Shown here: positions 1 to 64,000 of the stretch, in pieces
Layout: every line of letters starts with the position of its first letter
Position numbering within the stretch: the stretch's first letter is position 1
NCBI RefSeq assembly: GCF_000003815.2
Contig: NC_049983.1
Coordinates: 17,452,746 to 17,516,745, forward strand
Direction of reading: 5' to 3'
DNA length: 64,000 nt
Source: Branchiostoma floridae
Taxonomy: Eukaryota; Chordata; Leptocardii; Amphioxiformes; Branchiostomatidae
Notes under the pieces: model-generated
Seen by the model: the letters and a program-made list of their open reading frames with translations, nothing else
Databases searched by the model: none
What the model was told of the DNA's origin: nothing
Position numbers and translations under genes: made by a program

Positions 1-59
1 TTTAAAAATAAACACTCATTAAATATGCACGCATGCGCTCTAACCATTTGATATACTAT

Positions 60-176
60 CGTAAATTCTCGCGAGAAATAAATCTTGACCCTGAACGAAC
101 TTTCACCTGTTGACCTCCTCGCGGTGCATGATGGTAGGTAAACAGGTGTTGTTCCGTTTGTTGCATGCATGCAGGT
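60..176 (+). promoter_or_regulatory. Candidate TATA-less promoter with TCTCGCGAGA motif
   Basis: A perfect palindrome TCTCGCGAGA lies at 67-76. This motif is known from TATA-less core promoters of housekeeping genes. It precedes a possible noncoding exon ending at a GAG|GTGAGT donor (286/287). No TATA box is visible at a suitable distance. Assignment to the F-box/WD gene downstream is inferred from strand and order only. Confidence 0.4.
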
Positions 177-286
177 ATGTCTGAGGTGTTGGCAGCTTGA
201 TATTTCTTAAAGACTCTGGTTTCCACGCCCTCTGGGAAGATGAGAAGGACAAGAAGGAGGTAGAGGATGGACCGGTAGACCCAGAG
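177..286 (+). other. Candidate 5' UTR exon of the F-box/WD gene
   Basis: A strong donor (CCAGAG|GTGAGT) ends a possible exon at 286; the next good acceptor tied to coding sequence is TGTTGCAG at 4553-4560. If they are joined, the frame leading to ATG 4577 is closed in this exon by stops at 261-263 and 276-278, so the exon would be noncoding. It carries a short upstream reading frame, ATG 177 to TGA 200. The exon start is not defined; 177 is only the first ATG. Confidence 0.3.
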
Positions 287-802
287 GTGAGTAGAAGAGA
301 CAAATATTCCGTTTTTGAGTCGTTCATATTTGATACTACGGTTGGCTTGTTTTCTTATTCATCAGTTGTCATAAATTTTAGCATTTTACAAAAATATGGG
401 TTTAAAAATTAAACAAAATAATGCTAGACCGTCTTTGGTGGTAAGGCTGCTTTTCCGCACTCTCTTTCCTATCGCGAAAAACCTTCATTTTTCCTATCTT
501 TCAACAACAACAACGATGTATGTCCAAAACTCCAGATCAACCAGTTGAAATTCAAATTGAGCTACTATAAAATCCCAATTTTACAATCTCCTTGCATTTA
601 TTAAAGATAATATTACTGTGTAGAGTATATAACTAGTACTATATCATCATAGCATACAATAGCAGACTTACTTGACTTATGAGGTCTATCGTATAGCACT
701 GCAAAAATTAAGTATTTTTTTCATAGATTGTCATTAAAACATTTTCTGGAAGACACTGTAAGTCATTTTACTGATCAAATCTAATTCGTGGACATTGGAG
801 GT
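287..802. other. Non-coding stretch, nothing recognised
   Basis: AT-rich sequence, probably the start of a long first intron. I see no open frame with family resemblance, no RNA gene and no clear repeat. Confidence 0.4.
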
Positions 803-1000
803 GGTAGGTTGATTCGCGATTCTTAAAAAGCCGGGAAGTAAGATATGCAGAGAAAGGGAAAATGCCACGTAAGGAATATATGCTGCAAATCTTGTACTCG
901 CTGGGGTCGAGTAAGTTTCCTTACCCGGCAATTTTCCTTTTGCGGCATATTTTCCTTCCCGGCGTATTCTCAGTTAAAAATTTCGAATCAACCTAAAGCA
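803..1000. repeat. Foldback element (imperfect inverted repeat, about 75-bp arms)
   Basis: The arm at about 803-875 (GTAGGTTGATTCG, then GCCGGGAAGTAAGATATGC) recurs inverted at about 925-1000 (RC: TAGGTTGATTCG, then GCCGGGAAGGAAAATATGC). Small indels separate the arms. It looks like an old non-autonomous DNA element; no target duplication was identified. Confidence 0.6.
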
Positions 1001-2790
1001 CCCCCCCTCCCAAAAAAAACACCTTCTGCCAATCGAATGCCCCCAGAGAGGCCAATGAAGGATTTATATCTGGGGGATGGGGGGGACGATGTATTTAACC
1101 TCTATATGTAACCCTAACTTAAAGGTATTAAGTGATCTTAGTATTACTACCTTTATTGTGTTGGTATTCCAGCTAATACTGTAATAGCTATTATGTTTTA
1201 CAGGTGAGTGTGACATGCTGGTATGGGTGCTTTCTTGTTGAGTTTGTGTTCATTGAATGAAAGATTTCCCAAGTGACAGTTTATGTGTAATGCCTGTAGC
1301 CATGTTATATACATTCTGCTATACATATAGAGATAGAAAAGTGTAGTCCATATTCAACACCCAATTGATACTTGCAGATACTAGCTTAGCTAACTATCAA
1401 ATTAAGGTCACTGGTAGCCTGGGACTAATAATGGAATTTCCTGAACAATGTCTCATGTCATTCGGACTCATGAATCATGACACATTTATCGTAGGACCTT
1501 TACCAAAACTGTTAGTTGAGAGTGACTGAGTCCAAAATGCCATGAGCGAAATGACATAGGCTGTTCCAAAGAGATCCTCTCAGTGACAAAATAGTAAGGC
1601 AGTCGCCAGTTTTGTATGAAACTGAGATTGACTATTGATTGGATTATGCCCTGCAGATAATGGGCACTATCCATCAACTCGGCTCCATTAGCTCAGTTAA
1701 TTGATTAACAGAAATAATAATTGCCTCTTACCAGGTACATGTGTCAAACCAGCATAACACAGCAGATATTTGGGCTCTAGGCGTTTTCGGCAGCAATACA
1801 AGCATTTGTTTAGAATCTACTTGATGCTATTTATGCTTTCTAGTAGAATTATTTCTATATGCATAGATGATACGTAACAGATATACATTTATATTATAAT
1901 CATCATGGTATACAGTTTTTTTCCAAAATGTCCTTTCTCTTTCCACCATCATATAGTATATAAAATTATCCATGTACATGTAAATGATGTAACAGTTGTG
2001 TAAGTCTTGCATTGACAGTTTTTGAATAAATGTTACCTCTTATATAAGTTCATATAGTTCACTCCTAATACAAAGCAATAACCGCTCTTTTCCTATTTGA
2101 TCCCATATCTACCCCTGAGGGCACAAGTGACTATGTACAGTTTTGATTCTTTACTGACTCAATCACCTAATTTACTTTCTCAGCAAGAGAGTTGACAGGG
2201 TCAAGTCAGTCTTATGAATTTTTTAGTGCCTGGAGAGTCACTGAGGGAATCCTCCTAAATCCTCTATGCATAATACATTTGTAGTCGAGTCTCCCCGTGC
2301 AAATAGCGCAGCTGGGAGTTAATGGGGAACTGACACATGTTGATACAGTCGTCATTCTTTCGCATTTCTGATTTGAGTGATGTTGCACTCCTCTATTCTA
2401 CTAGGATTCCCACATTTTGTGAGTACCTTTCATGACATTCATGGTGGGATTTCTACTTTTTACATCCACAGACATGGAAGCATCATGTTACCTGTCCCTG
2501 ATATCCTTAATACTTAATCAATATTATTCGTTGTATGTAGATAGTAAGATGATCTTAGTTTTTGGGATTCCACCTTTGTTATCCTTATTGATTTGTTTTT
2601 AAAATGTTCAAAATGTCAATTGAAATCAATGAATTTGGTTTCGACTGTCACGTTGAGTTAACAAGGCCACTGAAAGGTAAAAGCAAACATTCCTTCTAGT
2701 CCCACAGCATTTTAAGCCCATAGTGGTACTAGTAGAAGGTTGTTATCCACCATGTCTTAAACACGGTATTGACAGGCAGAACCCAACCCT
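1001..2790. other. Non-coding intronic or intergenic stretch
   Basis: Contains a short G-rich run (GGGGGATGGGGGGG, about 1073-1086) and AT-rich sequence. No coding exon, RNA gene or inverted repeat could be supported. Confidence 0.4.
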
Positions 2791-2794
2791 CTCC

Positions 2795-3033
2795 TGATCC
2801 TCACCTTTTAGTTTTAGTTTTCCCTCCCCAAACCAAAGTCAGGTACATGTACCCATTTTTACACCTGGCTGGAGTGGGGAAAGTATGTAGTCCTGAGTGC
2901 TGTGGGGATAGTCGTGGTATTACTGGTAAGAGCCTTTCCTAAGGATACAACCTCAGTGGCATGTCAGGGGATTCAAACCCTGGACCTCTGGGCTCTGAGC
3001 CAAATTCCTTAACTGTTACACCATTACACAGTC
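2795..3033 (-). repeat. tRNA-derived SINE
   Basis: Read on the minus strand, it has a tRNA-like head with a box-A-like segment (TGTAACAGTTAAGG) and a box B (GGTTTGAATCC, at about 2970-2980). These are followed by a SINE-like body with GGAAAGGCTCTT and CAGGTGTAAAAATGGGTA blocks. Such heads descend from tRNA genes and are copied by LINE machinery. It abuts the foldback element beginning at 3037. Confidence 0.7.
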
Positions 3034-3036
3034 TTA

Positions 3037-3299
3037 AGCTCTACGCAACAATCCCACTACTCTATAACATCCTTGCTCTATCTACTAGTAACTCAGTCCT
3101 GACAGAGTTTAGACCGTACACTAGCCTGGAGTCTGGCCTTGTTTGCTTTGGTCTGCTCCCAGAGGTTGCTACCCTGCCTTCTGGAGTGGACCAAAGCGAT
3201 CAAGGCTGAACTCCAGGCTAGTGTACGGTCTAAACTCTGTTAGGTCTGAAGTAGATAGAGCAAGGACGTTATAGAGTAGTGGGATTGTTGGGTAGAGCT
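3037..3299. repeat. Foldback MITE with about 92-bp arms
   Basis: The left arm 3037-3132 begins AGCTCTACGCAACAATCCC and reads ...CGTACACTAGCCTGGAGT at its inner end. The right arm 3209-3299 is its reverse complement with only a few mismatches. A 76-bp loop separates them. A transcript would form a long hairpin. Confidence 0.85.
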
Positions 3300-4560
3300 A
3301 GAGTACACTACAGTGACCATCCCTGCAGAGGTGACCTACTTCCACTGGCAGGTGGATAAAGTTGCCCGCACCTCTGGCACACCCCATACCAAATAAGGAG
3401 ACGTTCCAGCAAGTGGTTGAGTTGGGAGCCATCCAGCACATACTTTGTTTTAAAACCAGAGAATGGAATTCCAAAAACTTTAATACCACAGTTTCATGCA
3501 CTTGCTGGAACTTAAAGCTAAGGAAAATTCAGGACATGACTTGAGAAGTCTTCAATTTGTTATTCAAGCACTAGAAAAGTTTTCCTGCGTAAAATCAGCT
3601 TTTGGATTAACGTTATGTCCAGGTAAGGTCTTAACGCCAGGACCTGGGTTGCAATCTTTTAGGAATTGATAGAATTTTGCTTTTGTGTAGGATCTAATAC
3701 TATACCAATAAGGATATCAAGGTCTGTTATGCACAGGGAGAGTTCCCAGCTTTAGGATTACTACTAGTAATGTTATACTTATTTTGGTAAGAGCTTTAGC
3801 AAGGTAATGCAATTTCTTCAGAAATCATCCTGAAGATTTGAATTTACAATGTATTATTATTTTGTCTCATTTTCCCATGTACACTCTTACAATGTTGTAG
3901 ATTTGAGTCTCCTTTGTAAGCTATAACACTTCACTAAGGAATGCTAAACATTTTTCAAGCCATCAAGGTGTAAAATTTTTTTTACTTCTTTGAAAGTTTG
4001 ATGCTGACTTGTTGACTTACAGGACAACAATCCACTATAAATATTCCCTTCACTTTATTCCTGCCACACACATGTGCATGTAGAGGCCGTTTATGTCACT
4101 GCCTATATTGATTCTTTCTTGGCAGTATTTACAAGATTTTTCTGCTGTGATATTGATGTACCTCTTCATGTTTTATTCTGGTTCCGGAAATCAATCTCAA
4201 ATTCAAAATCAGATCTACTGACGATGTACCTCACTCTTGAAGAAGAGTTGTGTCGTTTATAGACTCAATGACAGTGACGACATGTGGAAGAAAGTTTGTT
4301 ATGATTATCTCCATGAAAAATGGCGATACAGTTTTGGGGGTGTCTTTGAGTATGTACATGTCTGTCTCTCTGTCAGTGTGTCTGTTTGTGTTTCCAGATT
4401 TTGTAGTCAGCATGACTCAAGAACCTCTGGATGGATTACAATGATATTTGGTATGTTGGTAGGTGTTGGAAAGACAAAGATCAGGGTCAATTTTTAGCCC
4501 CCTGGTATGTGACCTTGGTACTGCAGCAGAATTTTTTATATGGTCTTTTTTGTGTTGCAG
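3300..4560. other. Non-coding stretch upstream of the F-box/WD coding exons
   Basis: A short inverted pair (GTTCCAGCAAGTG at about 3403 and CACTTGCTGGAAC at about 3502) is present. Otherwise this is AT-rich intron-like sequence ending in the pyrimidine-rich acceptor tract before 4561. Confidence 0.4.
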
Positions 4561-4576
4561 ACAGCGAGGGCTGAGG

Positions 4577-7500
4577 ATGGATGTGGCTGCTGGCGGGGAT
4601 GACTACGCCAGTGGAGGTGCCAGCGATTCCGACGGGCCGACCGTCCAGTCTCCCAAACGTGCCAAAAGTCGGTCCAAAGTCTGGGACAGGGTCACCTGGT
4701 TCGCCCGCCGCAAGAGCTCCCGGGGCTGCAGCCAATCAGAGGCGGCGGGGACGCCTCACCCCGGGGCCGCCTGTCTTCCCGACGACCGCATGGACGTGGA
4801 CTCAACTCCGTCCAGCCCGCGAGCGCTGTCAGAGTGTAGCTCGTCCAGCGAAGGGGACTTGAGCATGGCGGAGTCACACATCCGCCACCAGGCGAACCCA
4901 AACTCACAAGTGGACTCTCAGAGCTGCATCAAACCCAGCGTGGCACGGGCGCTCTTTCACGAGATCGAGATGGTTTCCTTGGCAACGCGTAAGCCCAAGA
5001 TCGTCATCCAGAGGAGAAAGACGTTATCGTCGCAATCCTCGGAGGAATCCGACTCAGGGAATTTGTATCCGAGGGCGACGTCGTACCTAGACTCTTTACA
5101 TCCCTCTGTAACAAACTCATCCGCAAAATGTTGCCAAGATGACCAGAACTTGAACTCCGCCCACGACCACCAGTATCGCGCCAGCTTCTCATGTAGACTG
5201 CACTCCCACTGCCCCTCGGCACAGAGCGTACCAAGGAGCGCGGTGGGTCAGACGCCACAATGTTTACACGTCGGTAACAAGAGAAATGCCTCGCGGTCGC
5301 CCAGTCCAAAGCCACGCCGCGGAGACCAGCTGGACACGGCAAAAAAGACCCATAGTAGGAAGCGATCGAATGACGGGAGGTGCTGCGTTTGGACTCCAGA
5401 CTCGGTCCACTGTTTGGGAGCTGGGGGGATGGACGGTACAGGGTCAAGGTCCCCCTCTCCCAGAATGGGCCAGTCCAGCAAACCAGGGAGGGACGTACCA
5501 TTGTCACCCCACCTGGGGGAGGGCAGGAGGCAGCTAGGGGAGGGAGTAGACGGGCCAGAGTTCAAGAAGCGTATGGAGGTAAGAATTATCTTTCTGACAA
5601 GACAAAGGTACCTACAAGAATAACAAATTAACAAGAATCTCCCAAATGTGAATGTTGACCATTAGACAGATGGTCAATATTTGACGAAGAGACGACTGAC
5701 ACCCACAAAGTTTGCACCAAAACCTTTTTCTGATACTTCTGTTTGCCACTTCCATCATTGCCATATCAAAGCATGCCAGTGCTGCTAACCCAGTTGCTTG
5801 AAGACATGCAGCCCGGAGACATGCCAGTTTTGACATTATTTGTCATTCTCAAGAATGACAGAGAGTTGGCCCACTCGTTTTACCCTTTTTCTGTGCCTCT
5901 CTCGTGTATGTCACTCTAACTCATTGTGCCTGAAGAGTCTGAAATATTTCATATCATCTCTGTTTACTTTTGTTCCTCACAGCTGATGATGGACTGGTTT
6001 GGAGACTTCAACGATCAGCAGAAAAACATTGTCATCAAGAGGATACTGGTCAGTACTTTTTACAACCTTACTAGGTCACTAAGAGGATTGCTGATGACAG
6101 TATGCAGGCATTGTTTTATGAATGAAACAAACAGTTGACAAAATAGATCATGAAAGAACGCAGGGAAGGGAGCATGTAGGGAGAATGCAGGGACACTGAC
6201 AGGAAATTAGGTCATAGGTCCCAGAATAGTTTATCTCATTGCCCGTCTTCAGCTTCCTGCTGCCTTATGAAAGCCAGCAGGAAAATGTGCTAGACATAAT
6301 CTGGGAGCATCAAGTGCAAATATGATTTTTAAAACTCCATACTTGTCTGAAAAATATTCAGAGGTGAGAAAGTAGAAAACAAAATTGCTAACGTGAAAAA
6401 AAAGTTACAATTTTTCATCCCCTCTCCTCCAGGACCAGTGTGGACTGCCCCAGATGCACCTGTTGTCGGTTGCCATGGAGCCCATCCTGCACCAGACCTG
6501 TCCTCACAACTGTCAGGACCTGTTGGCATGGTTACCAGCATCCATCTCCATCTACATCCTGTCCTTCTTGGACCCGGGTTCGTTCAATCTACATGTACTA
6601 CTAGTATGTACGCCGAAAAGCAGTTACTCAAGCAACTGGATATGATTTTGGAAAATCATATCCACTCAGTTTCTTGAGAAACTGCTTTGTGGCGTATCTC
6701 ATTACCTGGATGTCTTACCTTCATTGACCTACTTAGCTAATAAGGTCATTGAACCCAAAGTCTTTAGAAAGGACAAGAGTCATAAACTCTTTGTCCCAAG
6801 CTCATGTTCCAAGGATCTTAACGGCCACTGGTCCAATAAAAGAAAACAGCCTAACTGCAAACCTTTCAACAATTACATGCATCTACAACCAGCTGCTTAT
6901 GCGCCAGGTGCCTGCAAAGCTAGTGTGTTACACAGATGGGCAGTTATACTAGCTTTATAGATATAAATACATGTACACAACCAGCCTGGTGCTTTATGAG
7001 ATATTCAAAGCTATCTTCTACAGTTATGAAATCTATCAATATGAGAAATGTTAAATCCTCATCAATTGCACTGAATGACCTGTTATGTTGCAGTGAGCCT
7101 AACCCGTGCCTCCCAGACGTCGCGGGTTTGGTACGAGCTAGCGAACGAGCCGTGCCTGTGGCGCCGGTTCTGTACCCTCCCCACGTGGCAGATGAGCAGG
7201 GCCACCGCACAGAAACAGATGATCAACCACATGCTGCCCGATGGGACCATACATGTGAGTGCACATGGGGTATTTTATTGTACACACAAACTATAAAGAA
7301 ACATACGTATATATGTTATATAAATGTAATGTCATAGTGCATGGGCAAAGGCACAATTGCGTAGAAATACTACATGTATTACATTTGTAGGTACAAAAAT
7401 GGATGGCAAAAAGAACTGTTGATTGAGTAATTGAGTACATTATTGTCTACAAGTCTATGTGCTGCTATTCATGCTTTATAAACAATCATGGTGTCATTTT

Positions 7501-10500
7501 TCCATGAATTTAGGCTTCTCGGTTATGTGTTTTATCGATAAGAAATGGATGAAGGAAGGAAGGAACGAAGGAAGGAGCAAAGAAATAAAAGAAACAATTG
7601 ATTGTTTATTGTTTTTCCAGTGGAAGAAGGTGTTTGGGGAGCGTTACTGCCTGAGAAGAAACTGGCTGCAGGGGACCTGCACTGTGAAGACGTTTGATGG
7701 ACACACACAGGGCATCTCCTGTGTGGTGTTCGACGACACGAGGATCGTCAGTGGTTCATCAGACAAAACCATCAAGGTACATTGTAGCTTAAATCCTTAT
7801 TATATAGAGTAACAAAAGCCTGACTATGTCATACATCTGGCTGCCCTTCTACTGGTAAAGCCCCACTGACAGCAAGGGATTGTATAATACTGGCAATATA
7901 ATACTGGCTAGAGAAACAAGACTAGCCTATGTGTGGCCTGGATTTGTTTTTCATGGTCAGTAAATCTACATGTAAATTATATGGAAAATAACACCAAAGA
8001 AGGCCAATGGAACCAGGGCTATCTCCAGCCTTTATGTTTCATTGTTTTGGTGTTCAGACAGTGAAGTTTAAAATGTCCATCCCAACAAGCAAATTTCCTT
8101 CTCTGGAAGGAAGAACAGATCCTGGAGACAGCCCTGCTTGGATGAATTGGATAGAGGTTTTTTTTTCTAACCTTTATTTAACCTTGGTTCATCTTCGGCC
8201 TTAGCCGTTTTTCAAGATTTCAAGGGTGGAGTTGTGAGTTGCTTGGAAGTGTTGTGTGAAGACTAGCTGACTACTAATACCACTATGTGAGGGATACCAG
8301 CAGCAGTATAATCAAATACTGGATATTACATGCTACTGCTACTTTCCATAATTTTATTTTCTTTACTTCAGGTTTGGAACATCAGGACCAACACGCCGTG
8401 GTCAGTGCTGACCCTGGCCGGACACTCCGGCACGGTCAGATGTCTGCACCTGGAGGGGAACACACTGGTCAGCGGGGCCACGGACAGGACAATAAAGGTT
8501 GGTCAGCACACAAACTGTGACTAAGTGTAGATCAAGAAACATTCACTGCAAACCTTTCACATACATCTATGTTCTGTCTTTCATTACTTGCATTGCCACA
8601 AAATTCAAACATTATGAATGCCTCCTGTACTACTGTGAAATTTAGTTCCCACAAACATAAACCAACTAACAGTTTTAGAAAAGGTCTATGTCGGAATAGC
8701 AATTCAATGTGATTGTTATATATATATATATGTTAAAGACATAATATTATGTTATTTGTGTTGGCTAAAACTTTCAGTTGTCTTTATTCAGAGTCAGTAA
8801 TTTTTCAAATTCCAATACGATTATACATTTCTTCTGTGACCAGAAAGAATCATTTTGGTCTGAAAAAAATCCAACTATATTTTTTCTGAAGACCCCTGAA
8901 TAGCGACACAATAAATCCACATAATCCATCAAAGGGTTATAAAGAATTTTTCAGGTTTGTGTACTAATGATCCCTGGTTCTACTCCCATCCTGCAGGTGT
9001 GGGACTTGTCTATGCAGAGTAGCTGGTCCAGTATCGCCTGCAGGGTCACCATGATCGGACACTCCGACACGGTCAGGTGCCTCAAGGTAACGCAGATAGA
9101 GACTTTGAAATCAGACTTACTCTGAATGATAAGTATCAGTATGATAAGGTCCAGAGTTCGAAACCCCCTGTGTCACCGATTGTGTGCCACTCAAGTGAAC
9201 TGAAAATGAGTACCATTCACCCGGACTCCAGGAAAAATAGTGACATATCAGTCACAAATGGAGATCCTAATTAAAACCAAACCAAACCAATATTACCGGG
9301 TAGTATTGTTGTTGACAATGTTACTTTCATGTATGGAGGTTTGTTTTTTTCGGCATGTCTGTTTGCTTGTATTTGAAAAAAGTAGACTGGATGGTTTCAA
9401 CATGGCAAGTGGGGACACTGACAGGAAATTAGGTCATAGGTTCCAGAATAGGTTATCTCAAGGAGCTTATATCTCAATATAAGCTCCTTGGTTATCTCAT
9501 TGCCTCTCTTCAGTTTCCTGTTGCCTTATGACAGCCAGTGGGAAAATACCATAAACAGAATCAGCGAGAGATTGGCAATAATAAAAAAAAAGAAATTCAC
9601 AAAAACTAAAATAATGAACGAAAAAAGAAATTAAAAAAAAAATTATTTATCAAGCGTATGAGATTTCTTGTTGTTATTGCACCTCAGGTGGATGAAGAAC
9701 GTGTGGTGAGTGGTTCGTATGACCAGACGCTGAAGGTGTGGAACCTGAGAACTGGACACTGTAAACACACTCTCAGGTAACATACAATCAAAGACATTTT
9801 CTTGTTTTGTTATTTGTTACATGTTTGCAATGTTCGGCAAGCCAAAGTGATGTTTACCAAGCACAGTAGGGATATCTTAGCAGGATACTTTTAAAGAATA
9901 CTTGCAGATAGATGTGCAAAGGTCTAGTAGGTGTGACAGTTAGTTCAGTGTAGTAGAAACAGCTGCTGCTGAATCGCATGCCTGAGAAGCGTGTGTTACG
10001 CCAAAAGGCGATTATAACACTGTGCAGGGGTCTCCCTACAGAGTGGAACAACGGCGCTGCGCCACTCCCGAAAATCCTGGCGCCACTCCCCCAATTTTCA
10101 ACTCTATGGGTTTCTCTATGTCTTTTGAGGGCAACTAGGGGGAAAAAACAACTGAATTCCCTGAAGTTTGAGTGAGAGAGGTCTCATATTTTGCAGAGAA
10201 ATGGACACATACACCCTTCCTTTGTGTCAGTGAGCTTGGGTTGGCAGCAAAAATCACACTCCTTTGTTTTTGTCCTATTGTTATGCGTGTAGACAATAGA
10301 TGTTGGTGACTTTTGCATATGATAATCTCATTAAAAAACCTGTTTTTCAAGACAAGGAAGACTGAGAAAAAACAGACAATAGACCTTGTTTATCTTTATG
10401 TTAGCACCAGACTGTGCTGCTAGTAGTGGTGCCAAGCTTCTAAAAGGCTCCTATCTGGTGATTTGCCATGATTTCTACCCAAAATGTATCCCTTGCCTTT

Positions 10501-13500
10501 CTTTCCCATCAAAAATTTTGGTTTTGTGACATTTCTGTTTGCAATTTTCACTCAGCAAGGTGGCCTAGTATGGTGGAAAACTTTACTGTATAAATGCGGG
10601 TGATAAGTTTTTATTTTGTTTGTTGTTGAAAAGAGCCTCCTACTAGTCCTAGATTAATCAACATATGTCAAGTTGCATTTCTTTTATATTTCAATAGATA
10701 TAGCTTATAGTTTGCATTGAAAATGTACTTAACTTGGACATGTATTATACTTAAGTCAATTGGTCTGAATTTGAAAGACTTTAAAGCTTAAGTGTCAGGG
10801 GAAGGCTTCAAATTGTGATTCATTTTTATATTTAAGGCAAAATGCAACAGCTTCTCCAGGAATCCTGCCTCTCCGAACCACTCCCCCCTAATAGCCACGC
10901 GTTACGTTGCATCGGCCGCAGCGCGCCCTCCAGCACCACTCCCCTAAAATTTTCTGGGGAGACCCCTGTAACAGCTATAGACTGGATAATTTTATATCAT
11001 TATCATTTTGAGCTACTTGCCCAGATTAGCACCACTAAATTTACAAGTAAACTTGAAGTATTACAATGCTTATATTTCATTGCATGAAGATGATTATATG
11101 AAGACTTAGATCTCTCTTTCTTCTATACATTACAACAGTGTGGATTTTGATGTAACTTGGTTTTCAGTGAAAAGCTGTTCATTTTTCTAAGTCTACCTGC
11201 AGTGTGTAGTATATCTACTCTGCTGGTTTGCATGTTTTGGTTTCATCAGTTAAGCATTAAGAACGTTGGTGATGTGGTTTTGTTTTGTTTTGTGTCACCC
11301 ATAGAGGACACACTGCTGCTGTTCTATGTGTCCAGTTTGATGATGACAAGATTGTGTCCGGATCAGCTGATAACACCATTAAGGTAAAGTTTTCTGCCTT
11401 TAAACCTCACCTGAATGAGGGTTGATATTTCCCATAAGTTTCTCATATAGTCATAAATCTGAAAATGCCTAGCAAATAGGCTTCAAAATTCAGATTCAGT
11501 CCTTCTTTCCCCAAGACAGTGATCATAAATTCTGAAGATGATTTTCTTTCTGTAAAAAGGATTCCACCTTCTTTTCAGTTATCCTATTAAACTAATAGAC
11601 ATTGATTGGAAGGAATATTACTTTCAAACTGAGGCCACACCAATTTAATTTCTTGGTTCACGGATTTTTTCATAAAAAATATGGAGCGAGAGGGCGAAAT
11701 AAAAATAAAAATAAAAATTGTAAAATGGTTGGGGTATAGGTAACGGCTAATCCAAAACATAAAGAAAAAAAAGTTTTCAGCTTGAAAAAAGTACAAAAAC
11801 ACTATTATTGTACAGTAACAGCACCTGTACCCACACTTTAAGGAGCTTATAATGCAAAGGCCAATTTGCTACACCAGAAAGTTGGTGAATGGTTTCATTA
11901 ATGGTGAAAATTTGCTGAGTGGTAATTTTTACTTTTATTTTTTTTCCCAAAAAATAGGAGCGAGCGAATCCGTGAACCAAGAAATTAAATTGGTGTGGCC
12001 TGAGGCAATAATTTCCTAAAGAAATCTATTTGCAGTAATGCATAGAATAGAATAGAATATTTATGACAGCCTAAATCTGTTATTTGCGCCAACCTCAGAT
12101 ATGGAATATTGAAGGAGAATGTCTGAAGACCCTGATCGGCCACATGGACGCGGTGACTTGCCTGAACTTCACAGGAGACAAGATCGTCAGCGGCTCGCTG
12201 GACAGCGACCTGAAGTTCTGGGACATGCGGACAGGGCTGTGTGTCAGTACGCTGGACTGGACCAGATCTGAGGGGCACACGGGGGTTATCAGGTACCCAT
12301 TACAACAAGGTCCATGCCAGTGGGTTTGGTTAATGTTAATGAGATGAAGTCATTATTAATGATGTGCCTCTTCAGTCAGTCTGAGATTTTGATTCTTAGC
12401 CTGGTATCCAGCTGTATTATAGCTCCTGAGTCTCTTCTTATGAATCAGAAGAGACTCTGGAGCTATAATACGGCTGGATACCAGGCTACTTGACTCTGCC
12501 ATGTACGGCTGTGAATAAATGCTGCTCCGTTAGTTGTATTACTGCGCTTCTGAGTTATTAAATCAGTGTCCTTTGTCCACTGAATGGCGCTACATACATG
12601 TACTGTTATTCTGTTGGTTGCTATACTTGACAACAAATAAGGGAGGATGCAAGATGGTCCTGCTGTAGTCCAGGGCATCTGTTGTCATTTTTTAAATTTA
12701 CGTCCTATGTTGAGGTCTTTTTCTGAACACAGGAGTATACAACTACATATACTTCTAATACATACCACTTAATATGATGGACATGCATTATGCTAACAAA
12801 TAAAGGAATGCATGCTTTCAGAATGATATGTGAAACTTGATGCTCATGATGCATCCAATGGATTTGAAATTTGGACAATGGATTATTGGATTTGTAGTGA
12901 TCAGTGTTGATTTATTGGTGTTCTTCCATCCCAACCCAGATGTCTGCAGGCCGACCACTGGAGGATTGTGAGTGCAGCAGATGACAAAACCCTCAAGGTA
13001 GGTTGATTCTCTACTACATATGTATACACACATCTTCTTCTTCTTTGTTTTTAGGTGGCCACCATCATCTTGTTGATGCCAGTTACTTATCAGATGATCT
13101 AGTACAGAAGGTTGTCAGTTGTACATTGTAGTCTCAGGTAATGTTTAGGTTTTGAAGTTGGGGGGTCTACTGTAAGTGTTAGTGTAGATATGCCACCTTA
13201 TCCCTGAAGGATTCAAGGAATGGGGCAGTCACCATCTCTGCAGGAAGCACACACACATGGGCAGACACATACATACACACACACATACATTAAACACTGC
13301 TGAGTAAAGCCTATCGTATATGTTCACTATCATCATCTATGTGCTCGTCACTCAACACCTGTGTCCTGCAGGTGTGGAGCGTCGAGGACGGGAAACGTCT
13401 GGTCACCCTGCGTAACCACACCGACGGGGTCACGTGTCTGCAGTTCAATGACTATATGATCGTCTCTGGTTCCTACGACAAGACCGTCAAACTCTGGGAC

Positions 13501-13527
13501 TTCTCTGTCTCCTCAGATAAAGTGTGA
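4577..13527 (+). CDS. F-box/WD40 repeat protein, FBXW7/Cdc4-like (12 coding exons)
   Basis: Probable substrate receptor of an SCF (Skp1-Cullin-F-box) ubiquitin ligase. Coding exons: 4577-5578, 5983-6048, 6433-6577, 7094-7254, 7621-7776, 8372-8497, 8997-9086, 9688-9776, 11305-11383, 12099-12292, 12940-12997, 13372-13527; all GT-AG with consistent phases, giving 773 aa. Residues 1-334 are Ser-rich and probably disordered, with basic SPKRAKSRSK at 25-34 (possible nuclear signal). Residues 335-382 resemble the FBXW7 D-domain region. The F-box is at about 383-431 (LLAWLPASISIYILSFLDP, then WYELANEPCLWRRFC). Seven WD40 blades follow (about 480-770), most with GH...VSGS-D-TIK-VW signatures; blade 5 has SDLKFWD. 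Vertebrate FBXW7 has eight blades and TrCP seven, so orthology is open and I give no symbol. ATG 4577 lies 16 nt inside the exon in good context (GAGGATGG). Several introns fall at the same place in successive blades, after the strand ending in IK or LK. Confidence 0.9.
6190..6286. repeat. Dispersed repeat copy 1 (empty site)
   Basis: About 97 bp beginning GGGACACTGACAGGAAATTA, closely similar to 9411-9544. This copy has an uninterrupted TTTATCT at 6230-6236, where the other copy carries a 32-bp palindromic insertion. It lies in intron 2 of the F-box/WD gene. Confidence 0.8.
6611..6726. repeat. Dispersed repeat with internal inverted repeat
   Basis: Segments CCGAAAAGCAGTTACTCAAG and CTTGAGAAACTGCTTTGTGG form a hairpin. 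The right part (GCGTATCTCATTACCTGGAT, then GTCTTACC) recurs at 48965-48994. It looks like the 3' part of an interspersed retroelement; the family was not identified. Confidence 0.6.
8014..8136. mobile_element. Short MITE with CAGGGCT...AGCCCTG ends
   Basis: The left end CAGGGCTATCTCCAG mirrors the right end CTGGAGACAGCCCTG (RC CAGGGCTGTCTCCAG) with one mismatch. The total is 123 bp, with no coding capacity and no clear target duplication. It lies in intron 5 of the F-box/WD gene. Confidence 0.6.
9105..9298 (+). repeat. Candidate tRNA-derived SINE
   Basis: A box-B-like GAGTTCGAAACCC occurs at about 9153-9165. It is followed by a body with AATGAGTACCATTCACCCGG and an (AAACC)n-like tail at about 9274-9290. 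Box A is not clear. It lies in intron 7 of the F-box/WD gene. Confidence 0.5.
9411..9544. repeat. Dispersed repeat copy 2 (filled site)
   Basis: Same repeat as 6190-6286, but split at its GTTATCT segment by the palindromic insertion 9459-9490, with GTTATCT present on both sides. Comparison of the two copies gives the empty and filled states of one target. Confidence 0.8.
9459..9490. mobile_element. 32-bp palindromic micro-element A with 7-bp target duplication
   Basis: The 14-bp arm CAAGGAGCTTATAT, a 4-nt loop CTCA and the exact inverted arm form a near-perfect hairpin. It is flanked by perfect direct repeats GTTATCT (9452-9458 and 9491-9497). The paralogous repeat at 6190-6286 lacks it and keeps a single copy of the target. 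Confidence 0.85.
10025..10968. mobile_element. Non-autonomous DNA transposon, CAGGGGTCTCC ends
   Basis: The left end CAGGGGTCTCCC at 10025 mirrors the right end GGGGAGACCCCTG ending at 10968. GC-rich GCGCCACTCCC-like subterminal blocks lie near both ends. It is 944 bp with no transposase frame. The ends suggest the hAT superfamily, but no 8-bp target duplication is evident. It occupies most of intron 8 of the F-box/WD gene. Confidence 0.65.
12397..12488. mobile_element. TAGCCTGG foldback element, copy 1
   Basis: Two arms of about 40 bp (starting TAGCCTGGTATCCAGC) surround a short loop at about 12438-12446. Flanks TTTGATTCT (12388-12396) and CTTGACTCT (12489-12497) match 7 of 9 and may be an aged target duplication. 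Lies in intron 10 of the F-box/WD gene. Confidence 0.8.
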
Positions 13528-16500
13528 AGTTACGCCCAACAGTCTCATGTAGTCCGCACAGTCTGCACAATTTGAGTGCTGTGCACAAAGTCAGCAACTT
13601 ATACTTGTGGATTGTTTCCTCCTCCCCATCATTATCACGGGCGGCTTGCCCGGACAAGGTCCACTTTTTCTCAGAGATTGTTTTAGGATAAGATTTATTG
13701 GTAAAGTTTGTGTTGATACATTTTTGCCTTAACATGAATAACATGAATGATACCTGTGAAACAAGCCAAGGATGACCTAAACTAAAACAAAAGAAGGATG
13801 GGAGCTACAGAAAACTAAATTGCTGCAGAGCCTGCAAAAGCTTTTGTTTGAACATCCAAATTTGGAATTATTATTTTATACCTTGAAACTACTAGATTTT
13901 ATTTTGACAAATTGATACTAGGTTTTGGCTTCTTTACCAGCAAACATAAAAATTAGTAAAGCAAATTGAATTCGCTATTCCATTGAAACCTTTGCAAAGT
14001 TGGCAATGTCAGTAAGCAAAGGTAAAAAAATGCAGAAAAATAAACTGAAGACGTTGTGTGTGAACAGAAAACAATGCAACTTTATTATGAACGTTTGTCT
14101 TTTCATCATTATAGTGATACATGTAATATTAAACTTGATCATACTATCATGTGTCTCATATTAGAAACAATACAATACATGACATTATATGAGATATAAC
14201 ATTTACATTTGTATGTATAATCAAAGACTAGTTCCACCTGTTGTGATTTTGGTGCTGTTTAGACTTGCATGTTTGCATCATGAAACTGAACATAATCAAC
14301 TTTACAAGTCCAGTTCTGGTCCAGTATACAGGTAAGCAGGACTACCTACGGTTGGAGCCAGTCAGTAACTCATCAGTTTTGTTTGTTAGTGCTGCAGAAT
14401 TTGACATTGCTCTGCCTCATGAAATGTAGGAAATCTCAACTCTCTGAGTACAGAATGATGTATACCAAAAATCACTCTATGTTGCCAACTTGACTACATT
14501 TTTGTACTATGTTTAAACCATGAGTGTCATGTACTGCAACTGGGTAAACCTTGACATTGACTTTATCTATATGTCCACAATCAGCTTGACATTTCAGCTA
14601 TTCTTCCTATGGTCTATACCTTTATTACATTAATACATCACATAAGAGAAAGGAACCAGAACAATCATACATAAGATGAATTGAGTTAAAGATATTTAGT
14701 TTTAGTCCTTGTCATGATCCTTTACCAGATAAGCTTTCATGAATATAAACCAACAGCAAACATTCCTGATATTTTAACTGAAGAATAAAAGGCATGTTTT
14801 GAATGAATTGCAATCATCTTTCAGAAGCAGTTTTACATTGCTATGATTCAAATAAGAATCTGTTTCTGGAGGATTTGTTAATGATACACTAAGATAACAT
14901 GTCAGGTAATGTGTTGGGATTCAAGATTGTGCAAAAAAATATTTGCAAAGATAAGAAGTACAGTTATAAATTGTTGTTAAACCAAATTCATTTTTTAGTG
15001 CTCCATCCAGTTGTTGTGCACGCAAATTACATACATTGTGTATTAGGACTTGTGCATGCAAGAAGCAGAGTGGGTTGGAATTTTGTTTTACAAAAAAAAT
15101 AGTATCTCTTTTTGCCACAGTTCCGATGTAAAGCAGCTCACAGCAAAATTACTGTTTGTCGATTTTTCTTCAAATTGTAGCATGTAAGACAAGCAGATAC
15201 TTTGAAGTAGTAATTATTTTTTCAGTGTTTTTTTTTTTCTCAATTTAAGATCTAAATGTAGAGAGTTTTAAATGGTATGCAAACATGCGTGCCCCAGGGC
15301 ACCACCGTGTTGAAATTTTGTGGAATTTCTTCTGTAAAAAAAAAAATGTGGAATTTCTTCTGAGGAAGTTACAATTTAATGAAAGTCATACAAATGTATC
15401 AGAATTATAGAAGGTGTGTTTTTAAAGTTGAAAATTTGTGATGTGTGCAATTGTGAGCACTATCACCCGGCGTGTGTAGAACACAGCAAACCTGTCGCAC
15501 AGCAAATTTTGTAGTTGTCTCGATCTCAACAATGGCAATGCAAGTACCGTAAGGGCAACTGTACACCACAGATGTTTACTGGAAATACATTGTTTACATT
15601 ATCATCAACACTGTGTTGGTATGCAGCACCTCAGCTGCCGATTGGTAGAACCTGGAAAAGTCTGACCTATGATTATGAATCAGTATGTACAGTTATGTAT
15701 TATTTACATGAACAAATCAAATTAGCCGGTCAACTTCCAGGTTTTACCATCCAACATGGTAGACAATAAGCATGGTTGAAACTAGAGCAGGCACAGCTAG
15801 ATGCATTGTGGGCAATATGTCCAAGTTGAAAGACTCTGAGATATGAATATAGCATGTCTGGACATGACTGAAGCATTGTTTATAGTAAGAGGCCTAAAAT
15901 GTCGACATACTACCCACAGTCCATCTTGTTGTACATGCACAGTTTCACTTGTGCACTGGCTTATTCTTTCATCTTGGTCATGTGAGGGAGACGAACCTGT
16001 AGAATTATTCCAAGTTGTCCTTGCACACGTATACATGGTTGTATGGATGGTATCAATGTACATGTTGACATTGGCATTGAAGTATTGAGATGGCAGTAAG
16101 CAAAGTGTTGTTGTCATCAACCAATGTTAACATTGAGAGTGGAACATGCCAACTTGGGCAAAACATTTGTACGTTGTCTCGAAAAAATACTTTTCCTTAA
16201 GATGAAATATTTGCAATGTCGTATGCAAAATGATCCTTGTGTCGGAAGTTTGAATAGCAGCATTTGTCAACGTGACTGTATGCAAAATCAAAATGTGCCA
16301 ATCAAGAACTATTTGTATATTAGAAGGTAGAAAAAAATTATATAATCACACTTGAATATTATTCACTGTAAACGATTGTGCCAAACACAATGTAAGTTTA
16401 TATGGTCAGCAACTTTTTACATTTTGTAGGTTGTCAGATGCTAGTATGTTGCAACTGTATCTTAAGTATGATAAATATATAACCTCCGTCTTGTACTAGT
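13528..16500 (+). other. Probable 3' UTR and downstream flank of the F-box/WD gene
   Basis: No further exon is visible after TGA 13525-13527. Possible poly(A) signals AATAAA occur near 14037, 14785 and 16738; which is used cannot be decided from sequence. Between them is AT-rich sequence with no coding signature. Confidence 0.4.
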
Positions 16501-16506
16501 ATAAAT

Positions 16507-16535
16507 CAAGGAGGTTAAAAATTTTAACCTCCTTG
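16507..16535. mobile_element. 29-bp palindromic micro-element B
   Basis: Arm CAAGGAGGTTAAAA (14 bp), 1-nt loop, exact inverted arm. Flanks are TATAAAT (16500-16506) and TATAGAT (16536-16542), 6 of 7 matching, consistent with a 7-bp target duplication. Confidence 0.75.
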
Positions 16536-17096
16536 TATAGATGTACTGTGTGTTATGTAATCTGTAGCCATGTCTGTCCAGTCTGTCACTCTGTAATGTT
16601 GCAGCCTGTACGGTTAGTGGGAGATCCCATGATAGAGAAATGTCACAGTTTTGTACACATTTCTATTTCCTGATTAAAACTGCTGAAAGTGTGACCTCAA
16701 ATAATGATTTAGTGTCTGTTATTTCTAGATGAATGAAAAATAAAGTTTCTGATACTGCTTTCCCACTGCCATCATGAATGACTGGGTTGCGAGTCTATTT
16801 TGTTCTTTAGAAGTGCTCTTAAAAGAGGTAAGTCACCCAAATGTCGATAAGAAATCACACAGGGAAGAACGTTTACATCATACATTACCTATCAACGATT
16901 TAATGACATGCTTTGACAACCTTGTACTAAGTTGTAGGGAAGAGAAAAGCGAACAAAAAGATACAAGTCACAAGCAGAAGAATGTACCATGAAAATTAAA
17001 ACATCATGTGTCGACATGTCAAACATCTCTGGCATCAAGACTTCTGCATGAGTTAACCTTTTCTGTGCTAGGATCAGGATGCCTTTTAAGTTACTA

Positions 17097-17264
17097 TTCT
17101 CCAAGCAGATGTTAGGGGGAGGGGGTCCTAAATCGTCTGTGTCAAGGAAGAGGCAGGAAGCTCAAGTCGTACGAATATTTCTCAACCTCCCAGTTCCACA
17201 CAGGTTGCTTTGCGGAATCAGGAGATTGAGAGACCTTGCAATTTGCCTAACATCTGCTTGAAGA
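17097..17264. mobile_element. MITE of the TCTCCAAGCAGA family
   Basis: Left end TTCTCCAAGCAGATGTTAG and right end CTAACATCTGCTTGAAGA are mutual reverse complements with one mismatch. TA occurs just outside each end. A second lone right end (CAACATCTGCTTGGAGA) lies at 17316-17332. Confidence 0.7.
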
Positions 17265-17332
17265 TATAACGTTAAATGGTTAGCTGGGAAAACATAACAA
17301 ATTCGCCATCCTCAACATCTGCTTGGAGACTG

Positions 17333-18143
17333 AGGGTGTCACCAAGCTGTCCAGGGAAATAATAAATGACAGTGGTGGATCAGAGGTGAATTGAACGTCA
17401 ACGGCTTCTCCTTGGGTCTCCCCAAGAGTGCAAGGAAGCCTCGGCTATCCGTTCATGTCCTCATCACTTCCGTGCCTAAAACTGCTCATCGCGAGCCCGA
17501 GGGCTATGCTAGCAGTAGAGGTGTTATCACTTCAGGGGAACCCTCGGCGCATGGCCGAGGGCACCCTGATCAGATAAGATCAGGTGTATCAGTAGTATGA
17601 GGTGGAAGAAGCATTCACACAGAAGGGGGAGGGGAACGACAGAAAACGTTTGTGGGAAGCACACACAGGGAAAGCTGGGGAGAGGGGAGGCATGCCGGCG
17701 TCCAGGGACACACGGGCAGGGAACAGGGTAGGGAAAATCAAGTACATTGTGGGTAAAACACAAGGGATAGAGCGGAATGGGAAGAACACAAATCAACGTG
17801 ACAAACACTCGCACACACACACAGCAAACAATGACCCACGTGCATGACGGGAAATTGACAGTCACGACCATGACAACGACATCTAGCGATAGTCTATCAA
17901 ACTGCAGCAGTACGGACGCCTGTCGGTATTTCTGGCCTTAGTGCTGAAAAACATTCTCCTGTACATGTAACGTTATAAGTGACATCGTGGAGCAGAGATG
18001 AGTTTTGCATTTGGTTATTAATATCAATAGTATGTTTTAATAATCGTTGTTTTACATTATATTCAGGAAAACTGGGAATTAATTTCATTTTCATATTTAC
18101 TTCTACAAACCATTTGCTAAACAATCCACTAAAGAATAGTTTC
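17333..18143. other. Intergenic stretch, nothing firm
   Basis: GC-richer than its surroundings around 17390-17600, with CCGAGGGC/GCCCGAGGG inverted words. Open frames exist on both strands but none resembles a known family. No gene called. Confidence 0.4.
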
Positions 18144-18152
18144 AGGAAGCGT

Positions 18153-18368
18153 TAGCCTGGTATCCAGCCGTAATATAGCTCCCGAGTCTATTCTCTCCTC
18201 TTTTCAATTGCAGAGAGGAGAGAAGAGACTCGGGAGCTATATTACGGCTGGATACCAGGCTAGTTTTATACACAATAGGCATTGTAGTTGAATCAACCTT
18301 CCCCTGCTGCCTGGTCCTGAAACCAATACAAATACTCGGGAGCTATATTACGGCTAGATACCAGGCTA
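18153..18368. mobile_element. TAGCCTGG foldback element, composite copy with target duplication
   Basis: A full foldback (18153-18262; arms starting TAGCCTGGTATCCAGCC) is followed by about 73 bp and then a lone right arm (about 18335-18368). The whole is flanked by GGAAGCGT at 18145-18152 and 18369-18376, so one and a half elements appear to have moved or been duplicated as a unit. Confidence 0.8.
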
Positions 18369-18909
18369 GGAAGCGTCGCACCGTTGTCATGAAAATCACA
18401 AAAATTAAACCATCAAAAACAACATTGCAATATTTACAGTGTCTTATCAACAGAACATTGTTGTGTACCGCCGTCGCCAAACACGTTCGCTCCAACGCTC
18501 CGCGCTTTTATATGCAAGAAGCATGCTCTTAACCCTACACATCCTCCCCAGACAATCCCGTCGTTACAAGTTATCGACCTCCTCGTACCTGCGTGTTTGA
18601 CCTTTGCTGTTTCGGTATTGACCTCGTGTGACCTTGAGCGTGCGGAGAATCAGTGTCACAGCTGACAAATCGACCTCAGTACGTGATTACCGTCACAGCG
18701 GGGAGGCGGGAAAACAGTGGCAGAGTGGGAGGTAGTTAAGAGACAAGGCTACTATTCGACGTTAGGATTACATGTATGACTCAGTTTATCAATGCAACGT
18801 TAACGTTACTCTGTTTGCAGTCTTGAATTAAGCTTCCAAACGTAAACTTTACTTAACACCATAAATCGTGATCATGGGTTGAAAACAACCCAAAACCTTG
18901 TTGACCCTA

Positions 18910-19041
18910 CTCTCCAAACAGAGGTTAGGCTCAGGCTGTTTTTTATCATTTGACAATACAGTACAATATACAGTACAAAATATAAAAAAAGACTGAAAAA
19001 AAGTTTTAAAAACACCCGGAGCCTAACCTCTGCTTGGAATG
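18910..19041. mobile_element. MITE of the TCTCCAAGCAGAGG family
   Basis: Left CTCTCCAAACAGAGGTTAGG and right CCTAACCTCTGCTTGGA are inverted copies. TA flanks at 18908-18909 and 19042-19043 fit a TA target. The inside is AT-rich and non-coding. Confidence 0.7.
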
Positions 19042-19516
19042 TAGATCGACCCCAAAACAGATCGTGACAGACAGCTTACATCATGTATTAAAGTGTTTGC
19101 ACCCGTGTTTGTAGTACTAGTCCCAGTTGGACAAGGTGATCCCATATATGGCCCATGTCGTGCCGAGAATCACTACCAGCGATCATAAACGTCTCCGCAC
19201 TGCATCAGGGCTGTCACGTTTGCAAACAAGCTAGATTGGGATGGACATGGGATTAAAAATGGAAAAGTCGTTGCACAAAAAAGTCGTTAGGGGCCCCAAA
19301 ATTTAATCATGACGTGATAGGTCAAGACCTAACTGCATTCTAAATATGATTTAATACTTCATACATATATAAAACACAATCAAACCACAAGACTACAAAC
19401 ACGCGCTAGACGACATTGCCTTCTTAGCGTTACTGAATAGTCAAACAGAGAGGGGAAGACAACACCATGGCAGCATATCATATGTACACGTGTGATGTGT
19501 TGGGCTGTATTACGTG

Positions 19517-19590
19517 TTATGTTGTGTTGTGCTGTGTTGTGTTGTGTTGTGTTGTGTTGTGTTGTGTTGTGTTGTATTGTGTTGTGCTGC
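19517..19590. repeat. (TTGTG)n microsatellite
   Basis: About 14 copies of a pentamer GTTGT/GTGTT with a few substitutions. More scattered TGTGTTG words continue to about 19830. The long open frames here simply reflect the repeat. Confidence 0.95.
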
Positions 19591-19839
19591 ACTGTATGAC
19601 CTGTATTGCAGTATGTTTGTTGTCTGTGATGTTTTGTGATATTTTGTGTTGTGTTAGACTAAGTACAGTGGAAACCAGCTATTTGCAATACGCTTTGGCG
19701 CAAAAATTGGCTAGTTGCAAAGAATTGTGAAATCCAAAACCGTTTCCCATTCCCATTGTATATTTTTCTGTATTGTGTTGCGTTGCACTGTGCTGTGTTT
19801 TTCTATATTGTATTGCGATGTGTTGTGCAGTGCTTACAC

Positions 19840-21400
19840 GTGTTGGTCTTCTTTATGCTTTGTGTCAGTCTATGGCTATGCTATGTAGTTCAGATACAAG
19901 TTTAGTAGTCTATTAAATCAACCGTATGTGTACATAATTAGATTAAACTTTTAAAGAATCCATGACGTGTACGGCTACAAATGGTATTCCAATCTTTTCA
20001 AAGGCTCCTCATAATTACATAAAACTATTACAGCCAAAAGTCACACACACATCTTATCTGGGTGCCAGACATTTATTTCAATTTCAAACCCATTACCAAG
20101 TATACGGTTTGTACTTGCTGCCATTTCAGGTTAATGAGGGCACTTTGTCTGCAAATTGGTCCATTAACTCGTGGCAACGAAACTGCCAAGAACACATTGA
20201 GTTAATTTGAACGACGACGTCCTTTGATACAGTTTTCAACGTGTATAGGAGTGGCAATCACAGAAGCTATCTAAACATGCCACGTCTTTATGTGATGCGA
20301 TAGAGTAAACGAAGCAGTAGAAAAGACACTCTTAGATAGGTCTCTTTTAGTCTGTAGGCATACGAGTTGGCATTATTTCCTCATCACATACTTTTGATTT
20401 TATACTTATCATGTTTGCCTTCATGGAAGGGATGCTATCCCCAATATTTTCACCTGTGGTTCAAACCTGCCAACAAAACGAAACAGCACTACAGAAATTC
20501 CTTTATACATGTACGTTATATGTGTAAATTTTTTTAAATGGTCGTCACAAAAAAAAAGCCGAATCAAATGAATGTGAAAACATACCACCTCAACAGAAGG
20601 TGATACTACTACATGTATGTGATAAATATAACACGGTGTATTCCATATCACCCGAGGCACCAACCCGATCGCAGGTAGGATCAAACAGATAATACTAGTA
20701 CCTGTATGAATGAATTTCTTGCTCAGAAATCGCACAATGTACAATGCATGGCAACCAATAACAACTACTAGCTAATATAGACAATAGTACTACAAGGCTA
20801 CATGCATAACAACAAAATATGTTCCATAACAGCACAGCCATGTACGGGTGAAATGATCTCGCATTTGTAATATATGAATAAATAAATTGACATACGTATA
20901 GTAGGCGGATATATGATTTGAACATGATAGCAGTATCGAACGATATCGCGGCCCAGATATGATATAATGAACACACACAACATACCCTGTGACAAATTCG
21001 ATGAGCCCAGTACCGCAGTTAAATTTGCCGAAAGTGGGACTCTCAATGATGTACATTGCTGTACATTGAGATGCTTTCAAGCACTCAATATCGTTATCAT
21101 GAAGCGTTCCTTTCAATTCATAACGAATTGCGGTCCCCCGGCACCATACCTTCCTTCATTAGAGGTTTTTATTGATGCCATCGTTTGATTATCGCCTGAC
21201 CCGCAGGCAGCCACTTTCTTCCAGAGTATCAGTTCAGAGAGAGTGATACAAAACCAGCGCGGTTTGATAACGCCCTGTATGTTTGATTTTCACACAGCGC
21301 GCGGCACGGGTGATCATACAGACTTCCCTTCCTCGGGTTTGCTCAGGACTGTGTGTAGCTTTCCTCATCTTGGCGCCCCCGCCAGCTTGTAATAGTCTAG
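19840..21400. other. Intergenic stretch before the Ras-like gene
   Basis: AT-rich; no coding exon, RNA gene or clear mobile element supported. GC content rises after about 21260, fitting approach to a promoter/5' UTR, but no core promoter motif is convincing. Confidence 0.4.
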
Positions 21401-21523
21401 AGAAGGAAGGAAGAAGGAGGTGATTTTTCACAGGTGAACAGGCCAGGGAAAACAAATCGCTAACCGCCGCGGTGCGGTGACTCCATCAGACTTGTTGCAC
21501 AGTGGAAGGATGTGGCTTCCCCC

Positions 21524-24500
21524 ATGTACACCATAGTGGTGCTGGGTTCACGTGGCGTGGGCAAGAGCGCCCTGGTAAGTAAACAACACGTTCTCGGCTT
21601 TGATACATCGTCTGTGTATTTCTTATCGTGTCTGTGACATTTTACCATAGCACGAACCTGAGGGAGGAGAAAATGGCGTCTATATGTACGTGTAAAAATG
21701 TTACATTATTTTTGACGTGTAGACCCGGTAAGTTGTAATGTTGTCCCGCAGCTAGTATATTTTCACGGCTGATATTTATGGTCGTAATGCCATTAAGATA
21801 TCAATCCATGAAGGCGACCCACCGGCGTTTTAAAGCGTAGTGGTAATGGCGAATTCTCGCCTGGCGTGAAATGTGATTATCCAAGATTACGGCAATAGAG
21901 ACTGGCGAACGCCAAGCGCTAAATAACCGTCGTGGGGCGTAATCAAATTCCATTTAGAGATCACCCTTTTTTTCGAGCTGATAATGCACTGAGCTTCTGT
22001 GAGGATAATGATATCAACTGGTTTCGCACTACCATTCTGTGAGGGCTTTTCATTTTGCAATGACATCATGGTAGTGTACCTCTAAGATATAGATCATAAA
22101 AACGATAATGGTATCATCATGTTAAATCAAAAATAAGGTTCATATTTGTAGCTAGTTAGCTATGATAAAAACTGTAGTATTGACGTCTAGAAGAAAACAT
22201 AAACCTATTCATACAAACCTATGAAACCAATGCAGAATATTTCTGGAAAACTCAGTTTAATACGAGACTCGATTATTATGCCGATAGCGTCTTCGTTGTT
22301 ATGACAACATTATGGTAGAGAAGGCATGAAAATTATCATAAGTACCCTGCATAATCAATGCGCTTCTGTATACTATAATGATTATACATATGTGCTGAAG
22401 ATTACTAGTATACAAGGCGCGAAGAAGCATCAGACAGATCTATGGACCAGACATCTTGTACTTTATTTGCGTTATCACATCTACGTATTCCCTTGCAATT
22501 AACCTTCGGGCATGAGTTTGCAAATAAGATACATATTATTCACATGACTCTATCTATCAGTCCTTTCACACGGTCGCCTAGCAACGGGGCTATTACGGAA
22601 AGTGCAAACCTCCATAATGGCCCTTCATCATGTTAAATGGCACCTGTAGCTGTACAGGAAATCTGGAAACTGTCGCGGTGGTTTTATCTCAGCGTTTATT
22701 CTAACACGACGAATTGCTGAAACCGCGAATGCGCCTCCCTTGTATGACTACTGTAACGCTAGTTCACCTTAATCCGTGGGATAACCTAGATTCGTTGTTT
22801 TAAAAAGCTGGGGATTTCAGGTCAACAACTTGGGTTTTAAATGTCTACATTTTCAAGATACTGCAATGTGAAACTACCTTCCATAGACTTAACGATCCCC
22901 AAATACCCTATTTCTATATACAATGGACATAGGTGACCCTATGGATAATGCTAAACTAACGTTATTACAACAGAATCGTTTCGACAGTACACAAAAAATT
23001 TGAAACACCGTAAAAATATTATTTTAGATCAAATAGAACCGTCGCGTATCCACGTGAATTTACAGTGATATATTTGAAGAAGCTTGGAGAAACACTCACT
23101 AGTACTGCTGTGTACGCGTGTAAATGTTGTCGCTACGTCGGCGGACAGCTTGATAAATATACTCAACCATATCATCTGTCTTTTTATTGTATGTACGAGG
23201 GTGAGTCAGAAAGTAATGCAAGTGGTTTAATAACAGACTCCTTCTTTGATAGAATGACTTTTGGCACAAATGTTAATACATATCTCCTCTTGAGATTGAA
23301 ATATCTAAATTTGTTGCTCATTATTTTATGAGTGACTGAGCTGCTTTCAAGGTGACCACACCCTTGGTATCCCGTCAGAAGAAAAGTGAGGTCCAATTAA
23401 CGTACAATTAAGAATTTCCCTAAAGCATTTTTTGCTATTGTAGGAGATTAAGCCTGCACATGTAATAAGCTGCGTTTGTCTATAAGCCACATGCTTAATT
23501 TCAACTCTGAAATCCGAGCAGTTTTTCTTTTTTCGTTGCTGGTGTAGAGTGAGGTATACGCGGTCTTCAGGGTCATGAGATCTGCGGTGTTATGATTAAA
23601 ACTTTCTATAGCCTTCTTTCCCACTAACAAATACAAATAAAACTTAGCACACTTTTTGGTCTGTAAACAGTTGATAACTGTGTAAAGTTTCGTTTCTTTT
23701 GGTTAATGGCAAAGGAGTCTTTTAACCAACAACTCACAAATTCGTGTATAAATCCAACAGCTCTATAATACAACTTACTGCATCCAAGCAGCTGTAAATA
23801 TAGAACCATTACGAGTTTAGAGATGAAAATTGGCACGCAACCTATAGAGACATTTGATATCATACATGTATAATTTCAACCTCCTACAGTGATTTTCAGT
23901 GGGTCAGATTTAGAGGAATTGATAGCCTGACAAGCTACCTAGGGTGTGTTCATCTTGAAATCAACTCAGTTGCTCATAAAATGATAAAGACCAAAATTAA
24001 AACATTCAATCTCAAGAAGACATATACCTCTACCTTTGTACCAAATTTCAACTTAATTGATTAAAAAACGATTCTGTTATGAAACCACTTGCATTACTTT
24101 CTGACTCACCCTCGTATAAAGTGGTTTATCTGTCCACCAAATCCACAGCAACACCCAAGGATCTAGTAGATAGGTACAAAGTGAATGAGATGACAAATGG
24201 ACAAAGCAAAAGAATGAAACAATACAAAACAAATTAAAACTAAACTGAATAAATATACTGAAGTAAAATGAACAAAATATGAAGTTGTAGTACATGTATA
24301 TAGAACAGAATATAACATGTCAGAGATATAATATGGAATAGAGTGTGAAATGAAATTGGACGGAGAGCACTTTCTATATTTAGTGAAATATCAAATGAAA
24401 TATAAGAAAAAGCGAATACAGAGTAATACATATATTGAAGTATAGAGGTAACGGTAAACAAATGAGACATAAAATTAAAAATGAAGTAATATAAAATGAC

Positions 24501-27374
24501 TCAGTCGAGCATCACTACCTTATAATACAACATTATATGTATTCCACCTCCACACTGTTGGAGGATGATGACGTGCCAACCCAGCCAACGCTTTTGTTTC
24601 CTACAGATAACACAATATGCGGAGAACCGTTTCGAAGAGGAGTACTACCCGACAATCGAAGACAATTTCAGAAAGGTAATACTGAGGGACGGATCGAGAA
24701 TTGTCGTGAGTGGGTGGCGGGAAGAAATCGCACAGACGAACAGAAAGAAATGATTTCATAAAGACTGTTGTTTATTATTAGTAGAGAAAACACAGGCAGC
24801 AATCTGCCAAGACATAAAGCATACACAACCGCTGAACGTTATGACCTGCAAATAGATTATGATCAACATTTTCATTATCTTCCTTACGATGCTTCCTGGT
24901 TCGTCCTTGCTGTGTGTCGCCTTACGTTAGGTCTGGTGTGTCAAACGTAGTCTAATTACTGGCAATGGGGTTTGCCTTGCTTGATCTATATATATATACA
25001 TCCAGCCATACATAGTTAACACCCTTGCTTATCAACCGTCTTACCCAAATAGCGAACACTTTTGGGATATTTCCAGGGCTAAGGTGCTTTTATTCCCCAA
25101 TCTAACAGACAAAATCAGTGAAGCACGTTGATATTTGAGCAAAACACAAATTGAACAAGTAAGAATTTGACATAGAAAAACTGAAAGTACTTTTTTGTTG
25201 CTCTCTTCTGAGTAGAAAATCTACTTCAAGACCACATTTTAGTGTCTTAAGACAAACGCTGCTCTGATGGTTGAACACTGGAGATACTAGACTTATTTAC
25301 GCGTACGCATATTTTCATCTTCTCTTTGTTCAATCAGACCGACGAGATAGATGGGAAGTCGTGCCTTCTGGATGTGTTAGACACTGGAAGCCAGGTGAGT
25401 CTTCGGATTTAAAGAAATAGAGCACAGTTGTTGATTTTAGGCCCAGCCATTGTTTAGCCAGATAGTTTTTGCCAGTGAAAAAAATCGGAAATGAGAGACG
25501 CATTCACAACATCGTGAGGAGGAGCATCGTTTTGAACTTCAAACATCTACTCGGAGGATGCATGTTTCTTAATGCAGACAGCATGGCAGTCGGATCACAA
25601 CAGCGATGATGATGATGATGGTGATGATGAAGATGATGAAGATGTAATGATGATGATAGTGACAATGATTATGGTGATGATGATAGTGATAATGATTATG
25701 GTGATGATGATAGTGATAGTGATGATGATGATAGTGATAATGGTGATGATGATGATGATGAAGCGAATATGTTAAAGATGATAATGATAATGATGACAAT
25801 GACAATGATGAAGATGATGACGGTCTGGTAAATGATATCGCTGTGACTGTTCGGACAGGAGGAGCACAAGTCTCTCCGAGAGGGCGATCTGTCCCGAGGC
25901 CAGGGTTTCGTCCTGGTGTTCTCCCTCACACAGGAGTCTTCCTTCACAGACCTGCTGGAGACATGGGACAGGGTGCTGCAGGCCAGGCCAGGGGGAGAGG
26001 TAAGCATACATTACTATATAGCCAGACGGGATTGGCAATCAGGGGGAGAGGTATGCATACATTACCATAAAGCCAGACGGGATTGGCCAATCAGGGGGAG
26101 AGGTATGCATACATTACTATATAGCTAGACGGGATTGGCCAATCAGGGGGAGAGGTATGCATACATTACTATATAGCCAGACGGGATTGGCCAATCAGGA
26201 GCCTACGTTTGATATTGAGCATGAGGCCGTTATGTCATTGGCCGTTACCATATAGCCAGACGGGATTGGCCAATCAGGAGCATGCGTTTGATATTGAGTA
26301 TAAGGCCGTTATGCCATTGGCCAATCAATCAACAGGTGTGCGGCTAGGACCAATGAGCCGTGTGAGCGAAGCGAACGAGGTGGTTTATTTGGTGATTATG
26401 GGTACCGACCAGGCCTTATAAAACTAGATTTTACATACACTTTTGGACGGGACATTAACCCTTTGTAATCTAAAACTTATCCAAAGTAATGTGTTTTTTA
26501 TGCTAAGCTTTGACGCCTCCTTTGTGTGTATCACATACTTGAATGCATTTTCCCGATATGACGTAGGTTCCTATGGTTTTGGTGGGCAACAAGTGTGACC
26601 TTGTGTCCGAGCGGGAGGTCAGCGAGGAAAGAGGAGAAGGTCTCTCGGTCAAGTTCAACTGGTTAAGTATCATTTCGCTCAATATGGTTGACTGGTCTTT
26701 GTAGACTTTGAAGTCTTTTAAAGAACACTAAAAAAGAATTCCTGTCTTTATAACTTGGAATGGGTTTCTTTCTATGCTTCAGTTCCTATTTGGAGACATC
26801 GGCAAGGCTAGGAACTAACGTTCATGAGGTATGTGCCACTTCCGCCATGGTATCCGCCATGCGATTCTGTGTTTAGGATGTTTGCCGTGATTTTCGTGTC
26901 ATTCATGACCATGTTATTCTTCTTTCACAATTCTTTCTGAATTAATGTAGTGGGCTTATACTTTTGGTATGTTTTCTTGTTTGTTTTTACCTTCGCCAAA
27001 AAGGTTATTCCATAGGTGCCGTTTGTGTGTCTGTGTATGTGAGTTTGTAACAGCATAACTCGATAAGTTGTGGTTGGATCCGACATATGACTTTTGGTAT
27101 AGGTGGGTAGCTGTCGGGAAAACGAAGGTCAAGTTCGATAATGGGCCTTCTAACAGCGTTCTATTGTACTGCAGCACAACTTCTGTTTTTTTAATATTTT
27201 ATTTATTTATTTATTTGTTTTTTTGTTTGTTTATCAACATGTGTGATTGTATCACAGGTGTTCCGTGGGCTGGTACGGCAGATTGTGAGGACGACACCTG
27301 GGTCACGTGATTATGACTGGAAGCAAGAATCTCGCGGCCAGGACAGAGGGTCTCGCATGTGTGTTCTCCTGTGA
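21524..27374 (+). CDS. Divergent Ras/Rap-like small GTPase (7 coding exons)
   Basis: Exons 21524-21574, 24607-24675, 25338-25394, 25859-25999, 26567-26661, 26783-26828, 27258-27374; all GT-AG, 191 aa. Motifs: P-loop GSRGVGKS (8-15), switch I YYPTIEDNFRK with the effector Thr, G3 DTGSQ (55-59) instead of DTAGQ, NKCD (114-117), ETSAR (142-146), CAAX box CVLL (188-191; a terminal Leu usually means geranylgeranylation). The Arg of GSRG is at Ras position 12; Ras 59-60 are Gly-Ser instead of Ala-Gly. These are residues where substitution normally disturbs GTP hydrolysis or the G3 switch, so it may be GTPase-defective or nucleotide-locked (inference). The tail lacks the polybasic stretch of Rap1. 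Exons 2, 3, 4 and 6 have the same length as those of the Rap1 gene at 38479, with identical intron phases, indicating tandem duplication. ATG 21524 is in frame with the P-loop; an ATG at 21510 is out of frame. Confidence 0.88.
23194..24116. mobile_element. Non-autonomous mariner-like element
   Basis: Ends TACGAGGGTGAGTCAGAAAG and its inverted copy (24097-24116), followed by TAATGCAAGTGGTTT on both sides, form long terminal inverted repeats; similarity continues irregularly for about 200 bp. TACGAGGGTNNGTCA with a TA boundary is typical of mariner-type elements. No transposase frame remains. It lies in intron 1 of the Ras-like gene. Confidence 0.8.
25604..25830. repeat. (GATGAT)n-type microsatellite in intron 3 of the Ras-like gene
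   Basis: About 225 bp of GATGAT, GATAGT and AATGAT triplets and hexamers, ending 28 bp before exon 4. Asp-rich and His-rich open frames here are repeat artefacts. Confidence 0.95.
25991..26197 (+). repeat. 52-bp minisatellite containing the exon 4 splice donor
   Basis: Units start at 25991, 26042, 26094 and 26146 (51-52 bp). Each carries GGGGGAGAG followed by GTAAGC (first) or GTATGC (others), so the last 9 nt of exon 4 and its donor are present four times. Each also holds GCCAGACGGGATTGGCCAAT. Confidence 0.9.
26171..26335 (+). repeat. 80-bp tandem duplication overlapping the 52-bp minisatellite
   Basis: Two units, from about 26171 and 26251, share ATATAGCCAGACGGGATTGG, a CGTTTGATATTGAG block and a GGCCGTTATG block. 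The first half of each unit is the second half of the 52-bp minisatellite unit, so this is a higher-order rearrangement. Confidence 0.8.
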
Positions 27375-27379
27375 TAACT

Positions 27380-27385
27380 ATTAAA
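27380..27385 (+). terminator. Possible poly(A) signal of the Ras-like gene
   Basis: ATTAAA lies 6 nt after the stop codon. This would give an unusually short 3' UTR; a canonical AATAAA at 27945-27950 is the alternative. Confidence 0.3.
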
Positions 27386-27690
27386 GTCACAAGGACTTTT
27401 TATCGGAGGGAGGCAGACTTAAAATCAGGGCTATCCTTACACTCCTCCGACCAAAATCTCAAATTGGACTATTGGATTCTGCGGCAGCCCGCACTAGTCA
27501 ACAAACGGACAAAGCTTGATTTCGATGTCGCAAAAATTGTATTGATTAAGCTGCCATCTATTTAGGCAGCCATCTTGGGATCACTTGACCCAAATCAACC
27601 AATCACAACATTCAATCGTGGACAACTGACCCACACGAACCAGTCAAACTGTTTTGGCAGGTGCACCCCTATCTTCATGCATGAAAAGAT

Positions 27691-27720
27691 CAAGGAGGTT
27701 TTATTGATAAAACCTCCTTG
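27691..27720. mobile_element. 30-bp palindromic micro-element C with 7-bp target duplication
   Basis: Arm CAAGGAGGTTTTAT (14 bp), loop TG, exact inverted arm. Perfect direct repeats AAAAGAT flank it (27684-27690 and 27721-27727). Confidence 0.85.
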
Positions 27721-27950
27721 AAAAGATCAACTGAAACGTTACCACAACTTTTATATAAAACCAGTTTCCTTCCCATTATAGGGTTCTAGTATCGCATATC
27801 GTCCTTTCCGTAGCATTGCGTCTCATAGCTGTGCATGCAGTACAGCACTGGGCTACTCCATTTTCCATGGCGCGTGTTTAAAATTGAGTATGATGAAGCC
27901 TATCTACGCAGTCACGTGTGGCTTCCCTCTCCGTCAAAAAAGAAAATAAA

Positions 27951-30280
27951 CCCAAGCTAGTACGCCACACTAGGACTCATTAGTCTAGTCTAACGTTAAA
28001 GGTAAGACGGGGAATACGCTTGAAAATGGTACTTAGTATTTTCTTTTGTATAATTGAACAAGAAATAAGAAGAAAATTATACACACAGCCTTCGTGTCTC
28101 GATGTTTTCTTCTGGGATTCTTGGTTGGACATGATTCCATCGCCTCTCAGCAATGGCAGCAATGCCGGCAAGCAGCAACGTCGCTTGCAGTAGTGAGATT
28201 GTTACATATATATCGCACTCCACTCAAGACATTTACCCCACGCATTAGCGTCCATTAAGAGATTAGACGTAACATCGGAGTGACTGGGTCCCCTACTGCG
28301 CAGCATCACAAGGCTTAGAAAAATATGGCATTCCATTTTAGGTCCCTGTTTGAACAATTTGTCCAAATTCTTCTTAGTCTCCGTGAAATGGAGGTTTTGT
28401 TTTCAGTTGTTTCTGTTTTCCCTTTGTTATTGTTCCAGGCCGCGGGCACGCGTCCATTTTCCCCGTAGACTGGCAAGATGCGAAGGTTGAGCTGGCCTAC
28501 AGATATCTTCTGCAGGCTTGCAGAAAGTGAAGTGAAAGTTGTCACATGGCCAAAAGTCAAGAACCCGATGATGACCTGTTCACGGGTGGAGCATGTATTG
28601 TGTGAAATGATGACATGTTTGTGTTATATTCTGTAAAGAAATCCATAAAAACTCAGGGAGGTATGAGAATGAGAATACGTGTTTGGAAAAATAAAAAAAA
28701 ACATAGCATGAGCTCGAATTTGAAGAAGCCTGCTATACGTGAAAATAATGGCAGAGTGGTATTGAACGTTGAGTAGCCATTAAGTGCATTTCGCACAGCG
28801 GCTGCGCGATATATGGACAAGTGTGTTTAGCCGATAGCATGCTTGCATTTCGGGCTCCAAGTAATTCCTAGATTGCAAAGTGTGTGACGTTACTTTACAT
28901 GTTAATATTTTTGCGCAGCTTGTAAATGCCATGAAGTCCTGAAATCTACTAATATTTAAGTTAGAACGAGTGCTACTAAGTCTATGGCTGAATCATGAAC
29001 ATGCCACGTTATATAAAGGCCCATACGCATAATACATGTGACAGGTCTTGTGTAGTAGGCATGAACATAAATAATCAGTGGGGCTACGGACACAGGAACA
29101 TCACCGTGCAAAGTTATTCCTTGGTTGAAGTTAAGACATAAAAATCCTCTGGTTGAAGGCAGCAAAATTTTATAAACGGGCCGACATGAGGAGTCAATAG
29201 CCAAATGTATCTACATTAGGCTGCGTAAATGTGACGAATCTTCTGCCGATGTGACGAAATGTGACGAACATTCATCCTTCGAGGAAAATCCATCTATATA
29301 CAACCGCAGCATATAGTACAGGTGGTTTACTTCCTCGAGCTCGTTATTGGAAGAGAGCGAACCGGCAAGTGCTAGTGACTGCAGTTCATCAACCTTTCGC
29401 CAGAGACATACAGACCAAGAACTACGACCAGATATTACTACATGTAGTATTTGGGCCGTTGGACACATTGGGGTGAGTAGACTTACCCCCGACTTTTTTT
29501 TAAGTCGACTGTGCAAAAAGAAGGACAGGGACAACAGACGTACATGTTGGATCAAAGATTCTATCTCTCTCAGAAAGTCTACGCCAGTCATGATCAGAGG
29601 GATGGGTATAGATAAAGTCACGTTAGGGGCCGTTTCATTGCCGCAATGTCACCGTACGGCAATGAGTGGTAAGTACCGTCAGAGCCCTGGGGAAATACTA
29701 GTACGCATATGTCGGTCAGGTGAATTACTTGTGATTCGTGAAGACCAATCATTTTTTAATGATGAAGAGTGCTTATATAGAATCGTGCCAGCATGAGAGC
29801 TATTGACTGTCCTTTCTTAGTGAACTGGCCCAACATTCGACAATGTCGGCTGCCACCACCGTGACGGCCGTACTGATGTTACTTTCTCAAATACAAAGTA
29901 ACAAGTACTGCCGTTTCTGTACCAATTTGTACTTAATCCAAGCGTGTTTGAAAACGTGGGACGTAAAAGACGCGTAAAAGGGCACGGACCAGCGACTAAG
30001 CATACTTTGCTTCCTTTGACGCCAAACTCAACAAGAAATCTTTCAAAAATTCATGAGGGTAGCCGCGTGAACCGGAGCTCCAATTAAAAACTGATTGTGA
30101 TGTTGACCGAATGACGCACTTACAGGCGGTTAGGTTAATCTGATGACGTCAGCGATTTGACCAACGCACGGGAAGCCGAAAATGACATTTACCAACCAAC
30201 CAACCGTGATAGAATAGATTTGCCGCCCGTTGTCACGACAAATAATTGCCTTGTCAAATATTGCCAATGAGGTATTGCGC
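27951..30280. other. Intergenic stretch, no gene recognised
   Basis: A 149-codon frame at 29347-29796 shows no family resemblance and no splice context, so it is not called. GTGACGAA words repeat near 29230-29270. No RNA gene seen. Confidence 0.4.
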
Positions 30281-30292
30281 CTGAGTGGAGTT

Positions 30293-30395
30293 AAAGTTAG
30301 GGTTAGTGTAAAGGTTAGGATTAGGTTCGGATTAGGATTAGGGTTAGATTAAGATTAGGTTTAAAGTTAGGTTAGTATTAGGGGTATCTTAGGTG
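30293..30395 (+). repeat. Degenerate interstitial telomere-like TTAGG(G) tract
   Basis: About 100 bp dense in TTAGGG, TTAGG and GATTAGG words (for example GGATTAGGATTAGGGTTAG at about 30340). TTAGGG is the chordate telomere unit; here it is diverged and internal. Confidence 0.65.
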
Positions 30396-30399
30396 TTAA

Positions 30400-31860
30400 G
30401 ACGATCGCACGACGAATGTGCCTTTGTGCTGACGTAGCCTTTTCGTCGGTAAGCTTTTCCGCTCTCTAAGTTATAAATTAGTCCAAGTAGGTTAAAGTTG
30501 GTCATGCAAAATATAGGTCTGATAGGTATATTTGAGACGCAAGGCTAGCTATGACGTTAGTAGTTACTTAGCTACAACCACATGTCTTGTGGGGGAACGT
30601 TACCTCATGACAGATAAGCGCCCCAATGTTTAGTAGGTTAGACAGCTGGAATTCCTTCCAACCGGGTTCAAACACATTTTCCTTACCGTTAAGAACCCGT
30701 CACATTATGGACATTCCTAATCTTCAAGCGGATTTCATGACATTATCCAAATATAAAAGGACCGAAAGGTAATATACAATTCTGATCGAACACCATATCG
30801 AACAAATAGAAACCAGGTAGAACTCCCTATTCTATTTCAAACATCTACGTCAAAATCAGCCCCAGGGGGACAGAAATAGCCAAATAAAAATGCTTTGTGG
30901 GGCTTCAGGATCGGTTCATTGACTAATTGGACACTGATTTGGCCCTTTGGATACTGTCATATCATCTGCTTGGAGATTAAGACCTTCCCACGACTTTGGC
31001 TCCCGGCCAAGTCCCAGCCAATTAACGTTGTCAGCAGTTTCATAATCGTATGCCGTCCATATGTAATTTTGTTTTACCCAGATGGGTGACGTTGCTCAAG
31101 AAATGACGCAGGTCACTACGTCTTGCTGCGTAGGTTTTGTAACTTCAGACGTGGGCCATCCGTCGGAACAACATTAAATCCCAACTGGAACCCATACTTT
31201 ACGTACGCACGTGCGATTTCATTGACGTAGCTATAGTCTTGATAACGTTATTATATAACGTTAACGTTAGATATGAATACTGCACCGTGTAATTCGACGC
31301 ATCACGGCGATACATGAAGCAAAAATCTCCGTATCCCCTGGAGATGAATATGACGTCAGCACATAGATGGTCGTCTGATTTGGTCAACCAAGGGAATCCG
31401 GAACGATGTGATCGGTTTTTTTTTTCTTTGAGCGTTGACTAGAAAGAAATGACGTAACGTTTTGTGCTAGCTAACCTAAAAAAAACGTCTGTCCACGTCT
31501 AAATCATAATCTGCAGCTAAGAAGACACTGAGAGGCGACCATTTGGAAACATTGAACCTCTCAATTTCCCTCCTAAGATCTACTTGGAGATTGAGTAGAC
31601 CACGTTCATGATCATTCGTGTGTACAGCATTCAGTCCCACGCCCCCACATCAGACTACCGCCACGCGTCACGTGAGGGCTAACCAGTCTCACCTGAGGAT
31701 CGTCTGGCGGTTTCTAGGTCAAACTACTGTAAGGTATCAAAGGCGTAGTACGTACAAGCTGTGTAACGCCGGACTGGTGGATTTGATATGGGTCTTTACT
31801 ATACCAATAGAGCTTTGATGCATTTTCAAGTTTCTTGGTGTAATTTTCAATTATCCGCGA
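30400..31860. other. Intergenic stretch with isolated MITE ends
   Basis: Lone right-end words of the TCTCCAAGCAGA family occur at about 30963 (ATCTGCTTGGAGATT) and 31569 (ATCTACTTGGAGATT), in the same orientation and without partners. Nothing coding was recognised. Confidence 0.4.
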
Positions 31861-31864
31861 TGAA

Positions 31865-32032
31865 ACCTATATCCGTTGTTTTTCAAAACAGTGTATTTCG
31901 GAATATCAGCTCGACGGACGGTGGTTCCAAATAACACTGCTAGTTAAACTGTTAAACTAAATTTGAAACCACCGTCTGTCGAGCTGATACCCCTAAATAT
32001 CCATTTTTAGTAAAACAACGGATGTAGGTTAC
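31865..32032. repeat. Foldback MITE (about 65-bp arms)
   Basis: Left arm AACCTATATCCGTTGTTTTT, then ATCAGCTCGACGGACGGTGG; right arm is the inverted copy (CCACCGTCTGTCGAGCTGAT, then AACAACGGATGTAGGTT). One indel and several mismatches separate the arms. Confidence 0.8.
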
Positions 32033-32854
32033 CCCGCAGATAAAGGTGAACTAGCGTTTAACAAATACCAGTTTTAAAATCAAGCTGTCGCCAGTAGTTA
32101 AGCTCTTTAAGCTTCCCATTTTTGAAACTGAAGACCTGAAGCCTCTTTAGTCTATATTGTAAATAGTATATGTATACCCGACACCTGGTCTCTCGATACG
32201 GTTTGCTGACTTGAAACAAAGGAGAGGGGTATATGTCGTTACACCCTGGGGCAAGTCTCCCTGTCTGGCCATTTTGCCCATATATGGTGTTTGTTTTGGG
32301 ACTGACGTCACTGGGTTTAACTGTCTGTCATGACGTTTGGTGGAATACCTCTGGACAATGAATCACTGTGACTATCCACAACACATATCTTTGAACTTAA
32401 TACACCCAGTTGGGCGCCTAGCTACCTATAGGACAGTGGGCCAAAACGAACCTGTTGGTTGCAATAACATGACTAGAGGAAGGAAGAGAGTGTAATATTT
32501 TAGGACAACTCACCTGTACGTTTAAAATGGAATGGGGAAAGGGTTGAAAAACACATGCTAATGCTTCCTTTGCTTCCTGACTAATGATTCACTTTATCCA
32601 ACTCATCAATAGCTCATTCGTTTGTTTCTTTGTACAATGTACAATATATACCTCCTCAAACAAATATGATGACTATAACGTTACGTGCATCATAGAGATA
32701 CTGAACAAAACACACAAATAAATTTTAAAATCGATAATTTTCTCAGTGCCACAGGTAAACATAACGGGAACCAGGATAAATATGCCACCGAGAAAAGTTT
32801 ACCTCAGTCTCCATGTCACAGTCGGACAAACTTCACCGGGGAAGGTTTTAGTTA

Positions 32855-33002
32855 TTCTCCAAGCAGAGGTTGCCGGTCGCGGAGATATATCAGTAGTACT
32901 AGTAGTAGTAGTCGGGATGTTTACCGGCTCGCTCACTCTTCTCAATTAAAATCCCGACTACTACTATATCTAGCTATTGCGACTCAACCTCTGCTGGGAA
33001 AA
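32855..33002. mobile_element. MITE of the TCTCCAAGCAGAGG family
   Basis: Left end TTCTCCAAGCAGAGGTTG and right end CAACCTCTGCTGGGAAAA are inverted copies; TA flanks both sides (32853-32854, 33003-33004). Internal inverted segments AGTAGTAGTCGGGAT and ATCCCGACTACTACT also pair. Confidence 0.75.
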
Positions 33003-33009
33003 TAGGCTT

Positions 33010-34195
33010 TAGTTTCCAGGCGGAGGTAAAAGCTTACGTGCCGATAAAACCCAGCCTGCAGTCCGTTGGGAGTGGGACTAAAAGGAAGTCGCCCGGCAGT
33101 CTATCAAATAACATTAAGAACCCGGGCCACAGAATGGTTTACAAAGAAAACACGCCATGAATTTCTGATCGATTTTCTTTATCAGTCCGGTTGCGTAACC
33201 GTTCAATATTTCTTTTGAAGTGAGGCACACGTAGTGGTACGCAGTTTGCCATGGGCGGTTACAGGATTGACTCACTCGTACTGGGCATTGTCCACTGTGA
33301 CCCTGTCAAGTGTTCTGACTAAAGGGACCTGGGCGAATTAGAGAATTCAAAGCAATAACGTTACAACTTCGTGACAACAAAGATTTTGAGTCAGAGCACT
33401 TACAAGAAGTGATAGCTATCTGGTGCTATATTTAAATGGGTGCCACCCTTGCCCTTTTTCATAATTAGGACTACATCAGCGAGCAAACATCCATAGGCAA
33501 ACTTGTGTGGCCCTGGGCGGCTTTCTATGCATGACTCTACATCTGATTTAGACACAGCTACTGGCTAACGACACGCCTGAACATGCTTTGTGTCTCAGAT
33601 TCTTTAGGAGTTACCTCAAGATGTCATATGTCAAAGGGCATACTGTAACTCTTAACAGTGTATGATTTCCATGACTGCACAATAATACTTCCTTGGTTTC
33701 AGCTTTTTTAAAACGATCACGATTTAACGATGTTGCGTCTGTTCCAGCCAGATAAGGACTTTGGCATCGATGTCACTTTTTTTTAGCAAACGTTACCCCA
33801 AGCGGACCTTCGGCTGGGTCAACGCCAAAAGTTCAGTTTCAAATGAAAGCGACAGTCGTGACAGAATTCGAAACTAACAGTATCTGGGAAGTCTGAGTCA
33901 CGATGAAGTGGCCGCTATTGAAACGTTTACACCAAGTTAGAATAACAGTAAAAGGTTAACTTTAAGTGCTGTCCAATGGTTGGTGAGGCAAGCACGGTTT
34001 CTGGTAATAGTTGACATTTAGTGTATATATAGGACTGGGTAGATTGCCAAAGTTGTTATGGAACGAAGAACAGTCCTACAGGGGGTTAACGAAAACCGTC
34101 CGACCTGCTATTCTTGTTCCTTGCCTAGAACAAACACTTTGTTCACCTGTCCTACCTTTATTTTATAGCAGTTGCTATTTTGGATGGTTACGAGA
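33010..34195. other. Intergenic stretch upstream of Rap1
   Basis: No coding signature or clear repeat. It probably holds distal regulatory DNA of the Rap1 promoter, but no specific element can be supported. Confidence 0.35.
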
Positions 34196-34199
34196 GCGA

Positions 34200-34260
34200 G
34201 GCTCGGTGATGACGTCATTGGCTAATTAACATAACAGCCTCGCCCCGCACCGGTTCAGCA
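34200..34260 (+). promoter_or_regulatory. Rap1: Rap1 promoter: CRE and inverted CCAAT box
   Basis: A perfect CRE (TGACGTCA, 34210-34217) overlaps an inverted CCAAT box (ATTGG, 34217-34221); a CpG-rich segment follows. There is no TATA box. The site lies about 150 bp upstream of the donor of the presumed noncoding first exon. Confidence 0.55.
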
Positions 34261-34261
34261 C

Positions 34262-34367
34262 AGTCAACCGAGCCGTGAGTCATTCCGGCTCTTTTTCTTC
34301 ACGTTCACGGTGTTTTCCGCTTCCTGTCGAGGTTTCTCCGCTCAAGAGGTGTAGACGAAGAGTTCAG
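34262..34367 (+). other. Rap1: Presumed 5' UTR exon of Rap1
   Basis: A CpG-rich segment ends at a consensus donor GTTCAG|GTAAGA (34367/34368). The next matching acceptor is the pyrimidine-rich CCCCCCCAG at 38436-38437, which begins the exon holding the Rap1 start codon. Vertebrate Rap1 genes also begin with noncoding exons. The transcription start is not defined. Confidence 0.5.
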
Positions 34368-37300
34368 GTAAGAAATCTGTGAGAAACCGAGGGGAATTGA
34401 GCGTGTTTAGACGGAATTTCTCTCGGTGTCTGGATTTGATTTTTCAGGGGACGCTGCCGAGGTAGACTCTGGGTCATGTTCCATAGCCAAGCGTCCTAAC
34501 TCCGCATGCTTCGGTTCATGTGAACTTGTAAATATTACCGGACGCTAACCAAAACATTCGTTATGTTCGTTGGGAATTCATAAAAAAGAGAAGGAAATGG
34601 TTTTGTACAAAATTGTTCTCTCTGTCAGCCTGCCATGTTTTGGTTTGAGTTATGGTTTGTGTGTGTGTGTGTGTAGCTAGAGCAGCCCTCCCACCTTACA
34701 TCGTCCGATTCAATATGGTGGACCCAGCGTTGCAACCGGATGTCGCCAAAGACGCCCAATCAATCCGTGGATTTTTGACGTGTTTCTAAACACTCGAGGG
34801 CCCTGTTAGTCGAGCAGACATGTCGCAGAATTGTTCGCCAAGCGCTGGGAGCAAAGAGGGTTTCTGTGTCGGGGCGGAAAGATGGGCTATTGTTAAACAG
34901 GTCCCCGCCAATGGACACTTCCGGAGCAAAGATGTCTCGCCTGTTCCTGACCCTTCCATAGTTGATGGATTTATCAGAAATATCTGTACAATTCCTTGCA
35001 TTAAAACCCGGTGAGAGAACACACACACACACTAATAGGCAGCATTGCCGACAGACATGAGAAGTCGAAAAGTCATTGGCGTCCTTGGGAGGTCTTGGCG
35101 GTTGATGGCCAGTATATTATTTGGTACACATCTATTGTCAGTTGGGGTGCATAACAAATCCCATTGTGCCGCATGGCTGTCTGACTGACTAAAAAAGTCC
35201 TTGTGAATGGGTCGATGTGTCCTTGATGTCAGTGGATGTATGTTTATATTACAAGGTCTCACATCACATGTACAAGCTGCACAATGAGCGAGTTCATCAA
35301 TTTTTTTTATCAGAACAGCAGATTAAGATTTTTTTTATCAGAACAGCATCAAATGCCGAAACAAGACATGGCACAGATACTTTTATCTGTGGTCTGTTGT
35401 ACTTGTAGTAGAAGATAGTTATGGCTAAGAATTGGATGAAGAAAATCATGCCCAAAACATTCTTACATTTGTTTTGTTTCAGCCCAGATTTGGAAAGAGC
35501 TTGGAGTCTCTACCCCAAGTATTTACCAAACTAAGAAAAACTCAGATGCCAAACAATATGTCACTAGTCACACATTATGTGTAGCTGAAAAAGAAAACTT
35601 CTGAAAAGCTGTAGGGTGTGGTTCAATAATGAATCATGTTGTTTGCGTTTCTTATTTTGGGTGATGTTCGGGTATTAGTATACACATACATAGCTGTAAA
35701 GTTTCAGTTGTCCAATTATCCACATTTCAGTTTCTTTGCAAGAACATCAACTTGCAAGGAGAAATTTGTTTGGAAATCTTTGCTACTCTCACTCTGTGCT
35801 GCCAAGAGCTGTGTTGCTTTCTGTGTTGCTTTCAGTGTTTTTACTGTCACTCAGTCACTGCTGTTTTTCACCAGCTTTCATTTGTAGGTAGGTTTGCAAA
35901 CTACATGTACTACTATTATAAAGGAATGACTACAGAAATTCTCTCTATTTCCCTCTTGTGCCCTGGTTATACAGAGACCTTGACCAGAGAGATTAAACTT
36001 GAATTTCAAGCCAGATGGCCCAGAAGTGTTTTCAATGATTCCTCAAAAATTGCATGTTTGAACTAGATGCCGATATTCCCTGTATGCTTGTGTGCAATTG
36101 TCACTGGTTTATCTGGCAGAAAATGATAGTTTGTTTTGTAAAGCTTTGCCAAAAGAGATTTATTGTATCAACCTTCTGTGGATGACTTTTCCATTACCTG
36201 TACCAGAGCAGGTCTTGGCATTGGCCAGAGATTTATGGGTGTATCATCCAGGAATCATGATGCTTGTCACAAGTAATGGTATCATTTAATGGTGCAGATC
36301 ATGGAATACATAAAGAGAAGGGTTAACTGTTCTGGGCAGGGACTGCAAAATCACATACAACAGTTAATCAGTTTGTCAGCCTCCTGATAATGGTATTTTG
36401 AATGGGCAACTGTCAAAACAGTGTGAAATGGGGTCCAATGTATTTCTTAGAACGGCTGACTTCACATTTAACAATGAGCTTTCTCAAATTCTGTATGTAT
36501 GGCGCTGGAGACTGCTAGAATCAGTAAATGTGAATGGGTTTTCGTAAACATTTTAGAATCATTGCAAGAATTCCTAGTATCTGTGCAACATTCCAAGCTA
36601 AATAAATGTAGCCGGAGAATATGTTTTGTGTTGTTTTTGGTATGTGACCGTCAAATCCACCGACAGTATTTTGTCCACATTTCTATTGATGTCTGAGAAT
36701 GCAAATGGTCTAAAGTGAAAGCAAGTATAGAATTGCTAGTATAATCTGTCTATAATCTTCTTGTTGCCATGAGCAGTTAAATGCTGTACGGTTGAATGAA
36801 GCAATGTTGCAGAAATAATACCAGACACACCCAATGATAAGACTTATAAATTGCTCCCATGTACTGATATAGTGGTCTTCCTCCTAACTTCCAGGACTCA
36901 GAACTGTGAATGAAATACCAAGCATTTTTGGGGCTGGTCCTTGGACCTCCTCCAAGTAATACCCCAGATCAGGAGGACAAATAATCTAGGTTATGTTGTG
37001 TTTCCCCATCCAAAAACAGAGCCACATCCCAAATGTGGTCCAGACCACCAGAAGTGAAGACAGATGCAGACTGGTTGTGCTTCTAAACCCAGCATTGTTA
37101 TCTTCCTATGTTAGCTCATTATCTGCTGAGGATTCCTCAGCTGGCCAGTGACAATGATTGCGGCAAATAGATATGATCTTTTTTTTTATCAGTAAAGATT
37201 CTGCTCTTTTACTTGTCTTCTAACTAATTTTATGAGCCACATGTGTTACCATGCATCCTTGCATCTGTAACAGAAGAATCTACACTACGCATTAGAAGTA

Positions 37301-38437
37301 TATTGTAGCACTGCTTAACAGTCCCAAAGTTGGTTTCAAGAGTCATTAAGTGTTCAACTGTTGTATTGCCGAACTGGATCCAATGTGACAAACCTACCTT
37401 TTGACTGATAATATTGTCTCTGAAGTGACTGCCTCTTTTGATCGATTCAAATCAATGGCGTCCATAGAGAGCCTCACAAACAATTTACTGATAATTGCTT
37501 AACGTTGAATAAGATTTGGCCAGCTATGATTAATGGTGAATTAAAATAGCCTAGAACGCTTAATGGAAAGGGGCATGCCCACCGTCATATGATGACAACC
37601 ATGCCAATGATGTACCTCATGTGATTTTTAAATTTTCTAGTGTCTACTCTACATACAGTAAACCACTTTTCAAAGCCATGGTAGCCTTTCACATGGGGCT
37701 TTTCTTACTTTCCTGAGGTCACTCTTACATGGCAGTAACCTGTACTCTGGGGAACTACTTCTGGCTTGTCTTCCACCATTACTTGTGACTTCTCATCTCT
37801 CCTCAGCCTTGTTTATGAAGTTGTAAAATGATAGATGAGTTGACCTTTGCTTTGCCTCCAAGCTAAACTGCTGTAGAAACAAAGGCAAGATAAGAAAATG
37901 GCTCCCACCAGGCTGAGAAGATGGATCACCTTCTGCAACTGCATCTTAAACTTGATTCTGAATTTGTGGTAATGGTTATTTTGTGCCCGAGAACAGGTCT
38001 GTCAAAATTGCCTTGCTGCAATTTAATGAGGCTTCTTTAGGGTAGACCATGGGCACAATGAATAATCGGTGCTCTGCATTTTCAGTTCTGGATATAACAA
38101 GATAGGTACAACTGCTGCAAGGAGTTTGAAAGTCTGGAAATCTGAAATGGGCATCAGTAGATTTTAAAAATGTCTATTTTGCCAGCCAGAACTTCTAGGT
38201 CTTTCCTTCTGACTTGCAGTTTTAAACTTCTTGATGCAAATTTCCCATTGATAAGTTTTTTGGAAGAACTTGTGAATAGATAGAAACTAGAAGTTAATAC
38301 TCTCAGTCAATCATTCAATCATCAATGTCATGATAGCCCTGCTACTCATTGATACTGTGGATCAGTGTAGCTGTATCAATACAAAGTTGTTTGAGCCATT
38401 GTCTCACATGTCTGTTTTTATCCCTGTGCCCCCCCAG

Positions 38438-51609
<13,172 letters not shown>

Positions 51610-53752
51610 GCTGCCTGTACTACAAACACAGATATAATTTGCCACAACTTCCATTACTCTTGTTCTTGGACACCAGACCAAACTGTATTCCTCTGGACTA
51701 TAATGTTACCCGGACGATAGGTCAAGAACAATGCGACTGTATAAGAACTTTTTTTCTTGATTTCATTGTAGTGATACAGTCTTATTGGTGGGGAGGGCTC
51801 TGAAATATGGACCACAAGCTTAGGCTGTGTTTTGGAGATTTAGACACACAGGATACAATGGCCTTCCACAAAATAAAGGGTGGAGCCGGGAGACATACTA
51901 TAGCTGTAGCTTGGACTCCATCTTTACCTTGCTGTACAGAAAAATTGCTTGGATAGAAATAAGAAAAAAAGTTGTTGTGTTGATGCTCAATTATGGGAAC
52001 ATAAATTTTCATCTGTTTTTTTGTTGTTGTTTGCCTTTGGTTTTTTGACAGTGGCTGGGGTATACCAACTGGGGATGATTCAGGACCTAAAAGTACAGTT
52101 TCTTCTAACCAGGGTAATTTTGCAGTAAAGTATTCTGTTTGACATGGCAATGTTTTGTCAGGTGTGAATCAAAACCCCGTCCCTTTAAATTCCTACTAAA
52201 AGAAATGGCCACTGTTGGGGTAATACTGTTGACAACTTTTATTAGATGCATAAAACATACATACCAAAGGACTGTATGGAAATCAGTGTATATCGGGGAC
52301 AAAAAGCCAGTTGACTTGATGGTCCTACATGTCTATTTGATGCCTTTGTAAAGTACTGGTAATCAACACACAGTTCAGCAACGCCCTCTAGCAGGGCTTT
52401 GTGGTGGTGCACCTGTGAATAATTTCACTTAAAATGGCATTCTATTGGTATTTAGGATCATCAATTCCTTTTAATCATCCTCCCCCAGATGACAAGTGGT
52501 TGCTTCCTCGTTAGCGCATCAGTGAAAAGCTAGTCCAGGGTAAAAGCAGATAATTTCAAGTTAATGACGAAACAGTTCTATTTATTAACACGAGGACTTA
52601 TTAATACACTTGTTCTTCACCTTTTTTGAACTGCTGTATTATTTAAATCACTGTATTGTTATTATAAGGTTTTTATTATACTTCCACAGATATTAAGCTA
52701 TGATTCCTTATTGCATTGACTAATTTCAATAATTCTGAATTCATTGAAACATTCACTTTTTATATTTATTCTGTTCACAGTAGCTGTAGAATATCATATA
52801 ATTTAATAAAACTTGCAAGCAGTTGTTTTGTTCAAGATACCAGTAAATATGTTTGTGATGTAAAACCAACCTGCTCCTCTATTGACCTCCTGAAGGTGCC
52901 TACTGTACTTGTATTATTAGTGATTAAGATAAGGCAATATGCTAAAAAAAAAGTTGTAAATTTGTCTCTTTAAAGCAATGTAGTTGTAGTACACAGAGCA
53001 ATGATTCTGGCTCCCAACTAACCCTGCACATGTTTGGAAGGCAATGAATTAATGATTGACAATCTTTTTTTTGTGTTCCCATCACAACCAGTACATACCC
53101 CAAACCTGTGTTGAATATTAAATTAAAACTCATGTACAGCAGTTAACGAGTTATCAAAGCTAACCAACCATCCCAAGACAGCTTATTATGCAGAGTAGTA
53201 CTAAAGAAATATCCATCTATTGTACACAATTTGAGCACTGTGTTTTAGTACGTGAGCATTAGATAGGGCAAGCATAAGGCACAACAACTACATGTATTTG
53301 GGTAGACAGCAGCACCCAAATCACTTTGTTGAGATATCTTTTACAAAACCGTCACTGATGAAATGGGATTAAGGTGCTTGCTTCGTACATTTTTTTGTAA
53401 AAAAAAAGAGAAAAGTAGTGATTTTGAGGCTGCAGTGATAAAAATCCTTCCATATTGTCTAAAGTTTAAGAATGACCAACAGTATAGCTGGCAGGTGGGA
53501 AAGAAAAATTTCAGAACCAAGTCCCAAAGTTGTGGTGGCTAATAGAAACCTTAAAAACCTGATCCTTTTTTTATTCCTTGGGTTGGCTATGTGTGATATT
53601 ACTGTACAGATAATGTGTTGATAAATTATTTTTGTGGAAATTCTTAGTCAAATGGTAACCTGAGGATAGTAGTGTTGGTGGCTTAGGTATCACAGCTTCC
53701 TCCTGTTTTGTCTGTCACTGTGAATGACTAAAGCTTCTCCAAGTCCAATAAA
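51610..53752 (+). terminator. Rap1: Rap1 3' UTR with poly(A) signals
   Basis: AT-rich sequence with no further exon. AATAAA occurs at 52805-52810 and 53747-53752, the latter followed by a GT/T-rich stretch (TGTTCATGCGTTTTGTGTCT), a good cleavage context. A long 3' UTR is usual for Rap1. Confidence 0.5.
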
Positions 53753-53759
53753 CCCATTG

Positions 53760-54090
53760 TCTTAACCTGATGTTCATGCGTTTTGTGTCTCATCGATGTT
53801 CATCACTTTCTTGTATTCATGTAAGCAAGGCGGTTAAAAAAAACTTGATGTAAGAGTTGAATTGCTGAAAAATATTTCATCCACGCTCTCCATGCCTAAT
53901 ATATGCACAGGAAAGGTGGAGGTCATATTTTTGGAAGGGGCATCTGTGTGTGTATTTGTGAACACAATACCTTGAGAAAGCCTAGTTGTGGTTAGTTCTT
54001 GTTATGGCACTGCAGGACTTCTGGTAGGTGGAACCATGGAACATAACAGGTACCAAAAATTAAGGGCCCAATGGGAAAAATCCACTAGGG
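53760..54090. other. Intergenic spacer after Rap1
   Basis: No gene or repeat recognised; a short (TG)n run is near 53948. Confidence 0.4.
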
Positions 54091-54111
54091 CTAGTAGTCT
54101 CCAAGCAGACC

Positions 54112-54255
54112 TTACGGTGCCTAAATAGATAGTATCAAAGCTGGCAAAGGAGTATAGTTGGCCAAAGGGAGATAGCCGGCCAAAGGGAGTCAAACGGGCC
54201 GCTATACTATTAAAGTCCCTTGCCAGCTTTGATACTATTTCTAAGGCACCGTGGG
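54112..54255. repeat. Foldback nested in the left end of the composite element
   Basis: TAGTATCAAAGCTGGCAA at about 54133 pairs with TTGCCAGCTTTGATACTA at about 54218, with outer CGGTGCCT/AGGCACCG. It is absent from the opposite end of the composite element, so it was inserted later. Confidence 0.75.
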
Positions 54256-55283
54256 AGCTAGGTTCCGGTAAGCGATTTGCAGAGAATCGAACGGGGTGAG
54301 ACTGTTCACGCACTGAAGGAAATCGCGCGGGTTCGATTCTCTTCACCTGAATGCGGAGCGCGCACGGCGATGGTGAGCCTACACTACCGTGCGAGACTAT
54401 TCCCTTGTTGATGAAACGCGCACGAGCACGATTCTCATCGCTTGAAGGCGGAGCGCGCACGGCCGATCGTGAGCCAATACTACCGGCCAACTAGACAAAT
54501 TAAACGTTCTAATATCTTCAATTCAAGGCGCCGCGCGAACCCCCGCCATTTTGAAAGACGTCGGGTACGATGACACACTTTTGACAGCGATACTTGTCGA
54601 TAACGTATAGTAAGACTCACTCTATTTCTGGGTTGGCACTTTGCGGGAATGTAGAAACGATAACGCTACTAATTACGTAAGTCAGCAACAAAACAGAGAC
54701 AAATAGCACACGTACCACCAACATCGTTATTTTCTACTAAAACCTTCTACAAAACAGACTTACATACCACAGCAAATTCATAACCTTACATGACATATAT
54801 ACAAATACATCATACCTATCCTGTGTATTCAGAGTTTACGCTACAAAACTACTCACCCTTACAACTCACATAACGTTTACAAACTTCGTACAAAATTTAG
54901 GACATGGGCCGTGATGACGCTACACTACATTACTAGTATACCATTCTCAAGTCATGTAAACAAATCGAGCGTTTGCTATTTTGTAATTAAATCAAACGAG
55001 CGTGCAAAACGTAGACCAGCAAGTATCGTATGTATTCAAAAGTTTACACTACATGCCGAAGTATTTACAGATTAGTACGTACAAATTTACAAAATCGCTA
55101 CGAAATTGTCGGTTAACAAAATGGTGTCTGCCCACGCTATCCCGGCGTCCTTTGCAGTATGTTGCCCGGCTTCTCCGTGTTTTCTACCTGAAAGAAAACG
55201 CTGAAAAGAAAAGCAAAGACAAGAATTAGCAATGGTTAATTACGAAAGAAATTGGATGAAAAAATCGTCAATAGAGCCAAAGA

Positions 55284-56042
55284 ATGAAATATCAATTGAG
55301 TGGAATTAAACAAGTCGAGGAGCCGAAAACTGAACCGGCAGAGGTCGAGGCTGCCGGTGTCCACAGCACGCCGCTAGATGAGTCGCAAATGAACTTCTCG
55401 CTACTGCAAGAAGACATAGTCCCGGACACTGAACAGGCAGCTGCAGAGGTCGACGTTCACCACAGCACGCCACTGCAAGCCCCACAGCCACGCCGCTGCC
55501 CCGAGCAGATCACCCCCCACAGCATCGCCCATAAGAAGCGCCTTTACAAGCAACTCGTTCGTCCACATTTGGAATACTGTGTACAAGCATGGTCGCCCTG
55601 GCTTTAAAAGGATATTAAGTTGATCGAGGCCGTACAACGGAGAGCAAGCAAAATGATCCCTGAATTACAAGATTTGACGTACAGTCAACGGCTCCGGAAG
55701 ATGAATATAACTACACTGGCAGTAAGGCGATTCCGAGGGGATATGTTAGAGGTATTCAAGATTATCAAGGGACTAGAAGGGATAGACAGAACCACGCTCT
55801 TCACACCCTTACAAACACCTTACAACACCAGGGGACACCATCTGAGACTGTCAATACCCAGTACCAAGCTGGAAATCCGGAGAAGATCATTCGCTGTAAG
55901 AGTAGTAAAAGCCTGGAATAAACTTCCATCTGAGGTAGTTACCCAGACCACAGTGAACGGTTTCAAGAATAAGATCGACAGATACATAGAGGCCGAGATC
56001 GTCGGAGGAGCGGCAGTGGGCTACCAGCCTTCCAGCTCCTGA
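55284..56042 (+). pseudogene. Non-LTR retrotransposon RT C-terminal fragment with one nonsense codon, fused to an unknown N-terminal frame
   Basis: From about 55520 the frame reads like the extreme C-terminus of CR1/L2/Jockey-type reverse transcriptases: KQLVRPHLEYCVQAWSPWL, then LIEAVQRRASKMIPEL, LDMLEVFKIIKG-like and RVVKAWNKLPSEVV words. TAA at 55605-55607 interrupts it in the same frame (AAA to TAA would explain it). Residues before this (55284-55510) are acidic, contain two related HSTPL segments and do not resemble RT. It ends at TGA 56040-56042, followed by a short repeated TTCAGGTAAA tail, as at LINE 3' ends. Fingers, palm and endonuclease are missing, so it is not an active element. 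Confidence 0.75.
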
Positions 56043-56165
56043 CTGCAGAGACAAGCCACGGAGTCTCTGCGGTTCAGGTAAATTCAGGTAAAATAAGAAG
56101 GGCGATCTCGCCGAGACAGCCCAGCAGAAGACACAAGAGGCCAAGGAAGGTCTGGACGCCTTCGG

Positions 56166-56362
56166 GCCCATCAGGTGCACCGTAATTTATTTTTGACATT
56201 GAATATACCACCAAAACTTCACCCACAGTACATTTAGGTGCATCGTAATTTATTTTTGACATTTGAATATGCCGCCAAAACTTGATCCACAGTACATTTA
56301 GGTGCATCGTAATTTATTTTTTTCATTTGAATATGCCGCCAAAAGTTGACCCGCAGTGCATG
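56166..56362 (+). repeat. About 63-bp tandem repeat, 3 copies plus a distant fourth
   Basis: The unit contains AGGTGCATCGTAATTTATTT, ATATGCCGCCAAAACTTGA and CACAGTACATTT blocks. A diverged copy (TGCCGCCAAAACTTGACCCG) is at about 56570-56592. All lie within the composite element. Confidence 0.88.
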
Positions 56363-56733
56363 ACGGGTTAGCGTCATCATGCCAAGACGCCATGTTTTTC
56401 TTTGTCCAAGTAGCGTAGTTAATGTTTCCGCGTAGAATTTAAATGCTTATGTACGATATCTCGGCCTGCTATGATAAGAAATTGTGACAAATCAAATGAC
56501 AGTGTAAATGTATCTGTAAGATTCTGAACAGTTATTGAAGGTTTTATTATTATTTTTTACATTTAAATGTGCCGCCAAAACTTGACCCGCAGTGCTATGT
56601 TTTCATGTGTCTGAGTTACGTAGTGTTTCCACGTAGAATTTAGATTCTGTACAATATCTCGACCTGCGTACATCTTTATTCCATCGTGTAATACTTGTAC
56701 ATACATATATCTGAATACTAGTATTAGCTGCAC

Positions 56734-56767
56734 CAAGGAGGTTTAATAAAAAAACACAACCTCCTTG
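56734..56767. mobile_element. 34-bp palindromic micro-element D with 7-bp target duplication
   Basis: Arms CAAGGAGGTT/AACCTCCTTG with a 14-nt A-rich centre. Perfect direct repeats GCTGCAC flank it (56727-56733 and 56768-56774). It is inserted within the composite element. Confidence 0.82.
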
Positions 56768-57017
56768 GCTGCACGTCGTTCGTTCGGCCAGCGCCAGCCT
56801 GTAAGTTCATGTACATCGTTCATCTTCATACTTTAGCGCTGCTCATAGTTAGATCGAAACTGTCGACGTTCCATTTGTACCTGTAGAAAAAGAAAACAAT
56901 ACTATTTACTTCATGTCCTTTTTCACTCTTGATTATGATACAAATGTCTAAATAAAGGTTTGTAACTAAATTGTAAGTCTCAGTATCGTGAGTGCGTTGT
57001 TTGTGTCTTGCTCAATC

Positions 57018-57028
57018 CAAGGAGCTTA
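57018..57028. mobile_element. Micro-element E, single-arm remnant
   Basis: Only CAAGGAGCTTA remains, but it is flanked by perfect 7-bp direct repeats CTCAATC (57011-57017, 57029-57035). It may be a deleted element or an imperfect excision footprint. Confidence 0.55.
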
Positions 57029-57453
57029 CTCAATCCTAGTACACGTGCAATTTATTTGCCCCCTCCCTCCGCTGGGTAAGTTACTGGTGCGTAACTTCGG
57101 AATGTCGTATATGCCGAGAAGTATAAGATGTGCTGACAAATGAGCAATACAGATAATCCAATACAAATGGGCAATACAGATATGTCTAGTAGGCCGGTAG
57201 TATAGTATTGGCTCACGATCGCCGTGCGCGCTTCGCCTTCAAGCGATGAGAATCGCGCCCGTGCGCGTTTCATCAACAAGGGAATAGTCTCGCACGGTAG
57301 TGTAGGCTCACCATCGCCGTGCGCGCTCCGTATTCAAGTGAAGAGAATCGAACCCGCGCGATTTCCTTCAGTGCGTGAACAGTCTCACCCCGTTCGATTC
57401 TCTGCAAATCGCTTACCTGTTCTTACCTGACCGTGGGGTCTGCTTGGAGACCA

Positions 57454-58060
57454 TAGTGCCAGATCTAAATGATGAATTTCAAACTTGTGGCATAAAGTTA
57501 GTTAATCAAGAGTAAACATTAGCATGCATACATTAAATATGTAAGTCATTTGCATAAGACTTACAAAAGCTCTAATAAATCAATTTCATGTGCAAATGCC
57601 AACCTGTTTTGAGAAGCAGATCTTTGGGCCCAAATCTAAAATTTTCTTTGTTCCTGAATAGGCCCAAGATCTGATCACAGGGCTTCCTCAGTCCCAGGTA
57701 AGATTTCTTAGCAAAAAAATTATAAGGGAGAAACTAAATTATTGCAAAACATAACGTTATATTCTCAGTCTGTCGGTGACTTGTATTTGTTTGTTCAAGC
57801 CAGGATAACCAAAACTGGCGAACATATGTTATCTTCAGTGGATCATCAGGCACAAATTTGGACCCTGTTGACCCCATTTGACCTGACCCCCACGTAGTTG
57901 CCCGGGGCTTCCAGCAACTGAAAGCGACGGTCGGTCGCGCGTCGCGTCTCTCCAGCTATTTTATTTGCTTGTCGTGTCTTGGTGAGTGCTAAAGACGGGC
58001 GAAGTAAGGTAACGTTAGAACGTATCACTTTTACGTCTGACTTGATTCCGTCCGATGCCA
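57454..58060. other. Spacer with a possible 5' exon donor at 57981
   Basis: Mostly AT-rich; GC- and CpG-rich at about 57880-57980, ending TCTTG|GTGAGT (donor at 57981/57982). This could be the noncoding first exon of the zinc-finger gene downstream, but no acceptor link other than 61832 can be proposed. Confidence 0.25.
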
Positions 58061-58234
58061 CGGTCCCTCACTGGCGCACTGTGACTACAGCCAGATTGAA
58101 GCCTGACCACACCACGGGGGAGGGGGGCGAAAGTTTGACCTGTTTCTTCACTGATAGACGTGCGTTGGAGGCACCACAGTGGTCAAGCATCATAGCGTTT
58201 GGCAAGGCTACGCGGGTCACGGTTCCTTACTCAT

Positions 58235-58854
58235 TCACTGGGGTTCCAGTGACGAACATACATAATCAAAATGGCGTCGTCACTTGACGCCTGGTTTCCA
58301 GTGATGAATTGCTTTGTTCCAGTGATGAAACTCTCTCGTTACTGGAATTCCAGTGAGGAACCTTGACTCGTCACTCGGTTTCCAGTGATGAACTCCGCTC
58401 GTCACTCGGGACCCAGTGATGAACGTCATCCGTCACTGGGCACCGAGTGCGGAACCATCGAGGTCACCGATTCCTCACTGGGTTTTCCAGTGATCGGCGA
58501 CTCTTCGGCACTGGATACCGAGTGATGAAATCATTTCGGCACTGGGCTGCCAGTGACCACGTCCTAATAGCACTGGAATGTTCCAGTGCTGAGTTCGATA
58601 TGCAACAACTTGAACAATAACACATGCATGTCGCCATAGCCGTGTTACTGTTAGATTTGGTCCGCTGTACCCGAAGGTCGCCTACTCAGTGTGTGTTTTT
58701 AGTCATGGTCCGGAAGTGTATGTATATCATGGTGTCCAGTGCTGATTCGGGTAAACCAGTGATGAAGTTTCTCTTCACTGGAAAACTAGTGACGATAAAT
58801 ATTCCCCACTGGTAAGCCAGTGACAACGCGACTTCATCACTGGATACCAAGTGA
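58235..58854. repeat. Array of 18-bp palindromes on a largely 31-bp period
   Basis: Consensus TCACTGG-N4-CCAGTGA. Clear full palindromes start at 58235, 58339, 58371, 58402, 58433, 58475, 58508, 58539, 58570, 58775, 58806 and 58837; degenerate or half units start near 58287, 58308, 58725 and 58745. Spacing is 31 bp for most neighbours (58371-58402-58433; 58508-58539-58570; 58775-58806-58837). Spacers are about 13 bp and mostly unrelated, though several begin TGAA. The centres vary too (GGTT, AATT, GGCA, ATAC, GCTG). A lone related palindrome lies at 58068-58084. A gap without units spans 58590-58724. Confidence 0.88.
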
Positions 58855-59048
58855 TGAGAAATTTACCCGTGACCTCGGTAGTTTTGCCATCCATAGCCTG
58901 ACCACCTCAAATGGAGGTAAAAACCGCTGTAACTGGTCTAATAGAGTAAATAAGCCCTTCACAGAGATAAGGACGCGTGAGTAGAACTCCTAGGTAAATT
59001 TGTCAAATTATATGTCCTGAAAAAGAAAACAAAACCCGTCTGGACTTT

Positions 59049-60400
59049 GTTGTGCAAAGGGTTTACGGAAAAGGCTGGGCTGTCTACCTGGGCTGTCTAC
59101 CAGGGCTGTCTACCTGGGCTGGCTATCACGTCAGGCTACTTGGACCTACGAAAGCCCATTGGGACAAAAGCTGTTTTAGCAGTAGGGGTGTGTCTGAAGG
59201 ATCTGTGTGTTATTATGTGAATGAGTTGTGTGAAGTGGCAGTGTGTGAAGTAGCTGTGTTTGAAGGAGCTGTGTATGTTACATAACCAGAGGTTCTGGGT
59301 TCGAATCAGTTGATATGCCACCGATTTTGTACAGTTGGGAAGGACTCTTAAAAAGAGTACATATCTTCGGTAATTATAAGGGTCCCTCAGATAGGGCAAA
59401 TGACTTACGGAAAAGACTAGGGGCCCTTCCTTCCCAGTGTAAGTGGTTCAAAACCTTAAGTCTTATGGCTACACCTGGGGTAATTGCTGTCGTATTGAGG
59501 TCACCTAAAAAGTTAGCACCGAATGGCAGCAGTTCTAGACCCTTGCATTTTACTTTACTTTATTTCAGGCTCTAACTGGCCCATAAGACACATGGACAAA
59601 CATGAAAAACATAAAATATGTACAACATTTTAGACCATCATGAAAATATTATGACTAAGTATAGAGGCGCCGCCAGAGATTGGGGAAGAAAGAATTGTGG
59701 TAAAAAGAGTTGGACCTGAGCACAGACTGCACAATGCTATTGGATAAATTGAAAAGCCTACTTACAAATGAATGGCACTGTTTGCGCCATCTGGCGTCGA
59801 AGGTATCCGTATTGTTAAATACAAACATTTCACTTGCGCTACAAGATCTAGGAAAATTCATTATTATACGGAAACAATTGTTGTAAGCAATGCGACATTT
59901 CGACAGAACATTCGAACGAAAAAAATTCAATTTTAGCAACGATTCAATTGTCGATCTTAATGTATGGCGTAGAAGGACCCTGACAGCCACTAAAGAATGG
60001 CTCCTGGACGCCTTTGACAAACTAGCCACCAGTCTTAAGACTAATCCAATCAGCCCAATAAATCGTTTTAATAGCCCTTCCCAATGGCACAAGATCGGTG
60101 GCATATCAACTGATTTGAACCCAGAACATCTAGGTAATGTAACACACACAATTGCTTCACACAAAGCCCCTTCACACACCGCTCCTTCAAACACAGCTCC
60201 TTCACATACAGCCCATTCACATACAGTTCCTTCACACATAGCGTATTCATTGAGCACAAACAACCCTACTGCTAAAACAGTTTTTGTCCCAATGGGCTTT
60301 CGTAGGTCCAAGTAGCCTGACGTGATAGCCAGCCCAGGTAGACAGCCCAGGTAGACAGCCCAGGTAGACAGCCCAGCCTTTTCCGTAAACCCTTGTGCAA
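59049..60400. mobile_element. Inverted-repeat element with about 310-340-bp arms
   Basis: The left arm 59049-59360 and right arm 60060-60400 are inverted copies: GGGTTTACGGAAAAGGCTGG, repeated GGCTGTCTACCT units, CTTGGACCTACGAAAGCCCA, a GTGTGAAGGAGCTGT-type minisatellite (longer in the right arm), then a box-B-like GGGTTCGAATCAGTTGATAT. The arms enclose a reverse-transcriptase fragment. A long RNA hairpin would form if transcribed. Confidence 0.8.
59655..59900 (-). pseudogene. Non-LTR retrotransposon RT C-terminal fragment, minus strand
   Basis: The minus-strand frame shows words typical of the last part of non-LTR reverse transcriptases: RIAYNNCFRIIMNFPRSCSA, SEMFVFNNTDTFDA, then SFVSRLFNLSNSIVQSVL, ending at a stop at 59655. 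The catalytic domain is missing. It is enclosed by the inverted arms 59049-59360/60060-60400. Confidence 0.65.
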
Positions 60401-60526
60401 ATCGAAACAATGGTGGAGACAAGGACTGTTTTGATTTCAAGGCCTTTACCTTTGACATATTTATTTTATATAGCTAGCATTCTCGTCGATGCACATGCTA
60501 TTCACCACAGCCCCCGCCCAGAGTTA

Positions 60527-60655
60527 CTCTCCAAGCAGAGGTAGGTGGGGAAAATTGTGACCTTTTTATCATATCATCCCATTGGAAGTGCGGGCAGAAA
60601 ATGGGATGATATGATAAAAAGGTCATAATCTTCCCACCAACCTCTGCTTGGAGAG
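60527..60655. mobile_element. MITE of the TCTCCAAGCAGAGG family (strong hairpin)
   Basis: CTCTCCAAGCAGAGGTAGGT and its inverted copy end the element; ACCTTTTTATCATATCATCC is repeated inverted inside. TA occurs just outside both ends (60525-60526, 60656-60657). Arms are about 57 bp with few mismatches. Confidence 0.85.
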
Positions 60656-60659
60656 TACC

Positions 60660-61215
60660 CCCGACTTAGAATCTATTAAACTCAGGTGGTAAAATAGATA
60701 TAAAGTCGAGAAGGGCAAGGCACAGCTGAATATTAAAAGGCCAAGATGCCTCGCATTTATACCTCCAAACAAGACTTTTACAGCAACGTATAACATGACT
60801 GTGATGAACTTCTCTGGAAATAAGACTTAATGTGTTTGACATAATTCCATCAATTGTCTGATAATAATCATTTTACATGTATCCTTGTAGTGCTAACTGT
60901 ATAAGTTATGCCATGCATTTGAGACCTTGTATGATTGTACATTGTATGATTGTTGACCAGTAAACTTAATTGTAGGTTACAGAGGGTTTCATAACACTCC
61001 ATTCCCCATCCAGGAACACAGGATAGGAGTATTAGGACTCTGTTCTTTTTGACGCTGCTAGAAGTTGCTGTGACCACCTCCTTGCTGAGACGAGTGCTGA
61101 TACCATCCTGTTAAAGGGTAGGGACTTTGGAGTCCAAATTCTTTCCATATTCAATCATCCATATCTGTATGGTAGCATCAACAATTTACTGTTGGTTTAC
61201 TGGGTAATAATTTAT
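60660..61215. other. Spacer upstream of the zinc-finger exon
   Basis: No coding exon with credible splice sites or family resemblance, and no clear repeat. Confidence 0.35.
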
Positions 61216-61218
61216 GCT

Positions 61219-61607
61219 TAGGCCTAGGAAAAAAAATGTTGTGTTTCCTGTTTCCCTACCTACCCTAAAAAAAACTGCCGACCCTAGACTTTTTTTTGGG
61301 GTGGGCAGTGGAGTCACATAGCTTCCAGTTAGAATTTTTATTTGGCCTTCTTCCTATTGAAGTAAAACACTGCTTGTCCCATCTAATGAAGGATAAATGT
61401 ATCTACATGTATCATGCACAAATTGACACTACAAGACAAGGGTCATCATACATTTCAGTTTACTTGTTTCAACTGTATTGTAAATATGTATCACTAGAAT
61501 TTTGGCCAGCCTAAAAAAAATAAAGAAAAAAAAGATGATCCCTACTACCGACCCTAATTTTTTCAGGACTGAAACAGGAAACACAACATTTTTTTTCCTA
61601 GGCCTTA
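61219..61607. mobile_element. MITE with TAAGGCCTAGG ends
   Basis: The left end TTAGGCCTAGGAAAAAAAAT, then GTTGTGTTTCCTGTTTC, is mirrored at 61570-61607; a second inverted pair CCGACCCTA lies further in. The interior of about 390 bp is non-coding. It is probably in an intron of the zinc-finger gene. Confidence 0.8.
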
Positions 61608-61832
61608 CTACATTGAGTATATACATACGTATTCAACCTTGTAAATGGACTCGACAACTCTTCGTTCAACTCTACAGCTACAAAGCAAATCTCTATATTT
61701 TCTTAATGATGTAACGTTGCTGCACTATTATACGAGAATGCCAAGTAGAAAATTTTTACAAGTAACGTTAATAGTGTTGGTAATTTTTACAATACAGCTA
61801 TGACTAATTTGATAAATTCTTTGATCTTACAG

Positions 61833-63262
61833 ATAATCAAGATATGGCTGAATCCAACCTTGGATGCCATGATGCCACCAATGAGAAACCTGAAGTCCAT
61901 GAGGAGAGCGGGTATGAGACAGCTGAGAGGTCTACCTTGTCCCAACATACGAGAACTCATACAGGAGAGAAACCATACAAGTGTGACCAGTGTGACTATT
62001 CTGCAGCCCTTAAATCCAGTTTGGACAGCCATGTACTGAAGCATACTGGAGAAAAACCTTTCATGTGTGGACAGTGTGGGTACAGGGCAGCTCATAAATC
62101 TAACTTATCCAAACATATGAGGACACACACAGGAGAGAAACCCTACAAGTGTGACCAGTGTGACTATTCTGCCGGGAGCAAGTTTGCTTTGAACCAGCAT
62201 GTCTCCACACACACTGGTGACAAACCCTACATGTGTGGGGAGTGTGGGTACAGGGCAGCACAAACATCCCACATAAACCGACACATGAGAATTCATACAG
62301 GACAAAGACCCTTCAAGTGTGAGCACTGTGACTATTCTGCAGCCCAGAAATCCGTTTTGAACAGCCATTTAGCTAAACATACAGGTGACAAACCCTACAT
62401 GTGTGGGGTATGTGGGTACAGGGCAACTAGAAAGTCTCACTTATCTGACCATATGAAATCTCACACAGGAGAAAAACCTTTCTTGTGTGAAGTGTGTGGG
62501 TATAAAACAGCTCACAAGTCTCATCTTACTGTCCATATGAGAACTCATACAGGTAACATTACTGAGAGGCCCTACATGTGTGGGGAGTGTGGGTACAGGG
62601 CAAAGCAGAAATCTCACCTGTCAGACCATATGAAAACACATACTGGTGAGAAGCCTCTCATGTGTGACCAGTGTGGGTACAGGACTGCTAAGAAGTCTCA
62701 CTTGGCCCAACACATGAGAACTCACACTGGTGAAAAACCCTACATGTGTGGGGAGTGTGGGTTTAGGACAACTATGAGGGCCAACTTGTCTTTCCATATG
62801 AGAACTCACACTGGAGAAACCACTTGCACTGAAAAAAAATTCAAGTGTGACGAGTGTGGGTACAGGGCAGCTAGGCAGTTGCACTTGTCCCAACATATGA
62901 GAACTCACACGGGAGAGAAACCCTACAAGTGTGATGAGTGTGACTATTCTGCAGCTCTTAAATCCAGTTTGGACAGCCATCGACTATTAAAACATACTGG
63001 TGAGAAACCTTTCATGTGTGGAGAGTGTGGGTACAGGACAGCTTATAAACCTGCCTTATCCAAACATATGAGAACTCATACTGGCGAGAGACCCTTCAAG
63101 TGTGACTATTCTGCAGCAAAGAAATGCACTTTGGACATCCATGTATTGAAACATACTGGAGAAAAACCCTTCATGTGTGAGGAGTGTGGTTACAGGTCAA
63201 CTCAGAAGTCGACCTTATCCCAACACATGAGAACTCATCATACGGGAGAGAAACCCTACTAG
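61833..63262 (+). CDS. Poly-C2H2 zinc-finger protein, terminal exon
   Basis: Acceptor TGATCTTACAG (61822-61832) opens the exon; the first ATG is 61844, giving 472 codons to TAG 63260-63262. A DNA-binding role is expected for Kruppel-type arrays. After about 45 residues (one finger ghost lacking Cys, ending HTRTHTGEKPY) come 15 tandem 28-residue fingers with TGEKPY/F linkers. Fingers alternate between CDYSAA and CGYRAA types, most regularly in fingers 1-6 and 11-15. Finger 14 has lost one Cys (KCDYSAAKKC), so 14 are intact; finger 12 has one extra residue between its His; fingers 7 and 10 carry extended linkers; finger 15 has a duplicated His before its linker. No KRAB, BTB or SCAN domain is visible; upstream exons could hold an effector domain. 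Use of the internal ATG versus an upstream start is unresolved. Confidence 0.85.
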
Positions 63263-63472
63263 TGTGACCTGTGTGACTATTCTGCGGCCCAGAAATACAG
63301 TTTGAACGTTCATCTAAAAAATCACGCTAAGAAACCACCTGTGTGGGTACAGGGCAAGTAGACAGGTACACCTGTCCTATCGTATGAAAACTCATTCTCG
63401 TGGCACCAAAGGACAAAACCCCAATAGAAGTGAAATGCAGCATTGTATATCACATTCCGTGCCAGGGAACTA
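63263..63472 (+). pseudogene. Decayed trailing zinc fingers after a premature stop
   Basis: Reading on in frame after TAG gives CDLCDYSAAQKYSLNVHLKN, a normal CDYSAA finger, so the stop sits where a Lys codon (AAG) is expected in the linker-finger junction. After a frame change near 63340, a CGYRASRQVHLSYRMKTHS finger lacking a complete first Cys pair follows. The array was once at least two fingers longer. Confidence 0.85.
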
Positions 63473-64000
63473 GATGGAAAGAGACTTGCGAAGAATCCTA
63501 CATGGGCGGGACTGAACACTGACTGAGAACCAAATTCCTTCAACACCAATACCCCTGTTCCCTGTCATCGGAAGTCTCTCAACACATCCACAATGATTCA
63601 CTGGGCCATATCGTTTCACTGGATCAAGTCACTTAACAGGACTACTTTGAGTTTGTAAGAGGTTTTAAGGAGGTCATATACATTAGGGCACTCCAGCCAT
63701 CACTGAACAGAGACACCGTGCATTATAAATGTCCTGCCACGTTAGACCAATTGTTGATGTCACGTGTCCGCAAGATCACATGTTAATAAGATCATGTGTC
63801 TGTAACTCTCACGACTTTATGTCCTGAAGTGATTGGTCATCAGCATTGATCCTAAAGAAGGCGAGTGAAAATTTGATCACCTTTGTGTTTGAAGAAAGTT
63901 AAGCATTGTATTATCTTCTGGAATGTTGACTTCAGGAAGAGTTTGCTTTTGAACTAAATATCTGTACAGGAAACTTCACAAAAAATGAAACATTATCATT
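63473..64000. other. 3' flank of the zinc-finger gene
   Basis: No gene recognised; short repeated words AGATCACATGTTAATAAGAT and ATGTGTCTGTAA-like occur near 63772. No canonical AATAAA is evident before the window ends. Confidence 0.35.

Follow-up and report, generated by a model that had tools for sequence, protein, structure and literature searches.

Small palindromes with 7-bp target duplications in the lancelet genome as very probable excision footprints of P-superfamily transposons

Introduction

P elements are DNA transposons whose transposase cuts the non-transferred strand 17 nt inside a 31-bp TIR (PMC7776569, PMC10983969). The junctions left upon excision in Drosophila vary in length: in Table 1 of PMC2895639, by our own count, 19 of 63 measure 28-34 bp, 30 are shorter and 14 longer. 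Other members of the P superfamily in Drosophila, 1360 and Galileo, make 7-bp duplications of their target (PMC3276498, PMC4168063), and for 1360, an element of Drosophila, these have been described at 274 of 279 sites, with the motif GTTNAAC (PMC3276498). The Galileo paper (PMC4168063) nowhere uses the term "footprint".

In this work, we analysed a window of 64,000 nucleotides from Branchiostoma floridae (contig NC_049983.1, positions 17,452,746 to 17,516,745), where a first-pass annotation had described four palindromes of 29-34 bp with CAAGGAG...CTCCTTG termini and 7-bp flanking repeats. These had been compared with hAT, mariner and piggyBac elements, leaving out the P superfamily, and interpreted as a family of minute transposons. 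We conclude with high confidence that these hairpins are instead end-joining excision footprints of P-superfamily DNA transposons with ends CAAGG[A/C]G[G/C]TT.

Palindromic copies in the window

All four hairpins lie exactly where they had been annotated, and their perfect arm lengths were counted inside the flanking repeats. Footprint 1 (9452..9497; none of these features is assigned to a strand) consists of a 32-bp palindromic remnant (9459-9490, arms of 14 bp) between two copies of GTTATCT. Footprint 2 (16500..16542) has a 29-bp palindromic remnant (16507-16535, arms of 14 bp) between TATAAAT and TATAGAT, and footprint 3 (27684..27727) one of 30 bp (27691-27720, arms of 14 bp) between two copies of AAAAGAT. 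In footprint 4 (56727..56774), where GCTGCAC flanks a 34-bp remnant (56734-56767) with arms of 10 bp, the two 17-nt halves are identical for the first 10 bases and then differ. The flanking repeats are perfect in three hairpins and agree at 6 of 7 positions in footprint 2, just as described before.

Two more copies, absent from the first-pass annotation, were detected via direct repeats around lone ends. Footprint 5 (53819..53854) is a trimmed copy, whose 22-bp remnant CAAGGCGGTTAAAAAAAACTTG (53826-53847), with the right end cut back to CTTG, lies between two copies of ATGTAAG; footprint 6 (57011..57035) is one-ended, with only the left end preserved as an 11-bp remnant, CAAGGAGCTTA (57018-57028), between two copies of CTCAATC. 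The 7-bp repeat is still perfect in both. Comparison of the 10 ends available from the six copies, eight from the two-ended copies plus the two left ends of the trimmed ones, shows that the first ten bases, CAAGG[A/C]G[G/C]TT, are common to all of them and that the sequences diverge beyond this point. An inverted repeat at 54256-57428, with arms of 208 nt that are 95% complementary and 2757 nt apart, encloses footprints 4 and 6.

Footprint 1 has a paralogous uninterrupted counterpart on the plus strand (6190..6307), with a single target copy, TTTATCT. When the flanks of footprint 1 are joined without the 32-bp insert and one 7-bp copy, they align to 6190-6307 free of gaps (118 bp, 85.6%), which makes the insert and the duplication the derived state. 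An empty site, of the kind that the first-pass annotation had proposed to look for, is therefore at hand for this copy, though a paralogous one; as a sequence comparison, it would fit insertion followed by excision and plain insertion equally well.

The annotation had also held that the shared termini and flanks could not be due to chance, and the controls agree. Hairpins with arms of at least 10 bp and perfect 7-bp flanks, of which the window has three, were absent from 200 dinucleotide shuffles of it, and the looser class with arms of at least 6 bp and perfect 7-bp flanks appeared 20 times in the 200 shuffles. Lone ends, defined by at most one mismatch to CAAGGAGGTT, had a perfect 7-bp repeat within 45 bp in 2 of 8 cases (P 0.005), as compared with 77 of 5588 sites in 1842 shuffled decoys. 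The narrower pattern CAAGGAGGTTN{1,16}AACCTCCTTG had 17 matches in a prokaryote genome collection, none of them with fewer than four mismatches over the 7-bp flanks. Chance palindromes are thus ruled out by the shuffles, the decoy sites and the prokaryote control. An unfiltered search for sequence over-represented beside direct repeats was swamped by tandem repeats.

Regarding other features of the window, a Pfam scan of its 21 ORFs of at least 120 aa found no P-type transposase; the ORFs passing the curated cut-offs belong to WD40 and zinc-finger families, and a long ORF of C2H2 zinc fingers spans 61808-63259. No known non-coding RNA or tRNA was found in the window, and a viral_contigs search gave 0 matches. 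A 1334-bp element at 59059-60392, whose inverted arms measure about 140 nt (96%) and which has the 9-bp direct repeat TTGTGCAAA at both ends as well as internal tandem repeats, could be of the Mutator or foldback type. Long hairpin repeats starting with TAGCCTGGTATCCAGC are present at 12397-12488 and 18153-18368, the latter with a third arm and the 8-bp direct repeat GGAAGCGT, and two perfect 35-bp inverted arms starting with AGGCCTAGG lie 316 nt apart at 61220-61605.

Genome-wide copies and their target site

The genome-wide search suggested by the first-pass annotation supports its observations. In the whole 513-Mb assembly, the pattern CAAGGAGN{5,30}CTCCTTG has 3211 matches, versus 53 for the reversed pattern. 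Flanks were read for 46 copies, out of 50 among the matches listed (3211 in total), and the 7-bp flanks proved perfect in 25, with one mismatch in 10, with two in 2 and worse in 9, which amounts to at most one mismatch in 35 of 46. Flank lengths of 5, 6, 8, 9 and 10 bp gave no comparable peak among the same 46 copies, with one perfect match at 8 bp. The nine copies whose 7-bp flanks do not match count against the footprint interpretation; one of them, L018, turned out upon re-reading to be a scar trimmed to 15 bp whose 7-bp repeat is perfect, and in another, L019/L022, the repeat is shifted by one base.

Local transposition has been ascribed to P elements (PMC7776569). The window holds four strict copies versus a genome mean of 0.4 per 64 kb, a local density from which nothing is to be inferred, since the window was chosen because copies had been noticed in it.

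Tandem arrangements were seen at two loci. At L055 (2653-2725), two tandem palindromes, (C)AAGGACGTTACATCA...TGATGTAACGTCCTTG, have GTTGAG between them and are flanked by GTTGAGC; this is a sister end type in duplicated form. At L061 (1439-1515), [A/G]TACTAC occurs three times at intervals, with a hairpin separating the second copy from the third and a similar half-element separating the first from the second, which is a tandem duplication across a scar.

The consensus of the target site is GTTWAAC, as derived from 36 perfect 7-bp duplications, of which 28 belong to hairpins, six to long elements and two to trimmed copies. Of 64 palindromic motifs, GTTNAAC has the top rank, with a score that no random set out of 20000 reached; a first motif test, on the six window copies alone, had given rank 2 of 64 (P 0.005). 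The Galileo motif, GTANTAC, fits more poorly than that of 1360.

Probable parental elements and a candidate transposase

The first-pass annotation had suggested a search for a longer element sharing these ends; long elements with ends of this kind do exist, and one of them encodes transposase domains. They are known for a sister end type only, the end of the copy at 9459 being CAAGGAGCTTATAT, so that the link between the window copies and the parents rests on the sister type; the window scars would derive from elements like those described here. The end CAAGGAGCTTTTATCA has 549 and 559 matches on the two strands of the genome (control 0), with at least four convergent pairs spaced by 1187-1190 bp (about 1.19 kb) among the matches listed. 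A longer end, CTTTTATCAGNAGGAGAGAG, which extends past the expected cut, has 40 and 37 matches (control 0), and by our reading these 77 places comprise 31 convergent pairs and 15 lone ends. Of the pairs, 27 span about 1.18-1.21 kb, and the others 1.4, 1.5, 4.1 and 8.4 kb.

Sequences were retrieved for six long elements, of 1187, 1188, 1187, 1190, 4111 and 8442 bp, and all six are flanked by perfect 7-bp duplications. Their TIRs are about 31 bp or longer: the two ends agree at 28-31 of the first 31 bp, with no difference at all among these 31 in the 8442-bp element. Each of the six also has a 12-bp subterminal inverted repeat, whose distance from the element end is 114/124 bp on one side and 51/52 bp on the other. 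The four elements of 1187-1190 bp are mutually 98.1-99.6% identical, and L062, of this class, has no ORF longer than 142 aa. The 8442-bp element resembles the 1187-bp one only in the left 560 bp (81%) and the right 115 bp (83-92%). Within the window, 1722 pairs of ends up to 20 kb apart yielded only three hairpins with a perfect 7-bp repeat and no long element, and the window plus 44 loci (233 kb) added one long case, a 73-bp tandem hairpin.

The 8442-bp element (L067; G000:C19:10308772-10317333) contains a P-type transposase ORF of 767 aa at positions 1420-3723, identified by its match to the Pfam family PF21787 (TNP-like_RNaseH_N, E 8.6e-22), and a downstream ORF matches PF21789 (TNP-like_RNaseH_C, E 3e-8). 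In its N-terminal region, the 767-aa ORF has a match to PF12560, the RAG1 importin-binding family (E 7.1e-8), and a PDB search returned only a weak match to RAG1 (E 0.22). Neither a THAP nor a GTP-binding domain was matched in the four ORFs scanned, of nine with at least 120 aa in this element. Genome searches with PF21788, the GTP-binding insertion domain, and with PF12017 found no match, and the controls were silent too. A 362-aa ORF on the minus strand (L067 6402-7490) has no Pfam match. Judging from these domains and ends, the 8442-bp element is a candidate autonomous parent and a candidate source of the enzyme.

These elements bear on the idea that the hairpins are footprints of some other superfamily that makes 7-bp duplications. 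Such a duplication alone names no superfamily, and at donor sites of the Mutator-like Muta1, which lack a duplication, up to 13 bp of the TIR were occasionally left behind (PMC5225508). However, P-type RNase H domains are encoded here by an element that has the same TIRs together with a 7-bp duplication, and both the architecture of TIRs plus subterminal repeats and the 1360-like target motif point the same way, which leaves another superfamily barely conceivable as the source.

Junctions and the probable position of the cut

Junctions were analysed for the sister end type with known parents, where the pattern CTTTTATCAN{0,28}CTCCTTG has 296 and 317 matches in the genome (control 2 and 4), and 100 rows among the matches listed gave 88 unique junctions. 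Every match to this pattern retains, by construction, 16 nt or more from one of the ends, and the outermost seven bases of one end were assumed, not read; inserts are limited to 51 bp, beyond which deletion derivatives would be missed. Within these limits, the length of the longer retained end is 16 nt for 32 of the listed junctions, 17 for 5, 18 for 38, 19 for 7, 20 for 3, 21 for 2 and 27 for 1. It lies at 16-18 nt in 75 of 88 and is greater in 13, although the parental TIR runs past 31. Since position 18 of the parents is G, A or T in different copies, a match at that position will often be chance, and the ceiling is therefore near 17 nt. A ceiling of 16-18 nt in 75 of the 88 listed junctions is what a P transposase with a 17-nt staggered cut predicts.

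At the right ends, between 7 nt, the minimum that the pattern imposes, and 18 nt are retained, apart from one case of 21. As for the joins, 46 of the 88 listed show possible microhomology, 11 are blunt and 31 carry filler, the same classes as reported for P(wa) excision in Drosophila (PMC2895639). An early idea that scars never exceed 34 bp was too strict, with 69 listed junctions of at most 34 bp and 19 longer ones. These 19, together with the three of 88 that keep at least 21 nt, are further points against the footprint interpretation, as are the reliance of the window copies on parents of a sister end type and the recurrence of identical junctions (13 of the 88 listed), which copying could also produce.

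The alternative put forward in the first-pass annotation is that the 29-34-bp hairpins are themselves mobile, moved in trans by a cut-and-paste transposase for which ends of about 14 bp would suffice. Shared termini, 7-bp duplications and copies in the thousands would all be expected of such a family, as would the recurrence of identical junctions seen in 13 of the 88 listed. What speaks against it is that inner sequences are unlike one another among the four two-ended window copies and that the copy at 57018 has one end and yet a perfect duplication, where a MITE would present a homogeneous full sequence with both ends. Moreover, the longer end stops at 16-18 nt in most listed junctions, whereas the fetched parents have longer TIRs plus subterminal repeats, and the joins bear trimming, possible microhomology and filler. 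Mobility of the hairpins themselves is thus highly unlikely.

A second alternative is that incomplete gap repair shrank P-type elements in situ, or made very short MITEs that then moved. Internal deletion has been proposed as one origin of the P-related MITEs of Anopheles (PMC1562414), and the copy at C1:3569090, which retains at least 27 nt of one end, would suit it; such a process may account for the three listed junctions that keep at least 21 nt. Its endpoints should scatter, yet 75 of 88 stop at 16-18 nt among inserts of up to 51 bp, and as an explanation of the hairpins we hold it to be very improbable. Derivatives with one intact end are limited to the 15 lone ends of the CTTTTATCAGNAGGAGAGAG census.

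Proposed mechanism of scar formation

According to the footprint interpretation, each hairpin would begin with the insertion of an element that duplicates 7 bp of its target, preferably GTTWAAC, as seen for the long elements. A staggered cut by the transposase would follow, through one strand at the boundary of the element and through the other some 17 nt into the TIR, a step suggested by the junctions and by the biochemistry of Drosophila P. On each side, the donor would thus be left with a 7-bp copy plus a 3' tail comprising about 17 nt of terminal element sequence. End joining would close these equal, inverted tails, either bluntly or via microhomology, and could trim them or add short filler. 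The expected product is a target copy, up to about 17 nt of one end, up to about 17 nt of the other in inverted orientation, and a second target copy, hence a palindrome typically of 20-34 bp, at times longer because of filler or trimmed to a single end.

The resulting scar would be immobile because it lacks both the inner part of the TIR and the subterminal repeats. Each excision without template repair would leave one scar while the element moves on, so that scars could outnumber elements without any of them being mobile. For one end type, roughly 300 short junctions were found versus 31 intact pairs.

We consider it somewhat probable that about three thousand germline excisions of P-superfamily elements are preserved as a readable archive in this chordate genome, that at least one of these elements codes for a transposase whose N-terminal region is of the RAG1 type instead of THAP, that the scars record both the 17-nt cut and the end-joining spectrum of the host, and that the near-identical full-length copies reflect recent or present activity. 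Such an archive would be a natural record of P-type transposase cut sites and of germline break repair, data otherwise obtained from engineered assays such as that in flies (PMC2895639). It would also account for small palindromes with target duplications that can be mistaken for the smallest known transposons, and the combination of P-type catalytic domains with a RAG1-type N-terminal region bears on the origin of the non-core part of RAG1. No earlier account of a scar archive of this kind was found in the literature searched, a scope that leaves subscription journals and Repbase outside.

Comparison with known systems

The footprints of the Drosophila P element likewise consist of a duplicated target, inverted end pieces of at most 17 nt, and joins with microhomology, filler or neither (PMC2895639). 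They differ from the lancelet copies in having an 8-bp duplication and CATGATG ends, instead of 7 bp and CAAGGAG, whereas the copies described here are natural and number about three thousand per genome by pattern count. The 31-bp TIRs and 11-bp internal repeats of the P element (PMC7776569) represent the same architecture as that of the long elements. 1360 and Galileo share the 7-bp duplication, and the 1360 motif, GTTNAAC, agrees with the consensus obtained here, the likeness to 1360 being one of duplication length and target motif.

Among chordates, the Pdre2 / zebrafish THAP9 element is also a P-type element with subterminal inverted repeats, which has a 13-bp TIR, CATACCTGTCAAC, an 8-bp duplication and a THAP domain (PMC10983969). 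In L067, by contrast, the N-terminal match is of the RAG1 type, and the four scanned ORFs gave no match to THAP. A mollusc transposon that Panchin and Moroz reportedly described in 2008 as N-RAG-TP is said to encode a protein with a RAG1-like N-terminal part and to have relatives in the lancelet, and the 8442-bp element could be a member of this group.
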